From contig NZ_JAAABL010000003.1 in NCBI RefSeq assembly GCF_009900765.1, positions 186,001 to 250,000 on the forward strand: DNA of 64,000 nt. Reading direction: 5' to 3'. The translations under genes and the position numbers were made by a program. Positions 1-64,000 of this stretch are shown here, in pieces. Each line of letters starts with the position of its first letter. Position 1 is the stretch's first letter. The stretch comes from Rhodovarius lipocyclicus. GTDB lineage: Bacteria > Pseudomonadota > Alphaproteobacteria > Acetobacterales > Acetobacteraceae. A model generated the notes under the pieces. It saw nothing but the letters and a program-made list of their open reading frames with translations, was not told the origin of the DNA and searched no databases.

Positions 1-654
1 CAGGTGACGGCCCTGGTCGGCCCCAACGGCGCGGGCAAGACCACGGTGTTCAACCTGATCACCGGCAATCTGCGTGCCGATGAAGGCAGCGCCACCCTGC
101 ACGGCAAGCCCATCATGGGGCTGAAGCCGTGGCAGGTGGCGCGCGCGGGCGTGGCCCGCAGCTTCCAGGACCTGCGCCTGTTCCAGCACATGTCCGTGCG
201 GGACAATGTGCTGGCCGCGACCGAGCCCGCGGGCTGGTTCTGGCAGCCCGGCGGGGCCAGCGCGCGGCGGGAGCGCGAGGCGAAGGCCGATGCCGCCATC
301 CAGGCCGCGGGCCTTTCGGCGGTCGCCGATGCGCGGGCCGTGGACCTCGCCTATGCGGAGCGCAAGTTCCTCTCGATGGCGCGTATCCTGGCGGCCGAGG
401 CCAATGTCTGGCTGCTGGACGAACCGGCCTCGGGGCTCGATTTGTCCTCCCGCGAGCGGTTCCAGGGGCTGCTGCACCATGCCCGCGCGCAAGGTGTGGC
501 GATCTGCCTGATCGAGCACAACCTCGACGTGGTGATGGCACTCGCCGACCGCATCGCCTTCCTCGACCGGGGCCAGGTGCTGGCCGAGGGCGAACCCCAG
601 GCCATCATGCGCGACCCCAAGCTGGCCGCGATCTATTTCGGAGACCGCCAATGA
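1..654 (+). CDS. livG: Branched-chain amino-acid-type ABC transporter ATPase (LivG-like), 5' end missing
   Basis: Cytoplasmic ATPase subunit of a LivGHMF-type importer. The reading frame is open from base 1 and the gene begins upstream of the window. Walker A (GPNGAGKTT) lies at about residues 6-14 counting from the GTG at base 4, Walker B with the D-loop (LLDEPASGLD) at 137-146, and the switch histidine in IEHNLD at about 172. The signature region reads LAYAERK (115-121) where the family normally has a glycine-containing LSGGQ or LAYGQ form. The stop overlaps the start of the next ATPase gene as ATGA, as expected for a livG-livF pair. The permease and binding-protein genes presumably lie upstream. 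The substrate cannot be read from the sequence; relatives carry branched-chain amino acids, urea or amides. Confidence 0.88.
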   Translation, partial: QVTALVGPNGAGKTTVFNLITGNLRADEGSATLHGKPIMGLKPWQVARAGVARSFQDLRLFQHMSVRDNVLAATEPAGWFWQPGGASARREREAKADAAIQAAGLSAVADARAVDLAYAERKFLSMARILAAEANVWLLDEPASGLDLSSRERFQGLLHHARAQGVAICLIEHNLDVVMALADRIAFLDRGQVLAEGEPQAIMRDPKLAAIYFGDRQ

Positions 655-1364
655 GCGCGCCCGCACTGGAGGCAACCGGGCTCGCCGCCGGCTATGGCGG
701 GCGCGAGGTGTTGCAGGACATCAACCTGACCCTGCATGCCGGAGAGGCGCTGTGCGTCATCGGCCACAACGGCGCGGGGAAATCCACGCTGCTGCGCTGC
801 CTGTTCGGCCTGCACCGGCCGACGGCCGGCGGCATCGCCGTGTTCGGCCAGGCCCTGCCGCGCCATGATCCCGCCAGCCTGGGTGCGGCCGGCATCGCGC
901 TGGTGCCGGAGGGCAGGGGAGTGTTCCCTGACCTGACCTGCGAGGAAATCTTCGGCCTCGCCCTGTGGTCGGCGGGCGTGCCGAAGCCAGAGGGGCTGCG
1001 CCGCATCGAGGAAGTGCTGGAGATCCTGCCGCGCATCCGCGAATTCCGCACGCGCCGCGCCGGCACGCTCTCGGGGGGGCAGCAGCAGATGGTCTCCATC
1101 GCGCGCGCGCTGCTGACACGCCCCAAGGCGCTGCTGCTGGACGAGCCCTCGATCGGCCTCGCGCCGAAGCTGTTCCAGGATCTGATGGAACCCATCGCGG
1201 CGCTGGTGAAGTCGCGCGGCATGTCCATGCTGCTGGTCGAGCAGAATGTGCATGAGGCCTTCGCTGTCAGCGACCGGGTGCTGGTGATGCGCAGCGGCCG
1301 GCTGATCCGGGAGGGGACGCCGAAGGAACTGTCCGATCACTCGGTGCTGATGGAACTGTTTTGA
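651..1364 (+). CDS. livF: Branched-chain amino-acid-type ABC transporter ATPase (LivF-like)
   Basis: Second ATPase of the LivGHMF-type importer, 237 aa, the usual LivF length. It has Walker A GHNGAGKST (about 38-46), an intact signature LSGGQQQM, Walker B LLLDEPSIGLAP and the switch motif VEQN typical of LivF. The ATG at 651 overlaps the previous stop (ATGA), which indicates translational coupling. Longer frames upstream only read through livG in another frame. A hairpin follows 6 bases after the stop, so this is the last gene of the operon. Confidence 0.92.
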   Translation: MSAPALEATGLAAGYGGREVLQDINLTLHAGEALCVIGHNGAGKSTLLRCLFGLHRPTAGGIAVFGQALPRHDPASLGAAGIALVPEGRGVFPDLTCEEIFGLALWSAGVPKPEGLRRIEEVLEILPRIREFRTRRAGTLSGGQQQMVSIARALLTRPKALLLDEPSIGLAPKLFQDLMEPIAALVKSRGMSMLLVEQNVHEAFAVSDRVLVMRSGRLIREGTPKELSDHSVLMELF

Positions 1365-1370
1365 GGATAC

Positions 1371-1390
1371 GGGGGGCGGAAACGCCCCCC
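1371..1390. terminator. Bidirectional terminator hairpin between convergent genes
   Basis: GGGGGGCG (1371-1378) pairs perfectly with CGCCCCCC (1383-1390) around a GAAA tetraloop. It sits in the 35-base gap between livF (ending 1364) and the convergent dioxygenase gene (ending 1400). There is no T-run on either side, so efficient intrinsic termination is inferred from position and stem strength only. Confidence 0.65.
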
Positions 1391-1399
1391 CGCTTCGAT

Positions 1400-1987
1400 T
1401 CAGGCCGCCTCTTTCGAGCGGTCCCACAAATTCGGCACCACCTGATTGGAATAGCCGGAGATGAAGGCCTTGGTCTCGCCTTCCGGCGTGAACACATGGC
1501 GCTTCACCGCGCCGATATTGCCGCCATAGACATGGATGCTGATGGAGGCGCGGTCCTGGAACGCGTTCTCCACCACATGGATGTCCCCGATGGTGGGGGA
1601 GACGGCCTCCACATCGCCGGGCTTCAGGGTGATGGGCGTGCCCTCGACCACCGGCTTGCCGTCCTTCAGCGCGAAGCCGGTCGAGACCTCCGCCCCGCGC
1701 AGCATGCCGATCAGCCCCCACACCATGTGGTCATGGATGGGCGTGCGCTGGCCGGGCCCCCAGACGAAGCTGACCACGCTGAAGCGTTCCAGCGGGTCGC
1801 AATGCAGCAGGTACTGGCTGTAGCGCTCGGGGTTCGGCTTGGCGAAATCCTCGGGCAGCCAGTCATCCTGGGCGACCAGGGCGGCCAGCAGGGGCTTGGC
1901 CTTGTCCAGCAGCGGGGCCTCGGTCAGGCCCTGGCCGGCCAGTTCGGTCATGGCGGCGATGAAATCGCGCAGCTTGGCGGTGCTCAT
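1400..1987 (-). CDS. Cupin-type thiol dioxygenase (cysteine / 3-mercaptopropionate dioxygenase family)
   Basis: Non-haem iron cupin of 195 aa, predicted to oxidise a small thiol to its sulfinate. Visible family marks are R55-Y56 in PERYSQYLL (carboxylate-binding arginine region), iron ligands H85 and H87 in PIHDH, H137 in GDIHVV, and an S-x-H-x-Y triad (S150, H152, Y154). The cysteine that forms the Cys-Tyr crosslink in animal enzymes is absent, as in bacterial cysteine and 3-mercaptopropionate dioxygenases, so the exact thiol is open. The ATG at 1987 follows GAGGAG at good spacing and lies 11 bases after the stop of the upstream short-chain dehydrogenase gene. The two genes form a minus-strand pair. 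Confidence 0.85.
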   Translation of the reverse strand: MSTAKLRDFIAAMTELAGQGLTEAPLLDKAKPLLAALVAQDDWLPEDFAKPNPERYSQYLLHCDPLERFSVVSFVWGPGQRTPIHDHMVWGLIGMLRGAEVSTGFALKDGKPVVEGTPITLKPGDVEAVSPTIGDIHVVENAFQDRASISIHVYGGNIGAVKRHVFTPEGETKAFISGYSNQVVPNLWDRSKEAA

Positions 1988-1998
1988 GCTCTTGCTCC

Positions 1999-2751
1999 TC
2001 AGCCACGGCCCTCGAAGGGCATCTTGCTGGCCTTGATGGTCATGGTGAAAATGTTGGCGCTCAGGTCCAGGCTGTCCATGAAGACGATGGCGCGGCCGAC
2101 ATTGTCCACATCCATGGTGGGTTCCACCGCCACGGTGCCGTCGGCCTGCTTCACGCCGCGCTGCATGCGCTGGGTCATGGGCGTCGCGGCGTTGCCGATG
2201 TCGATCTGCCCGGCGACGATGTCGTATTTCCGGCCATCCAGCATCAGGGATTTCGTCAGACCCGTGATGGCGTGCTTGGTGGCGGTATAGGGCGCGCTGT
2301 CCGGGCGTGGGGTGTGCGCGCTGATGCTGCCATTGTTGATGATGCGCCCGCCCTGGGGCGACTGCTCCTTCATGATGCGGAAGGCGGCCTGGGCGCACAG
2401 GAAGCTGCCCGTCAGGTTCACCGCCACGATCTCCATCCACTTGTCGGCGGGCAGGTCCTCGAACAGCACGCCGGGGGCGTTCAAGCCGGCATTGTTGAAC
2501 AGCAGGTCCAGCCGGCCCCACTTGGCCTTCACCTGGGCGAAGGCGGCCTCCACGGCCTCGGGCTTGGACACATCGGCCGCGATCGGCAGGGCGTTGGCGG
2601 CATTCGCGCCGGCCAGGGATTGGGTCTCCTCCAGCGCCTCGATCCGGCGGCCCAGCAGCGCCACCCCATACCCCGCCGCCAGCAGCGCCAGCGCCGTCGA
2701 GCGCCCGATGCCGGTGCCAGCGCCCGTCACCACCGCGATTTTTTGTGCCAT
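1999..2751 (-). CDS. Short-chain dehydrogenase/reductase (SDR)
   Basis: Classical NAD(P)-dependent SDR, 250 aa. It shows the TGAGTGIG cofactor loop (9-16), NNAG (86-89), a catalytic serine at about 142-144 and YTATK (Y155, K159). The ATG at 2751 has a strong GGAGGAG ribosome site. It is the first gene of a two-gene unit with the thiol dioxygenase. An 84-base GC-rich divergent gap separates it from the amidohydrolase gene. The substrate is unknown. A link to sulfur-compound breakdown is suggested only by the partner gene. Confidence 0.88.
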
Positions 2752-2835
2752 GTCGATCTCCTCCGGATGTCGGCGGGCAGGTTGCTTCGATGCGGGCCGG
2801 GCCGCAAGCTGGCCGCCCGCGACCGGAGGAAACGA

Positions 2836-3702
2836 ATGTACGAATATGATTGCGTGCCCGCGCTGGAAGTGACCGGCACGCCGCGCTGGCGGGCCCCGGC
2901 GCGCGCCTGCGACTGCCATTTCCACATTTTCGGCCCCTATGAGGCCTATCCGCTGAGCCCCACGCGCCCCTACACGCCCCCGCCCGCGACCATCCCGCAT
3001 TACCTGTCCATGGCGGAAAAGCTGGGGCTGGAGCGCATGGTGGTGGTGCAGGCCAGTGTCTCGGGCACCGACAATGCCGTCACGCTGGATGCGGTGAAGG
3101 GCTTCGGGATCGAGCGCGCCCGCGCCGTGGTGGTGGTCGATGACAGCGTGACCGAGGCCGAGCTGCGCGCCATGCACGCCCGGGGCGCGCGCGGCGTGCG
3201 CTTCAACGCCGTCAGCGGCAATGGCACCCCGGTGGCGCAGCTGGAGGCCCTGGCCGCCCGCATCGCGCCCCTGGGCTGGCATATCCAGATCTATGCCAAG
3301 AGCGACGCCATGCTGGCCATGGCCCCCACCCTGGCCCGGTTGCCGGTGGAGGTGGTGCTGGACCACATGGCCGGCGCCCCCGCGGCCGAGGGGCCCGACG
3401 GCCCCACCGCCCGCGCCGTGCTGGCCCTGCTGGAAGGCGGGAAGGCCTGGGTGAAGCTGTCGGGCTATCGCGCCTCCGCCCCGCCCTGGACGGATCTGGC
3501 CCCGCTGGCGCGTGCCTTTTACGCCGCCCGGCCCGACCGCTGCGTCTGGGGCAGCGACTGGCCGCACACCCAGGTGCAGAACGCGGCGGACATGTATGAC
3601 GACGCCGTTCTGCTCGATTGGCTGGCCGATTGGTTCCCGAACCCGCTCGACCGTCAAAGAATTCTGGTGGATAACGCCTCCGCTTTGTATTTCCGCGCCT
3701 GA
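2836..3702 (+). CDS. TIM-barrel amidohydrolase (Amidohydrolase_2 family, COG3618-like)
   Basis: A 288-aa metal-dependent hydrolase related to 2-pyrone-4,6-dicarboxylate lactonase (LigI) and other lactone hydrolases. The N-terminal DCHFH motif (26-30), a VVLDHMAG strand and the C-terminal WGSDWPH with the catalytic aspartate all fit the family. The ATG at 2836 follows GGAGGAAACGA; the longer upstream frame is not supported. It is divergent from the SDR and dioxygenase pair and is followed by the suf regulator. The substrate is not predictable; many relatives are annotated only as predicted metal-dependent hydrolases. Confidence 0.85.
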
Positions 3703-3708
3703 GAGGGC

Positions 3709-3737
3709 TGGAAACAGGACGCCAAAAGTCCTATTTG
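3709..3737 (+). promoter_or_regulatory. Candidate suf operon promoter
   Basis: TGGAAA (3709-3714) and TATTTG (3732-3737) are separated by 17 bases and lie 22 bases upstream of the TTG start of the Rrf2 regulator gene. Both boxes are weak matches to sigma-70 consensus. The case rests on the spacing and on the palindrome that fills the spacer. Confidence 0.4.
3712..3736. promoter_or_regulatory. IscR/Rrf2-type 25-bp operator over the suf promoter
   Basis: AAACAGGAC (3712-3720) and GTCCTATTT (3728-3736) form an inverted repeat with one mismatch around a 7-base centre. The 25-bp length and the position of GAC (sites 7-9) and AGTC (sites 16-19) line up with the E. coli IscR type 1 site. Because it covers the spacer and part of both promoter boxes, binding by the adjacent Rrf2 protein would repress the operon. 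Autoregulation is inferred. Confidence 0.6.
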
Positions 3738-3759
3738 AGCCGCAGCGAAGGAGGATGCC

Positions 3760-4209
3760 TTGCTGCGGCTATCCAAACTGACCGATTACGCGATCGTCGT
3801 TCTGGCCCGTCTGGGCCAGGCGAACGCGGCCGGCCGGGTCACGGCGGTGCCGGAGCTGGCGCTGGCCAGTGGCCTGGCGGAACCCACCGTGGCCAAGGTG
3901 CTGAAGATCCTGGCCCAAGCCGGTCTGGTGGAAGGGCTGCGCGGCGCGCGCGGCGGCTACCGCCTCTCCCGCACGCTGGAATGCATCCCCCTGTCCGACG
4001 TCATCACGGCCTTCGAGGGGCCGATCGCGCTGACCGCCTGCGTCGATGGCGCGGCGGGCGGCTGCGAGTCCGAGGGCTGCTGCCCGGTGCGGGGCCGGTG
4101 GGACCCGGTGAACCGTGCCATTCGCGATGCGCTGGCCGGGGTTACCGTGGCCCAGCTTGCCAACACGCCACCCGCGCGGCAATGCGCCGCCGCTGTACTG
4201 AACTTCTGA
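3760..4209 (+). CDS. Rrf2-family Fe-S-sensing regulator of the suf operon
   Basis: A 149-aa winged-helix regulator of the Rrf2 family, SUF-associated subgroup. A helix-turn-helix lies at about 28-60 with the conserved wing [10 protein letters not shown]. Cysteines C94, C102 and C107/C108 form the expected cluster-binding patch. Spacing is C-x7-C-x4-C, not the C-x5-C-x5-C of E. coli IscR. The start is TTG, chosen because AAGGAGG ends 5 bases before it and no ATG fits. As first gene of the operon behind a palindromic operator it probably represses suf when cluster-loaded and releases it when clusters are scarce. Confidence 0.9.
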
Positions 4210-4224
4210 ACGGGGCCCTGACAC

Positions 4225-6457
<2,233 letters not shown>

Positions 6458-6461
<4 letters not shown>

Positions 6462-7699
6462 ATGCCATGAGCAACAACGCCGAGGCCTTCCTGCGCCGGG
6501 CGGAGGCGCTGGCGACCCCCGCCTGGGCCGGCGCCCTGCGCCGCCAGGGGCTGGATGCGCTGGCGAAGTCCGGCCTGCCGACCCGCCGCGCCGAGGCCTA
6601 TAAATACACCGACCTGTCGCCGATCGCGCGCGCCGAATTCGGCGCCGCCCCCGCGGCCCTGGCCCGCCCCGCGCTGCCCGCGCCGCGCGGCCGCGCCCGG
6701 CTGGTCTTCGTGGATGGGTTGCTGCGCGCCGATCTCTCGACCCTGCCGCCGCGCCCACTGTCCGATGCCGCCGCCGTGCTGGGCACGGTGGAAAACAGCG
6801 CCGTCACCCCGGTCGCGGCCCTGAACGCCGCCCTGGCCGAGGACGGGATGTTCCTGGACATCCCCGCCGGCGAGCAGGCCGGGCTGATCGAGCTGGTCAG
6901 CATCGTCACCGAGGCCGCCGGCCCCATCGCCTTCCATCCGCGCCATGTGCTGCGGCTGGGGCAGGGGGCCAGCGTGACCCTGCTGGAAACCTGCCAGGGG
7001 CCGGATGGCGTGGCCTATCTGCACAACCCGGTCTTCGAGGTGGTGGTGGGCGAAGGTGCCACCTGCGCCCACACCCGCATCCAGCAGGAAGGCGGTTCGG
7101 CCTATTTCCTGTCCTCGGTGCATGCGCGCATCGCCGCCGGCGGCACCTATGACAATTTCACCCTGAATGCCGGGGCGAAGCTGGCCCGCAACGAGATCCA
7201 TGCCGCGCTGGAAGGCCCCAAGGCCGCCTGCCACATGAATGGCGCGCAGCTGGTGGGCGATGGCCGCCATGCGGACAGCACCACCTTCCTGCACCATGCC
7301 GCGCCCGATTGCGCCAGCCGCCAGACCTACAAGACGGTGCTGGCCGGGCGCTCTCGCGGGGTGTTCCAGGGTAAGATCCTGGTCAGCCAGGCGGCGCAGC
7401 GCACCGATGGCTACCAGATGAACCAGGCGCTCCTCCTCTCGGAGGATGCGGAAATGGATGCCAAGCCGCAGCTTGAAATCTACGCGGATGACGTGAAGTG
7501 CAGCCATGGCGCCACGGTGGGCGCGCTGGACGAGGCGCAGCTGTTCTACCTGCGCTCTCGCGGCATCCCCGAGAAGGAAGCCCGCGCCATGCTGGTGCAG
7601 GCCTTCCTGACCGAGGCGGTGGATGGCGTGGCCGACGAGACCTGCCGCGCCGCGCTGGATGAGGCGGTGATGGGCTGGTGGCGGGAGATGGCGGCGTGA
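6458..7699 (+). CDS. sufD: Fe-S cluster assembly protein SufD
   Basis: A 413-aa SufD, partner of SufB in the SufBC2D complex. It has the all-beta core with the C-terminal SufBD signature (DDVKCSHGATVGALDEAQLF, then LRSRGIPEKEAR). The GTG at 6458 overlaps the sufC stop as GTGA. An in-frame ATG at 6467 is an equally plausible start and would remove three residues. The stop overlaps the sufS ATG. Confidence 0.95.
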
Positions 7700-8955
7700 T
7701 GGACGGCGCGGTGAACCCCAGGGGGGAAGCGGATTTCGATGTCGAGCGCATCCGTGCCGACTTCCCGATCCTCGCGACCGAGCATCGCGGCAAGAAACTG
7801 GTGTTCCTGGACAGCGGTGCCTCCGCCCAGAAGCCGCGCCAGGTGATCGACACCATGATCCGCACCATGGAGACCGCCTACGCCAACGTGCATCGCGGCG
7901 CCTATCACCTGAGCGAGACGGCCACCGCCGCCTATGAGGCCGCGCGCGCCGCCTGCGCGCGTTTCCTCAACGCGCCCCGGCCCGAGGACATCATCTTCAC
8001 CTCCAACTCCACCATGGCGATCAACCTGGTGGCGCACAGCTATGGCCGGGGCATCATGAAGCCCGGCCAGGCGGTGGTGATCAGCGAGATGGAGCACCAC
8101 GCCAATCTGGTGCCCTGGCAGATGCTGCGCGACGGGCACGGCACCGAACTGCGCGTGTGCCGCATCACCGATGCCGGCGAGCTGGACCTGAACCACCTGG
8201 CCGAGCTGCTGGCGGATGGGAAGGTGGGCCTCGTCGCCGTCACCCACATGTCCAACGTGCTGGGCAGCGTGACGCCCGCCACCCTGATCGCCCGCATGGC
8301 GCATGAGGCCGGCGCGAAGGTGTTGTTCGACGGCAGCCAGGCCGCCGTGCACCGCCGGGTGGATGTGCAGGCGATCGACGCCGATTTCTACTGCTTCACC
8401 GGCCACAAGCTGTATGGGCCGACCGGCATCGGCGTGCTGTATGCCCGCGCCGCCTTGCAGAAGGCGATGCCCCCCTTCCTGGGCGGCGGCGACATGATCG
8501 CCAGTGTCACCTTCGAGCGCACGACCTGGGCCGAGCCCCCCGCGAAGTTCGAGGCCGGCACGCCGCCGATCATCGAGGCCGTGGGCCTGCACGCCGCCAT
8601 CGACTATGTGGAGGCCATCGGCCTGCCCGCGATCGAGGCGCATGAACGCGCCCTGGTCGATCACGCCATGGCGACCCTTCCGCATGTCGAGGGCCTCACT
8701 ATCTATGGCAAGGCGCAGGATCGCGGCGGGGTGTTCGCCTTCGCTCTCGATAACGCGCATGCCCATGACCTTTCGACCCTGTTGGACCGGGCCGGCATCG
8801 CGGTCAGGGCCGGGCGCCATTGCACCGAGCCGCTGCATGAGCGCCTCGGCGCCGGGGCCGGGACCTGCCGCGCCAGCTTCGGCCTCTACACCACGAAGGC
8901 CGAGATCGATTACCTGGCCGAGGCACTGGCCTCGGCACGGAGGTTTTTCGCCTGA
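7699..8955 (+). CDS. sufS: Cysteine desulfurase SufS (group II)
   Basis: A 418-aa PLP enzyme that takes sulfur from L-cysteine for the SUF scaffold. The PLP lysine is K237 in TGHKLYGPTG and the persulfide cysteine is C375 in AGRHCTEPLHERLG, both in SufS-type contexts. The ATG at 7699 overlaps the sufD stop (ATGA). A GTG seven codons upstream lies inside sufD and is less likely. No sufE gene is present; the adjacent SufU-like protein is the likely sulfur acceptor. Confidence 0.95.
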   Translation: MDGAVNPRGEADFDVERIRADFPILATEHRGKKLVFLDSGASAQKPRQVIDTMIRTMETAYANVHRGAYHLSETATAAYEAARAACARFLNAPRPEDIIFTSNSTMAINLVAHSYGRGIMKPGQAVVISEMEHHANLVPWQMLRDGHGTELRVCRITDAGELDLNHLAELLADGKVGLVAVTHMSNVLGSVTPATLIARMAHEAGAKVLFDGSQAAVHRRVDVQAIDADFYCFTGHKLYGPTGIGVLYARAALQKAMPPFLGGGDMIASVTFERTTWAEPPAKFEAGTPPIIEAVGLHAAIDYVEAIGLPAIEAHERALVDHAMATLPHVEGLTIYGKAQDRGGVFAFALDNAHAHDLSTLLDRAGIAVRAGRHCTEPLHERLGAGAGTCRASFGLYTTKAEIDYLAEALASARRFFA

Positions 8956-9422
8956 TGTTCGATGATCTGCGAGACCTGTATCAGGAAGTCATCCTGGACC
9001 ACGGCCGCAAGCCCCGGAATTTCCGGCGGCTGGAAAACGGCACCCATCACGCCCGCGGCGACAACCCGCTCTGCGGCGACAAGATGGAGCTGTGGCTGGC
9101 GCTGAACGAGGACGGCACCATCGCCGACGCGGCCTTCCAGGGCCGGGGCTGCGCCATCAGCATGGCCAGCGCCAGCCTGATGACCGAGACGGTGAAGGGC
9201 AAGTCGGTCGCCGACGCCCACAAGCTGGGCGAGCAGTTCCGCGAGCTGGCCATGACCGGCACCTGCCCGCACTGCGCGGCGGGGCTGGAGGATGAGATGG
9301 AACGCCTGGCCCCGCTCTCGGGCGTGCATGAATTCCCCAGCCGGGTGAAATGCGCGACGCTCGCCTGGCACACGCTGAATTCCGCCCTGGACAACCAGGG
9401 CAAGGAGGCGAGCAGTGAGTGA
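8955..9422 (+). CDS. sufU: SufU-type scaffold / sulfur-transfer protein
   Basis: A 155-aa NifU/IscU-fold protein with the SufU-type insertion between the second and third conserved cysteines. C40 in NPLCGD, D42, C66 in RGCAIS and C133 in VKCATLAW are the family ligands. In Gram-positive bacteria SufU binds zinc and accepts sulfur from SufS. An additional CPHC motif (C104, C107) sits inside the insertion. The start overlaps the sufS stop by one base, and the 3' end overlaps the next gene by 8 bases. Confidence 0.92.
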   Translation: MFDDLRDLYQEVILDHGRKPRNFRRLENGTHHARGDNPLCGDKMELWLALNEDGTIADAAFQGRGCAISMASASLMTETVKGKSVADAHKLGEQFRELAMTGTCPHCAAGLEDEMERLAPLSGVHEFPSRVKCATLAWHTLNSALDNQGKEASSE

Positions 9423-9768
9423 ACCCAGCGTGTCCTCCTGGACCCCCGAAGGCGAGGAGCATCCGCGCCTGACCGAAGAAGGCGTGATCGCGGCGCTCAA
9501 GACCGTGTATGATCCGGAAATCCCGGTGGACATCTATGAGCTCGGCCTCGTCTACGCGATCGAGATCGGGGATGACGGCAAGGTGAAGGTGGAAATGACC
9601 CTCACCACGCCATCCTGCCCCTCGGCGCAGGAACTGCCCGGCATGGCGCAGGAAGCCGTCCGGCAGGTCCATGGCGTTACGGATTGCGATGTCGAGGTCG
9701 TCTGGGATCCGCCCTGGGACCAGAGCCGGATGAGCGAGGACGCCCGCCTCGCCCTGAACATGTATTGA
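9415..9768 (+). CDS. sufT: SufT-like MIP18-family (DUF59) Fe-S assembly protein
   Basis: A 117-aa protein of the MIP18/DUF59 family that accompanies SUF operons and helps cluster maturation or transfer. The conserved DPEIPVDIYELGLV block (33-46) and the TTPSCPS motif with C68 are present. The GTG start overlaps the sufU end by 8 bases, a coupled arrangement. The stop is followed at once by GAGGAGG, the ribosome site of sufA. Confidence 0.92.
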   Translation: MSEPSVSSWTPEGEEHPRLTEEGVIAALKTVYDPEIPVDIYELGLVYAIEIGDDGKVKVEMTLTTPSCPSAQELPGMAQEAVRQVHGVTDCDVEVVWDPPWDQSRMSEDARLALNMY

Positions 9769-9781
9769 GGAGGTGGCCAGC

Positions 9782-10147
9782 GTGAGCACGACGACTGAAA
9801 AGCCCCGCACCCGCGAATTGCCCCCGCTGATCCGCATCTCGGACGCGGCGGCCGAGCGCCTGTCCGGGCTGTATACCCATGCCGAGGCCGGCAAGCTGCT
9901 GCGCATCGGGTTGAAGACCAAGGGCTGCTCCGGCATGGCCTATGATCTGGACTTCGTGGACGCCCAGGGCCCGAACGATGAGCGCGTGACGGACAAGGGC
10001 CTGACCATCCTGGTGGACCGCAAGGCGACGCTGTTCCTGATCGGCACCACCATGGACTACGAGATCAAGGCGATGAGCCAGGGCTTCACCTTCACCAACC
10101 CGAATGAGAAGGGGCGGTGCGGCTGTGGCGAAAGCTTCCACGTCTAA
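9782..10147 (+). CDS. sufA: A-type Fe-S carrier SufA/IscA
   Basis: A 121-aa A-type carrier that passes clusters to target proteins. The three ligands are C49 in KGCSGMAYDL and C113/C115 in RCGCGESF, giving the canonical C-x63-C-x-C spacing. The GTG at 9782 is preferred over the GTG at 9773 because GAGGAGG (9767-9773) stands 8 bases before it. It is the last gene of the suf operon, and a perfect hairpin follows 11 bases after the stop. Confidence 0.94.
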   Translation: MSTTTEKPRTRELPPLIRISDAAAERLSGLYTHAEAGKLLRIGLKTKGCSGMAYDLDFVDAQGPNDERVTDKGLTILVDRKATLFLIGTTMDYEIKAMSQGFTFTNPNEKGRCGCGESFHV

Positions 10148-10158
10148 ACTTCCGCCAT

Positions 10159-10177
10159 CTGCCCCCTGAGGGGGCAG
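10159..10177 (+). terminator. Hairpin terminator after the suf operon
   Basis: CTGCCCCC (10159-10166) pairs perfectly with GGGGGCAG (10170-10177) around a 3-base loop. It lies 11 bases downstream of sufA. No U-run follows, so termination strength is uncertain. Confidence 0.55.
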
Positions 10178-10273
10178 TAGCCGCCCGTTCCGGGGCCGGG
10201 ATTGTCCGACAGGGGGCTGGCCAGCCAGCCCGTTCCGCGCTGCCATTCCGCCCCGAGAGATAGGGAATGGCAC

Positions 10274-11590
10274 ATGGCCAAGAAATTTCACCTCGGCTGG
10301 TTTTTGCAGGGGTCCTCGGCGCAGGCCTGGGGCGAGCCCTTCACGGGGGCCATCGGGCGCGACTGGCGCCAGCCGGATCTGTTCGTTGACATGGCCCGCC
10401 ACCTGGAACGCGGCCGCTTCGACTATATCCTGATCGAGGACAGCTCCTATGTCGGCGAAAGCTACGGCAATTCGCGGGAGCTGTACCTGCAGAGCGCGCT
10501 GTCCGTGCCCCGTCAGGACCCGTCCATCGTCGCCACGCTGATGGCGGCGGCGACCAGCCGCATCGGCATTGTGCCCACGCTCTCCACCTTCGCCTATCCG
10601 CCCTATCTGCTGGCGCGGCTGGTGGCGACGCTGGACCAGGTCTCGGCCGGGCGCATCGGCTGGAACCTGGTGACCGGCAGCAGCGATTTCGCGGCCATGA
10701 ACTACGGCATGCCGGGCATGCCCGACCATGACCTGCGCTATGAGATGGCCGAGGAATACATCGCCGCCACCAACATGCTGTGGGACAGCTGGGACAAGGA
10801 CGCGATCCTGGCCGATACCGCCAGCGGCGTCTTCGCCGACCACACCAAGGTCCGCCACACTGACTTCAACGGCAAATGGTTCAAGACGCGCGGCCCGCTG
10901 AATTCCGGCCCCTGCGTGCAGGGCCGCCCGGTGATCGCCCAGGCCGGCGGCTCCCCGCGCGGCAAGCAGTTCGCGGGCACCCATGCCGATACGGTGGTGG
11001 CCAGCGTGAAGGGCACGGCCGCCATGAAGGCCTTCCGCGACGATGTGCGGGCCGCCGCCGTGGCCTCGGGGCGCAACCCCGACCATGTGAAGCTGCTGTG
11101 GCTCGTCACCCCCGTGCTGGGTGAGACGGAGGAGGAGGCCCAGCTGCGCCAGAAACAGCGCCTGGCCCGCGCCGAGGCCGGCCTGCCGCAGCTGATGGCC
11201 CATTTCGGCAAGACCACGAACATCAACTTCGCGGCCTATGACCTGGACATGCCGGTGGCCGAGATGACGCTGACCACCAATGGCCACCAGCAGTCGCTGG
11301 ACGATTTCAAGCGCAACGCCGGCAAGAAGACCCTGCGGGAGGCCATGCTGTCCTATCGCGGCAATTCGGGCTCCGTGCCGCTGGTCGGCACCTGTGACTC
11401 GGTGGCCGCCCAGATGGGCGAGGTGATCGAGGAAGTGGGCGGCGACGGCTTCCTCATCACCACCAACGACACCAGCCGCCGCGTGGTGGCCGAGGTGGTG
11501 GACGGGCTGGTGCCTGCCTTGCAGGCACGCAACCTGGTGCGCAAGGAGTATGCGCACGCCACATTCCGGGAAAATCTCCGGGAGTTCTGA
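10274..11590 (+). CDS. NtaA/SnaA/DszA-type flavin-dependent monooxygenase (LLM class)
   Basis: A 438-aa bacterial-luciferase-fold oxygenase that uses reduced FMN from a separate reductase. The N-terminus FHLGWFLQGSS, the block GRIGWNLVTGSSDFAAMNYG and the C-terminal VPALQARNLVRKEY tail are characteristic of the NtaA/DmoA/DszA subfamily. The ATG at 10274 puts the conserved first strand at the N-terminus; upstream codons read through non-conserved sequence. No flavin reductase gene is near. Relatives attack aminopolycarboxylates, dimethyl sulfide or dibenzothiophene sulfone; the substrate here is unknown. The aminotransferase gene follows 73 bases downstream but past a hairpin. Confidence 0.88.
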   Translation: MAKKFHLGWFLQGSSAQAWGEPFTGAIGRDWRQPDLFVDMARHLERGRFDYILIEDSSYVGESYGNSRELYLQSALSVPRQDPSIVATLMAAATSRIGIVPTLSTFAYPPYLLARLVATLDQVSAGRIGWNLVTGSSDFAAMNYGMPGMPDHDLRYEMAEEYIAATNMLWDSWDKDAILADTASGVFADHTKVRHTDFNGKWFKTRGPLNSGPCVQGRPVIAQAGGSPRGKQFAGTHADTVVASVKGTAAMKAFRDDVRAAAVASGRNPDHVKLLWLVTPVLGETEEEAQLRQKQRLARAEAGLPQLMAHFGKTTNINFAAYDLDMPVAEMTLTTNGHQQSLDDFKRNAGKKTLREAMLSYRGNSGSVPLVGTCDSVAAQMGEVIEEVGGDGFLITTNDTSRRVVAEVVDGLVPALQARNLVRKEYAHATFRENLREF

Positions 11591-11612
11591 CGTTCCGGGG
11601 GTTCAAGGGCAG

Positions 11613-11641
11613 GGGAGGCGGGTCTAGCATTTACGCCTCCC
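11613..11641 (+). terminator. Hairpin downstream of the flavin monooxygenase gene
   Basis: GGGAGGCG (11613-11620) pairs perfectly with CGCCTCCC (11634-11641) around a 13-base loop and is followed by TTACTTG. It lies 22 bases past the monooxygenase stop and just upstream of the aminotransferase start at 11664. It could end the first transcript or act as a processing or attenuation element between the two genes. Confidence 0.5.
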
Positions 11642-11663
11642 TTACTTGTCAGGACCGGCCCCG

Positions 11664-13055
11664 ATGACGCCTCCGCGCAATAGCTCCGCAACCCGCGATG
11701 TCGCGTATGCGCTGCACCCCTACACCGATGCCCGCGCCCATGAGCAGGGCGGTCCCATGATCATCACCCGCGGCGAGGGGGTGCGCGTGTGGGATGACCA
11801 GGGCAAGTCCTATATCGACACGGTGGCGGGGCTGTGGTGCGCGGCGCTCGGCTTCTCGAACGAGCGTCTGGTGGCGGCCGCGACCGCGCAGATGCGCAAG
11901 CTGCCCTTCTACCACGCCTTCACCAGCAAGGCGCACGAACCGATGATCGATCTGTCGGAGATGCTGATCGAGCGTGCGCCGGTGCCGATGAGCAAGGCCT
12001 TCTTCTGCAACAGCGGGTCGGAAGCCAACGACACCGCCATGAAGATGATCTGGTACTACAACAACGCCATCGGCCGCCCGCAGAAGAAGAAGATCATCGC
12101 CCGCATCAAGGGCTATCATGGCGTGACCATCGGCTCCGCCTCCCTGACCGGGCTGCCGAACAACCACAAGCTGTTCGACCTGCCGATCGCGGGCATCCTG
12201 CACACCACCACGCCGCATTACTATCACGAAGGCCGCCCCGGCGAGACCGAGGAAGACTTCGCGACCCGCTGCGCCGATGAGCTGGAAGCCCTGATCCTGA
12301 GCGAGGGCCCCGAGACCATCGCCGCCATGTTCATGGAACCCGTGATGGGCGCCGGCGGCGTGATCGTGCCGCCCAAGACCTATTACGCGAAGATCCAGGC
12401 CGTCCTGCGCAAGTACGACGTGCTGGTGGTCGCCGATGAGGTGATCTGCGGCTTCGGGCGCACCGGTGAATACTGGGGCTGCACCACCATGGGCATCGAG
12501 CCGGACATCCTGACCTGCGCCAAGGCGCTGTCCTCCTCCTTCCTGCCGATCTCGGCGGTGCTGATCAACGACAAGGTCTATCAGGGCCTGGCCGATGGCA
12601 GCCATTCCATCGGCACCTTCGGCCATGGCTACACCTACTCCGGCCATCCGGTGTCGGCGGCCGTCGCGGTCGAGACGCTGAAGATCTACGACGAGATGGA
12701 CATCGTGGGCCATGTGAAGAAGGTGGCGCCCCTGATGCAGGCCGCCATCCAGAAGCTGGCCAGCCACCCGCTGGTGGGCGATGCGCGCGGCGTGGGCCTG
12801 ATCGGCGCGATCGAGCTGGTGGAGGACAAGGCCACCAAGAAGAACTTCGACCCCGCCCGCAAGGTGGCCGGCCGCGCCGCCAAGCTGTGCGAGGCCGAGG
12901 GCCTGATCTTCCGCATCCTGCCCGGCGACGGCCTGGCCTTCTCCCCCCCGCTGGTGATCAACGAGCAGGAGGTGGAGGAAATGATGTCCGGCCTGACCCG
13001 CGCGCTGGACAAGCTGGCGGTGGAACTGCGCCGCGAAGGCTTCACCATCGTGTGA
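11664..13055 (+). CDS. Class III PLP aminotransferase (omega-amino acid / pyruvate type)
   Basis: A 463-aa fold-type I aminotransferase. The PLP phosphate loop SGSEANDTAMK, the PLP-pairing aspartate in VVADEVICGFGRTG, the Schiff-base lysine K287 in LTCAKALSSS and the GTFGHGYTYSGHP block are all present. This is the aspartate-aminotransferase-family subgroup that moves amino groups from omega-amino acids or polyamines to pyruvate or 2-oxoglutarate. The ATG at 11664 is chosen; a TTG six codons upstream has no support. The substrate is not predictable. Confidence 0.9.
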   Translation: MTPPRNSSATRDVAYALHPYTDARAHEQGGPMIITRGEGVRVWDDQGKSYIDTVAGLWCAALGFSNERLVAAATAQMRKLPFYHAFTSKAHEPMIDLSEMLIERAPVPMSKAFFCNSGSEANDTAMKMIWYYNNAIGRPQKKKIIARIKGYHGVTIGSASLTGLPNNHKLFDLPIAGILHTTTPHYYHEGRPGETEEDFATRCADELEALILSEGPETIAAMFMEPVMGAGGVIVPPKTYYAKIQAVLRKYDVLVVADEVICGFGRTGEYWGCTTMGIEPDILTCAKALSSSFLPISAVLINDKVYQGLADGSHSIGTFGHGYTYSGHPVSAAVAVETLKIYDEMDIVGHVKKVAPLMQAAIQKLASHPLVGDARGVGLIGAIELVEDKATKKNFDPARKVAGRAAKLCEAEGLIFRILPGDGLAFSPPLVINEQEVEEMMSGLTRALDKLAVELRREGFTIV

Positions 13056-13062
13056 GGCGAAG

Positions 13063-13103
13063 CGGGCCCGGGGGGAGGTTTCTCGGAGCCTTCTCCCGGC
13101 CCG
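13063..13103 (+). terminator. GC-rich hairpin after the aminotransferase gene
   Basis: An imperfect long stem starts 8 bases past the stop. CGGGCC with a G/A-rich arm (13063-13077) pairs with CCTTCTCCC and GGCCCG (13089-13103). No U-run follows. The promoter for the next small gene begins 9 bases later. Confidence 0.5.
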
Positions 13104-13111
13104 ATCCACAC

Positions 13112-13139
13112 TTGAATGACGGTTCAGATGTGCTATCTT
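13112..13139 (+). promoter_or_regulatory. Sigma-70-like promoter of the small unknown gene
   Basis: TTGAAT (13112-13117) and TATCTT (13134-13139) are 16 bases apart, in an AT-rich patch that stands out from the surrounding 70% GC. Transcription would begin near 13146, immediately in front of the Fur-box-like site. Confidence 0.55.
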
Positions 13140-13149
13140 TTTTCCAAGT

Positions 13150-13183
13150 TGAGAGTAATTCGCAACTGCAACTGACATTCGCA
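13150..13183. promoter_or_regulatory. Fur-box-like operator with an additional half-site
   Basis: TGAGAGT-A-ATTCGCA (13150-13164) matches the 7-1-7 Fur inverted repeat TGCGAAT-N-ATTCGCA at 12 of 14 defined positions. A second ATTCGCA half-site lies at 13177-13183, exactly 19 bases (about two helical turns) further on. The site sits right at the predicted transcription start of the 78-aa gene, where a repressor would block initiation. Iron control is an inference from the motif. Confidence 0.5.
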
Positions 13184-13228
13184 ACGCCACCCCGCCCGAC
13201 CATCGGCGGGCCAGCCACCGAGGGACAC

Positions 13229-13465
13229 ATGGGCCGCGATTACAGCTATATCGCCCGCCGCTGCGAACGCGCCGTCGTCACCGCCTATCGTGAGCTGCGT
13301 GAGGCTGGCTCCCAGGATGTTCCGGCTTTCCAGGCCTGCACGACGCTGTATCGCGTGCACCACCCGGAGGCCTCGGTGGATGAGGCGCGCCGTCTGGTGG
13401 CGGAATGGATCGACCACCATGTGGTGCGCGCCAGCAGCGGCCCTACCCGTGGCTGCGACTGCTGA
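13229..13465 (+). CDS. Small conserved-looking protein of unknown function (78 aa), possibly iron-regulated
   Basis: I do not recognise a named family. The protein is helical and charged, with R/E-rich segments, the histidine pairs VHHPE and IDHHV, and cysteines in RRCERAV, QACTT and a C-terminal CDC. The ATG at 13229 follows AGGGA. Upstream codons in this frame only overlap the aminotransferase gene. A dedicated promoter and a Fur-box-like site lie in front of it and an inverted repeat lies behind it, so it looks like a real single-gene unit. The His/Cys content would suit metal binding, but nothing proves this. Confidence 0.65.
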   Translation: MGRDYSYIARRCERAVVTAYRELREAGSQDVPAFQACTTLYRVHHPEASVDEARRLVAEWIDHHVVRASSGPTRGCDC

Positions 13466-13486
13466 TCCTTCAAGCACTTGCCTAAG

Positions 13487-13512
13487 GCCGGGCAGGGCCA
13501 CATAAGCCCGGC
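13487..13512 (+). promoter_or_regulatory. Inverted repeat abutting the rlmI-like start codon
   Basis: GCCGGGC (13487-13493) pairs perfectly with GCCCGGC (13506-13512) around a 12-base loop, and the second arm ends at the base before the ATG at 13513. It may terminate the small upstream gene, or fold in the 5' end of the methyltransferase message and limit its translation. No Shine-Dalgarno sequence is visible there. Confidence 0.4.
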
Positions 13513-14684
13513 ATGCTTCCCCTGATCCGTCTGCTGCCGGGCCGTGACCGTCGCGTCAAGGCTGGCCACCCCTGGGCGTTTTCCAACGAAATCGCCATGT
13601 CCGCCGAATTGCGGGCCCTGCCCGCCGGCACGCCCGTGCGGCTGGAGGGCGATGACGGCGTGAAGCACGGCGTCTGGCATTTCAACCCGCACAGCCTGAT
13701 CGCCGCGCGAGTCCTGGACCGCGACCCGAACGCCATCCCCGATGCCGCCTGGTATCAGGCCCGAATCGGCCGGGCGCTGGCGCTGCGCGAACGCCTGCTG
13801 CCTTCCCCCCATTACCGGCTGGTGCATGCCGAGGCCGATGGCCTGCCGGGCCTGATCATCGACCGGCACGGCGATGCCGTGGCGCTGCAGGCCAACACGG
13901 CCGGCATGGAGGCGGCGACTCCGCACATCCTGGCCGCCCTGCGCGCCCTGATCGACCCGCGCCTGGTCATCGCCCGCAATGACAGCCCCGTCCGCAAGCT
14001 GGAGGGGCTGGAGGAAGCCGTCACCACCCTGCATGGGGAAGGCGGCACCGCCCATGTGGCCGAGGGCGCCATCCGCTTCGAGCTGGACCTGACCGGTGGC
14101 CAGAAGACCGGCTGGTTCCATGACCAGCGGGAGAACCGGGCCCGCGTCGCGGCCCTGTGCAACGGCGCTACCATGCTGGATGCCTTCTGCCACACGGGCG
14201 GCTTCGGGCTGGCGGCGGCCGCGGCAGGCGCGCGGCACGTCACGCTGCTGGACCGCTCGGAGCCCGCGCTGGTGCTGGCCACCCGCACCGCCCAGGCCCA
14301 TGGGCTGAGCCAGGTCGAGTCGGTGCGCGGCGAGGCGCTGGAGGTGCTGGAGCGCTGGGTGAACGAAGGCCGGCGTTTCGACGTGGTGGTGGCCGACCCG
14401 CCCGCCTTCGCCAAGGCCCGCAAGGATGAACAGCCCGCCCTGCGCGCCTATGCCCGGCTGGCGCGGCTGGCGGCGCAGCTGGTCTCGCCGGGCGGCATCC
14501 TGTTCATGGCCAGTTGCTCGCACCATGTGGCGCCCGCGGCCTATGCCGATGCGGTGGCGCATGGCATCTGGCGCGCCCGCCGGGATGCGCGGCAATTGTT
14601 CCAGGGCGGGGCAGGGGTGGACCACCCCGTGCACCCGATGCTGCCCGAAAGCGCCTATCTCAAGGCGCTGCTCTACGCCCTGGA

Positions 14685-14688
<4 letters not shown>
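13513..14688 (+). CDS. rlmI: RlmI-type class I rRNA methyltransferase (COG1092)
   Basis: A 391-aa SAM-dependent methyltransferase related to RlmI, which makes m5C1962 in 23S rRNA. An N-terminal PUA-like domain (about 1-75) with GHPWAFSNEI precedes a Rossmann methyltransferase domain with GWFHDQRENR, MLDAFCHTGGFGLAA (motif I), VVVADPPAFAK (motif IV) and a cysteine in ASCSHH. The order and length are those of RlmI. The stop codon shares the palindrome TTAA with the convergent ABC ATPase gene. The exact target nucleotide is inferred from the family. Confidence 0.88.
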
Positions 14689-15653
<965 letters not shown>

Positions 15654-15654
15654 G

Positions 15655-16518
15655 TCATTCGTTCCGCAGCTTGGGGTCGGTCGCGTCGCGCAGCCCGTCG
15701 CCCACCATGTTCAGCCCCAGCACCAGCAGCAGGATGGCAACGCCCGGGAAGATCGCGAGCCAGGGCGCATCCAGGATGTTCTCGAACCCGTCGCGCGTCA
15801 TGCCGCCCCAGGTGGGCGTCGGCGGCTTCACGCCCAGGCCGATGAAGGACAGCGAGGCCTCCACGCGCACGGCGGTGGCCATCCACAGGCTGCCCATCAC
15901 CATCAGCTCGGACAGGATATTGGGCAGGATGTGCAGGAAGATGATGCGCGTGTGGCTGTAGCCCAGCGCGTGCCCGGCCTCGACGAAGGCACGCTCCTTC
16001 AGCGCCATGGTGGGCGCGCGGGCGATGCGGGCGAAGGGAGCGATGGCCGTCAGCGCGATGGCGATCACCAGGTTCACCAGCTCCGGCCCCAGCAGCGCCA
16101 CCACGATCAGGCCCAGGATCAGGCTGGGGAAGGACAGCAGCACATCCATCGCCTGCATCACGATCAGGTCGAACTTGCCGCCGACATAGCCTGAGACCAT
16201 GCCGATGATGCCGCCGATCACGATCGACACCGCGATGGCGCCCAGCGACACCACCAGCGAGATGCGCGCGCCATACAGCAGGCGCGAGAAGATATCCCGC
16301 CCGAACTGGTCCGTGCCCAGCCAGTAATCGGCGCTGGGCGCTTGCAGGCGGCTGATGATGTCCTGCTCGGTCGGGTCATGCGGCGTGATGAAGGGCGCGA
16401 ACACCGCCCCCAGCACGATCAGCAGCACGATCACGGCACCCAGCGTGGTGGTGGGGTTGGCCAGCGCCCGTTGGGCGGCGCGGCGCAGGGGCGAGGGCTG
16501 GCTCACGGTGGCGCTCAT
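15655..16518 (-). CDS. Dipeptide-type ABC importer permease (DppC-like)
   Basis: A 287-aa inner-membrane permease with an N-terminal OppC-type cytoplasmic segment, a first membrane helix at about 24-44, the DppC mark [20 protein letters not shown] and the ATPase-contacting EAA loop [21 protein letters not shown]. The ATG at 16518 overlaps the stop of the DppB-like gene (ATGA). The longer reading frame upstream lies inside dppB and is not used. Confidence 0.92.
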
Positions 16519-17456
16519 GCCGCCTTCACCCGCGGGTCGAGCACGCCATAGAGCAGATCGGTGATGAGGTTCACCACCACGATCAGGAAGCAGTAGATCA
16601 CCATCAGCCCCTGCAGCATCGTGTAGTCGCGCTGGTTCAGCGCCCCCACGATGACCTTGCCCAGACCTGGGCGGTTGAAGACGATCTCGGTCAGCACCGA
16701 GTTGCCGATCAGGATGCCGACATAGAGGCCGACCACGGTCACCACCGGCAGCGACGCATTGCGCAGCCCATGCACCCACACCACCCGCCGCCAGGGCACG
16801 CCCTTGGCGCGCGCGGTGCGGATGTAGTCCTCGCTCAGCGAAGCCAGCATGGCGCTGCGCGTCACGCGCGTGATGTAGGCGGCCATGACCAGCCCCAGCG
16901 TGATCGCGGGCAGGATCAGCTTGTGGATGCGGTCGCCCATGTCACTGAGGTCCGCCTGACCGATGACCGGGAACCAGCGCAGATGCAGCGCGAAGCCGAT
17001 CAGCAGGAAGATGCCCGACACGAAGACCGGAAACGACAGCCCGATCAGCGAGAGCAGCCGCGCCGCCACGTCGATCGGGCCATTGCGGTGCAGTGCCGCC
17101 CAGATGCCCACCGGCACCCCCACCACGATGCCCAGGATCATGGAGGCGATGGTGAGGTCGATGGTGTGCGGCAGCACCGCGCCCACCTCCTCGAACACCG
17201 GCCTGCCGGAGACCATGGAGGTGCCGATATCGCCCGTCAGCGCGGCGCCCAGGAAGCGGACATATTGCGTCAGGATCGGCACATCCAGGCCGAGCCGGGC
17301 GCGCAGAGCGGCTGCCGCCTCCGGCGTTGCCTGATCACCCAGGATGACCAGGGCAGGGTCGCCCGGCACCACGCGCACGATGATGAACACCAGCGTCAGC
17401 ACCGCGAGCAGCGTGGGGATGGAGGCGAGCAATCGCCGGAGGATGAAGCCGATCAT
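16515..17456 (-). CDS. Dipeptide-type ABC importer permease (DppB-like)
   Basis: A 313-aa inner-membrane permease with six predicted helices, the N-terminal DppB opening [17 protein letters not shown], the VVPGDPA periplasmic motif and the EAA loop [21 protein letters not shown]. It starts immediately after the stop of the substrate-binding protein gene and ends overlapping the DppC-like start, so the transporter genes are translationally linked. Confidence 0.93.
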
Positions 17457-19007
17457 TCAGTTCAGCCGCGTCTGCTCGGTGATCAGCGGGCCGAGGCTCA
17501 TGGAACCTTTCAGCTCATAGCCGTAGTCGAGGTTGTTGCGGCGCGCGAAGACCAGCAGCGTCTCCATCACCGGCACGGCGCAGACATTCTCCACCAGCAG
17601 GCGCTGGGCCTCGGCCCACAGGCGCAGCTGCTCCTCGCGGTTGGTGGAAACCCGCGCGGCGTCGATCTGGCTGTCCGCCACATTGCAGTGGGAGAAGTTG
17701 GTCACCGCCGTGGGCGTGCCGGGGATCGAGCGGCTGTGGAAGAACTGGCTGAGGAAGATATCCGCCACCGGGAAGCGCGCGGCCGCGTAATAGACCAGCG
17801 GCGACAGGTTCTGGCGGATCTGCTGGTGGAAGGTCGCGTGCTCCACCACCTGCAGGTCCAGCGTGAAGCCCACGCGGCGCAGCTGCTGCTGGATCACCTG
17901 CATGCCGTTCAGCATCTCGGGCAGTTGGGTGTGCACCACGCGCACGGTCAGGCCATTGGGGTGGCCGGCCTCGGCCAGCAGGGCGCGGGCGCGCGCCTGG
18001 TCGAAGGGCAGCAGGCCATTGTCGGCCGTGAAGCCCAGATAGCCGCGCGGGACCACCGACAGGCCCTCACGCGACACGTCCGGCCCGCGCCAGCGCACCA
18101 TCTCCTGCCGGTTGATGGCGTGGGCGAAGGCCCGGCGCACGCGGATGTCGTTGAACGGCGGGCGGGAGACATCGAGGCTGAGGATGGTCAGCTCGCCCGG
18201 CTCGAACACATCCACCGTGGAGCCCGGCACCTGGCGGGCGCGGTTCACCCAGGTCTGGTCCGCGCGGCCATAGTTCAGGTCCAGCTCGCGGTTCTGGAAG
18301 GCCAGGTCACGCGAGGCATCGGACGGGATGAAGCGGTAGGAGATGCGGCCGATCTGCGGCGCGCCGCGGTAATATTGCGGGTTGGCCACCATCTCGGCAC
18401 TCGTGTTCGGCGTCACGCGCTCCAGCGCGAAGGGGCCGGTGCCGATGGGCTGGCGGGCGAAATCGGCGCCGCGCTGTTCCACCGCGCGCCGGCTGACGAT
18501 GTAGCCGCCCGAATAGTTGGTCACGAGGCCCAGCAGGCTCGGCACATTTTCCCGCAGGGTGATGCTCACGGTGTAGGGGTCCACCGCCTCCACCGACTGG
18601 AAGGCGCGGTAATCGGCGCTGAAGGCGGAGCTGCCGGCATTGGCGGCCTTCTGCAGGCTGAACACCACGTCATCGGCGGTCATCTCGCCGAAGCCGCCAT
18701 GGAACTGCACGCCACGGCGCAGGCGGAAGGTCCAGACCTTGCCGTCCGGGCTGCTTTCCCAGCTTTCGGCGAGGTCGGGCTCGATCTCGGCGGGGTTGAT
18801 GGAACCGGGGCGGAAGCGCACCAGCCCGTTGAACATCCAGGCCACGGCCACGCGGTCGATGGTGGAGACCGCGAAATGCGGGTCCAGCCGCCCCACATCC
18901 TGGGCCGCCATGCCCACGCGCAGGGTGGGGCCCTGCTGCGCCTGCGCGGCCAGCGGCGCCGCCCCTAGGACCATGGCGGCGAGCGCCGCCAGAAGCTTCG
19001 TCTTCAT
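17457..19007 (-). CDS. Extracellular substrate-binding protein family 5 (SBP_bac_5)
   Basis: A 516-aa periplasmic binding protein of the peptide/nickel/opine class with an N-terminal Sec signal ending near LAAQAQ. The ATG at 19007 is preferred over those at 19013 and 19016 because GGGAGAG stands 8 bases before it. It delivers ligand to the DppBC-like permeases encoded directly downstream. It is clearly paralogous to the divergent protein at 27408-28898: both share the blocks VGxxxQDxGxLDPH and VEHATxHQxIRxNLS, and an AARFPVAD segment. The gap to the flavoprotein gene upstream is 69 bases, the largest in the run. Confidence 0.92.
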   Translation of the reverse strand: MKTKLLAALAAMVLGAAPLAAQAQQGPTLRVGMAAQDVGRLDPHFAVSTIDRVAVAWMFNGLVRFRPGSINPAEIEPDLAESWESSPDGKVWTFRLRRGVQFHGGFGEMTADDVVFSLQKAANAGSSAFSADYRAFQSVEAVDPYTVSITLRENVPSLLGLVTNYSGGYIVSRRAVEQRGADFARQPIGTGPFALERVTPNTSAEMVANPQYYRGAPQIGRISYRFIPSDASRDLAFQNRELDLNYGRADQTWVNRARQVPGSTVDVFEPGELTILSLDVSRPPFNDIRVRRAFAHAINRQEMVRWRGPDVSREGLSVVPRGYLGFTADNGLLPFDQARARALLAEAGHPNGLTVRVVHTQLPEMLNGMQVIQQQLRRVGFTLDLQVVEHATFHQQIRQNLSPLVYYAAARFPVADIFLSQFFHSRSIPGTPTAVTNFSHCNVADSQIDAARVSTNREEQLRLWAEAQRLLVENVCAVPVMETLLVFARRNNLDYGYELKGSMSLGPLITEQTRLN

Positions 19008-19076
19008 ACCCATCACTCTCCCGTTCGCGGGGGCGCATTGGCCCCATTATCCTGCCAACCCTGTATGCGGCGCCCG

Positions 19077-20276
19077 CTATTCCAGGCGCGTTTTCCAGAC
19101 ATCGGGCTCCACGCCATCCTGGCGGTTGAAACGCGCGATGTCGAAAGCTTCCAGCGGCACGTCGGTGCGCCCATCCAGCACCAGCTCGCTGAGGATCTCA
19201 CCCACCGCCGGCCCCAGCATGAAGCCATGCCCCGAGAAACCGAAGGCGTGCAGCAGCCCGGGCGTGGTGTGGGACCAGCCCATCACCGGCAGGGCATCGG
19301 GCATGCCGCCGTCGATGCCGGTCCAGCTGCGGATGATCAGCGCGCCTTCCAGCCGGGGAATGATCTCGATGGCCTTCCGCATGGCCAGGAAGCCCGGATC
19401 GGGCAGCGGGCGGGAGCGGGGCAGGGCGGGATCGCTCTCCCCCCGTCCGCCGCCCAGGATGACGTTGCCGCGCGGGATCTGGCGCAGATACACGTCGCCC
19501 CCCACCACGCCGACATTGACGGAGCAGAAGTACGGCAGCGGCTCCGTCACCAGCATGTTGGGGTTGAGGGATTCGACCGGCACCGGCTCCCCGAAGCGTG
19601 CCGCGACCTCCCCGCCCCAGAAGCCCGCCGTGTTCAGCAGGATGGGGGCGGTGAATTCCTGGCCATTGGCCAGCACGCGGAAGCCCGGCTCGATGCTTTC
19701 CACCTTGTGGTGTTCCAGCAGGGTGGCGCCGGCGGCGCGCGCCATGCGGGCCAGCGCCGGGGCCAGCAGGCGCGGGTTGGCCGAGCCATCCTCCGCCAGC
19801 AGGGAGCCCGCGATGACGCTTTCGCCGAAATACGGGTGCTGGGCGCGGATGGCGTTGCGGCCGAGCATGGTGGTTTCCAGGCCATAGCCCTTCGCCATTT
19901 CGTTCCAACGCAGCAGATCGGCTTCCTGCTCGGCATTGCGGGCCAGCTTCAGGTGGCCGCAGGGGTCGAATTCCACATCGCTGCCGCACAGTTCCTGGAT
20001 GTTCGACCACAGCCGGCGCGATCGGATGGCGAGCGGGATTTCCGCCGGGTGGCGCCCCTGCTGGCGCACGCCGCCATGGTTCACGCCGCTGGCCTGGCCG
20101 CCGATCAGGCCGCGTTCCAGCAGCACCACCCTGGTGCCGCGCTTGGCCAGGTGCAGGGCTGCGGAAACACCCGCGCCGCCACCGCCAATAATCAACACAT
20201 CGGCCGTTATGGGCACGCGATTCAGCCCTCCGGTGCTCGGCTTCGCCTGCGCCCTGCGGTCATCGCGTGCGCTCAT
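19077..20276 (-). CDS. DAO-type FAD oxidoreductase, catalytic subunit of oxidase module 2 (opine oxidase / HcnC-like)
   Basis: A 399-aa flavoprotein of the D-amino-acid-oxidase superfamily. The FAD dinucleotide motif GGGGAGVSAA lies at 31-40, followed by SGVNHGGVRQQGR and a C-terminal FGFSGHGFMLGPAVG, marks of the glycine oxidase / opine oxidase B / HcnC group. It probably oxidises the C-N bond of an N-substituted or D-amino acid and passes electrons to the FAD/NAD subunit encoded just upstream. The ATG at 20276 overlaps that gene's stop by 4 bases. It has about 20 additional N-terminal residues compared with the paralogue at 23517-24641. Confidence 0.88.
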   Translation of the reverse strand: MSARDDRRAQAKPSTGGLNRVPITADVLIIGGGGAGVSAALHLAKRGTRVVLLERGLIGGQASGVNHGGVRQQGRHPAEIPLAIRSRRLWSNIQELCGSDVEFDPCGHLKLARNAEQEADLLRWNEMAKGYGLETTMLGRNAIRAQHPYFGESVIAGSLLAEDGSANPRLLAPALARMARAAGATLLEHHKVESIEPGFRVLANGQEFTAPILLNTAGFWGGEVAARFGEPVPVESLNPNMLVTEPLPYFCSVNVGVVGGDVYLRQIPRGNVILGGGRGESDPALPRSRPLPDPGFLAMRKAIEIIPRLEGALIIRSWTGIDGGMPDALPVMGWSHTTPGLLHAFGFSGHGFMLGPAVGEILSELVLDGRTDVPLEAFDIARFNRQDGVEPDVWKTRLE

Positions 20277-21613
20277 GCCATCACCACCGGCTTCACGGGC
20301 ATCTGCCCGCGCAGCCGTCCCACATCCTGCACCGCGCAGCCGCGTGCCGCGGCCAGCACCTCCGCCCCCGCCGGGCCGCAGACACGCCCCTGGCAGCGGC
20401 CCATGCCGATGCGGGTGAAGGCCTTGCCCCGGTTCACCTCCGGCGCGTCGGTGGCACGCAGATCGCCCGCCGTGATCGCCTCGCAGCGGCACAGCAGGGT
20501 TTCGTCGGGCATCGCGGCCGCGTGCGCCGCCGGGTATGGGAAGGCCCGCTCCAGCGCGGCGCGGAAGCGCGCCTCCAGCCACAGGCGGCGGTGGATCATG
20601 TCGGTCTCCAGCGGATCGACGGGCTGGCCCGCATCCTCGATCACGGCCAGCGCGGCGCGGGTGCCGGCCAGCTCCGCCACCACGCTGCCGCCGATGCTGG
20701 CGCCATCGCCCGCCAGATACACGCCCGGCACGGCGGTGCGCCCGGCGCGGTCGCGCTCCGGCAGCCACAGCCGTTGCAGCGTATCGAAGGCGAAGGGCAC
20801 GCCCGCCAGATCGGCCAATTGCGTCTCGGGCTTCAGGCCATAGCCGATGGCGACGCCATCGACCTCCGTGCGGTGCTCGGCGCCCTTGGCGTCGCGCCAG
20901 AGCAGGGCCTGGGCGCTGTCGGCACCCTCCACGCGCAACGGCAGGGCGCCGGCGTGGATGCGCACGCCTTTCCGGCGCAGCGCGGCGCGCCAGGCCAGGC
21001 CGCGCAAGGCCCCCACCGGGTTCCAGGCCAGCCCCGGTGCCGCGCGCAGGGTTTGCCCCCAGCCCGCGCTTTCCAGCACCAGCGCGGGCGGCGCGCCCGC
21101 CTTGGTCAATTGCCAGGCCAGCAGCAGCAGCAGCGGCCCGGTGCCGCACAGCGCCACGCGCCGCCCGATCGCCAGCCCTTGCGCCTTCAGCGCGATCTGC
21201 GCGGCGCCGAGGCCGGTCACCCCCGGCTTGGTCCAGCCGGGGATGGGCAGGGCGCGGTCCATCGCCCCGGTGCAGAGGATGACGCGCTCATACGGCACCT
21301 CCTGCGTGGTGCCGTCAGGCCCCTGGGTGTTCAGCAGACGCGGGCCGGGGCGCAGATTCCACACCAGCGTGCCCGGGCGCCAATCCACCTGGGCGCGCAG
21401 GCGGGCCACCGTGTCATGGATGGCCTGGGCGCGCGCGGCATCGGCGCCATACAGCGCCTTCGCGTCGCGCGAGAAACCCGGCGGCGGCTTCTGGAACACG
21501 CGGCCGCCGCCATCGGGCGATTCCTCGATCCAGACCGGGCGGATACCGGCCTCGACCAGGCGTTCCACCGCGCGCACGCCGGCGGGGCCGGCACCGACAA
21601 CGACCACGCTCAT
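20273..21613 (-). CDS. FAD/NAD oxidoreductase with BFD-like [2Fe-2S] domain, module 2 (opine oxidase A / HcnB-like)
   Basis: A 446-aa electron-transfer subunit. An N-terminal FAD-binding motif VVVVGAGPAGVRA (3-15) and an internal second dinucleotide fold (VALCGTGPLLL) are followed by a C-terminal BFD-like domain from about residue 373, with C375-x-C377 and C407-x4-C412. The same layout is known in HcnB, opine oxidase subunit A and D-hydroxyproline dehydrogenase. The ATG at 21613 overlaps the stop of the [2Fe-2S] protein gene. It has exactly the same length as its paralogue at 24638-25978. Confidence 0.88.
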   Translation of the reverse strand: MSVVVVGAGPAGVRAVERLVEAGIRPVWIEESPDGGGRVFQKPPPGFSRDAKALYGADAARAQAIHDTVARLRAQVDWRPGTLVWNLRPGPRLLNTQGPDGTTQEVPYERVILCTGAMDRALPIPGWTKPGVTGLGAAQIALKAQGLAIGRRVALCGTGPLLLLLAWQLTKAGAPPALVLESAGWGQTLRAAPGLAWNPVGALRGLAWRAALRRKGVRIHAGALPLRVEGADSAQALLWRDAKGAEHRTEVDGVAIGYGLKPETQLADLAGVPFAFDTLQRLWLPERDRAGRTAVPGVYLAGDGASIGGSVVAELAGTRAALAVIEDAGQPVDPLETDMIHRRLWLEARFRAALERAFPYPAAHAAAMPDETLLCRCEAITAGDLRATDAPEVNRGKAFTRIGMGRCQGRVCGPAGAEVLAAARGCAVQDVGRLRGQMPVKPVVMA

Positions 21614-21885
21614 CGCCGGATCACCTTCATGCCCGCCTCCACCAGCGTGGAGCAGGCGCGCCGCGCCCCCAGCCCCTCGATCACCAGCCAGCAATCCTGG
21701 CAGGCGCCCATCCAGCAGAAGCCCGCCCGGGGGCCATCCCCGAACTCGCTGTTGCGCACCCGGCCGAGCCCCGCGGCCAGGATCGCCGCCAGCAGCGTAT
21801 CGCCCTGGCGCGCCGTCACGGCCTGCCCATCCACCGAGAAGCCGATCTCCGGCCGTGCCTGATCGACCAGCCTGACGGGTGTCAC
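21610..21885 (-). CDS. Small [2Fe-2S] protein, module 2 (HcnA-like)
   Basis: A 91-aa ferredoxin-fold subunit with the [2Fe-2S] ligand set C57-x4-C62-x2-C65-x12-C78 in GFCWMGACQDC and RRAC. It matches the small subunit of HcnABC-type or sarcosine-oxidase-type complexes. The GTG at 21885 is chosen because GGAGG stands 7 bases before it and GTGA overlaps the stop of the upstream SDR gene; a TTG seven codons earlier is unlikely. Confidence 0.87.
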   Translation of the reverse strand: MTPVRLVDQARPEIGFSVDGQAVTARQGDTLLAAILAAGLGRVRNSEFGDGPRAGFCWMGACQDCWLVIEGLGARRACSTLVEAGMKVIRR

Positions 21886-22568
21886 AGCATGTCCTCCGCC
21901 CGGCAATTCACCGGAAATTCCGCCACCGAGGCGTTGTTGGGCATGTGCATGGCCGTGCAGGCCAGCACGGCCAGATCGGCCGCATCCGTCATCTCCTCAC
22001 GCGGGAAGGTGGCGTTCACGGTCATGTCGGTGGCCACATAGCCGGGGCAGACGGCGGTGGCGCGGATGCCCTGCTTCCAGCCTTCCTTGCGGATGGAATG
22101 GGTCAGCGCCACGGCGGCGAACTTGCTGGTCTGATAGCCCGTGTTGTCGTTGCCGACGCGCTTGCCGGAGAGGGAGGCGATGGTCAGCACCCGCCCGGTG
22201 CCGCCCTGGGCCAGCGCGTTCCAGGCCGCGCGTACCAGCAGCAGCGGCCCCATCATGTTCACCCGCCACATGGCCTCGATATCCGCCACCTCGCCGCGCA
22301 GGAAATTGCCGGGGGCCAGGATGCCCGCGGCGTTCACCACCCCGTCGATGCGCCCGAAGCGGGCCAGCGTGGCCTCCACCCAGGCATCGGCGGAGGCAGC
22401 CTCCACCGCATCGTAATGCGCGGCGAAGCAGCCGCGCGGGGCATGGCCGGGGTCGCGCACGCCGGCGCTGATCTCGCAGCCCAGGCGTTGCAGTTCCTCG
22501 GCGATCGCGCGCCCGATGCCGCGCGAGGCACCGCTGACCATCACGACGCGGCCCTGGGGATCAAGCAT
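21882..22568 (-). CDS. Short-chain dehydrogenase/reductase inside the oxidase-transporter run
   Basis: A 228-aa classical SDR with cofactor loop SGASRGIG (12-19), catalytic serine at about 132-134, and Y145-x3-K149 in GYQTSK. It is slightly short for the family. Its start overlaps the OppD-like gene by 8 bases and its stop overlaps the [2Fe-2S] gene, so it is an integral member of the run. A plausible task is to reduce or oxidise the keto or hydroxy acid released by the oxidase, but the substrate is unknown. Confidence 0.88.
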   Translation of the reverse strand: MLDPQGRVVMVSGASRGIGRAIAEELQRLGCEISAGVRDPGHAPRGCFAAHYDAVEAASADAWVEATLARFGRIDGVVNAAGILAPGNFLRGEVADIEAMWRVNMMGPLLLVRAAWNALAQGGTGRVLTIASLSGKRVGNDNTGYQTSKFAAVALTHSIRKEGWKQGIRATAVCPGYVATDMTVNATFPREEMTDAADLAVLACTAMHMPNNASVAEFPVNCRAEDML

Positions 22569-23520
22569 TTTGGCATCTCACTTCATGGTCGGGCGCGATG
22601 TCGCGCAGCGCCTGGGGGGTCTCGCAGCCGGGGCTGCGCATGGTGCAACGGTCCGCGAAGCGGCAGCCCACCGGCATGCCGTCCAGCGGCGGCACGCGGC
22701 CGGGGATGGCGGCCAGCGGCTGCGGCTCTCCGGTCAGGCGCGGGATCGCGGCGAACAGGGCACGGGTATAGGGGTGGGCGGGGCGGGCGAAGATTTCGGC
22801 CACCGTGCCGGTTTCCACCACCTGGCCGGCATACATCACCGCCACCCGGTCCGCGATCTGCGCCACCACGCCCAGATTGTGGGTGATGAACAGCATGGCC
22901 ATGCCGTGCCGCGCCTGCGCATCGGCCAGCAACCCCAGCACCTGGGCCTGGATGGTGACGTCCAGCGCGGTGGTCGGCTCATCGGCCAACAGCACGGCGG
23001 GCTCGCAGGCCATGGCGATGGCGATCATCACCCGCTGCCGCATGCCGCCCGAGAACTGGTGCGGATAATCCTTCAACCGCGTGGCGGCGGAGGGGATCTT
23101 CACCTCCTCGAACAGCGCGCGGGCTTTCTCCAGCGCCGCGGCGCGGGACAGGCCCTTATGGATCACCAGGGATTCCGCCACCTGGTCGCCCACGGTCATC
23201 ACCGGGTTCAGCGCGGTCATGGGTTCCTGGAAGACCATGCCCAGCCGCGCGCCCCGGATCTTCTCCATGGCGGGCTCGGGCAGGGCGGCGATGTCCTGGC
23301 CTTCCAGCAGCACCTCGCCGCCCGCGATGCGGCCGACAGGCGGGCGGATCAGCCCCATCACCGACATGGCGGTGACGGATTTGCCGCAGCCGGATTCCCC
23401 CACCAGCGCCAGCGTCTCCCGCCGGGCGAGGCTGAAGGAGATCCCCGCCACCGCCTCCCGCCAGGTGCCGTTGATGCGGAATTCCGTGCGCAGGCCGCGC
23501 ACCTCCAGGGCGGGGGTCAT
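22561..23520 (-). CDS. Dipeptide/oligopeptide-type ABC importer ATPase (OppD/DppD-like)
   Basis: A 319-aa ATPase of the peptide/opine importer class. Walker A is GESGCGKSV, the signature [16 protein letters not shown], and Walker [16 protein letters not shown]-terminal [14 protein letters not shown] and a cysteine-containing [14 protein letters not shown] tail mark it as OppD/DppD type. The ATG at 23520 overlaps the stop of the flavoprotein gene upstream. It is separated from the rest of the transporter by four genes, yet it is the only OppD-type partner available for the OppF-like protein at 14685-15653. Confidence 0.92.
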
Positions 23521-24641
23521 GCGGCGGCCTTTTGCTGCTGGAAGCGGGCGGGCGAGAGTTCGGCCACCGGCATGTTGGTGGAACCGCGCGCCATGAGTTC
23601 GGCGACGGCGGCACCCGCGGCCGGGCACAGTTGAAACCCGTGCCCCGAATAGCCGAAGGAATGAAACAGCCCCGGCATCACCAGGCTCTCGCCGATCACC
23701 GGCACCTCGTCGGGCGTGCGGGCCTCGATGCCGGTCCAGCTGCGGATGATCCGGGCCTTCGCCACGATGGGGAAGATCTCGGCCGCGATCCGCGCGGCCT
23801 TGGCCAGGTTCATCAGGTTCTGGCTGGAGGTCTCGGCCACCAGGTCATTGGCCCCCTGATGCCCGCCGCCGATCACCACCGTGCCGACCTCCGATTGCTT
23901 GAAGGACAGGGCGCGCGCGGCGCTGCCGACCGTGGGCAGGCAGAAGAAGGGCAGGCGCTCCGTCACGATCATCATGCTGGCCTTGGGCGTGGTCGGCAGA
24001 TATTCGCCGATGCCGGCGGCCAGCCCGCTGGCCCAGGCGCCGGCGCAATTGGCCACCCGCTCGGCCTCCATCGGGCCGCGATCGGTCTCGACCACCAAGG
24101 TGCCGGAGGGACGGCGCGCCAGGCCCCGCACGGCGATGCCCTCGATGATCTCCACCCCCGCTTCCATCGCCGCGCGGCGGAAGGCCATGACGGTGCGCAT
24201 CGGGTTGGCGGAGCCGTCATCGCGCACGATCATCGCGCCGCGCACATGCGGCGAGACGGCGGGCAGCAGGCGCAGCACCTCATCGCGGCCGATGATTTCC
24301 TCATGCGTCCAGCCACGCAGGCGGGTGGCGGCGGCGCGGGCCTCCAGCTTCGGCAGATCGGCGTCTGATTCCGCCAGCTTGATCTGGCCGAAGGGGCGAA
24401 AGCCGCCGTCATCGCCCACGATCTTCGGCAAATTGGCCCACATCTCCGCCGCGATGACCGAGAGCCCGACCTCCCGCATATCCCGCCCCAGGCGGCGCAC
24501 GCCCCCGGCATTCACGCCGGAGCTGTGGCGGCCGACATGGCGGCGCTCCAGCACTGTCACCCGCCAGCCGCCCATGCGCGCCAGATGCAGGGCGGTGGAC
24601 AGCCCATGCAGCCCGCCGCCGATGATGAGGGCCCGGTTCAT
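23517..24641 (-). CDS. DAO-type FAD oxidoreductase, catalytic subunit of oxidase module 1
   Basis: A 374-aa D-amino-acid-oxidase-superfamily flavoprotein. The FAD motif IIGGGLHGLS lies at about 6-15, followed by SSGVNAGGVRRLGRDMRE and C-terminal FGYSGHGFQLCPAAG. It is paralogous to the module 2 subunit at 19077-20276, sharing the RSWTGIxxxxPDxxPVxG block. Overlaps on both sides (ATGA) couple it to the FAD/NAD subunit gene upstream and to the OppD-like gene downstream. Confidence 0.88.
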   Translation of the reverse strand: MNRALIIGGGLHGLSTALHLARMGGWRVTVLERRHVGRHSSGVNAGGVRRLGRDMREVGLSVIAAEMWANLPKIVGDDGGFRPFGQIKLAESDADLPKLEARAAATRLRGWTHEEIIGRDEVLRLLPAVSPHVRGAMIVRDDGSANPMRTVMAFRRAAMEAGVEIIEGIAVRGLARRPSGTLVVETDRGPMEAERVANCAGAWASGLAAGIGEYLPTTPKASMMIVTERLPFFCLPTVGSAARALSFKQSEVGTVVIGGGHQGANDLVAETSSQNLMNLAKAARIAAEIFPIVAKARIIRSWTGIEARTPDEVPVIGESLVMPGLFHSFGYSGHGFQLCPAAGAAVAELMARGSTNMPVAELSPARFQQQKAAA

Positions 24642-25978
24642 TCGGCCAGCGCCGCCAATTCGCCGATGGTCAGCGGCTTGGTGGGGAAGCGGGTGCGCAT
24701 GGCCTCCACCTCGGCGGGGGGCACGTGGCGGGCCTCGGCGATGGCGGCGTGCAGCAGGCCGTGGCAGATGCGGCCCTGGCAGGCGCCCATGCCTGCGCGG
24801 GTGAAGGCCTTCAGCTGGTTCACGCCCAGGCAGCCCAGTTGCGCCGCGTCCTCGATGGTGGCGCGCGTCACTTCCTCGCAGCGGCACAGGATGGTCGCGG
24901 GTGCCTCGGGCAAGGGCAGGGGGGCGAACAGAGTGTCGAGGAAGCCGCGCGGGGCCAGCTCATCCCCGCGCCGCAGCATCAGCGGGCCCGCCAGAGCGTC
25001 GCGCTGTTCCTCGCCGAAACGGCCCAGCGCCTGCGCGGCCCCCAGCGCCGCGATCCGGCCCGACAGCGCCGCCGCCCAGGCCCCGCCGATGCCGCCCGAA
25101 TCTCCTGCCACCATGATGCCGGGGATGTTGGTGTTGCCGTATGCGTCCAGCACCGGCTGGAAGGCGCGCTGGCGCTCGTTCCAACTGTGCTCCAACCCCT
25201 GGATGGCGCGGGTGATCTGGGTGTTGGGCACCACGCCGTCATGCAGCAGCAGCGTGTCGGCCTGATGCCGCGTGCCGTTGATGACCACCGCCTCCAGCTT
25301 CCCGTCACCCAGCGCCTGGATGTCCCGCCCGCGATGGACCGGCACGGCCTTCCTCACCGCGCGCATCCAGGCCAGGCCCAGCATCAGGTAGCGCGGCTTG
25401 CGCAGCGCGCAGGGCAGGTGCCAGAGGGCCCGCTTCAGCGCGCCGGGGTCGGACATGTCCAGGATGCCCGCGATCTTGCCGCCCTTGGCCAGCGCCTGCG
25501 CGGCATAGAGCCACAGCAGCGGCCCCTGGCCCGCGATCCAGACCTGGCCCTGCGGCACCAGCCCGGCCGATTTCAACAGGGTCTGCGCGGCCCCCACCCC
25601 CATCACCCCGGGCAGGGTCCAACCGGGGATGGGCAGGGCGCGCTCGGTGGCGCCGGGGGCCAGGATGATGCGGCGGGCCTCCACCTTCCGCGCCTCGCCG
25701 CCCACGGAATAGAAGGCGCGCGGCCCGGGCTCGATGGCCCAGAGCGTCGCGCCATACACGCATTCCGCGCCGCTGGCAGCGAGTTCCGCCATCAGCGCGG
25801 CACCCGCATGGGCCTGGATGTCGCCCGGGCCCTTGGCGTCGGCGCGCGCATTGCGGTGCACCTGGCCGCCGGGGGCCGCGTTCTCGTCCAGCAGCAGCAC
25901 CGACAGGCCCTGGCGGCGGCCCTCGATGGCGGCCGCCATGCCGGCGGGGCCGGCGCCCAGGATCAACAGGTCGGTCAT
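24638..25978 (-). CDS. FAD/NAD oxidoreductase with BFD-like [2Fe-2S] domain, module 1 (opine oxidase A / HcnB-like)
   Basis: A 446-aa electron-transfer subunit. The FAD motif LILGAGPAGMAAA lies at 5-17, a second dinucleotide fold at about WIAGQGPLLWL, and the C-terminal BFD-like domain starts at about 363 with C365-x-C367 and C400-x4-C405. The ATG at 25978 overlaps the stop of the [2Fe-2S] gene. The longer reading frame begins inside that gene. It shares layout and exact length with the module 2 subunit but has diverged strongly in sequence. Confidence 0.88.
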   Translation of the reverse strand: MTDLLILGAGPAGMAAAIEGRRQGLSVLLLDENAAPGGQVHRNARADAKGPGDIQAHAGAALMAELAASGAECVYGATLWAIEPGPRAFYSVGGEARKVEARRIILAPGATERALPIPGWTLPGVMGVGAAQTLLKSAGLVPQGQVWIAGQGPLLWLYAAQALAKGGKIAGILDMSDPGALKRALWHLPCALRKPRYLMLGLAWMRAVRKAVPVHRGRDIQALGDGKLEAVVINGTRHQADTLLLHDGVVPNTQITRAIQGLEHSWNERQRAFQPVLDAYGNTNIPGIMVAGDSGGIGGAWAAALSGRIAALGAAQALGRFGEEQRDALAGPLMLRRGDELAPRGFLDTLFAPLPLPEAPATILCRCEEVTRATIEDAAQLGCLGVNQLKAFTRAGMGACQGRICHGLLHAAIAEARHVPPAEVEAMRTRFPTKPLTIGELAALAE

Positions 25979-26259
25979 GCGCCCACCACCTCCGGCGCCA
26001 TGGGGCCCGCGGCCATGCCGGGGGCGACCAGCGTCATGCAGGCCTGCCGGTTCTGCTCGCCATCCACCTCCACCAGGCAATCGAAGCAGCTGCCCATCAT
26101 GCAGAAGGGCGCGCGCGGCGCCCCCGAGACCACCGTGGTGCGGAACTGCGTGATGCCCGCGGCCAGCAGGGCTGCGGCCAGCGGCTCTCCGGCGCGGGCC
26201 GGAATGCTCCGGCCCTGCCAGGTGATGGTGCAGTCGGTGGGTTCAGTGCGCTGGAACAT
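25975..26259 (-). CDS. Small [2Fe-2S] protein, module 1 (HcnA-like)
   Basis: A 94-aa ferredoxin-fold subunit with ligands C53-x4-C58-x2-C61-x12-C74 in PFCMMGSCFDC and RQAC, the same spacing as the module 2 protein. The ATG at 26259 lies inside the 3' end of the upstream flavoprotein gene (17-base overlap) after a weak AGG, so its translation probably depends on coupling. Confidence 0.86.
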   Translation of the reverse strand: MFQRTEPTDCTITWQGRSIPARAGEPLAAALLAAGITQFRTTVVSGAPRAPFCMMGSCFDCLVEVDGEQNRQACMTLVAPGMAAGPMAPEVVGA

Positions 26260-27355
26260 GGAACCTGCTGGGATGAAGTTCTGTGACGGCCTCGGGCAGG
26301 CGCCCGGCCAGGATGCCCTCGGCCAGGGGCCCGGCATGCATGGCGGCCAGCGTCACGGCCGAATGGCACACCGCCACGAAGGCCCCGGGGTGCCCCTCGA
26401 TCTCGGCATAGGCCGGGAAGCCATCGGGCGTCATCGGCCGCAGCGCGCCCCAGGCGCGGAAGGCCCGCGCGCGGGCCAGATCCGGCAGCACCTGGATGGC
26501 CCGCGCCGCCATGCCCGCCAGATGGGCGGTGGTGGTGAAGGGGGTGGGGTCGCCGTCATCCTCCTGCGTCACGCCGATCTGCACCGTGCCGTGCACGGTC
26601 TGGCGGATGGCGGAGGCCGGCAAGGGCAGCATGGGCGGCAGGCGCTCGGTCACGATGTTCTGGCCGCGCACCGGGCGCAGCGGGATATGGGCGCCCAGCA
26701 TGGCCGCCACCCTGGGCGTGCCCAGGCCACAGGCGATGACGATCTTCTCCGCCGCCACCCGGCTGCCATCGGCGCGATGGATCACATAGGGGCGGCCCGG
26801 TTCGATCCGCACGACCTCGGCCCCCGGCAGATGCGCGGCGCCCAGCGCATGCAGCCCGGCATGGAAGCCCTGCAACAGGGAAAGCGGGTCGGTGTGGCCG
26901 TCGCGGGGTTCGTAGCTGGCGCCAACCACCGCATCGCCCAGCCGGCAGCCGGGCATCAGCTCCAGCAACTCCTTGCGGTCCAGCAGGCGCAGCGATGCGG
27001 CGCCCTGGTTGTGCAGCCGGTTCACCACGGCGCGGCGTGCCTCGAACTCGGCCTCACCCAGGCAGAAATTCAGCCCGCCTTCCTGCCGCAGCCCGCAATC
27101 GCGCCCCAGCAGGGCCGAGATGCGGTCCGCCAGCGCGGGCCAGGCCGCCAGCGAGGCCCGGGTCCAGGCCGCATAGGCGGGCATGCCGTCCCCCTTGCCT
27201 TGCGACCAGACCAGGCCAAAATTGCCCCGTGCGGCCCGCAACGCCGTATCGCCGCCATCCAGCACGGCCACACGCGCCCCTCGGGTCGCGCAGCCCCAGC
27301 CAATGGCACTGCCCAGCATGCCTCCGCCAATGACGGCGATCTCGTAAGCCTCCAT
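26243..27355 (-). CDS. Additional DAO-type FAD oxidoreductase, first gene of the 13-gene run
   Basis: A 370-aa D-amino-acid-oxidase-superfamily flavoprotein. The FAD motif IAVIGGGMLGSA (6-17) is close to the N-terminus, which fixes the start at 27355, and RPVRGQNIVTERLPP and WGALRPMTPDG follow. It is the third DAO-type subunit of the run and has no electron-transfer set of its own, so it may replace one of the other catalytic subunits or act as a simple oxidase. No Shine-Dalgarno sequence is visible before the ATG, which could mean leaderless translation. It is divergent from the second binding-protein gene with only 52 bases between start codons. Confidence 0.85.
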   Translation of the reverse strand: MEAYEIAVIGGGMLGSAIGWGCATRGARVAVLDGGDTALRAARGNFGLVWSQGKGDGMPAYAAWTRASLAAWPALADRISALLGRDCGLRQEGGLNFCLGEAEFEARRAVVNRLHNQGAASLRLLDRKELLELMPGCRLGDAVVGASYEPRDGHTDPLSLLQGFHAGLHALGAAHLPGAEVVRIEPGRPYVIHRADGSRVAAEKIVIACGLGTPRVAAMLGAHIPLRPVRGQNIVTERLPPMLPLPASAIRQTVHGTVQIGVTQEDDGDPTPFTTTAHLAGMAARAIQVLPDLARARAFRAWGALRPMTPDGFPAYAEIEGHPGAFVAVCHSAVTLAAMHAGPLAEGILAGRLPEAVTELHPSRFHVPAH

Positions 27356-27383
27356 GGCTTGCGAGCGTGATCGCTTGCGCGCC
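27356..27383. promoter_or_regulatory. Imperfect palindrome between divergent start codons
   Basis: GCGAGCG (27361-27367) and CGCTTGC (27372-27378) form an inverted repeat with one mismatch around TGAT, extended by GGC at 27356-27358 and GCC at 27381-27383. It occupies half of the 52-base gap between the head of the oxidase-transporter run and the second binding-protein gene. No regulator gene is adjacent. It is a candidate shared operator, by position and symmetry only. Confidence 0.35.
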
Positions 27384-27407
27384 ATCCTGCAAGCAGGAGT
27401 GCCCCCC

Positions 27408-28898
27408 ATGATCCGCAAGCTTTTGTTCGCCACTGCCTTTTCCCTGACCAGCCTTGCCGCGCATGCCCAGACGCTGCGCGTCGGTGTCATCGGCCAGGAC
27501 CCCGGCAACCTCGACCCGCACCGCGCCACCACCTCCCAGGACAAGGGCACGGCTGCCTGGGCCTTCGACGGGCTGCTGCGCTTTCCGCCCGGCAGCGCCG
27601 ACCCCGCCGCCATCGAGCCCGACCTGGCCGAGCGCGTGGAACGCAGCGCCGATGCCCTGTCGCTGACCTTCACCCTGCGCCCCGGCGTGCGCTTTTCCGA
27701 CGGCAGCCCGCTGACGGCGGAGGTCGCCGCGGCCTCCCTCCGGCGCGCCATGGACCGCACGCGCTCCAGCTTCGCGGCCGATTACCGCGCCGTCGCGGCC
27801 ATCGAGGTCACGGGGCCGCTGACCCTGGTCGTGCGCCTGCGCGAACCCGTGCCCGGGCTGCTCGGCCTGTTCGCCAACTATCATGGGGGCATGATCGTGA
27901 ATGAGGCGGGGCTGGGCACCGGCCCCTTCCGCATCGGCGAGACCACGCCCGGCCGCGTGCGCATGCCCGCCAACGACAATCACTGGCGCGGCCGCCCGGC
28001 GCTGCGCGAGATCGACGTGCGCTTCATCCCCTCCGACCAGACGCGCGAACTGGCCTATCAGTCGGGCGAGCTGGACCTGATCAGCGGCAGGCGCGAACAG
28101 CGATGGGTGGAGCGCATGCGCGCCCTGCCCAACACCACCGTGCATGTCTTCGGCCCCGGCGAGTTCCGCACCCTGCTGATCAACGCGGCCTCTCCGCCGC
28201 TGGATGATGTGCGGGTGCGCCGCGCGGTGCAGCATGCGCTGGATGTGAACGCCATCGCCCGCTTCGTGGGCACCGATGTGGCCACCCCCTGGGCCGCGCC
28301 GGTGCCGCCCGGCTATCTGGGCGCGGTGACGGACATGGCCCGCCCCGCCTTCGACCAGGCCCGCGCCCGTGCCCTGCTGGCCGAGGCCGGGCACCCGGGC
28401 GGCATCACGCTGCGCGCCGTCGTCTCCTCCATCTCCGCGCAATTGCCGATCATGGAGGTGATCCAGGCCCAGCTGCGCCGCGCCAATATCCGGCTGGAGA
28501 TGGATGTGGTCGAACACGCCACCTACCACCAGCGCATCCGGGAGAACCTGTCCCAGCTCACCTTCTATGGCGCCGCGCGCTTCCCGGTGGCGGATGCCTG
28601 GCTCAGCCAGTTCTACCATTCCTCGGCAGCCCCCGGCCGGCCGGCGATGAGCCTGAACTTCGCCCATTGCTCGGCCGCGGATGCCGAGATCGACGCCGCG
28701 CGCACCGAAACCGACCCCGCCCGCCAGATGGCGCTGTGGGCCGAGGCGCAGCGTAAAATCACGGAAGCGGCATGTTCCGTGCCTTTATTCGATTTACGAC
28801 AAGTTTGGGTGACGCGGAACAACGTCGAGCTGGGCTATGAACTGACAGGGGCGCTCAATCTCGCCCCGGCCATCACCCACGCAACACGGCTCCGCTGA
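27408..28898 (+). CDS. Second substrate-binding protein family 5, divergent from the oxidase-transporter run
   Basis: A 496-aa periplasmic binding protein with a signal peptide ending near LAAHAQ. It is paralogous to the protein at 17457-19007 (shared LRVG start, DYRAxxxIEV-like segment, VEHATYHQRIRENLS, ARFPVAD, LSQFYHS). The ATG at 27408 follows AGGAG at 9-base spacing. No permease genes lie next to it, so it most likely feeds the DppBC-like permeases of the divergent run, widening the range of ligands. The LemA gene follows after 8 bases and may be cotranscribed. Confidence 0.9.
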   Translation: MIRKLLFATAFSLTSLAAHAQTLRVGVIGQDPGNLDPHRATTSQDKGTAAWAFDGLLRFPPGSADPAAIEPDLAERVERSADALSLTFTLRPGVRFSDGSPLTAEVAAASLRRAMDRTRSSFAADYRAVAAIEVTGPLTLVVRLREPVPGLLGLFANYHGGMIVNEAGLGTGPFRIGETTPGRVRMPANDNHWRGRPALREIDVRFIPSDQTRELAYQSGELDLISGRREQRWVERMRALPNTTVHVFGPGEFRTLLINAASPPLDDVRVRRAVQHALDVNAIARFVGTDVATPWAAPVPPGYLGAVTDMARPAFDQARARALLAEAGHPGGITLRAVVSSISAQLPIMEVIQAQLRRANIRLEMDVVEHATYHQRIRENLSQLTFYGAARFPVADAWLSQFYHSSAAPGRPAMSLNFAHCSAADAEIDAARTETDPARQMALWAEAQRKITEAACSVPLFDLRQVWVTRNNVELGYELTGALNLAPAITHATRLR

Positions 28899-28906
28899 GG
28901 CAAAAC

Positions 28907-29482
28907 ATGACCACCGTTCTGATAACACTGGCGGTGATCCTCGGGATCATCCTGCTCGTCGCGCTGATCTTCGTCGGCATCTACAACCGGCTGGTCGCCC
29001 TGCGGCAGACCACCAACCAAGCCTGGTCGGACGTGGACGTGCAACTGAAGCAGCGCCACGACCTGATCCCCAACCTGGTCGAGACCGTGAAGGGCTATGC
29101 CAAGCACGAGAGCGGCACGCTGGAGGCCGTGATCAAGGCGCGCAACGCCGCCGTCTCCGCCCAGGGGCCGGAAGCCGCGGGCAAGGCCGAGGGCCAGCTG
29201 AACGGCGCGCTGCGGCAGTTGTTCGCGCTGAGCGAGGCTTACCCGGACCTCAAGGCCAACACCAACTTCACCGAGCTGCAGCGCGAGCTGTCGAACACCG
29301 AGACCAAGATCGCCTCGGCCCGCCGCTTCTTCAACAACGCGGTGGCGGAGTTCAACACGGCGATCGAGCAGTTCCCGGCGGTGCTGATCGCGGGGATGTT
29401 CGGCTTCCGCAGCCGCACCTTCTTCGAGATCCCCGAGGAAGACCGGGCCGTGGTGGCCGAGGCCCCCAAGGTTCAGTTCTGA
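28907..29482 (+). CDS. lemA: LemA family membrane protein
   Basis: A 191-aa LemA protein with one N-terminal membrane helix (about 4-26), the family mark YNRLVALRQ, QAWSDVDVQLKQRHDLIPNLVETVKGYAKHE (read in two parts) and FNNAVAEFN, and the remainder helical in the periplasm. The ATG at 28907 follows GAGG and is 8 bases after the binding-protein stop. LemA is commonly paired with an M48 protease, as here. Its molecular role is not established. Confidence 0.92.
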   Translation: MTTVLITLAVILGIILLVALIFVGIYNRLVALRQTTNQAWSDVDVQLKQRHDLIPNLVETVKGYAKHESGTLEAVIKARNAAVSAQGPEAAGKAEGQLNGALRQLFALSEAYPDLKANTNFTELQRELSNTETKIASARRFFNNAVAEFNTAIEQFPAVLIAGMFGFRSRTFFEIPEEDRAVVAEAPKVQF

Positions 29483-29485
29483 ACC

Positions 29486-30766
29486 ATGTTCGGCACCATC
29501 GGCCTGTCCACCCATGTGTGGAACAACAACTGGCGCACCATCCTGCTGCTGGCTGGTTTTCCGGTGCTGCTGGTGGTGCTGTCCTTCGGCCTGTCGATGA
29601 TCTTCTCCTATGACGCGGGGGGCGTGCTGGCGGCCTTCCGCGTCGCCTGGAAGAAGCTGCCGGGCTATGTCGCCTTCTCGGTCGTGGTCTCGGCCATCTG
29701 GTTCGCCATCGCCTGGGCACTGAACCAGCGCATCATCGACTGGGTCTCGGGCGCGAAACCCGCGACGCTGGAGGCCGAACCCCGCCTCTGGCACCTGATG
29801 GACGCCATCTGCATCAGCCGGGGCGAGCCGATGCCGCGCCTGGGCATCATCGAGAGCGAGGCGATGAACGCCTTCGCCTCCGGCCTCGACCGCAAGAAAG
29901 GCAGCATCACCGTCACGCGCGGCCTGCTGAAGGGGCTGGATGACCGGGAGCTCAGCGCCGTGCTGGCGCATGAGATGACCCATATCCGCAACGGCGACGC
30001 GCGGTTGGCGGTGATCGCGGCGGTGTTCACCGGCGTGATCACGCTGGGCTTCGACATGCTGTGGCGCAATTTCTCCGGCATCGCCACCACCACCGCCGGC
30101 ACCGACAGCGGTGGCGGCGGCTGGAGCCTGCCGCGCGGGCGCTCCCGCGGGGGCAGCAGCCGGTCCAGTTCCAATTCCAAGAATGACGGCGCGGCCTTCA
30201 TCGTCATCATCGGCATCATCATCGTGGTGATCGCGGGTACGCTGTCGGTGATGCTGCGCCTGGCCCTGTCCCGCAACCGCGAGATCCTGGCCGATGCCGG
30301 CGCCGTGCAGATCACCAGCGACCCAGACGCCATGATCTCCGCCCTGCGCAAGATCGAGGGCCACGCCGCCATGCCCGGCCTGCCAAGCCAGGTGCAGGCG
30401 ATGCTGCTGGAAAACGCGGCGGGCACCCGGGGTGCCTCCTTCTGGGCCACCCATCCGCCGATCGAGGAGCGGGTGGCGACCCTGGTGCGGGTGGCGGGCG
30501 GGCGCGATCCCGGCCCCTACACCGCCCCCGCCGCCCCGCCGGAGGACGACGACGCCGACAAGACGCGCGTCGCCCCCCCGCGCCCCGGCCCCTGGGGGGC
30601 TGCGGGCGCCACCATCCCGGGCGCGATCCTGACCGGCGAGCCCCTGCCGCCGGGCGGCGTGCCCGGCCTGCCGCCCGTGCTGGGCGGCAAGCCAGCCAGC
30701 CCACCCCCTTCCAGCTTCGCCGATGAAATCGCCGCCTTGCGCGCGAGGAAAAACCAGCCCGAATGA
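29486..30766 (+). CDS. M48 family membrane zinc metalloprotease (HtpX-like)
   Basis: A 426-aa inner-membrane protease with helices at about 17-40 and 60-78, the zinc-binding HEMTH at 162-166, a third-ligand glutamate in REILADAGAV and a second helix pair around it. The C-terminal 90 residues are Pro/Gly-rich and low in complexity. HtpX relatives degrade damaged membrane proteins. It is 3 bases downstream of lemA and overlaps the ABC exporter start (ATGA), forming a three-gene envelope unit. Confidence 0.9.
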   Translation: MFGTIGLSTHVWNNNWRTILLLAGFPVLLVVLSFGLSMIFSYDAGGVLAAFRVAWKKLPGYVAFSVVVSAIWFAIAWALNQRIIDWVSGAKPATLEAEPRLWHLMDAICISRGEPMPRLGIIESEAMNAFASGLDRKKGSITVTRGLLKGLDDRELSAVLAHEMTHIRNGDARLAVIAAVFTGVITLGFDMLWRNFSGIATTTAGTDSGGGGWSLPRGRSRGGSSRSSSNSKNDGAAFIVIIGIIIVVIAGTLSVMLRLALSRNREILADAGAVQITSDPDAMISALRKIEGHAAMPGLPSQVQAMLLENAAGTRGASFWATHPPIEERVATLVRVAGGRDPGPYTAPAAPPEDDDADKTRVAPPRPGPWGAAGATIPGAILTGEPLPPGGVPGLPPVLGGKPASPPPSSFADEIAALRARKNQPE

Positions 30767-32499
30767 ACCGTGCCCCCTTGGCCTCGCTAGGGCTGCTGCT
30801 GCCCTGGCTCAGGCCCTATCTGCCGCGTGCCTTCGGCGCGCTGGCCCTGTTGCTCGTCTCCTCCGCCATGCTGCTGGGGTTGGGGCAGGGGCTGAAGCGC
30901 TTCATCGACGAAGGGTTTTCGGGCGGCGAGGCCGCGCTCGACGCCACGGGGCTCGGCATGTTCGCGCTCTGCGTGGGCTTCGGTTTCGCCAGCGCCGGGC
31001 GCTACTGGCTGATCACCTGGCTGGGTGAGCGCGTGGCGGCCGATCTGCGCACCGCCGTGTTCCGCCATGTGCTGACGCTGTCGCCCGGCTGGTTCGCGGT
31101 GCACCGCACGGGCGATATCCTGTCGCGGCTGACGGCCGATATCGCGCTGCTGCAATCGCTGGTGGGCAGCGCGATTTCCATGGCGCTGCGCAACACGCTG
31201 ATGGGCTTCGGCGCCGCCGGCATGCTGATCGCCACCAGCTGGAAGCTGGCGGCCATCGCGCTGGGCGTGGTGCCGCTGGTGGTGGCACCCCTACTGATCT
31301 TCGGCCGGCGCGAGCGCCGCCTCTCCCGCACCGCGCAGGAGCGTGTGGCCGATGTGGCCGCCACCGCCGAGGAATCGATCAACGCCATCGAAACCGTGCA
31401 GGCCTTCACGCGAGAGGGCCAGATCGCGGCCCGCTTCGACGCCGATGTGGAGCTCAGCGTGGCCGCCGCCACCCGGCGCATCGCCGCCCGCGCCGGGCTG
31501 ATCCTGGCCGTGATCCTGCTGGGCTTCGGCGCCGTCACCTTCGCGCTGTGGGTCGGCGGGCGCGACGTGCTGGCGGGCCGCATGTCGGCGGGCGAGCTGT
31601 CGGCCTTCGTCTTCTACGCGGTGCTGATGGCCAGCTCCACCGCCGCCGTCTCCGAGGTGTGGGGCGAGATCCAGCGCGCGGCGGGGGCGGCCGACCGGCT
31701 GGGCGAACTGCTCTCCGCCCACGCGGACATCGCCCCGCCCGCCAACCCCCAGCCCCTGCCGCCGCCCCATGGGGAGATCGCCTTCGAGGCCGTCAGCTTC
31801 GCCTATGCCGGGCGCGGGGCGGCGCTGACGGATGTGTCCTTCCATGTGGCGCCCGGTGAGAATGTGGCGCTCGTCGGCCCCTCCGGCGCCGGCAAGACCA
31901 CCATCCTGAAGCTGCTGCTGCGCTTCCATGACCCCGAAAGCGGGCGCATCACCCTGGATGGCCTGGACCTGCGCGACGCGGTGCCGGAGGCCCTGCGCGG
32001 CCGCATCGCGCTGGTGGGGCAGGAACCGGTGATCTTCTCCGGCACGGTGGCCGAGAACATCCGCTTCGGCCGCCCCGAGGCCAGCGACGAGGAAGTCCAG
32101 GCCGCCGCCGAGGCCGCCGCCGCCCATGGCTTCATCGCCGCCCTACCGCAGGGTTACGACACGCCGCTGGGCGGGCGGGGTGTCTCCCTGTCCGGCGGGC
32201 AGCGGCAGCGGCTGGCCATCGCGCGCGCCATCCTGCGCGACGCGCCCGTGCTGTTGCTGGACGAAGCCACCAGCGCGCTGGACGCCGAAAGCGAGCGCGC
32301 GGTGCAGCAGGCGCTGGAGAAGCTCTCGAAAGGCCGCACCACGCTGGTGGTGGCGCACCGTCTGGCCACGGTGCGCCGTGCCGACCGCATCCTGGTGCTG
32401 GAACAGGGCAGGGTGGTGGCCAGCGGCACCCATGCCAGCCTGATGGCCGAGGGCGGGCTCTATGCCCGCCTCGCGGCGCTGCAGTTCATCGCGGAGTAG
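30763..32499 (+). CDS. MsbA-like ABC exporter (fused membrane and ATPase domains)
   Basis: A 578-aa half-transporter with a six-helix membrane domain (about 1-310) and a nucleotide-binding domain. Walker A is GPSGAGKTT, the signature LSGGQRQRLAIARA, Walker B LLLDEATSALDAES and the switch histidine is in VVAHRL. The type is that of MsbA and related lipid or drug exporters active as homodimers. The ATG overlaps the M48 protease stop. The substrate is unknown. Confidence 0.92.
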   Translation: MNRAPLASLGLLLPWLRPYLPRAFGALALLLVSSAMLLGLGQGLKRFIDEGFSGGEAALDATGLGMFALCVGFGFASAGRYWLITWLGERVAADLRTAVFRHVLTLSPGWFAVHRTGDILSRLTADIALLQSLVGSAISMALRNTLMGFGAAGMLIATSWKLAAIALGVVPLVVAPLLIFGRRERRLSRTAQERVADVAATAEESINAIETVQAFTREGQIAARFDADVELSVAAATRRIAARAGLILAVILLGFGAVTFALWVGGRDVLAGRMSAGELSAFVFYAVLMASSTAAVSEVWGEIQRAAGAADRLGELLSAHADIAPPANPQPLPPPHGEIAFEAVSFAYAGRGAALTDVSFHVAPGENVALVGPSGAGKTTILKLLLRFHDPESGRITLDGLDLRDAVPEALRGRIALVGQEPVIFSGTVAENIRFGRPEASDEEVQAAAEAAAAHGFIAALPQGYDTPLGGRGVSLSGGQRQRLAIARAILRDAPVLLLDEATSALDAESERAVQQALEKLSKGRTTLVVAHRLATVRRADRILVLEQGRVVASGTHASLMAEGGLYARLAALQFIAE

Positions 32500-32504
32500 A
32501 GGCG

Positions 32505-32987
32505 CTATTCCGTCGCCTGGCGCACCAGGCGGGCCAGGAAGGCTTCGGTCGCCTCCTGCTGCTCGGTGCTGATGTCCACCCCATGGCGGGCGAAGACCCG
32601 CCGCGCGATGTCCTGGCCGGTGCTGCGGGTGACGAAGACCTGGCCTTCGCGGTCCTGCCAGACCAGCACGCGCTGCGGCAGATCGAGCGCCAGTGTGGGA
32701 TGGGCGGCCATGGCGCCGGTCCCGCCCTCCGGGTTCCCGAACAGGATCACGCTGCGCGGCGGCAGGCTGAGCCCCACATCGCGGGCGGCCTCGGCGTGAT
32801 CGATCTCGGCGAAGACGCGCCACCCCGCCCCCAGCACGGCATTGCCGAACAGGCGGATGGTGGTGGGCACATCATGATGGCTGGGGGTGGTAACCAGCCC
32901 CGTATCCTGCGCCAGCGCCGGCAAGGCCAGCAACGCCAGCCCACCGGACAGAAGGCCGCGCCGTCGGCGGAGAGGGGTGAGTATCAC
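32505..32987 (-). CDS. DUF302 domain protein with signal peptide
   Basis: A 160-aa exported protein. An Arg-rich N-terminus (TPLRRRRGLLSGG) with a hydrophobic stretch ending in ALA-QD looks like a Sec or Tat signal. The rest matches the DUF302 fold, with the conserved segment SVILFGNPEGGT and LPQRVLVWQDREG. The GTG at 32987 is chosen because AGGAG stands 7 bases before it; the long upstream frame has no support. The function of DUF302 is unknown. It is the last of a minus-strand group with the metallo-hydrolase. Confidence 0.8.
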   Translation of the reverse strand: MILTPLRRRRGLLSGGLALLALPALAQDTGLVTTPSHHDVPTTIRLFGNAVLGAGWRVFAEIDHAEAARDVGLSLPPRSVILFGNPEGGTGAMAAHPTLALDLPQRVLVWQDREGQVFVTRSTGQDIARRVFARHGVDISTEQQEATEAFLARLVRQATE

Positions 32988-33040
32988 GGCGCGGCTCCTG
33001 CCCGGTGGTATGTGGGCATACGCCCCCGCACCGGGAAAGG

Positions 33041-34006
33041 TTACACCGCGCTCGACCATTCCGCCGGCACGAACACGAAGCCCTGGCCCTGCCGGGCGAT
33101 GTAGCCATTCGCCGGGAAGGGGAAGTGATAGCCGGTGACGCGGATGCGGTCGGTCGCCACCATGTCCAGCACGCGGCGGCGGGTGGCGGCGGCCAGATCG
33201 CCGTCGAAATCGAACACGATCTGCCATTCCGGCCGGCGGGTCATGATCTCGGGCCGGTTGGTGATGTCGGCCACGAAGATCAACTGATCCGCGCCGTCCG
33301 AGATGCGGTACATGGTGTGGCCCGGCGTGTGCCCCGGCGCCGGAATGGCGGTGATGCCCGGCAGCACCTCGGCGGAGGAGGCGATCTGGCGCACCCGGCC
33401 CTGATAGGGCGCGAAACGCCGCGCGACGTTGGAGAAGGAACCGCGCTGGCCCTCCGGGCTGCGGCTTTCGTTGCTGGCTTCGGTCCACCAGGCCCATTCG
33501 GGGGTGGGCACCACGATCTCCGCATTCGGAAAGGCCCGGCCGCCTTCCGCGTTCAGCAGGCCGTTGATGTGGTCGCCATGGAAATGGCTGTGGATCACAT
33601 GGGTGACGCGGGCGGGGTCAATGCCGGCGGCGGCCATGTTGGCGATGGCGCGGCCATTGGTCGCACCCGCGCCTGTCACGCCGTTGCCGGTGTCGAACAC
33701 CGCCAGCACATCGCCCTTCTGCGCGAAGGTCAGGGTGAAGGTGATGGTCAACTGGTCGGGCGGCAGGAAGCTTTCGGCCGCGACCGCGCGCACCTCCTCG
33801 ATGGAGGCATTGCGCACAAAGCCTTCCAGCGGGCGGCGGAAGAAGCCGTCATGGACGGTGGTGATCAGCCAGCCGCCCACCTTGAAGCGATAGAAGCCGG
33901 GAGCCTGCATGGCCGGCGCGGCGGGGGCCTGCGCCACGGCGGGCAAAGCTTGCGTCAGGGTCAGCAGGGCGGGCGCCGTAAGGGCGGTCCGGCGAAAGAT
34001 GGTCAT
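33041..34006 (-). CDS. Exported metallo-beta-lactamase-fold hydrolase
   Basis: A 321-aa MBL-fold enzyme with a signal-like N-terminus (IFRRTALTAPALL to AVAQA). The metal-binding HSHFHGDH (139-146) and the later GHTPGH give the usual two-metal site. AidC-type and other lactonases and many esterases share this arrangement, so a lactone or ester substrate is possible. The ATG at 34006 follows AGGAG at 9-base spacing. The flavin monooxygenase gene lies 67 bases upstream on the same strand. Confidence 0.87.
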   Translation of the reverse strand: MTIFRRTALTAPALLTLTQALPAVAQAPAAPAMQAPGFYRFKVGGWLITTVHDGFFRRPLEGFVRNASIEEVRAVAAESFLPPDQLTITFTLTFAQKGDVLAVFDTGNGVTGAGATNGRAIANMAAAGIDPARVTHVIHSHFHGDHINGLLNAEGGRAFPNAEIVVPTPEWAWWTEASNESRSPEGQRGSFSNVARRFAPYQGRVRQIASSAEVLPGITAIPAPGHTPGHTMYRISDGADQLIFVADITNRPEIMTRRPEWQIVFDFDGDLAAATRRRVLDMVATDRIRVTGYHFPFPANGYIARQGQGFVFVPAEWSSAV

Positions 34007-34073
34007 GGCGCGTGTCTCCTGGCTTTTGCGAAACCGCACTGGCACATGGGGCGGCTTCGGCAAAGGAAAACCC

Positions 34074-35378
34074 TCAGCCGCCCCATTCCGGGCGTGGCAG
34101 GCCCAGATGCCCGCGCAGCGTGCTGGCCGTGTATTCCCGCCGGAACAGGCCGCGCTTCTGCAGGATGGGCACCACCTGGTCGACGAAATCGTCGAAGGCG
34201 CCCGGGAACCAGGGCGGCATGATGTTGAAGCCGTCCGCCGCCCCGGCCTCGAACCACTCCTGCAGGCCGTCGGCCACCTGTTCCGGCGTGCCCACGATCA
34301 GGCGGTGGCCCATGGTGGCGGCGACCACGTTGCGCAGCTGCCGCAGGGTCAGGTTCTCCTTCTTCGCCAGCGCCTGCAGCGTCTCGGCATGGCCGCGCAT
34401 GATGCCCGAGGGCGGCAGATCCGGCACCGGCCCGTCCAGGTCATAGCCGCCGAGGTCATGGCCCAGCCGCTCCGCCAGCACGCGCAGCGCCACCACGGGG
34501 TCGGCGCATTCGCCCAGCGTGGCCAGCTTCGCCTTCGCCTCGGCCTCCGTGCCGCCGATGATGGCGCTGACCCCGGGCATGATCTTGATATGGTCGGGCG
34601 AGCGCCCGAAGGCCGCCGCACGCTGCTTCAGATCGGCGGAGAAAGCCTGCGCCACCGCCATGTCCTGATGCACGGCATAGACGATCTCGGCGATCTGGCC
34701 CGCCAGGTCGCGCCCGGCCTCCGACGCGCCGGCCTGGATCATCACCGGATAGCCCTGCGGCATGCGGGACATGTTCAGCGGGCCCTTGCTGCTGAAGTAG
34801 CGGCCCTTGAAGTCCGGCGTGTGCATCTTGGCGGCGTCGATGAAGCGGCCGGCCGCCTGGTCCAGTTGCCAGATGCCGTCCTCGCAGCTGTCCCACAACG
34901 CCTTCGCCACCTGCACGAATTCTGCTGCGATGGCATAGCGCTCGTCATGCTCAGGGTGCTTGTCGCGGCCGAAATTCGCCGCCGCCTCGGCGAAGGCGCC
35001 GGTCACGATGTTCCAGCCGCAGCGCCCGCCGCTCATGTGGTCGATCGAGCCCAGGTAGCGGGCGAGGTTGTAGGGCTCGGTGTAGGTGGTCGAGGCGGTG
35101 GCGGCCAGGCCGATGTTCCGCGTCACCATGGACAGCGCGGCCAGCAGCGTCAGCGGCTCCAGGCGCAGCACCATGGAGGGGTGCATGTCCGGCCGGGTGT
35201 TCACGGCATCGGCCAGGAACAGCAGGTCGAACTTGCCTTCCTCGGCCTTGCGCGCGACGCGCACGATCAGGTCCAGGTTCTCCGACCCGGCCTCGGCGCC
35301 GGGCATGCGCCAGCCGGCGATGTGATGGCCCGCCCCCAGGATGAAGACACCGAGATGCATCTGACGGGGAAGGGACAT
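34074..35378 (-). CDS. Second NtaA/DmoA-type flavin-dependent monooxygenase (LLM class)
   Basis: A 434-aa luciferase-fold FMN-dependent oxygenase with LGVFILGAGHHIAGWRMPGA near the N-terminus, GGRCGWNIVTGAF and VPILQKRGLFRREY at the C-terminus. It belongs to the same broad subfamily as the protein at 10274-11590 but is only distantly similar. A separate flavin reductase would be needed. With the exported hydrolase downstream and a divergent Bug-type binding protein it may belong to a catabolic unit for an organosulfur or amine compound. This is inference. Confidence 0.88.
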   Translation of the reverse strand: MSLPRQMHLGVFILGAGHHIAGWRMPGAEAGSENLDLIVRVARKAEEGKFDLLFLADAVNTRPDMHPSMVLRLEPLTLLAALSMVTRNIGLAATASTTYTEPYNLARYLGSIDHMSGGRCGWNIVTGAFAEAAANFGRDKHPEHDERYAIAAEFVQVAKALWDSCEDGIWQLDQAAGRFIDAAKMHTPDFKGRYFSSKGPLNMSRMPQGYPVMIQAGASEAGRDLAGQIAEIVYAVHQDMAVAQAFSADLKQRAAAFGRSPDHIKIMPGVSAIIGGTEAEAKAKLATLGECADPVVALRVLAERLGHDLGGYDLDGPVPDLPPSGIMRGHAETLQALAKKENLTLRQLRNVVAATMGHRLIVGTPEQVADGLQEWFEAGAADGFNIMPPWFPGAFDDFVDQVVPILQKRGLFRREYTASTLRGHLGLPRPEWGG

Positions 35379-35684
35379 GGCCTGCGAACGCTCCTGCAGC
35401 GGGCGCCACCCATGCAGCGCGCCTCAATTCACTATGGATGAAAAAAATGCGGCCATGCAATCCCATTCAAAAATCGACCGGCCCATAAACCTTGATATTG
35501 CACCGCAAGCGTGCGGATGCGGGGGCAGGCCCTTGGCCTGGATCAAAAATCCCTATTGAAAACCACTCAAAGATTCCATAGCCTTCCCAGGCAGAAAACC
35601 GGCAGCGGATCCGTTCGGGCGGACGCATGGCGGAGGGTGCGGGAAACAGCGCGCGGCGCAGAACCATTCGGCGAAGGGGCTGAG
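35379..35684. other. AT-richer divergent intergenic region (306 bases)
   Basis: No gene was found here. The stretch separates the divergent monooxygenase and Bug-protein genes and is clearly richer in A and T than its neighbours, so it should carry both promoters. A minus-strand candidate is TTGCAT and CATAGT, 18 bases apart, around 35430-35460. An imperfect inverted repeat (CCGCA-AGCG-TGCGG) sits near 35504-35517. Neither is strong enough to assign a regulator. Confidence 0.5.
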
Positions 35685-36659
35685 ATGATGCTGACGCGAC
35701 GGGGTACGGTAACAGGCGTGATGGCGGCCATGGCGGCGGCCCCCGCGGCACGAGCCCAGGCCTTTCCCACCGGCCCGGTGCGGCTGGTCATCGGCTTTCC
35801 GCCGGGCGGCACGGTGGACACGATCGGGCGCATCATCATCGGCCCCATCGGCGCGCGGCTGGGCCAGCCCCTGGTGATCGACACCCGCGCCGGGGCCTCC
35901 GGCGTGCTGGCGGTGGAAAACATCGCGCGCAGCCGGCCCGATGCGCACAGCCTGGTCATGGCCTCGGCCGGGGCGCTGGCGGTGATGCCGCACATGCTCA
36001 ACACCATGCCCTATGACGTAGAGCGCGACCTGACGCCCGTGACGCAGCTGGTGCGCACGCCCCAGCTGCTGGTGGTGGGCAAGCATGTGGCGGCCAACTC
36101 GGTGCAGGAGCTGGTGGCGGCGGCCAAGGCGCAGCCGGGCAAGCTGACCTTCGGCTCCACCGGCATCGGCTCCACGCTGCATCTGGCCGGGGAGCTGTTC
36201 AAGATGCGGGCCGGCATCGACATCCTGCACGTGCCCTATCGGGGCGGCGCGCCGGCCGTCACGGCCATGCTGGCGGGCGAGATCGACATGCTGCTGGTGG
36301 ATATCCCGGTGGTGATGCAGCACATCCGCAACGGTTCCTTCAAGCCGCTGGCCCTGGCCTCCGCCAACCGCATCGGCGCGCTGCCCGATGTGCCGACCAT
36401 GGAACAGGCCGGGGTGCGGGATGTGATCGCCGAGGGCTGGTACGCCATCTACGCCCCGCCCGGCACCCCCGCCGACCAAGTGGAGACAGTGCGCCGCGCC
36501 GTGGCCGAGGGCCTGGCGGACCCCGCGACCCAGCGCGCGCTGGCCGATCTGGGCGGGGTGGTCACCACCTCCTCACCCGAGGAGCTGCGCGCCTACGCCC
36601 GCAGCGAATCCGTGAAATGGGGCGAGGTGGTGCGGGTCTCCGGCGCCCGGGCGAATTGA
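35685..36659 (+). CDS. Bug-family (TctC) periplasmic substrate-binding protein
   Basis: A 324-aa binding protein of the tripartite tricarboxylate transporter type, with a signal peptide (AAMAAAPAARAQA) and the family blocks VRLVIGFPPGGTVDTIGR, FGSTGIGSTLHLAGELF and HVPYRGGAPAVTAMLAGEID. Start ATG at 35685 or the adjacent ATG at 35688 after AAGGGG. No TctA or TctB membrane genes are nearby, which is common for this expanded family. The ligand is probably a small carboxylate. Confidence 0.9.
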   Translation: MMLTRRGTVTGVMAAMAAAPAARAQAFPTGPVRLVIGFPPGGTVDTIGRIIIGPIGARLGQPLVIDTRAGASGVLAVENIARSRPDAHSLVMASAGALAVMPHMLNTMPYDVERDLTPVTQLVRTPQLLVVGKHVAANSVQELVAAAKAQPGKLTFGSTGIGSTLHLAGELFKMRAGIDILHVPYRGGAPAVTAMLAGEIDMLLVDIPVVMQHIRNGSFKPLALASANRIGALPDVPTMEQAGVRDVIAEGWYAIYAPPGTPADQVETVRRAVAEGLADPATQRALADLGGVVTTSSPEELRAYARSESVKWGEVVRVSGARAN

Positions 36660-36660
36660 T

Positions 36661-37878
36661 CTAGCGCGGGGCCTTGGGGGGCGTGAACACCACCACCGCC
36701 TCCACATGCGCCGACCACAGGAACTGGTCGATCGCCACCGCCGAGGCCGCCTTGAACCCGGCGCCGGCCAGGATGCGCGCATCGCGCTCCAGCGCCGCCG
36801 GGTTGCAGGAGACATAGACCACCTGCGGCGCGCGGGCGCGGGCGATCTGCTCCACCTGCTCCTTCGCGCCGGCGAAGGGCGGGTCCAGCACCACGGCGCG
36901 CGCGGGTTTCAGTTCGGCGGGCAGCAGGGGGCGGCGGGCCAGGTCGCGCTTTTCGGCCTTCACCCGGCCACCCGCGGCGCGCGCGGCGGCGGCCAGGGCG
37001 GCGGCGGCCTCGGGCTCGCCCTCGAAGGCCTGCACCTGGGCGCGGGCGGCGATGGGAAAGCTGAGCGTGCCGAGCCCCGCGAACAGGTCGATCACGATGG
37101 CGCCGCGCGGCAGCTTGGCGGGCAGCCCCGCCAGCACGGCCTGTACGATGGCGGCCTCCGAACCCTCGGTGACCTGCAGGAAGGCGCCGGGCTGCGGGCT
37201 GACGGTGGCCCCCGCGAAGACCTGGCGCAACGGGGCATGCTGGGCGGCCACGCCATGCTGGGTGGCGATGCGCGGAATACCGTTCTGGGTGGCGAAGGCG
37301 GCCAGGCGCTCATGGTCCGGCACGCCGGGCTTGCCGTCCAAGCGCAGCAGGATATCCAGGCCGGAATCCAGCAGGTTGATCACCGCGTCGCCCTCCCGCC
37401 GCAGCGCGGTCAGGGAGCGCAGGACAGTGGCCAGCCCCGGCAGCAGGGCCAGGATCTCCGGCCGCAGCAGCTGGCATTCGGGCACCGGCGTCACGCCAAG
37501 CGGGCCATGGAAGCCCAGCGTGACCGCGCCGTCGGGCGCGCGGCGGATGGCGAAATCGGCGCGGCGGCGGGTGTGCGGCGCGCTCTGGTGCGTCAGTGCC
37601 ACGGGGATGTCGAAACCCGCGCGGAACAGGGCGGTGGCCACCCGCCCGCGCTTCCATTCGCCCTGCGCCGCCAGCGACCAGTGCTGCAGGGTGCAGCCGC
37701 CACAGGCCGCCACATGGGGGCAGGGGGGGGCGACGCGCTCCGGGCTGTCGTTCAGCCGGACGCCGTCGGGGGCGATCTCCTCGCCGGGCAGCGCACCGGG
37801 GATGTAGAGAATTTCGCCATTGGCGGCGCGGGCCAACCCGTCGCCGCCGCTGCCGATCGCCGTGACCAGCCGGTTCAT
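36661..37878 (-). CDS. 23S rRNA (uracil-5-)-methyltransferase, RlmD/TrmA family
   Basis: A 405-aa SAM-dependent RNA uracil-5 methyltransferase. C53, C59, C62 and C135 are the four [4Fe-4S] cluster ligands typical of RlmD-type enzymes. Motif I is VIDLFAGLGTLSFP, VVLDPPFAG holds the catalytic site region, and the nucleophile cysteine is in VYVSCNP. The first domain opens like a TRAM domain but is short. The ATG at 37878 overlaps the DUF2721 stop (ATGA). The exact target uridine is not determined by sequence alone. Confidence 0.9.
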   Translation of the reverse strand: MNRLVTAIGSGGDGLARAANGEILYIPGALPGEEIAPDGVRLNDSPERVAPPCPHVAACGGCTLQHWSLAAQGEWKRGRVATALFRAGFDIPVALTHQSAPHTRRRADFAIRRAPDGAVTLGFHGPLGVTPVPECQLLRPEILALLPGLATVLRSLTALRREGDAVINLLDSGLDILLRLDGKPGVPDHERLAAFATQNGIPRIATQHGVAAQHAPLRQVFAGATVSPQPGAFLQVTEGSEAAIVQAVLAGLPAKLPRGAIVIDLFAGLGTLSFPIAARAQVQAFEGEPEAAAALAAAARAAGGRVKAEKRDLARRPLLPAELKPARAVVLDPPFAGAKEQVEQIARARAPQVVYVSCNPAALERDARILAGAGFKAASAVAIDQFLWSAHVEAVVVFTPPKAPR

Positions 37879-38258
37879 GCGCCAGGTCCCCTTTCGGCCA
37901 TGATGGTTTCGATCAGCATGCACAGCATGGCGCCGATGAAGGCCAGCATGCCCCCCACCAACAGCAGTGCCACCGTGATGCCGCTGCGCGCGCCCAGCAG
38001 GGCCAGGATAAAGCCCACCATGATCTGCGTGGCCACCAGCAGGGCCGAGATGCCGGCCAGCTGCACGGCACGCCGGGCGAAATGCCCGCGCCTATCCAGC
38101 CAGGCCAGTGTGGGGCCATGCGCGGTGTCGGACATGCGATCCAGGATGCGCGTCTGGCGCGATGTCAGCGCGTTCAGCGCCGTCATCGCCGCGGTCAGCA
38201 GAAAGGCGGGGGCGAGCGCCAGACCAATCGCGCCCTCCACCGCCTCCAGCTCGTTCAA
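37875..38258 (-). CDS. DUF2721 membrane protein
   Basis: A 127-aa inner-membrane protein with about three hydrophobic helices and the family pattern LAPAFLLTAAMTALNALTSRQ followed by ARRAVQLAGISALLVA. The start is TTG at 38258, ten bases downstream of the acyl-CoA dehydrogenase stop, without a clear Shine-Dalgarno sequence; the GTG at 38240 is an alternative. The function of DUF2721 is unknown. It lies between a fatty-acid-type dehydrogenase and an rRNA methyltransferase in one minus-strand unit. Confidence 0.78.
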   Translation of the reverse strand: MNELEAVEGAIGLALAPAFLLTAAMTALNALTSRQTRILDRMSDTAHGPTLAWLDRRGHFARRAVQLAGISALLVATQIMVGFILALLGARSGITVALLLVGGMLAFIGAMLCMLIETIMAERGPGA

Positions 38259-38268
38259 TGCTTCAGGC

Positions 38269-39462
38269 TCAGCCGAAAGCGTTCAGGCCGGTCTGCGCCC
38301 GGCCCAGGATCAGGGCGTGCACGTCGTGCGTGCCCTCATAGGTGTTCACCGTCTCCAGGTTCACCATGTGACGGATCACGTGATACTCGTCCACGATGCC
38401 GTTGCCGCCGTGCATGTCGCGCGCCATGCGGGCGATATCCAGCGACTTGCCGCAATTGTTGCGCTTCACCAGGGAGATCATCTCCGGCGCCACCTTGCCC
38501 TCATCGAACAGGCGGCCGACGCGCAGCACGGCCTGCAGGCCGAGGGTGATCTCGGTCTGCATGTCGGCCAGCTTCTTCTGGATCAGCTGGGTCTGGGCCA
38601 GCGGCTTGCCGAACATCTTGCGGTTCAGGGTGTAGTCGCGGGCGCGGTGCCAGCAATCCTCGGCCGCACCCAGCGCGCCCCAGGCGATGCCGTAGCGCGC
38701 GCGGTTGAGGCAGGAGAAGGGGCCGGCGAGCGACTTCACGCCCGGCAGCTTGTTCTCCTCCGGCACGAAGACCTCATCCATCATGATCATGCCGGTGACG
38801 GAGGCGCGCAGGCTGAACTTGCCCTCGATCTTGGGGAAGGTCAGGCCCTTCATGCCGCGCTCCAGCAGGAAGCCGCGCAGGATGCCCTCATCGTCCTTCG
38901 CCCACACCACGGCCACATCGGCGATGGGGGAGTTGGTGATCCAGGTCTTGGAGCCGGAGACCAGGTAGCCGCCATCCACCTTCTTCGCGCGGGTGCGCAT
39001 GGAGTTGGGGTCGGAACCGGCATCGGGCTCGGTCAGGCCGAAGCAGCCCACCCATTCGCCGGTGCGCAGCTTGGGCAGGAACTTTTCCTTCTGCGCCTCG
39101 GAGCCGAAGGCGTAGATCGGATACATCACCAGCGAGGACTGCACGCTGAACGCGGAGCGATAGCCGCTATCCACGCGCTCGACCTCACGCGCCATCAGGC
39201 CGTAGGAGACATAGCCCACGCCGGCGCAGCCGTAGCCTTCCAGCGTGGCGCCCAGGAAGCCCTGCTCGCCGAACTCGTTCATGATCTCGCGGTGGAAGTG
39301 CTCTTTGCGGAAGGCTTCCTGCACGCGGGGCTGCAGCCGGTCCTGGCAGAAGGCGCGGGCGGCGTCGCGGATCAGGCGCTCATCTTCCGTCAGCTGCTCT
39401 TCCAGCAGCAGGGCATCATCCCACTGGAAATTCGGGCGCGCGACGGGATGGATGGCGTTCAT
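38269..39462 (-). CDS. gcdH: Glutaryl-CoA dehydrogenase (acyl-CoA dehydrogenase family)
   Basis: A 397-aa FAD enzyme that converts glutaryl-CoA to crotonyl-CoA in lysine and tryptophan breakdown. The glutaryl-CoA dehydrogenase marks are [12 protein letters not shown], the arginine-rich [15 protein letters not shown] and the catalytic glutamate in [15 protein letters not shown]. The ATG at 39462 follows GAGGA; the 52-residue upstream extension is not conserved-looking. It heads a unit with DUF2721 and the RNA methyltransferase. A 14-bp palindrome lies 50 bases upstream. Confidence 0.93.
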
Positions 39463-39508
39463 GGCTGTGTCCTCACGATAGGCCAGGTTTATGCTGGGCG
39501 TCTTTATG

Positions 39509-39530
39509 GCGCCCATGCGCATGGGGGCGC
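39509..39530. promoter_or_regulatory. Palindrome upstream of gcdH
   Basis: CCCATGCGCATGGG (39512-39525) is a perfect 14-bp palindrome, flanked by GCG and GCGC arms that allow an alternative 6-bp stem. It lies 47-68 bases upstream of the gcdH start and downstream of the helicase terminator hairpin, the expected place for a gcdH operator. No cognate regulator is evident in the window. Confidence 0.35.
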
Positions 39531-39535
39531 AATGT

Positions 39536-39558
39536 GCGGCGGGGTGGAACCCCGCCGC
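39536..39558 (-). terminator. Hairpin terminator of the DEAD-box helicase gene
   Basis: GCGGCGGGG (39536-39544) pairs perfectly with CCCCGCCGC (39550-39558) around a 5-base loop. It lies 11 bases past the helicase stop on the minus strand. No U-run follows. Confidence 0.6.
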
Positions 39559-39568
39559 AAGTGCGCGA

Positions 39569-41773
39569 TCAGTCGGCCGGGGTTTCGGCGGCCTTGGGCT
39601 TGCGCGGGGCGCGCACACGCTTGGGCTTGGCGGGCGCGTCCTCGGCCGTGGCGGCCTCGGCGACCACTTCCGCCACGGGGGCGGGGGCTTCCTCGGCGGC
39701 GGCCTTGGGCTTGCGGGGCGCGCGCACGCGCTTCGGCTTGGCCGGGGCTTCCTCGGCGGGGGCGGGGGCCGGTTCGGCCACCACTTCGGCGACAGCTTCC
39801 ACCGCGGGGGCTTCCACCACCGCGGGGGGCTCGGCCACCTGGATCGCGATCACCTTGGGCTCAGGTGCCTTGGCCACCACCGGCTCGACCACCGCGACGA
39901 CGGGGGCCTCGACCACAGGGGCTTCCGGGGCCTTGGCCTCGACCACAGAGACCTCGACCACGGGGGCCTCGGCACGCGGCGGTTGGGCGGCACGCGGAGC
40001 GCGACGCAGTTCCTCACGCTTGATGCCCAGGAACATGAAGGCCGGGATGCTGTCCCCGAAACCGCGCACCGGCGGGCCCAGGTCATCGTCACGGCGGCGG
40101 CGGTCGTCACGCGGACGGTCCTCGCGGGGGCGATCCTCGCGGCGGGGCCGCTCGTCACGGGCGAAACGCTCCTCACGGGGGCGTTCCTCGGCGCGCGGGC
40201 GCTCCTCGCGGGGCTCACGCGGCCGGTCCTCACGCGGGCGATCCTCGCGGGCACGGTCCTCACGGGCACGGTCCTCACGGCGGGGGCGGTCCTCGCGGCG
40301 GGGCTTGTCCTCACGCGGCTTTTCCTCGCGGGGGGCTTCCTCACGGGGGCGGTCGCGCTCGCGGCCACGGCCATCGCGGTCACGGCCGCCGTCGCGCCCG
40401 CCACGCCCACGGCCCGCATCGCGGCCCGCGTCACGCCCGCCGCGCCCACGGCCCTTGCGGGTCGCGGCCTCGGCCAGTTCCTCGTCGCTCACGGGGTCCA
40501 GCCCCGCGATCTCGATGCGGGGGATCGGCTTGCCCGTCAGCTTCTCGATGGCCGCGACGTAGCGCACGTCATCCGGCTCGGCCAGCGTATAGGCCACGCC
40601 CGTCAGGCCCGCGCGGCCGGTGCGGCCGATACGGTGGACGTAATCCTCGCTGTGGATCGGCACGTCGAAGTTGAACACGGCGGCCAGGCCGCCGATGTCG
40701 ATGCCGCGCGCGGCCACGTCGCTGCACACCAGGTATTGCAGGTCGCCCGCCTTGAAGGCGGCCAGGGTCGAGAAGCGCACCGACTGGTCCAGGTCGCCAT
40801 GCAGGGCGCCGACCTTGAAGCCGTGCTTCTTCATCGACTTGTACAGGATGTCGACATCGACCTTGCGGTTGCAGAAGATCAGCGCGTTCTGCACATCCAT
40901 GGTCCGCAGCAGGCGGCGCAGCGCCTCGCGCTTGTCCTGGTGCTGCACATAGGCCAGCCCCGCCGTGATCGTCGTCGCCACCGAGGCGGGGGCCGAGACC
41001 GAGATCTGCTTCGGGTTGGACAGGAAGGCATCGGCCAGCTTGCGGATCTCGGGCGCCATGGTGGCGCTGAAGAACAGCGTCTGGCGCATGGGCGGCAGCA
41101 TCGAGACGATGCGCTCCACATCCGGGATGAAGCCCATGTCCAGCATGCGGTCGGCTTCGTCGATCACCAGCAGCTTGCAATCCGCCAGCAGGATGCGCCC
41201 GCGGTCGAACAGGTCCAGCAACCGGCCCGGGGTGGCGATCAGCACGTCCACGCCCGATTCCAGCGCCGCCTTCTGCTCGTCCATGCTCTCGCCGCCGATC
41301 AGCAGCGCATGGTGCAGCGACAGGTACTTGCCGTACTTCACGAAATTCTCGGCCACCTGCAGGGCCAGTTCGCGCGTCGGCTCCAGGATCAGGCTGCGCG
41401 GCATCCGGGCCTTGGCCCGGGAGCCGGACAGGATCTCCATCATCGGCAGGGTGAAGCTGGCGGTCTTGCCGGTGCCGGTCTGGGCGCAGCCCAGAACGTC
41501 ACGGCCCATCAGCACATAGGGAATGGCCTGGGCCTGGATCGGCGTGGGGTGGATATACCCCGCATCGGTGATGCCCCGCAGCAGCGTCTCGGACAGGCCA
41601 AGATCCGTGAAGAGGGGCTTCGCCTCCTCCGGAACCGGTTCAGGCGCGGCCTCAGCCGTCGTCTCCGGGGCAGCCTCGGCTGCCTCCATGGGGGAAGCCA
41701 CGGCGATCGCGGCTTCGGTCTCGGCTTGTGTGTCCACGGTGGACGCTGCCTCGTGGGCTATGTCTTGGCTCAA
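39569..41773 (-). CDS. DEAD-box RNA helicase with long low-complexity C-terminal tail
   Basis: A 734-aa ATP-dependent RNA helicase. An acidic, Ala/Glu/Pro-rich leader (1-50) is followed by the Q motif, motif [10 protein letters not shown] (97-105), [13 protein letters not shown], the SAT motif FFSATMA and motif [12 protein letters not shown]. From about residue 425 the tail is R/G- then R/E/D/P-rich, then Ala/Val/Pro-rich, ending in two copies of [13 protein letters not shown]. The core is RhlE-like. The start is uncertain: TTG at 41773 has a weak AAGATGAG before it, and GTG at 41791 is the alternative. The longer frame to 42478 overlaps the hydrolase gene and is rejected. Confidence 0.9.
39591..39756 (-). 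repeat. Duplicated basic motif at the helicase C-terminus
   Basis: Two in-frame copies of a stretch of about 55 bases (39591-39645 and 39702-39756, offset 111 bases) each encode [16 protein letters not shown]. The two copies are nearly identical in DNA as well as protein, which suggests recent duplication or gene conversion inside the tail. Confidence 0.7.
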
Positions 41774-42007
41774 TGCAAACTCATCTTGCACAGGTGGGGA
41801 AACCACCAAGGGAATGACTGCCAACTGCCACGCGACGGAGCGGCCGGAACGGGCTGCCAGGCCATGCGTCTCGGGGGCATGGGCAGGGCGGCCTCGGGCG
41901 GGCCAGGCGCGGCTGGGGCAGGCCTTCCCGCCCCGCGACGCCCGCCATATGCGCTTAAGTGCCCGCTTCCGCAAGCAGAAGCTCTTGCCGCATGCCGCGT
42001 GTTGCGC

Positions 42008-42730
42008 ATGACTGCCGCGATCATGACCATAAAACTGCTGCTTCTGCCCGGCCTGCTGTGCGATGCGCGGCTGTGGCGGGATATCCTGCCCCTGCTGCCG
42101 ATGGCCGAACCGCTGGTGGCGGACCTGACCCTGGATGACGATCTGGGCGCGATCGCAGCCCGCGCCCTGGCCGCCGCCGATTCCGCCTGGGGCCCTGGCG
42201 CGCGCTTCGCGGTCGCGGGGCTTTCCATGGGCGGCTATGCGGCCTTCGCGCTGTGGCGGGCGGCCGCGCACCGCGTTTCGCACCTGGCCCTGCTGGACAC
42301 CACCGCCCGCCCGGATACCGAAGAACAGAGCCGCAAGCGCCGCGCGCTGATGACGCTGTCGGAACAGGGGCAGTTCCGGGGCGTGACGCCCCGGCTGCTG
42401 CCGCAGCTGCTGCATGCCAGCCGCATCAGCAGCCCCCTGGCGCAGGATGTGATGGAGATGGCGGACCGGGTGGGCCATGCGGCCTTCCTACGCCAGCAGC
42501 GCGCGATCATGGGCCGCCCCGATTCGCGGCCCGGCCTGCCCGGCATCACCGTGCCCACCCTGGTGGGGGTGGGAGAGGCCGATGTGCTGACCCCCCCGAA
42601 GCTGGCCGACGAAATGGCCGCCGCCATCCCCGGGGCGGTGCTGCACCACTTCCCCGGCTGCGGCCACCTGCCCACCATGGAGGAACCGGCCCTGGTGGCC
42701 GGGGCCATGGCGGCGTGGCTGGCGCGCTAG
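42008..42730 (+). CDS. Alpha/beta hydrolase
   Basis: A 240-aa alpha/beta-hydrolase-fold enzyme. The nucleophile is S73 in GLSMGG, the acid is in VGEADVLTP and the catalytic histidine in GCGHLPTMEEP. The ATG at 42008 or the ATG at 42023 may be the start; no signal peptide is seen. A 234-base gap separates it from the divergent helicase gene. The substrate is unknown; esterases and C-C hydrolases share this layout. Confidence 0.85.
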   Translation: MTAAIMTIKLLLLPGLLCDARLWRDILPLLPMAEPLVADLTLDDDLGAIAARALAAADSAWGPGARFAVAGLSMGGYAAFALWRAAAHRVSHLALLDTTARPDTEEQSRKRRALMTLSEQGQFRGVTPRLLPQLLHASRISSPLAQDVMEMADRVGHAAFLRQQRAIMGRPDSRPGLPGITVPTLVGVGEADVLTPPKLADEMAAAIPGAVLHHFPGCGHLPTMEEPALVAGAMAAWLAR

Positions 42731-42735
42731 GCGCC

Positions 42736-43203
42736 TTACTTCACCACATACAGGTCGTATTGCGGGCCGGTCGGCGGGCGCTGGCCGATGCCCACCACCA
42801 CCACGCGGTTCAGCCAGGCCAGCGAGGGCTCCGCCGTTTCGAAGCGCGCGGTCACGCGGAAGTAGTACTGGTCCACAGGCACGGCCTCGCCACGGCCCAG
42901 CGCCGCCAGAACCTCCGGCGGGCCGGCGCGGAAGCCGTTGTATTGCAGAAAGAGGTGCGCGCCGCTTTCCGTGCGCAGCGTCAGCTTCACGTCGATATGG
43001 GTGGTGCCGTCGGGCTCGATGCGCAGCCAGTCGGCGCTGGCACCCGCCACCACCTCGGCATTCAGGCCGGGGCCGGTGGCCGTGCCGCCGATCACGGGCA
43101 CGATGCGCAGGTCGTGCTTGCCGGCATCGCCGACCGGGGCGGGGGCGCCCACCTTCAGTGCCAGGGTGCACAGGAACTCGGTGTTGACGGGCAGAGGCGC
43201 CAT
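42736..43203 (-). CDS. DUF3237 family protein, under the TetR divergent region
   Basis: A 155-aa beta-barrel-type protein of the DUF3237 family, recognised from GTATGPGLNAEVVAGASADW and the LFLQYNGFR and YYFRVTARFET strands. The ATG at 43203 follows AAGGAAA. It is divergent from the TetR gene with the first TetR operator in the 109-base gap, so it is probably under the same control as the RND pump. The function of the family is unknown; binding of a small lipophilic compound is a reasonable guess. Confidence 0.8.
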   Translation of the reverse strand: MAPLPVNTEFLCTLALKVGAPAPVGDAGKHDLRIVPVIGGTATGPGLNAEVVAGASADWLRIEPDGTTHIDVKLTLRTESGAHLFLQYNGFRAGPPEVLAALGRGEAVPVDQYYFRVTARFETAEPSLAWLNRVVVVGIGQRPPTGPQYDLYVVK

Positions 43204-43284
43204 GATCGTTTCCTTGTTATAAGGGTTGCGCAGCGTGCCGGGCCGTTTCGCGCTGGACAAGCCATCGCAGGACACATAGATAAC

Positions 43285-43306
43285 TGATGATTTTTGAAAT
43301 TCATCA
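43285..43306. promoter_or_regulatory. TetR operator 1 (divergent DUF3237 / TetR region)
   Basis: A 22-bp inverted repeat: TGATGA (43285-43290) and TCATCA (43301-43306) are perfect arms, with TTT and AAA also paired inside. It ends 6 bases before the TetR ATG. It matches the reverse complement of the site at 43937-43958 at 19 of 22 positions. Confidence 0.75.
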
Positions 43307-43312
43307 CAAGCC

Positions 43313-43921
43313 ATGACCACCGCAGCCGACGCCACCCGCGCCCGCATCGCCGACACGGCCGAGGCCCTGTTCCGCAGCATGGGCTATCAGAAGACCGCGG
43401 TGGCCGACATCGCGCGCGAACTGGGCATGTCCCCGGCCAATATCTACCGGTTTTTCCCTTCGAAAAGCGCGATCAACGAGGCGATCTGCGCCCGGCTTCT
43501 GAGCAATATCGCCACCCGGGTGGAGGAGATCGCGGCCGGCCCCGGCAGCGCCGAAGCCCGGCTGCGCCAGTTGATGCAGGCGCTGCTGGCCTCCTGCCTC
43601 GACGTGTTCTTCACCGAAAAGCGCATGCACGACATGGTTTCGGCCGCGATGGAGGAGCATTGGGCCTCCATCACCCTGTTCCTGGACCGGCTGATCGCCG
43701 CCCTGCGGCGCTGCGTGGCGGATGGCATGGCCAGCGGCGAGTTCGCCCCGGGCGACGCGGACCAGGCGGCGATGATCCTGAAACTCTGCACGCTGGCCTG
43801 GTATCATCCTCAACTCATTGAGGATTGCCTGAACATGCCGGGCGAACGCCAGGATATGGCGGCAGGGCTGGAAGGCGCCTTGTCGCTGCTGATCGCGGGG
43901 CTGAAGCGCGGCTCCCGCTGA
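43313..43921 (+). CDS. TetR-family repressor of the RND pump
   Basis: A 202-aa TetR regulator with an N-terminal helix-turn-helix (about 28-50; TAVADIARELGMSPANIYRF) and a ligand-binding helical C-terminal domain. Its gene lies between two near-identical 22-bp operators, one in front of itself and the divergent DUF3237 gene and one in front of the RND adaptor gene. It should repress all three units until a pump substrate binds. The start ATG at 43313 matches the family N-terminus. Confidence 0.92.
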   Translation: MTTAADATRARIADTAEALFRSMGYQKTAVADIARELGMSPANIYRFFPSKSAINEAICARLLSNIATRVEEIAAGPGSAEARLRQLMQALLASCLDVFFTEKRMHDMVSAAMEEHWASITLFLDRLIAALRRCVADGMASGEFAPGDADQAAMILKLCTLAWYHPQLIEDCLNMPGERQDMAAGLEGALSLLIAGLKRGSR

Positions 43922-43936
43922 CCTTTCAGTAACGAC

Positions 43937-43958
43937 TGTTGATTTTCAAAAATCGTCA
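43937..43958. promoter_or_regulatory. TetR operator 2 (RND pump promoter)
   Basis: A 22-bp inverted repeat, TGTTGATTTTC (43937-43947) and AAAAATCGTCA (43948-43958), nearly identical in reverse complement to operator 1 (19 of 22). It lies 33 bases before the RND adaptor start and covers a candidate -35 box TTGATT (43939-43944). The 17-base spacer leads to a weak -10 (CATACA, 43962-43967). Confidence 0.75.
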
Positions 43959-43991
43959 GGCCATACAGGCGGCGCAGCCAGGACGGATTCC

Positions 43992-45077
43992 ATGCGCCCC
44001 ATCGCCACCCTCTCGCTTCTTCTGCTGTTGGCCGCCTGCAAGGCCGACCAGGCGGCGGAGGCCCCGCACCAGGAACCACCCACCCCCGTCCAGCTGACCG
44101 AATACCGCCCGGCCCCCACCGAGCGCCCGGCGAACCTGACCGGCGTGATCCGCGCCCGGCGGGAGGCCGATCTGGGCTTCCGCGCCGGCGGGCGCATCGC
44201 CGAGCGCCTGGTGAACCTGGGTGAGCGCGTGCGGGAGGGCGATGTGCTGGCCCGCCTCGATGCCCGCGACCTCGACCTGTCCCTGCGCGCGGCCGAGGCC
44301 GATCTGGCCGCCGCCGAGGCGCAATCCGTCCAGGCCGCCAATGATGCCACGCGCTCCGCGCAGCTGCTGGCGGCGGGGCATGTGGCGCCCGCCTTCAACG
44401 ACCAGCGCGTGGCCGCCGCCCGGGCGGCGCGTGAACGGGTGGCGAGCGCCGCCGCCAACCGCAACCTGGCCCGCAACCGCCTCTCCTACGCCACGCTGGT
44501 CGCACCCGCCGATGGTGTCGTCACCGCCATCCTGGCCGAATCCGGCCAGGTGGTGGCCGAGGGCACGCCCGTGATGCGCCTGGCCAACCCGGCCGAGCGC
44601 GAGATCCTGGTCCAGGTGCCCGAAACCCTGACCGAACGCCTGACCGACCCCAGCGCCTCCGCCAGTTTCTGGGCCCGGCGCGACGACCGGCTGCCGGTCG
44701 CCCTGCGAGAACTGGCCGCCCAGGCGGAACCCGGCCTGCGCACCTATGCCGCGCGCTTCTCCATCCCCAACGCGCCGGACTGGGCGCAGCTGGGCATGAC
44801 CGCCACCGTGCACCTGCCCGCGCGCGGCGGCATGGCGGCGCGCATCCCGCTCTCGGCGCTGCATGACCGGGGGCAGGGGCCCATGGTCTGGGCGCTGGAG
44901 GGCAGAGACCGCGTGCGCGCCGTGCCCGTCACCGTCCTCACCCTGGCCGAGACCACCGCCACCGTCACCGCCGACCTGCCGGGCGGCGCGCGCATCATCG
45001 CCATGGGCCCACAGCTGCTCGGCCCCGAAAGCCGGGTGCGCCCGGTGGACCAGCGCCTGGCGGGCACGCTGCGCTGA
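43992..45077 (+). CDS. RND efflux periplasmic adaptor lipoprotein (membrane fusion protein)
   Basis: A 361-aa adaptor that bridges the inner-membrane RND pump and an outer-membrane channel. The lipobox LLAAC gives C16 as the lipidated residue. The biotinyl-lipoyl-like halves (FRAGGRIAERLVNLGERVREGDVLARLD and ATLVAPADGVVTAILAESGQ, each read in parts) flank a helical hairpin at about 92-150. It overlaps the pump gene by one base and sits behind TetR operator 2. No outer-membrane factor gene is in the window. Confidence 0.92.
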   Translation: MRPIATLSLLLLLAACKADQAAEAPHQEPPTPVQLTEYRPAPTERPANLTGVIRARREADLGFRAGGRIAERLVNLGERVREGDVLARLDARDLDLSLRAAEADLAAAEAQSVQAANDATRSAQLLAAGHVAPAFNDQRVAAARAARERVASAAANRNLARNRLSYATLVAPADGVVTAILAESGQVVAEGTPVMRLANPAEREILVQVPETLTERLTDPSASASFWARRDDRLPVALRELAAQAEPGLRTYAARFSIPNAPDWAQLGMTATVHLPARGGMAARIPLSALHDRGQGPMVWALEGRDRVRAVPVTVLTLAETTATVTADLPGGARIIAMGPQLLGPESRVRPVDQRLAGTLR

Positions 45078-48000
45078 TGCACACGCGGATCAATCCTTCG
45101 GAGTGGGCGATCCGCAACGGCGCGCTCACCCTGTTCGCCATGATCCTGGTGCTGGCCATGGGCTTCATGGCCTGGAACCGGCTGGGCCGGGCCGAGGACC
45201 CGGGCTTCACCATCAAGGTGATGGTGATCCAGGCGCAATGGCCCGGCGCCAGCGCCGCCGAGGTGCAGGACCAGGTGCTGGACCGCATCGAGGGCCGCTT
45301 GCAGGACCTCGCCTTCATCGACACGCTGCAGAGCTTCTCGCGCCCCGGCGTGGGCACCATCACGCTGACGCTGCGCGACGACACGCCGGCGCGGCTGGTG
45401 GCCGATTTGTGGTACCAGGTGCGCAAGAAGGTGGGCGACATGCGCGCCCAACTGCCCAGCGGCGTCATCGGCCCCTTCTTCAACGACGAATATTCCGACG
45501 TCTATTCCGCTGTCATCGCGCTGACGGGTGCGGACAACGCCGAGCTGGCGCGCCAGGGTGAGCGCCTGCGCATCCGCCTGCGCCGCATCCCCGGCGTGGA
45601 GAAGGTGGTGCTGGACGGCGAGCAGCCCCAGCGCGTGCATGTGGAGGTCAGCCACGCGCGCCTGGCCACGCTGGGTATCGCGCCCGACGTGATCATCACC
45701 GCCCTGCAACGGCACAACCCCGTCACCCCGGGCGGCACGGTGGAAACCGGCTCCACCCGCATCAACCTGCGCCTGCCCGATGGGCTGGACGGGATCGAGA
45801 GCGTGGGCGCCACCCCCATCCCGCTCGATGGCCGCACCATCCGCCTGGCCGACATCGCCACCATCACCCGCGGCGTGGCCGACCCGCCGAGCACCGCCAT
45901 CCGCTTCCGGCGGGATGGGGCGGTGCTGCTCTCGGTGGTGAAGGAGCGCGGCGTGGACGTGCTGCGCCTGGGTGCCGCGCTGGAGGCGGAGCTGGACCGG
46001 ATCCGCCGCGAATTGCCGGCGGGGCTGGCGCTCAGCCTCGTCTCCGACCAGCCGCACATCGTGCGGGAGAGCGTGAACGAGTTCCTGGTAAAACTGGGCG
46101 CGGCGCTGGGCGTGGTGCTGGTGATCAGCTTCCTGTCGCTGGGCTTCCGGCCGGGGATCATCGTGGCGCTGTCGGTGCCGCTGACCCTCTCGCTCGTCTT
46201 CGCCTTCATGCTGTGGCGGGGGACGGAGCTGGAGCGCATCTCCCTCGGCGCGCTGATCCTGGCGCTGGGCTTGCTGGTGGATGACGCGATCATCGCCATC
46301 GAGGCCATGCTGGTGAAGCTGGAACAGGGCTGGGACAAGGTGCGGGCCGCGGGTTTCGCCTGGACCTCCACCGCCGGGCCCATGCTGACCGGCACGCTGA
46401 TGACCGTGGCGGGCTTCATTCCGGTGGGCTTCGCCAATTCCACCTCCGGCGAATACGCGGGCGGCATCTTCTGGGTGGTGGGCGCGGCACTGATCGCCAG
46501 CTGGGTCGTGGCGGTGGTGTTCACCCCCTGGCTGGGCGCGGCCATGCTGCGCGTGGCCCCGCATATCGGGCATGACCCGTATCAGGGCCGGTTCTCCCGC
46601 GTCCTGCGCGCGGCCGTGTCGGCCTGCGTGCGCTTCCGCTGGCTGGTGATGGCGCTGACCGTCGCCCTGCTCGTGGTGGGCTTCGTCGGCATGGGGATGA
46701 CGCGCAAGCAGTTCTTTCCCGTCTCCCAGCGGTTGGAGATCCTGGTGGATGTGGACCTGCGCCAGGGCGCCAGCTTTGGCGCGACCGACGACGTGATCCG
46801 CCGGCTGGAAGCGGCGGTGGCCGATGACCCGGATGTGCGGCACTACACCGCCTATCTGGGCGCCGGCGCGCCGCGCTTCTTCCTGGCGCTGAACCCCGAC
46901 CTGCCCAATGAGGCCTTCGGCAAGCTGATCATCGAGACCCGCGATCTGGCGGCGCGTGAGCGCCTGCGCAGCCGCCTGATCCAGATGGTGCAGGATGGCG
47001 CCTTCACCGAGGCGCGGGTGCGGGTCTCGCGCCTCGATTTCGGCCCGCCGGTCTCCTATCCCGTGCAGTTCCGGTTGATGGGGCCGGATGCGAACGTGCT
47101 GCGGCGGCTGGGCGATGAATGGGTGCATGCCCTGAACACAGTCCCCGGCGCCCGCGCCGCCCAGACGGATTGGAACGAGCGCGCGCCGGCCGTCCGGCTG
47201 GAACTGGACCTGCCGCGCCTGGCGCAGTTGGGCCTGTCGCCGCAGGCGGTGGCCAATTCGCTGGGGGCGCTGATCTCGGGCGTCACGGCCACCCAGATCC
47301 GCGAGGGCAACCGCCAGGTGGATGTGGTGCTGCGCGCCCCGCCCGAGGAACGGATGAGCCTGTCGCAATTGCCGGACCTGACGCTGGCCACGCCGGCGGG
47401 GCCCGTGCCGCTGTCGCAGGTGGCCCGGCTGGTGCCCGCGATGGAGGAGCCCATCCTGTGGCGCCGCAACCGCGAGCCCTTCATCACCATCCGCTCCGAT
47501 ATCCTGCCCGGTTATCAGGCGCCGGACGTGACCAACGCCGCCCTGCCGCTGCTGGCGCCCCTGGTCGCCGCCCTGCCGCCCGGATACCGGATGGAGGTGG
47601 GCGGCGCGCTGGAACAATCGGCCAAGGCCAATGCCAGCCTGTTCGTGCTGTTCCCGGTGATGCTGGCGGTGATGGCCGCGCTGCTGATGCTGCAATTGCG
47701 CCATTTCGGCCGCGCGGCGCTGGTCTTCGCCACGGCACCGCTGGGCATCCCGGGGGCCGCGGCGGCGCTGCTGCTGTTCGATGCCCCCTTCGGCTTCGTG
47801 GCGCTGCTGGGCGTGATCGCACTGGCGGGGATGATCATGCGCAACACGCTGATCCTGGTGGACCAGGTGCAGCAGGACCTGGAAGCCGGGCATGATCTGC
47901 GGGAGGCGATCGTGGAAAGCGCCGTGCGCCGCGCCCGCCCGGTGGTGCTGACGGCACTGGCCGCCATCCTGGCCTTCATCCCGCTGACGCAATCCGCCTT

Positions 48001-48142
48001 CTGGGGCCCGATGGCGGCGGCCATGATCGGCGGTTTGACGGTGGCGACGGTGGTGACGCTGTTCGTGGTGCCGGCCCTGTATGGGCTGGCGCTGCGCCAA
48101 CCGGCGCGGGAGCCGGAGGCGCTGCCCACCCCCGCCGAGTGA
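45077..48142 (+). CDS. RND family efflux pump permease
   Basis: A 1021-aa inner-membrane proton-driven exporter of the AcrB/HAE1 superfamily. The N-terminal helix is at about 14-30, large periplasmic loops lie at 30-330 and 560-830, and the proton-relay aspartates are in LGLLVDDAIIAIE (helix 4). The permease ends with helices 8-12, including GMIMRNTLILVDQV. It starts one base into the adaptor stop. Substrates cannot be read from sequence; TetR control suggests toxic hydrophobic compounds. Confidence 0.94.
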   Translation: MHTRINPSEWAIRNGALTLFAMILVLAMGFMAWNRLGRAEDPGFTIKVMVIQAQWPGASAAEVQDQVLDRIEGRLQDLAFIDTLQSFSRPGVGTITLTLRDDTPARLVADLWYQVRKKVGDMRAQLPSGVIGPFFNDEYSDVYSAVIALTGADNAELARQGERLRIRLRRIPGVEKVVLDGEQPQRVHVEVSHARLATLGIAPDVIITALQRHNPVTPGGTVETGSTRINLRLPDGLDGIESVGATPIPLDGRTIRLADIATITRGVADPPSTAIRFRRDGAVLLSVVKERGVDVLRLGAALEAELDRIRRELPAGLALSLVSDQPHIVRESVNEFLVKLGAALGVVLVISFLSLGFRPGIIVALSVPLTLSLVFAFMLWRGTELERISLGALILALGLLVDDAIIAIEAMLVKLEQGWDKVRAAGFAWTSTAGPMLTGTLMTVAGFIPVGFANSTSGEYAGGIFWVVGAALIASWVVAVVFTPWLGAAMLRVAPHIGHDPYQGRFSRVLRAAVSACVRFRWLVMALTVALLVVGFVGMGMTRKQFFPVSQRLEILVDVDLRQGASFGATDDVIRRLEAAVADDPDVRHYTAYLGAGAPRFFLALNPDLPNEAFGKLIIETRDLAARERLRSRLIQMVQDGAFTEARVRVSRLDFGPPVSYPVQFRLMGPDANVLRRLGDEWVHALNTVPGARAAQTDWNERAPAVRLELDLPRLAQLGLSPQAVANSLGALISGVTATQIREGNRQVDVVLRAPPEERMSLSQLPDLTLATPAGPVPLSQVARLVPAMEEPILWRRNREPFITIRSDILPGYQAPDVTNAALPLLAPLVAALPPGYRMEVGGALEQSAKANASLFVLFPVMLAVMAALLMLQLRHFGRAALVFATAPLGIPGAAAALLLFDAPFGFVALLGVIALAGMIMRNTLILVDQVQQDLEAGHDLREAIVESAVRRARPVVLTALAAILAFIPLTQSAFWGPMAAAMIGGLTVATVVTLFVVPALYGLALRQPAREPEALPTPAE

Positions 48143-48143
48143 A

Positions 48144-49208
48144 CTACGCCCAGCGCTGCGCGCGGAGCTGTTCCTCGCCGCAGACGCGGTTCCGCCCGCC
48201 TTCCTTGGCGCGGTACATCGCCTGGTCGGCACGCTTCAGGAAGGCCGCCACCGGCTCTCCGCCGCGATAGGCCGCGACGCCGAAGCTGGCGGTGATATTG
48301 CCCAGCTGGTCGCCCGTGGTGCGCACCGTCAGCGTCTGGGTGGAGACGGCGAGGCGCGTCCGCTCCGCGATCTGCATCGCCTGGCCCGCCAGCGTGCCGG
48401 GCAGCAGCACGGCGAATTCCTCGCCGCCGAAGCGCGCGGCCAGATCCCGCTCCCGCAGCAGGGAGGCGACGGTGATCGCGGTGCGCCGCAGCACCGCGTC
48501 GCCCACCGGGTGGCCCCAGCGGTCGTTGATGGATTTGAAATGGTCGATGTCCAGCAGGATCATCGCCAGGGGCTGGTCGCTCTCGGTCGCCTGGGCGGTC
48601 AGGGCGCGCAGCTGCGCGTCGAAGGCGCGGCGGTTGGGCAGGCCGGTCAGGGCGTCGGTGTTGGCCTCCCGCCGGGTGTCCTCCAGCTCTCCGCGCAGGG
48701 ATTCGATCTGCTGGGCGGAATGGGCGATCTTGCGGCCCATCTCATGGGTGCGGCGGGTCATCTCCCGCGCCTCATCCACCAGCCGGGCCAGCACGGATTG
48801 CAGGCGTTCGGGGTTGCGCAGCGCCTCGGCCGACAGCTCGTTCAGGGAATCGCCGAAGGCCACGGCATCGGCGCCATGCTCAGCCATGATGCCCAGCGCC
48901 TCCCTCAGCGTGCCGGAGATGCGCGACAGCGCGTTGGACAGCGCGCCGAATTCCGCCTGCGGCTGGAAGAAGCGGGCCGAGAGTTCCTCCATGACCGAGT
49001 CGCTGATCCGGCCGCGGGCCTGCGCCAGCTCCAGCGCATGGGACAATCCGGGCTTCTGGCCCGCATGGAATTCATACCAGATGTTATAGTTGGGCGGGCT
49101 GGGCGGCAGCCCGTGCTCCTGCAGGGAGGCGATCGCGGCCCGGGCATGGGCCGTGATCTGCAGCAGGCGCTGGGCCCGTGTGGTGGGGGACTGGAGTGCG
49201 AGCGCCAT
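48144..49208 (-). CDS. Diguanylate cyclase with GGEEF active site
   Basis: A 354-aa cytosolic GGDEF protein that should make c-di-GMP. The N-terminal 180 residues are helical, without membrane helices, and contain a coiled coil at about 130-180. The catalytic domain has DALTGLPNRRAFD, DIDHFKSIND and the active site GGEEF at 261-265, with an inhibitory site RERD (252-255) exactly five residues before it. The ATG at 49208 follows GGGAGG. The stop is one base from the convergent RND pump stop. The input signal for the N-terminal domain is unknown. Confidence 0.93.
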   Translation of the reverse strand: MALALQSPTTRAQRLLQITAHARAAIASLQEHGLPPSPPNYNIWYEFHAGQKPGLSHALELAQARGRISDSVMEELSARFFQPQAEFGALSNALSRISGTLREALGIMAEHGADAVAFGDSLNELSAEALRNPERLQSVLARLVDEAREMTRRTHEMGRKIAHSAQQIESLRGELEDTRREANTDALTGLPNRRAFDAQLRALTAQATESDQPLAMILLDIDHFKSINDRWGHPVGDAVLRRTAITVASLLRERDLAARFGGEEFAVLLPGTLAGQAMQIAERTRLAVSTQTLTVRTTGDQLGNITASFGVAAYRGGEPVAAFLKRADQAMYRAKEGGRNRVCGEEQLRAQRWA

Positions 49209-49334
49209 GCGACCTCCCGCGACGTGGTGAATGGGGCAGAGGCAAGCTGCCATGGCCGAATGAACAATGCGTAAGCACTGCCGGCACCATCTGCGGGCTG
49301 GGCAATGGGGCCGTGGCCTCGTAACTTGGGGGTC

Positions 49335-50492
49335 ATGGACCCTGAACTTCACGCCCGCCTTGCCGCCTGGCGCCGCCATCTGCACGCCAACCCCGGCCTG
49401 ACCCTGCATGAGCAGGACACCGCAGCCTTTGTTGTCGAGAAGCTGAAGGAGATGGGGGTGAGCGAGATCACCCCCGGCGTCGGCGGCCATGGCGTGGTGG
49501 CGACGCTGCGGCGGGGCGATGGCTCCAACCGCGCCGTGGGGCTGCGGGCGGATATGGACGCGCTGCCGATCCAGGAAATCAGCCAGGACCTGCCCTGGGC
49601 CAGCAAAAACCCCGGCGTGATGCATGCCTGCGGGCATGACGGCCACACCGCCGCCCTGCTGGGCGCGGCCCAGCTGCTGCTGAACGACCCGAGCTGGACC
49701 GGCACCGTGCAGCTGGTGTTCCAGCCCGCCGAGGAAGGTGGCGGCGGCGCCCGCAAGATGATCGCCGAGGGCCTGTTCCAGCGCTTCCCGATGGAGCGCA
49801 TCTTCGGCTGGCACAACTGGCCCGGCCTGCCCACCGGCACCATCGCCGTGCACGACAGCGCCGTGATGGCCGCGGGCGCGCGGTTCGAGATGCGCTTCAC
49901 CGGCCATGGCGGCCACGCCGCCCTGCCGCACCTGACGCATGACGCCATGCTGGGCCTGGGCCATGCCATCGTCGCGTTGCAATCGGTGGTGTCGCGCGGG
50001 CTCGATCCGCTGCGCAGCGGCGTGGTCTCCCTGACCATCGCCAAGGCGGGCGAGGCGCAGAACCAGATCACCGAATGGGCGGAGCTCAAGGGCACCGCCC
50101 GCTGGCTGCATGAGGAAGTGGGCCAGACGATCGAGCGCCGGATGGGCGAGATCGCCCAGGGCATCGCCGCCGCCTTCAACCTGCAGGTGGATTTCAAGTT
50201 CCGCCAGGGCGTGGCCGTGACGGCCAACCACCCCGCCGAGCGCGATTTGGCCGCCGCCGCCGGCGCGCTGGTCGCCCCCGTGACGCGCGACGTGCAGCCC
50301 GCCATGACCGGCGAGGATTTCTCCTGGTATCTGAAGGAAGTGCCGGGCGCCTTCGTCTGGATCGGCAATGGCCCGACCGATGGCGGCCGCGAACTGCACA
50401 ACGCCAATTACGACTTCAACGACGAAGCCCTGCCGGCGGCCAGCGGCTTCCTGGCCAGTGTCGCGAAGAAGGCGCTGGCGGGCGAGGGCTGA
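49335..50492 (+). CDS. M20 family metallopeptidase / amidohydrolase (hippurate hydrolase-like)
   Basis: A 385-aa dinuclear metal hydrolase of the M20D type that cleaves N-acyl amino acids such as hippurate or IAA conjugates. The metal-binding HACGHDGH lies at 97-104, EEGGGGARKM provides the catalytic glutamate pair, the dimerisation-domain motif FTGHGGHAALPH follows, and ELHNANYDFND is near the C-terminus. The ATG at 49335 is divergent from the diguanylate cyclase gene with 126 bases between. No signal peptide. Confidence 0.92.
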   Translation: MDPELHARLAAWRRHLHANPGLTLHEQDTAAFVVEKLKEMGVSEITPGVGGHGVVATLRRGDGSNRAVGLRADMDALPIQEISQDLPWASKNPGVMHACGHDGHTAALLGAAQLLLNDPSWTGTVQLVFQPAEEGGGGARKMIAEGLFQRFPMERIFGWHNWPGLPTGTIAVHDSAVMAAGARFEMRFTGHGGHAALPHLTHDAMLGLGHAIVALQSVVSRGLDPLRSGVVSLTIAKAGEAQNQITEWAELKGTARWLHEEVGQTIERRMGEIAQGIAAAFNLQVDFKFRQGVAVTANHPAERDLAAAAGALVAPVTRDVQPAMTGEDFSWYLKEVPGAFVWIGNGPTDGGRELHNANYDFNDEALPAASGFLASVAKKALAGEG

Positions 50493-50510
50493 ACCCTCGC
50501 CCCCGGGCAT

Positions 50511-51479
50511 TCAGGCGAACAGCTTCGCCATCCACCGCCCGGCCGCCGCCACCGAGGCGTCGGCCGCGCCGATCACCCCAGTGCCGCGCAGGAAGCCGTG
50601 CACCACGCCGGGGAAGATGTGCGTCTCCACCGGCACGCCCGCCTTCTCCAGCGCCGCGGCCATCGCGTAGTTCTCGCTGGCCAGCACATCGAGGCCCGCG
50701 ACATGCACCTGGCAGGGCGGCAGCCCGGCCAGGTTGGCCCGCAGCGGCGAGGCCAGCGGGTTCAGCCGCCCCGCCGCATCGGGGCAATAGGCGCGCCAGT
50801 AGAAATCCATCTTGGCCAGGGTCAGGCCATAGCCCTCGGCGAATTCGCGGTAGCTGTCCGTGGTCAGCGGGTGGTCGAACACGCCATAGTTCAGCAGCAG
50901 GCCGCGCAGGGGCAGTGGCGCGCCGCAATCCCGGTTCAGCAGCCCCACCGCCGCCGAGAGATTGCCCCCCGCGCTGTCACCGCCCACGATGATGCGCGTG
51001 CCGTCCAGGCCGAGGGACACACCCTCCCGCGCCACCCAGCGCACCACATCCATCGATTCATGCAAGGCCTGGGGGAACACCGCCTCCGGCGACAGGGCGT
51101 AGTCCACCAGCAGCACGGCGGCGCCGCTGGCGGCGGCGTATTCGCGGGCCAGCCGGTCATGGCTGTCGATGCTGCCCCACACCCAGCCGCCGCCATGCAG
51201 ATAGACCAGCACGGGCAGGGGCCCGGCCGCCGCCGGCTTGTGCAGCCGGCACAGTAGCCGCCGCCCCCGGATGGGCAGCCAGATCTCGCGGCTTTCGGCC
51301 ATCACCGGCCCGCCCGGCTCCAGCGGCGCGGAGAGCAGGTCGTTCACCCGGCGCGGCTCATCGAAGGGCCCGCCGCGCGGATCGGCCGGAATCACCAGGG
51401 CGGGCAGGGCCTTGGCGCGCTCGGCCAGCGCCTGGGTATAGGCGGCCATGTCGGCGTCCATGCGGGGGTCCAGGGGCAT
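50511..51479 (-). CDS. Alpha/beta hydrolase, hormone-sensitive lipase (HSL) family
   Basis: A 322-aa esterase of family IV. The oxyanion motif HGGGW is at 95-99, the nucleophile S169 in GDSAGG, the acid in HVAGLDVLASENY and the histidine in VVHGFLR. The ATG at 51479 lies 6 bases after GGAG; an ATG at 51491 would add four residues. It is convergent with the M20 gene and divergent from a Bug-type binding-protein gene with a 121-base gap. Confidence 0.88.
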   Translation of the reverse strand: MPLDPRMDADMAAYTQALAERAKALPALVIPADPRGGPFDEPRRVNDLLSAPLEPGGPVMAESREIWLPIRGRRLLCRLHKPAAAGPLPVLVYLHGGGWVWGSIDSHDRLAREYAAASGAAVLLVDYALSPEAVFPQALHESMDVVRWVAREGVSLGLDGTRIIVGGDSAGGNLSAAVGLLNRDCGAPLPLRGLLLNYGVFDHPLTTDSYREFAEGYGLTLAKMDFYWRAYCPDAAGRLNPLASPLRANLAGLPPCQVHVAGLDVLASENYAMAAALEKAGVPVETHIFPGVVHGFLRGTGVIGAADASVAAAGRWMAKLFA

Positions 51480-51600
51480 CGGCTTCTCCATATTCTGTCG
51501 GACAATGCCGCCAGCGAGCCCCAAGCCGCGCGGGCAGGCAAGGGTGCCCCGCCGGGTTTTGTGGCTTGCGCGCCGGGGTGGGCGGCGAAATCATCGCGCC

Positions 51601-52551
51601 ATGATCGTCCGCCGAACCCTCCTGGCCGCCACGCTGGCCCCCATGGCCGCGCAGGCCCAATCCTGGCCCAGCCGGCCCATCGCGCTGGTGGTGCCGTTCC
51701 CCGGGGGCGGGTCGCTCGACATCATCACCCGCATCCTGCAACCCCGCCTGGCGGAGATGCTGGGCGGCAGCGTGGTGGTGGACAACCGCCCCGGGGGTGC
51801 GACCGTGATCGGCACCGATGTGGTGGCCAAGGCCGCGCCCGACGGCCACGCGCTGCTGGTCATGGCCAACAGCTTCACCATCAACGCGACGCTGCTGCCC
51901 AACACCCCCTTCGATGCCCGGCGGGATTTCACCGGGGTGGGCAGCATCGGCTTCAACCCGCATGTGCTGATCACCGCGCCCAACGCCCCCTGGCGCGACC
52001 TGGCGGCCCTGCGCCGCCTGCCGCCCGCGCAGAGCCTGACCTATGCCTCCTTCGGGCAGGGCACCTCCTCGCATCTGGGGGGCGAGAGCCTGCGCCTGGC
52101 CACGGGGTTGACCATGACGCATGTACCCTATCGCGGCGCGGCACCCGCGCAGGTGGATGTGGCGGCCGGCCGGGTGGACGTGATGTTCAGCAACCTGCCG
52201 GATGCCCTGCCGCTGATCCGCGACGGGCGGCTGCGCGCCCTGGCGGTGGCGGATGCGCAGCGCCACCCCGCCATGCCCGATGTGCCGACCCTGGCGGAGC
52301 TGGGCCTGCCGCAGGTCGTGTCCAATTCCTGGTTCGCCATGGTGGCGCGGGCGGGCACGCCGCAGGGCGTGCTGGAAAAACTGAACGAGGCCCTGAACGC
52401 CGCCCTGGCCGAGCCCGCCATCCGCACCCGCTTCGAGGAGCTGGGCTTCACGCCCAACCCCATGCGCCTGCGCGCCTTCAACGAATTCCTCACCGAGGAA
52501 TTCACCCGCAACGCCCGGCTGATCCGCGAGGGCGGGATCACGCCGGGCTGA
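51601..52551 (+). CDS. Bug-family (TctC) periplasmic substrate-binding protein
   Basis: A 316-aa binding protein with a signal peptide ending near AAQAQ and the family blocks IALVVPFPGGGSLDIITR, YASFGQGTSSHLGGESL and HVPYRGAAPAQVDVAAGRVD. It is only distantly similar to the Bug protein at 35685-36659. It converges with the MmgE/PrpD gene, 7 bases between stops, a pairing that suggests a related carboxylate ligand. Confidence 0.9.
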   Translation: MIVRRTLLAATLAPMAAQAQSWPSRPIALVVPFPGGGSLDIITRILQPRLAEMLGGSVVVDNRPGGATVIGTDVVAKAAPDGHALLVMANSFTINATLLPNTPFDARRDFTGVGSIGFNPHVLITAPNAPWRDLAALRRLPPAQSLTYASFGQGTSSHLGGESLRLATGLTMTHVPYRGAAPAQVDVAAGRVDVMFSNLPDALPLIRDGRLRALAVADAQRHPAMPDVPTLAELGLPQVVSNSWFAMVARAGTPQGVLEKLNEALNAALAEPAIRTRFEELGFTPNPMRLRAFNEFLTEEFTRNARLIREGGITPG

Positions 52552-52558
52552 TCGCGCC

Positions 52559-53974
52559 TTACTCGCCCGCCAGGCGGCTGACCTGGGCGGGCACGCCCAG
52601 ACGCAGCATCGCGTGCACATCCGGCGCGCTCTCCAGGCCCAGGATGGCATCCGCCAGGCGCGTGGCCTGGTCGGCGCCCAGCACCGCGTCGGACAGGGCG
52701 TGGAACTTCTGCCGCAGTTCGGCCTCGGTCAGGAAGTTGGCGGGTTCGCCCTTGGGCACCACCACCTTCTTCATGAAGGTCTGGCCGCGCGCCACCAGCG
52801 TGACCTTGCCGGACATGTTGGCGGGGAACTCGGCCTCGATCTCCGGGTCGAACTCGGTGAAGATCTTCGGCATCAGGGCGCGCAGCGTGGGGTCCTGCAG
52901 CTTCTCGTAGCTGTCCCAGCCGAAATGGCCATAGGCGAGCGCGTTGGCCACCACGAAGGGGCCGCTGAACTGGCCATCCACCACATTCTGCGGGTTCTGC
53001 TTGTAGGCGATCGGGTCGCCCACCAGGCGCATGCCGGCGGCCGGCAGGCCCATGGTCACGCGCTCGATCTCCTCCGGCTTCAGGCCCAGCTCGGCACGCA
53101 ACGCCAGCGCCGCGTCCACGCTGGCATGGCCATAGCGGCAGGAGGGGTACGGCTTCACCGCCGTCTCCATCAGCTCGAACTGCGTGCCCAGATCCTGCAC
53201 GGCGCGGGCGGGCGTCGGGTTGGGGGCGTAGGCCTTGAAGAAGCCGATCTTGCCCTCCAGCGCCTGGCCGGCGCCACGGAAGCCCTCGCGCGCCAGCAGC
53301 GCGGCCGACAGGCCCGACATGGAGGCCCAACCCACCTGGAACCGCTTGGTCCAGGCGCCGTTGTTCAGGAAGGCGAGGCTGCCGGCCGACTGGCTCAGCG
53401 CGATGCCGATCGCGTCCTCGGTCGCGGCCGCATCCAGGCCGAACACCCGGGCGGCGGCCACAGCCGCGCCGAAGCAGCCGCAGGTGGCGGTGGGGTGGAA
53501 GCCGCGGGCATAATGCTCGCCGCCCGGCAGCGCGAGCGAGAGGCGGTTCGTCACCTCATAGCCCGCCACGATGGCGGCCAGCACGTCCTCGCCCTTCGCG
53601 CCCACGATCTCGCCGGCGGCGAAAGCGGCCGGGATCACGGGCGCGCCTGGGTGCAGGGTGCCGGCGGCGTGGGTGTCGTCGAAATCCAGGCTGTGGGCGA
53701 AGGCGCCGTTCAGCAGGGCCGCGCCCACGGGCGTCCAGCGGCTGGCCTCGCCCAGCACCACATGGTTGCCGCCCGACAGGCCCATGGCGCGGGCCGCGGC
53801 CAGCAGGGGGGCGCTGCTCTCGGCGTCCACCCGGCCGCGCAGCATGTTGCCCGCCAGGTCGAGGACGAGAAAACGTGTGCGCTCCCGCACATCGGCGGGC
53901 AGGGCGCCGAAGCGGATGCCCGCCGCGTATTCAGCGAAAATCCTGGTTACCGGCACTGTGTCGGCAGCGGTCAT
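52559..53974 (-). CDS. MmgE/PrpD family protein
   Basis: A 471-aa protein of the MmgE/PrpD (2-methylcitrate dehydratase / cis-aconitate decarboxylase / immune-responsive gene 1) family. The conserved blocks are LNGAFAHSLDFDDTH, GYEVTNRLSLAL, HPTATCGCFGAA, KPYPSCRYGH and the C-terminal lid domain. The ATG at 53974 follows GGAGGA. No prpB or prpC genes are nearby, so a role in the methylcitrate cycle is not supported, and a different hydroxy- or tricarboxylate substrate is likely. Confidence 0.9.
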   Translation of the reverse strand: MTAADTVPVTRIFAEYAAGIRFGALPADVRERTRFLVLDLAGNMLRGRVDAESSAPLLAAARAMGLSGGNHVVLGEASRWTPVGAALLNGAFAHSLDFDDTHAAGTLHPGAPVIPAAFAAGEIVGAKGEDVLAAIVAGYEVTNRLSLALPGGEHYARGFHPTATCGCFGAAVAAARVFGLDAAATEDAIGIALSQSAGSLAFLNNGAWTKRFQVGWASMSGLSAALLAREGFRGAGQALEGKIGFFKAYAPNPTPARAVQDLGTQFELMETAVKPYPSCRYGHASVDAALALRAELGLKPEEIERVTMGLPAAGMRLVGDPIAYKQNPQNVVDGQFSGPFVVANALAYGHFGWDSYEKLQDPTLRALMPKIFTEFDPEIEAEFPANMSGKVTLVARGQTFMKKVVVPKGEPANFLTEAELRQKFHALSDAVLGADQATRLADAILGLESAPDVHAMLRLGVPAQVSRLAGE

Positions 53975-54076
53975 CTTGGGGTCCTCCAGTTCTGGGGGCC
54001 AGTCTAGCGCCCGGTGCATAGGTTGGAAAAGCCGGGAAGGTTGCGGCACGCGGCTGGGCTGTGGCACTGGAATGCC

Positions 54077-55087
54077 ATGCTCATGCATCGCAGGGCCCTG
54101 AATGGCGCCGCACTCCATGGCGGCCTTCTGGCCCTTTCCCTTCCGATCCCCGCCCTTGCCCAACCGGCCGGGAGCTTCGAGGCCTTCCTCGCCGGCATCC
54201 GGCGGGAGGCCCGGCAGGCCGGCATCTCGGAAACCACGGTTTCCCGCGCGCTTTCGGGCATCCGCCCCAATGAGCGCGTGCTGGAACTGGACCGTCGCCA
54301 GCCGGAATTCACCATCACCTGGCAGCAATACCGGGATGGCCGCCTGTCCTTCACCCGCATCGAGGCGGGGCGCCGCGCCTATGCCGACCAGCGCAACCTG
54401 CTGCGGCAGGTGGAGGCCCGCACCCGAGTCTCGGCCAAGATCATCATGGGGATCTGGGGGCTGGAGACGAATTACGGCGGCTTCACCGGTAATTTCAACG
54501 TGATCGAGGCGCTCGCCACCCTGGCCTGGGAGGGCCGGCGCGCCGCCTTCTTCAAGAACGAGCTGATGGCCGCGCTGCGCATCCTGGATGGCGGGCATGT
54601 GAGCGTGGAGCGCATGCGCGGCAGCTATGCCGGCGCCATGGGCCAGCCGCAGTTCATGCCCAGCAGCTTCGAGCGCTTCGCGCTGGATTTCGACGGCGAC
54701 GGCCGCAAGGACATCTGGGGCAGCACCGCCGACGCGCTGGGCAGCATCGGCCATTACCTGGCCCGCAATGGCTGGCGTGAGGGCGAGGGCTGGGGCTACG
54801 AGGTGGTGCTGCCGGCGGGCTTCAACACGGGCATGGCCGAGCCTTCCCGCCCGCGCGGGGCGGGGGAATGGCCGGCGGTGGCGGAATGGGCGCGCATGGG
54901 CGTGCGGCGGGCCGATGGCGGGCCGCTGCAGGGCAGCCAGGCCGGGCTGATCATCCCGGCCAACCAGGCGGGCGGCGCGATGCAGGCGTTTCTGGCCCTG
55001 CCGAATTTCCACGCCATCCGGCGCTACAACCCCTCCAACTACTACGCCCTGACCGTGGGCATGCTGGGCGACCGGGTGACGGCATGA
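54077..55087 (+). CDS. Lytic murein transglycosylase, MltB-type (SLT_2)
   Basis: A 336-aa periplasmic peptidoglycan-cleaving enzyme with a signal peptide (LLALSLPIPALAQ). The catalytic glutamate is E130 in IWGLETNYGG, and GAMGQPQFMPSSF, DFDGDGRKDIW and GSIGHYLARNGW are the MltB blocks. A C-terminal peptidoglycan-binding domain, common in alphaproteobacterial homologues, is missing. The ATG at 54077 or 54083 may be the start. The stop overlaps the RlpA gene (ATGA), giving a two-gene cell-wall unit. Confidence 0.92.
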   Translation: MLMHRRALNGAALHGGLLALSLPIPALAQPAGSFEAFLAGIRREARQAGISETTVSRALSGIRPNERVLELDRRQPEFTITWQQYRDGRLSFTRIEAGRRAYADQRNLLRQVEARTRVSAKIIMGIWGLETNYGGFTGNFNVIEALATLAWEGRRAAFFKNELMAALRILDGGHVSVERMRGSYAGAMGQPQFMPSSFERFALDFDGDGRKDIWGSTADALGSIGHYLARNGWREGEGWGYEVVLPAGFNTGMAEPSRPRGAGEWPAVAEWARMGVRRADGGPLQGSQAGLIIPANQAGGAMQAFLALPNFHAIRRYNPSNYYALTVGMLGDRVTA

Positions 55088-55968
55088 GGCGGCTCGTCCT
55101 TCTGGGACTGCTGGCGCTGGGCGCCTGCACCCGCACGCCCCCGCCGCCGGAACCCCAGCCGCGCTATGAGGTGGGGCAGGGCTATCAGCTGGGCGGCGTG
55201 TGGTCCTATCCGCGAGAGGACTTCACCCTGAACGAGACGGGGCTGGCCGTGATCCAGCCCATGGCTCCGCCGCGCCGCACCAGCAATGGCGAGGTGTTCG
55301 ACGCCAGGGCCATGATGGCCGCCCACCGCACCCTGCAACTGCCCGCGATCGTGCGGGTGACGAACCTGGAAAACGGCCGGGTGCTGGTGCTGCGGGTGAA
55401 TGACCGCGGGCCGGTGCAGCCCGGGCGCATCCTGGGCGTCAGCCAGCGCGCGGGCGAATTGCTGGGCGTGCGCCCCGGCGCCAGCTTCCAGGTGCGGGTG
55501 CAGGTGGAGGCCGAGCCGAGCCGCGCGCTCTCATTGGGCCTGGCCGGGGATCAGCCGCGCATCGCCATCCAGGCCGCCCCGGTGGGCCGGGTGGAGCGCG
55601 AGAGCCTGGACGCCCCCGCCGGCGCCCGCGTCGCAGCCCCACGCGCGGCGAACCGCCCGCAGGCGGGGCGCGAGATCGTGGAGGCCTCGACCCCCGACAT
55701 GCCACCGCTGCGCCTGCCGGAACGGCCGGAGCAAGGCTATGCCAGCCCCGGGCGCCTGGTGGTGGATGTGGGGAACTTCTTCACCCACTCGCTGGCGGCC
55801 CGGCAGGCCGCGCGGGTGGGCGGACGGGTGGAGGCGGTCGGCCCGCGCTCCCGCCAGCAGGAATACCGCGTGCGGATGGGCCCCTATACGACCGTGCCCG
55901 AGGCGGATGCCGCCTGGGGCCGGGCGCGGGCCGCCGGCGTGGCGGATCCGCGCATCCTGGTGGAATAG
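55084..55968 (+). CDS. rlpA: RlpA-type septal ring lytic lipoprotein with SPOR domain
   Basis: A 294-aa outer-membrane lipoprotein. The lipobox LALGAC gives C15. A double-psi beta-barrel domain (about 60-150) carries NGEVFDARAMMAAHRTLQLP and VRVNDRGP. A variable linker follows, and a C-terminal SPOR domain (about 220-290; YRVRMGPYTTVPEADAAW) targets denuded glycan at the septum. It cooperates with the overlapping transglycosylase gene. Confidence 0.92.
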   Translation: MRRLVLLGLLALGACTRTPPPPEPQPRYEVGQGYQLGGVWSYPREDFTLNETGLAVIQPMAPPRRTSNGEVFDARAMMAAHRTLQLPAIVRVTNLENGRVLVLRVNDRGPVQPGRILGVSQRAGELLGVRPGASFQVRVQVEAEPSRALSLGLAGDQPRIAIQAAPVGRVERESLDAPAGARVAAPRAANRPQAGREIVEASTPDMPPLRLPERPEQGYASPGRLVVDVGNFFTHSLAARQAARVGGRVEAVGPRSRQQEYRVRMGPYTTVPEADAAWGRARAAGVADPRILVE

Positions 55969-55974
55969 CCCGCC

Positions 55975-56349
55975 TTACCAGTGGCGGTGGTGATGGTGGC
56001 CATAGCCACCCCAGCGCACCGGGCGCCCGTAATAGGCGGGCGGCGGAGGCGGCGCGTAATAGGCCGGGGGCGGCGCGTACACCACGCGCGGCGGGGGCGC
56101 GTAATAGACCGGCGGCGGCGCATAGACCGGGGCAGGGGCATAGTAGACCGGCGGCGGGGGCGGCGGCGCATAGGCATAGGCCGGCGCCGACAGGGCGGCG
56201 GCCCCCAGCGCCAGGGCGCCCAGCCCCAGGATGGTGCCGGCCACGACGGCGCCACCGCGCCCGTCATAGGCCTGGGCGGCGGGTGCGGCGGCCGCGCCCA
56301 GCACGGCAACCACAGGCAGGGCGACAAGCAGCTTCTTGATCGCGGTCAT
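55975..56349 (-). CDS. Secreted Pro/Tyr-rich low-complexity protein
   Basis: A 124-aa protein with a signal peptide ending near AAQAYD, a short hydrophobic glycine/alanine-rich stretch (about 33-58), and a tail made of YAPPP or YYAPPP units ending in a histidine-rich GGYGHHHHRHW. The ATG at 56349 follows AGAGG. No named family is recognised beyond the common alphaproteobacterial YXPPP exported proteins. The His-rich end could bind metal. It may be a cell-envelope structural or surface protein. Confidence 0.72.
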   Translation of the reverse strand: MTAIKKLLVALPVVAVLGAAAAPAAQAYDGRGGAVVAGTILGLGALALGAAALSAPAYAYAPPPPPPVYYAPAPVYAPPPVYYAPPPRVVYAPPPAYYAPPPPPAYYGRPVRWGGYGHHHHRHW

Positions 56350-56455
56350 CTTGGGCCTCTTGTGGTTCGAGATTTCCATGACCTAAGCATGCCACCGAAT
56401 AAAAGGCGGGTTTGTGGCAAGGAATGGGTGATGTCGGGGCAGGCCGGAAGGGGGC

Positions 56456-58381
56456 TCAGAACAGGAAGTCGCCCTCCAGGAACGCATCCGCGCCATAGAC
56501 GAAGATGCTGTCGGCCCCGATGCGGATGATGCCGCTGCCCCCGCCGAAGGCGAAGCCGCCCTCGATCGCGGCGAAGCTCAGCCCCAGCCCGCCCAGGTCG
56601 ATCCTCATCCCCTGCGCCCGGTCGAAACCCGAGATCTGGTCCGCCCCCCAGCCCGCCCGGCCGTACAGGAAGCGGTCTGCCCCGCCATAGCTGTAGATGA
56701 TGTCGTCGCCCGTGCCGCCATCGAACACATCGGCCTGGGCGCTGCCCCACAGCATGTCGTTGCCGCCCATGCCCGACAGGGCGGAGCCCAGCAGCGGATT
56801 GGCCACCAGATTCTCGCCCATGGCGCTGCCGGTCAGGCTGACCGCGCCCTCCAGCAGGCGGCCCACCTCCACCTCGCCCGGCATCACGAAGCCGGAGGCG
56901 GTGATCCAGGCCATGTCGTAACCGCCATCGGCGGCTTCCTCGATGATGCTGGCGGCATCGAACACCACGAACTGGTCGTTGCCCGCGCCGCCGATGAAAT
57001 GATCGGCCCCACCCTGGCCGCGCAGGATGTCGTCGCCCTCGCCGCCGTCCAGCGTCTCGGCGGCGGCGCTGCTCCATATCTCGTCATCGCCGGCCATGCC
57101 GAGCAGGGTGTTGCCCACGCCGCCGCTGGCGATGATGTCATGCCCGGCCCGGCCGGTGATGGTGGCGCCGCTCGTCACCAGCCGGGCGATCTCCACCTGG
57201 TCTGGAATGACGAAGCCCGAGACGGTGACCCAGACCGTGTCGGTGCCCTCATCCGGCAATTCCTCGATGACGGTGCCGGCATCGAACACGACATACTGGT
57301 CATGGCCGCCGCCGCCGCGCATCACATCCGCCCCGCCCTGGCCACGCAGGATGTCGTCGCCCGCGCCGCCTTCCAGCGTATCGGCCAACGCGCTGCCCCA
57401 CAGCGTGTCGTCGCCGCCCATGCCCCGCAGGGTGCTGGCCAGCGCGCCGTTGGCCACCAGCTGCTCGGCGCCGTCATGGCCGGTCAGGCTGCGGGCCGCG
57501 CCGGTCAGATAGCCGATTTCCACATTCTCCGGCATGGATTGGGCGTCGACCTGGAAGAAGACGCTGTCCGTGCCCTCGCCCGCCTTCTCGATGATGCTCT
57601 CCAGCCCGGAGACCACGAGATAGATGTCGTTGCCCGCATTGCCGCGCAGGGTGTCGGCGCCGCCGCCGCCCATCAGCGTGTCGTCGCCCTCGCCGCCCGA
57701 AAGGGTGTCCGCCGCGGTGCCGCCGATGATCACGTCGTCGCCACCCAGCCCCTGCACATCCACCACGCCATGCCCGGGCGCATTCCCTTGGCCCAGCAGG
57801 ATGAAGGCCGAGAAATCCAGCCGGTCCGCCTGCGCGGTGCCGCGCACGTGGGAATCCGGGCGCAGCAGCTCCACGCCGCTGAAGATGGCCGTGTCGTGCA
57901 GCACGATGGGGCCGATGCTGAAGATGGCCGTGTCGAGGCCCTCGCCGCCATCGACATGCAGCCGCGTCAGGTCGGTCACCAGATAGAAGGTGTCGTTCCC
58001 GCCATCCCCATACAGGGAATCGGCGTAGCCCTCTCCGCCGCCATGGATGTCGTCATCGCCGAGGCCGCCATGGATGATGTCGCTGCCGCTGTCGCCGCTC
58101 AGCAGGTCATTGCCCTGGCCGCCGAAAATCTGGTCGTCGCCCTCGTTGCCGGAAAGGACGACATCCTGAATATCGGTGAAGGGCGAACCCTCGGCGGGGG
58201 CGGAGGCGGTTCCGTACAGGATATCGTTGCCGCCAGCCCCGAAGACGCCCCAGTAGAAGCTGTAATGAAAGGTGAAGCCGCCATCATCCAACGGCTCGAC
58301 CCAGCTCAGCACCCATTCCACGCTCAGGGTTTCATTGTCGTCCGTCCCGGAAATAGACGGGTAGGCATAGGTGGGGGGCAC
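56456..58381 (-). CDS. RTX-type calcium-binding repeat protein
   Basis: A 641-aa acidic protein built of glycine-rich GGxGxDxLxG nonapeptide repeats that fold as calcium-dependent beta-rolls. There is no signal peptide, and the C-terminus (FVYGADAFLEGDFLF) is compatible with a type I secretion signal. Residues 245-570 consist of three tandem modules of about 108 residues. The start is GTG at 58381, with GGAG 7 bases before it; the longer frame upstream overlaps the divergent carboxypeptidase gene. No type I secretion genes are in the window. No enzymatic domain is recognised. Confidence 0.85.
   Translation of the reverse strand: MPPTYAYPSISGTDDNETLSVEWVLSWVEPLDDGGFTFHYSFYWGVFGAGGNDILYGTASAPAEGSPFTDIQDVVLSGNEGDDQIFGGQGNDLLSGDSGSDIIHGGLGDDDIHGGGEGYADSLYGDGGNDTFYLVTDLTRLHVDGGEGLDTAIFSIGPIVLHDTAIFSGVELLRPDSHVRGTAQADRLDFSAFILLGQGNAPGHGVVDVQGLGGDDVIIGGTAADTLSGGEGDDTLMGGGGADTLRGNAGNDIYLVVSGLESIIEKAGEGTDSVFFQVDAQSMPENVEIGYLTGAARSLTGHDGAEQLVANGALASTLRGMGGDDTLWGSALADTLEGGAGDDILRGQGGADVMRGGGGHDQYVVFDAGTVIEELPDEGTDTVWVTVSGFVIPDQVEIARLVTSGATITGRAGHDIIASGGVGNTLLGMAGDDEIWSSAAAETLDGGEGDDILRGQGGADHFIGGAGNDQFVVFDAASIIEEAADGGYDMAWITASGFVMPGEVEVGRLLEGAVSLTGSAMGENLVANPLLGSALSGMGGNDMLWGSAQADVFDGGTGDDIIYSYGGADRFLYGRAGWGADQISGFDRAQGMRIDLGGLGLSFAAIEGGFAFGGGSGIIRIGADSIFVYGADAFLEGDFLF
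56672..57649 (-). repeat. Three tandem 108-residue RTX modules
   Basis: Each module (residues 245-353, 354-461, 462-570) runs from a GGxGxDQY/F strand with the sequence VVFDA, through IIEE, a GTDTVWVTVSGFV-like strand, a PxxVEIxRL segment, then LTG and GMGGDDxLWGSA, into a second RTX block GGxGDDILRGQGGAD. The second and third copies are the most alike. The pattern indicates expansion by duplication of a unit of about 325 bases. Confidence 0.75.
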
Positions 58382-58547
58382 GCTTGTTCTCCGTCGCGTC
58401 CGGGAGCGGGAGTGCCACCGCGTTCCGACCATTCGCGGCGCCACAGGGCCGTGCAAGCACGAAAAGATGATCTTCCTCGCGGCGCGTGGCACCACTGCCC
58501 GCATCCCCGCTTGAGCCAGCCCATATTTCGGGCGTAAGCCCCGATCC

Positions 58548-59798
58548 ATGGCCGAGCCCCGCGACGAATCCCGCCCCGACCACGGCAAGACCCGCCGTGC
58601 CCTGTTAGCCGCGCCCCTGGCGGCGCCCGCGCTGCTGGGCGCGACAGAGGCCATGGCGCAGCAGCGCCCGGCCGCCCGCGCGCCGGCCCCACGCGCGCCG
58701 CGCCCGGCCGGCACCCCCGCCAGCAGCCCGGTGGGGCCGGTGGATACGCTCGCGCGCTACGTCATCCTGGTGGATTACGAAACCGACGCGGTGCTGCTGG
58801 AGAAGGGGGCCGATGAGCGGATGACCCCGTCCTCCATGTCCAAGCTGATGACCATGTATGTGGTGTTCGACCTGCTGAAGCAGGGCCGCATCCGCATGGA
58901 CCAGACCTTCACCGTCAGCGAGACGGCCTGGCGCATGGGCGGCAGCCGCATGTTCGTCGAGGTCGGCAGCCAGATCAGCATCGAGAACCTGACGCGCGGC
59001 GTCATCATCCAGTCCGGCAACGACGCCTGCGTGGTGCTGGCCGAAGGCATCGCGGGCAGCGAGCGCCAGTTCGTGGAGCTGATGAACCAGAAGGCGCGGG
59101 AGCTGGGGCTGACCAACTCCACCTTCCGCAACGCCACCGGCTGGCCCGACCCCGAGCACCGCATGACCTGCCGCGACCTGGCCCGGCTGGCCAAGCGGCT
59201 GATCCATGATTTCCCGGAATATTACCGCTTCTACTCCGAGCGCAATTTCCGCTGGAACAATGTCAGCCAGGACAACCGCAACCCGCTGCTGTCGCGCATG
59301 AACGGCGCCGATGGCATGAAGACCGGCCATACGGAGGAAGCGGGCTATGGCCTCGTGGGTTCCGTGAAGCAGGGCGAGCGGCGGCTGATCCTGGTGGTGA
59401 ACGGCCTGCCGACCATGGGCGCGCGCATCGAGGAAAGCGTGCGGCTGATGGAATGGGGCTTCGGCAATTTCGAGAATGTGGTGCTGTTCCGCGCCCAGGA
59501 CGCGATCGAGGAAGTGCCCGTGCATCTGGGCGCGCGGCGCACCGTGCCGCTGGTGGGCGGGCGCGACGTGGTGGTGACGCTGCCGCGCACCTGGCGCAGC
59601 ACCATGCAGGCCCGCCTGCGCTACGAAGCCCCGGTGGCCGCCCCCGTGATGCGTGGGCAGGAGCTCGGCCGACTGGAGATCGGCGGCCAGGGCGTGCCGC
59701 CCATCACCCTGCCGCTGTATGCCGGGGCGGATGTGGAACGGCTGGGCATGCTGGCGCGCATCCCCGGCGCCCTGCAGCGGCTGATGGGCGGAGGCTGA
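58548..59798 (+). CDS. D-alanyl-D-alanine carboxypeptidase (penicillin-binding protein 5/6 type)
   Basis: A 416-aa periplasmic D,D-carboxypeptidase that trims pentapeptide side chains. The catalytic S96-x2-K99 (SMSK), S156-G-N158 and K258-T-G260 triad is complete, and a C-terminal beta-rich PBP5 domain follows from about 300. An Arg-containing N-terminus with a hydrophobic stretch (TRRALLAAPLAAPALLG) is the export signal, and a Pro/Ala-rich linker follows it. The tmk gene starts 5 bases after the stop. Confidence 0.93.
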   Translation: MAEPRDESRPDHGKTRRALLAAPLAAPALLGATEAMAQQRPAARAPAPRAPRPAGTPASSPVGPVDTLARYVILVDYETDAVLLEKGADERMTPSSMSKLMTMYVVFDLLKQGRIRMDQTFTVSETAWRMGGSRMFVEVGSQISIENLTRGVIIQSGNDACVVLAEGIAGSERQFVELMNQKARELGLTNSTFRNATGWPDPEHRMTCRDLARLAKRLIHDFPEYYRFYSERNFRWNNVSQDNRNPLLSRMNGADGMKTGHTEEAGYGLVGSVKQGERRLILVVNGLPTMGARIEESVRLMEWGFGNFENVVLFRAQDAIEEVPVHLGARRTVPLVGGRDVVVTLPRTWRSTMQARLRYEAPVAAPVMRGQELGRLEIGGQGVPPITLPLYAGADVERLGMLARIPGALQRLMGGG

Positions 59799-59803
59799 GC
59801 CCC

Positions 59804-60409
59804 TTGTTCATCACGCTGGAAGGCGGGGAGGGGGCCGGGAAATCCACCCAGATCCGCCGTCTGGCCGCGCATCTGGCCGCGCGTGGCCGCCCCGTGCTGC
59901 TGACGCGCGAACCGGGCGGCTCGGCGGGGGCGGAGGCCACGCGGGCGCTGCTGCTCTCCCGCCCCTGGGATGCGAAGGCCGAGATGCTGCTGCATTTCGC
60001 GGCCAGGCGGGAACATGTGGCGCGCAGCATCCGCCCGGCGCTGGCGGCCGGCGCGGTGGTGCTGTGCGACCGCTTCGCCGACAGCACGCTCGCCTATCAG
60101 GTGGCGGGACAGGGTGGTGACCGCGCCCTGTGGGATGGGCTGGTGCAGCTCTCGCTGGATGGGGTGTGGCCCGATCGCACGCTGCTGCTGGATATTCCGC
60201 CCGAAACCGGCCTGGCGCGCGCGCATACGCGCGGCGAGGTGAACCGCTACGAAAGCCTGGGCCTCGGCTTCCACAGCCGGGTGCGGCAGTGCTTCCTGGA
60301 CCAAGCGGCGGCCGAGCCCGGGCGCTTCCGGGTGATCGATGCGGGGCAGGGGCCGGAGGCGGTGTTCGCCGCCATGCTGGCCGCCCTGCCGCCCGAACTC
60401 GGCGCATGA
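59804..60409 (+). CDS. tmk: Thymidylate kinase
   Basis: A 201-aa dTMP kinase. The P-loop is GGEGAGKST (7-15), the TREPGG motif binds dTMP, DRFADSTLAYQ is the DRx motif and GEVNRYES-type residues form the lid. The start is TTG at 59804, fixed by the family N-terminus (MFITLEGGEG) and by GGAGG 9 bases upstream; no ATG or GTG fits. Its stop overlaps the holB start. Confidence 0.94.
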   Translation: MFITLEGGEGAGKSTQIRRLAAHLAARGRPVLLTREPGGSAGAEATRALLLSRPWDAKAEMLLHFAARREHVARSIRPALAAGAVVLCDRFADSTLAYQVAGQGGDRALWDGLVQLSLDGVWPDRTLLLDIPPETGLARAHTRGEVNRYESLGLGFHSRVRQCFLDQAAAEPGRFRVIDAGQGPEAVFAAMLAALPPELGA

Positions 60410-61383
60410 GCGCACCGGAGCCGCGCGAAAACCCCCTGCTGCTGGGCCATGAGGCGGCGGAGGCGGTGATGGCGGGGGCCGCGCGCTCCGGCAGGTTGCA
60501 CCATGCCTGGCTGCTGGGCGGGCCGCCCGGGGTGGGCAAGGCGACGCTGGCCTACCGCTTCGCGCGCTGGCTGCTGGCGGGCCAGCCCGCCGGCGAGGGG
60601 CTGGCGCTGCCGCCCGACAATGCCGTGTTCCGCCGCGTGGCCGCGGGCGCCCATGCCGACCTGCTGGCGCTGTCGCCCAACACCGGCGAGGGCAAGCGGA
60701 TGATGATCCGCGTGGAGGATGTGCGCGGCCTGAAGGGCTTCATGAGCCTGACGCCCGCCGAGGGCGGATGGCGCGTGGTGGTGCTGGACCAGCCCGAGAC
60801 CATGGACGCCGCCGGCCAGAACGCCCTGCTGAAGACGCTGGAGGAACCGCCGCCGCGCGCCATCCTGCTGCTGGCCTGCGCCGCCCCGGGTCGCCTGCTG
60901 CCCACCATCATGAGCCGGGTGCGGCGGCTGGAGCTGAACCCGCTGCCCGATGCCGCCATGGAACGCCTGCTGGGCGACTACCTGCCCGAGATGGCGGCGG
61001 AGGAGCGGCGGGAGCTGATCGGCCTGTCCGGCGGCGCCCCGGGCCGGGCGCTGCAACTGGCCCAGGGGGAGGGGCTGGAGATGGCCCGCCTGGCGCGTGA
61101 GGCGCTGGGCGGCGTGCCGCCCCGCCGCGCGCTGCAGATCGCGGAGCGCGTGGCCGGGCGCGAGAGCGGGCCGATGATCACCTTTTTCGCTCTGCTGCGG
61201 GCGGGGCTGGCCGCCGGCACGCGGGCGGCGGGGCAGGGGCAGGGCCCGCCCTGGGCGGCCCGGCGCACGCCCGGCGAATGGGCCGAGATCTGGTCGCGCC
61301 TCGGCGCCCACGCCGCGGCGGCGGACAAGCTCTCGCTGGACCGCAAGCAGGCGGTGATGCAGGCGCTGGACTGGCTTAACTAG
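60406..61383 (+). CDS. holB: DNA polymerase III subunit delta'
   Basis: A 325-aa clamp-loader subunit of the AAA+ fold. The P-loop is GPPGVGKAT, and VVVLDQPETMDAAGQNALLKTLEEPP is present (read in parts). The SRC-type motif is altered to SRVRRLEL, as usual for delta', which does not hydrolyse ATP. The ATG at 60406 overlaps the tmk stop (ATGA). tmk-holB is a common alphaproteobacterial pair. Its 3' end overlaps the convergent methyltransferase gene by 8 bases. Confidence 0.93.
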   Translation: MSAPEPRENPLLLGHEAAEAVMAGAARSGRLHHAWLLGGPPGVGKATLAYRFARWLLAGQPAGEGLALPPDNAVFRRVAAGAHADLLALSPNTGEGKRMMIRVEDVRGLKGFMSLTPAEGGWRVVVLDQPETMDAAGQNALLKTLEEPPPRAILLLACAAPGRLLPTIMSRVRRLELNPLPDAAMERLLGDYLPEMAAEERRELIGLSGGAPGRALQLAQGEGLEMARLAREALGGVPPRRALQIAERVAGRESGPMITFFALLRAGLAAGTRAAGQGQGPPWAARRTPGEWAEIWSRLGAHAAAADKLSLDRKQAVMQALDWLN

Positions 61384-62089
61384 AAGAAGGCGCGTCGCCC
61401 GGACGGAGCGCCGCCAACTCGGCCTCTAGCGCCGCAATGCGTTCCCGGGCCTGGCGCAGCAGGATCTGATCCCTTGTGAGATGAGGCGGCGGCCCCACGC
61501 TCGCGGCCAGTTCGCCCAACCGGCGCAGCTGCATGGCATCGGGCAGGTCGTCATGGATGAAACTGCCGGGCGGGGGCGCCTCGCGCCCGAACACCATCAC
61601 GCAATCCTCCCACTGGTCCGTCATACGCGGAGCGATGAAGCTCTCCATGGCCCGGATGTCGAACCCCCGGGCGCGGCCCCAGCTCTCCAGCGCCACGGAG
61701 GCATCCGCGTAGAAACGCCAGCAATCCAGGGGAAAGCGATGGGTTTCCCCGTTCGAGGGCGCGTTGACATACAGATAGCCGCCGGGCCGGGTGACACGCA
61801 GCATCTCCAGGAAGGTCTCCCAGAACGCCGGCGCGTGCTCGAACACCGAAGTGCAGACGACGGCGTCGAAGCGGCCGTCCTCGAAGGGCAGGCGGCCGGA
61901 ACCGTCCAGCACCACATCCACCCCCGGCCCCGCCTCCATGTCCGCGCCGCAATAGCGCAGGCCGGGCGGCGCGACGGAACGCAGGCTGCCATTGATGTCC
62001 ATGGCGCCCAGATCCAGCACTTCCGGCGCCTCTCCCCGCAGGTAGTGGCGGAAGAACAGCTCTCCCAGTCGCATCGCGGTGTCGTGCAA
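61376..62089 (-). CDS. Class I SAM-dependent methyltransferase with C-terminal coiled coil
   Basis: A 237-aa methyltransferase type 11. Motif I is VLDLGAMDINGSLR, the acidic residue follows in YCGADMEAGPG, and DAVVCTSVFEHAPAFWETF with LRVTRPGGYLYVNAPS are motifs IV-V. The last 30 residues (LLRQARERIAALEAELAAL) form a short coiled coil. The start is TTG at 62089, with GGAGG 6 bases before it; an ATG at 62074 is the alternative. It resembles methyltransferases linked to glycan or cell-surface synthesis, but the substrate is unknown. It lies antisense between holB and metG. Confidence 0.84.
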   Translation of the reverse strand: MHDTAMRLGELFFRHYLRGEAPEVLDLGAMDINGSLRSVAPPGLRYCGADMEAGPGVDVVLDGSGRLPFEDGRFDAVVCTSVFEHAPAFWETFLEMLRVTRPGGYLYVNAPSNGETHRFPLDCWRFYADASVALESWGRARGFDIRAMESFIAPRMTDQWEDCVMVFGREAPPPGSFIHDDLPDAMQLRRLGELAASVGPPPHLTRDQILLRQARERIAALEAELAALRPGDAPSSS

Positions 62090-62237
62090 GGGATGCCTCC
62101 TGACCCGATGGAAGGGGATGCTGCCACGCCAGGCAGGGTTCTGGCCACGCCGCCCCGCAGAACATGTTGTGAGCGCGCCCCGGGGGCCGCCAGTCTGGCC
62201 CTAGCCATCGCGGGGCCAAAGAGGCATATCCGCCCCC

Positions 62238-63761
62238 ATGCCCCGCTACATCACGACGCCCATCTATTACGTGAACGACAAGCCGCATATCGGCCACGCC
62301 TATACCTCGCTGGCCGGCGATGTGCTGGCGCGCTGGTGGCGGTTGTCCGGTGAGGAAGTGTTCTTCCTGACCGGCACGGACGAGCACGGCCAGAAGGTGG
62401 AAAAGGCCGCGAGCGACGCGGGCATGGAACCCAAGGCCTTCACCGACAAGGTGAGCCAGGCTTTCCGCGACCTGACCGTGACCATGGGCCTGTCCAACGA
62501 CGCGTTCATCCGCACGACGGAGCCGCGGCACTACGCCGCCTGCCAGGCGCTGTGGAAGAAGCTGGCCGATGCCGGGCACATCTATCTGGGCCATTACGAG
62601 GGCTGGTACGCGGTGCGCGACGAGGCCTTCTATGGCGAGGACGAGCTGATCGAGCGCGACGGCGTGAAGCTGGCGCCCACCGGCGCGCCCGTGGCCTGGG
62701 TGAAGGAGCCGTCCTATTTCCTGCGCCTCTCGGCCTTCGCCGACAAGCTGATCGCGCTGTATGAGGCGCAGCCCGACTTCATCCTGCCCGCCACCCGCCG
62801 GAATGAGGTGGTGGCCTTCGTGAAGGACAATCTGCGCGACCTGTCGATCAGCCGCACCTCCTTCCAATGGGGCGTACCGGTGCCGGGCGACGACGCCCAT
62901 GTGATGTATGTGTGGATCGACGCGCTGACCAACTACATCACGGCGCTCGGCTACCCGGATGAGGCCGCGCCGCTGTGGAAGTTCTGGCCGGCCGATGTGC
63001 ATTTCGTCGGCAAGGACATCCTGCGCTTTCACACCATCTACTGGCCCGCGATGCTGATGGCCGCCGGCCTGCCGCTGCCCCGGCGCGTCTTCGCCCATGG
63101 CTGGTGGACGAATGAAGGCCAGAAGATCTCCAAATCCCTGGGCAATGTGATCGACCCGGTGGGGCTGGTGGAGGAGTTCGGCCTGGACCCCGTGCGCTAC
63201 TTCCTGCTGCGCGAGGTGCCCTTCGGCCAGGATGGCGATTTCAGCCGCAAATCCCTGGTGAACCGCCTGAACGGCGAGCTGGCCGACGCGCTGGGCAACC
63301 TCGCCAACCGCACGCTGAGCCTGATCCAGCGCAATTGCGGCGGCGTGCTGCCCCCGCCCGCGGCCCGCAATGAGGCCGACCAGGAATTCCTGGCCCAGGT
63401 CGATGGGCTGCGCGGCGAGCTCGACACGCTGCTGGGCGAGCAGAAATTCGACCAGGCGCTGGCCGCCATCTTCACGGTGATCCGCGAGGCCAATGGCTAT
63501 ATCACCCGCGAGGCCCCCTGGGCGCTGAAGAAGACCGACCCCGTGCGGATGGAGCTGGTGCTGCGCCACCTGCATGACGCGCTGCGGGCCTTCGCCACTG
63601 TGCTGCAGCCCTTCATGCCCGCCACGATGGCGGCCCTGCTGGACCAGCTGGGCGTGCCCGCCGAGGCGCGCGCCCTGGCGGCGCTCGCCACCCCGCTGCC
63701 CGGCGGCATCGCCCTGCCGCCGCCCGCCCCGCTGTTCCGCAAGGTGGAGCTGGCGGCGTGA
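62238..63761 (+). CDS. metG: Methionyl-tRNA synthetase
   Basis: A 507-aa class I synthetase. HIGH is at 17-20 and KISKS at 296-300 (GQKISKSLGN), and the anticodon-binding helices are in the last 150 residues. The connective peptide region at about 120-160 lacks the zinc-binding CxxC pairs of E. coli MetG, so it is the short, zinc-free type common in alphaproteobacteria. The C-terminal tRNA-binding EMAP domain is also absent. Its stop overlaps the tatD start (GTGA). Confidence 0.95.
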   Translation: MPRYITTPIYYVNDKPHIGHAYTSLAGDVLARWWRLSGEEVFFLTGTDEHGQKVEKAASDAGMEPKAFTDKVSQAFRDLTVTMGLSNDAFIRTTEPRHYAACQALWKKLADAGHIYLGHYEGWYAVRDEAFYGEDELIERDGVKLAPTGAPVAWVKEPSYFLRLSAFADKLIALYEAQPDFILPATRRNEVVAFVKDNLRDLSISRTSFQWGVPVPGDDAHVMYVWIDALTNYITALGYPDEAAPLWKFWPADVHFVGKDILRFHTIYWPAMLMAAGLPLPRRVFAHGWWTNEGQKISKSLGNVIDPVGLVEEFGLDPVRYFLLREVPFGQDGDFSRKSLVNRLNGELADALGNLANRTLSLIQRNCGGVLPPPAARNEADQEFLAQVDGLRGELDTLLGEQKFDQALAAIFTVIREANGYITREAPWALKKTDPVRMELVLRHLHDALRAFATVLQPFMPATMAALLDQLGVPAEARALAALATPLPGGIALPPPAPLFRKVELAA

Positions 63762-64000
63762 ACCCAGGGGTGAGCATCGTCGACAGCCACTGCCACCTCG
63801 ACCATTTCACGGCCGAGGAGCAGCCCGAAATCGTGGCCCGCGCTGTCGCCGCCGGCGTGACCCGCATGACGACCATCAGCGTGCGGATGAGCCAGGGGCC
63901 CACCATCCGCGCCCTGACCGAACGCTTCCCCGAGGTCTGGGGCACCGCGGGCGTGCACCCGCACCAGGCGGGCGAGGGCGTGATGCCGACGGTCGAGGAG
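63758..64000 (+). CDS. tatD: TatD family metal-dependent DNase, 3' end missing
   Basis: The first 81 codons are present and the frame runs off the window. DSHCHLDHF near the N-terminus carries the first metal-binding histidines, and GTAGVHPHQAG is the family's GxHPH block. The start is GTG at 63758, overlapping the metG stop; a second GTG at 63770 is possible. metG-tatD is a common order downstream of tmk-holB. Confidence 0.9.
   Translation, partial: MNPGVSIVDSHCHLDHFTAEEQPEIVARAVAAGVTRMTTISVRMSQGPTIRALTERFPEVWGTAGVHPHQAGEGVMPTVEE

Follow-up and report, generated by a model that had tools for sequence, protein, structure and literature searches.

Paired near-palindromic sites and a predicted TetR-family switch for a MexJK-like efflux pump in Rhodovarius lipocyclicus and related Alphaproteobacteria

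The stretch of DNA analysed here, referred to as the window, comprises 64,000 nucleotides of the Rhodovarius lipocyclicus genome and includes a gene for a DUF3237 protein, a divergently oriented gene for a TetR/AcrR-family regulator (tetR), and an operon encoding the periplasmic adaptor and permease of an RND efflux pump (Table 1). All four gene calls were confirmed. The regulator matches PF00440 (47 bits) and PF17935 (62 bits), both above cut-off, and its predicted fold of ten helices (pLDDT 93) places TetR-family structures at the top of a fold search; a plasmid search returned only generic TetR names. The DUF3237 protein matches PF11578 with 144 bits (cut-off 24) and has solved relatives in 4pux, 3c5o and 3g7g. 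The best match of the permease among solved structures is MexK, with 926 bits over residues 5-1008, followed by TriC (802) and MdtB (212), and the adaptor-permease operon is MexJK-like.

Table 1. Genes, candidate operators and proposed promoter elements of the locus (window coordinates)
Feature	Coordinates	Strand	Description
DUF3237 protein	42736..43203	-	155 aa; divergent from tetR
tetR promoter (probable)	43254..43282	+	TGGACA 43254-43259, 17 bp, TAGATA 43277-43282; operator A 2 bp downstream
Operator A (candidate)	43285..43306	+	TGATGATTTTTGAAATTCATCA; 3' end 6 bp ahead of tetR start codon
TetR/AcrR-family repressor (predicted)	43313..43921	+	202 aa; TetR_N and TetR_C_27; recognition helix MSPANIYRFF
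Operator B outer half-site	43930..43936	+	TAACGAC; 6/7 match to outer arm of 36-bp Rhizobiaceae palindrome
Operator B (candidate)	43937..43958	-	reverse complement TGACGATTTTTGAAAATCAACA; 15 bp past tetR stop, upstream of pump operon
Pump promoter (possible, weak)	43939..43967	+	TTGATT 43939-43944 inside operator B, 17 bp, CATACA 43962-43967
RND periplasmic adaptor	43992..45077	+	pump operon gene 1; TIGR01730, 203 bits
RND permease	45077..48142	+	start codon overlaps adaptor stop at 45077

Two 22-bp sites, here called operators A and B, flank the tetR coding region. A first-pass annotation of the window had described them as a near-identical pair, and recomputation at the coordinates of Table 1 gave the same agreement, with A and the reverse complement of B identical at 19 of 22 positions and differing at positions 4, 16 and 20. 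Each is an imperfect dyad (18/22 for A and 16/22 for B) of low G+C content (23-27%, versus 70% for the window), and together with the sites of relatives they define a near-palindrome, TGAYGA-N10-TCRTCA, whose centre is A/T-rich. Dinucleotide shuffling of the window, repeated 100 times, gave no site match, and in 300 first-order shuffles of the two intergenic regions the best pair of 22-mers never reached 19/22, the maximum being 17. When the whole 4.59-Mb genome was searched for further targets, as the same annotation had suggested, A and B were the sole matches with at most three mismatches, and an operator model built from relatives likewise found only these two. The arm pattern with one mismatch allowed has seven more matches in the genome; these are treated as chance occurrences because none possesses an A/T-rich core, none reaches the threshold of the operator model, and most overlap long putative reading frames. 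The predicted regulon is very small, with no further good site in the genome.

Both sites are retained in Rhodovarius crocodyli (locus L033), at 21 of 22 bases for operator A and 22 of 22 for operator B, against 75% identity for the regulator itself. Operator B also possesses an outer half-site that matches the 36-bp form of the operator found in Rhizobiaceae, and its footprint is on that basis probably longer than 22 bp. In L033 and L034 the TAA stop codon of tetR forms the first part of this half-site (TAACGAC/T), so that the end of the coding region and the operator overlap.

Operators A and B were used as the sole input for a matrix, which was scanned over 80 loci encoding relatives of the regulator; nearly all of these loci, from Acetobacteraceae to Rhizobiaceae, have a site ahead of tetR, the pump or both. 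The orthologous tetR-adaptor-permease module is retained from Acetobacteraceae to Rhizobiales. The first-pass annotation had made its model depend on the paired motif being present in close relatives with the same genes, and the comparison upholds the model on this point. Among 38 Acetobacteraceae-type loci, a set that includes the window as well as unclassified Rhodospirillales and alphaproteobacterial metagenome bins, a site with at least 10 of 12 arm matches lies on the pump side in all 38 and on the tetR side in 31, so that both sites are present in 31 of 38. The background rate at the same arm threshold is 0.2-0.3% for random windows of the same loci and 1.4-2.1% for shuffles. The other 43 loci, mostly from Rhizobiales, have a site upstream of tetR in 39 cases and usually none ahead of the adaptor gene, and in Rhizobiaceae this single site is the 36-bp palindrome TTACGAC-TGACGAAATTCAAAATTCGTCA-GTCGTAA.

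Three of the four loci lacking a recognized tetR-side site in this second set can be explained. L074 and L081 have the gene order adaptor-permease-tetR, with the site ahead of the adaptor gene, and in L103 the palindrome carries NN at its centre. The L103 operator, at about 5 kb and upstream of tetR, reads ATATTTTACGACTGACGANNTCGTCAGTCGTAAAATAT, a long perfect palindrome split by the two ambiguous bases, which probably reflect an assembly gap at a hairpin and not the loss of the site. The fourth exception, Bradyrhizobium sp. 141 (L100), encodes a related TetR protein whose recognition-helix core is unchanged, yet it has no TGACGA operator, a point against the model; its adaptor gene is instead preceded by repeated elements of the type TTTAGATT...AATCTAAA.

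Because A/T-rich dyads within G+C-rich DNA can bind other proteins, the sites might instead belong to another regulator or constitute a structural element, such as a terminator or a nucleoid-protein site, with no relation to the adjacent TetR protein. The distribution of the sites leaves this reading very little credence. In ten genomes with an ortholog of the regulator, the operator model matches nowhere except at tetR or the pump, and in ten genomes without a close TetR ortholog it has no match, so that the presence of sites tracks that of the regulator. As the model was trained partly on the tested genomes, matches at their tetR loci are expected, and the weight falls on the lack of additional matches and on the lack of any in the regulator-free genomes. 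Furthermore, where tetR and the pump have come to lie apart (L069 and G035) each has its own site, and the placement of sites thus tracks the pump promoter in rearranged loci, which supports repression of the pump operon. The recognition helix MSPANIYRFF is almost invariant across 81 proteins. In one distant relative, L014 (genome G033), a TetR protein of 36% identity has the changed helix LSKAYIYKFF, and the same two-site layout, at 1363-1384 and 2077-2098, has arms changed to TGACCA...TGGTCA, a single example that hints at joint change of protein and site. The preferred reading is that the sites are operators of the adjacent regulator: they are conserved, unique in the genome, and linked to both regulator and pump.

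The position of the two sites relative to conserved promoter-like elements fits repression through a block of RNA polymerase. A generic promoter scan gave no match at A or B, and the elements listed in Table 1 are proposed from conservation, are weak matches to consensus, and have spacings that were counted by eye in relatives. With that reservation, the TGGACA-17 bp-TAGATA arrangement beside operator A is also found in L033, a TGGACA-17 bp-TATCAT/G arrangement occupies the same position in L038, L040 and L041, and the CATA downstream of operator B is kept in relatives. Operator A begins 2 bp after the proposed -10 element and stops 6 bp short of the ATG, so a bound repressor would cover the start region of tetR. 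In ten loci (L036, L048, L049, L050, L056, L059, L060, L062, L066 and L082) the last bases of operator A run into the tetR start codon (TCATGA), an overlap suggesting that tetR has a very short 5' leader or none.

Taken together, these observations make it very probable that the locus is a local, autoregulated efflux-pump switch in which operator A mediates repression of tetR by its own product, and operator B repression of the pump operon. In outline, a homodimeric TetR/AcrR-family repressor would occupy the near-palindrome TGAYGA-N10-TCRTCA at both positions: at operator A, just past the proposed -10 of tetR and spanning the region where transcription and translation of that gene start, and at operator B, in the gap between tetR and the adaptor gene and overlapping the probable pump promoter. 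When inducer is absent, the repressor would shut both promoters; a toxic substrate of the pump, bound in the C-terminal pocket of the repressor, would cause release of the DNA, and pump and repressor would then be produced together until the substrate is gone. Other local repressors suggest, by analogy, that a pump substrate is the likely inducer. Binding to the sites, repression from them, the inducer and the promoter positions are the components of this switch that we infer.

A further possibility is that repressor dimers interact across the roughly 650 bp between A and B and loop out the tetR gene, resulting in tighter repression. The pairing of A and B in 31 of 38 Acetobacteraceae-type loci could be taken to favour such an arrangement, but Rhizobiaceae do with a single site, and the distance between A and B is set by the intervening tetR gene and is hence uninformative. 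Looping was considered and support for it was not found, and it is regarded as improbable.

The divergent DUF3237 gene is the weak point of the first-pass model. That annotation had proposed a three-unit regulon, in which the TetR protein represses itself, the pump and the DUF3237 gene; operator A would then serve both directions. The tetR and pump components of the model are strongly supported by the comparative evidence, whereas the argument for DUF3237 is one of position. The divergent genes are separated by 109 bp, and operator A falls within this interval. DUF3237 stands directly upstream of tetR in 8 of the 38 loci (the window, L033, L038, L040, L041, L043, L052 and L063), with L046 as a further locus in which the two genes are farther apart. 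Between the window and L033 (L033:4416-4880) the DUF3237 protein is 97% identical, with TetR at 75% and the pump at 90%, and by this comparison it appears to be under unusually strong constraint. In addition, some members of the DUF3237 family act on phenolic dimers (PMC12607616, PMC12997858), and the pump could plausibly export phenolics. Set against these points, the conserved promoter elements next to operator A face tetR and not DUF3237, and the 40 bp proximal to DUF3237 are poorly conserved between the window and L033, with no shared promoter seen. About 81 bp separate operator A from the DUF3237 start, and the operator could sit upstream of that gene's promoter; the right half of operator A is lost in L043, L052 and L063 although DUF3237 is adjacent, and DUF3237 genes occur elsewhere, with no operator nearby, in seven genomes (G001, G002, G004, G007, G019, G023 and G028). 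The three-unit model is accordingly somewhat doubtful, and control of DUF3237 by operator A, as suggested by adjacency, is possible but less likely than not.

Comparison with known systems places the locus in familiar company. Of these, MexL-MexJK of Pseudomonas aeruginosa is the nearest with respect to the pump, the window permease being closest to MexK among solved structures, and a local TetR-family repressor has been proposed as the negative control of the mexJK operon (PMC9323910). The similarity of the pumps suggests a circuit that works like MexL-MexJK, but in the window tetR reads in the same direction as the pump, with a second operator in between. That the regulator is an ortholog of MexL was considered and rejected: the solved MexL structure (8wrf) ranks 50 in the fold search, with 17% identity and a TM score of 0.56, and MexL is unnamed among the 60 matches listed for the regulator in either sequence search. 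Judged by its predicted model, the regulator shares no more than the generic TetR fold with MexL.

AcrR and TtgR are also local repressors of RND pumps, each repressing its own gene and the pump through dyads of 20-30 bp, and TtgR is a weak sequence relative of the window regulator; the operator sequences and pump subfamilies of AcrR and TtgR are unlike those of the window system. TipR, which controls AcrAB-NodT in Caulobacter crescentus, is likewise an alphaproteobacterial member of the TetR family that represses its own gene and an RND pump. It has only four chromosomal targets, and its operator is an 11-bp inverted repeat, TGAGAATGAAC, common to divergent promoters (PMC10754441). The window operator is not of the TipR type, having TGAYGA arms that are kept across relatives.

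The logic of the circuit, in which a local repressor acts on its own gene and on a pump, is textbook and thus ordinary, but retention of the paired sites in dozens of related bacteria makes the switch well supported by sequence comparison. A literature search for earlier accounts of this operator, or for work on alphaproteobacterial orthologs (AmeR, BepR, SmeR, RmrR and IfeR), returned nothing usable, and the repressor of alphaproteobacterial MexJK-like pumps is, so far as the literature searched shows, widespread and uncharacterised. The DUF3237 family includes the decarboxylases PhcF, PhcG and PinX, which act on lignan-type acids (PMC12607616, PMC12997858), and these relatives make a phenolic substrate an attractive though speculative idea. 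Recruitment, through operator A, of a DUF3237 enzyme into the regulon of a MexJK-like pump in an Acetobacteraceae genus is a speculative and rather unlikely proposal; if true, one repressor would couple the chemical conversion of a plant phenolic with its export. Regardless of the role of DUF3237, phylogenetic footprinting has yielded an operator ready for use, TGAYGA-N10-TCRTCA, with a 36-bp extended form in Rhizobiaceae, and this should render the targets of this repressor predictable in any of these genomes.
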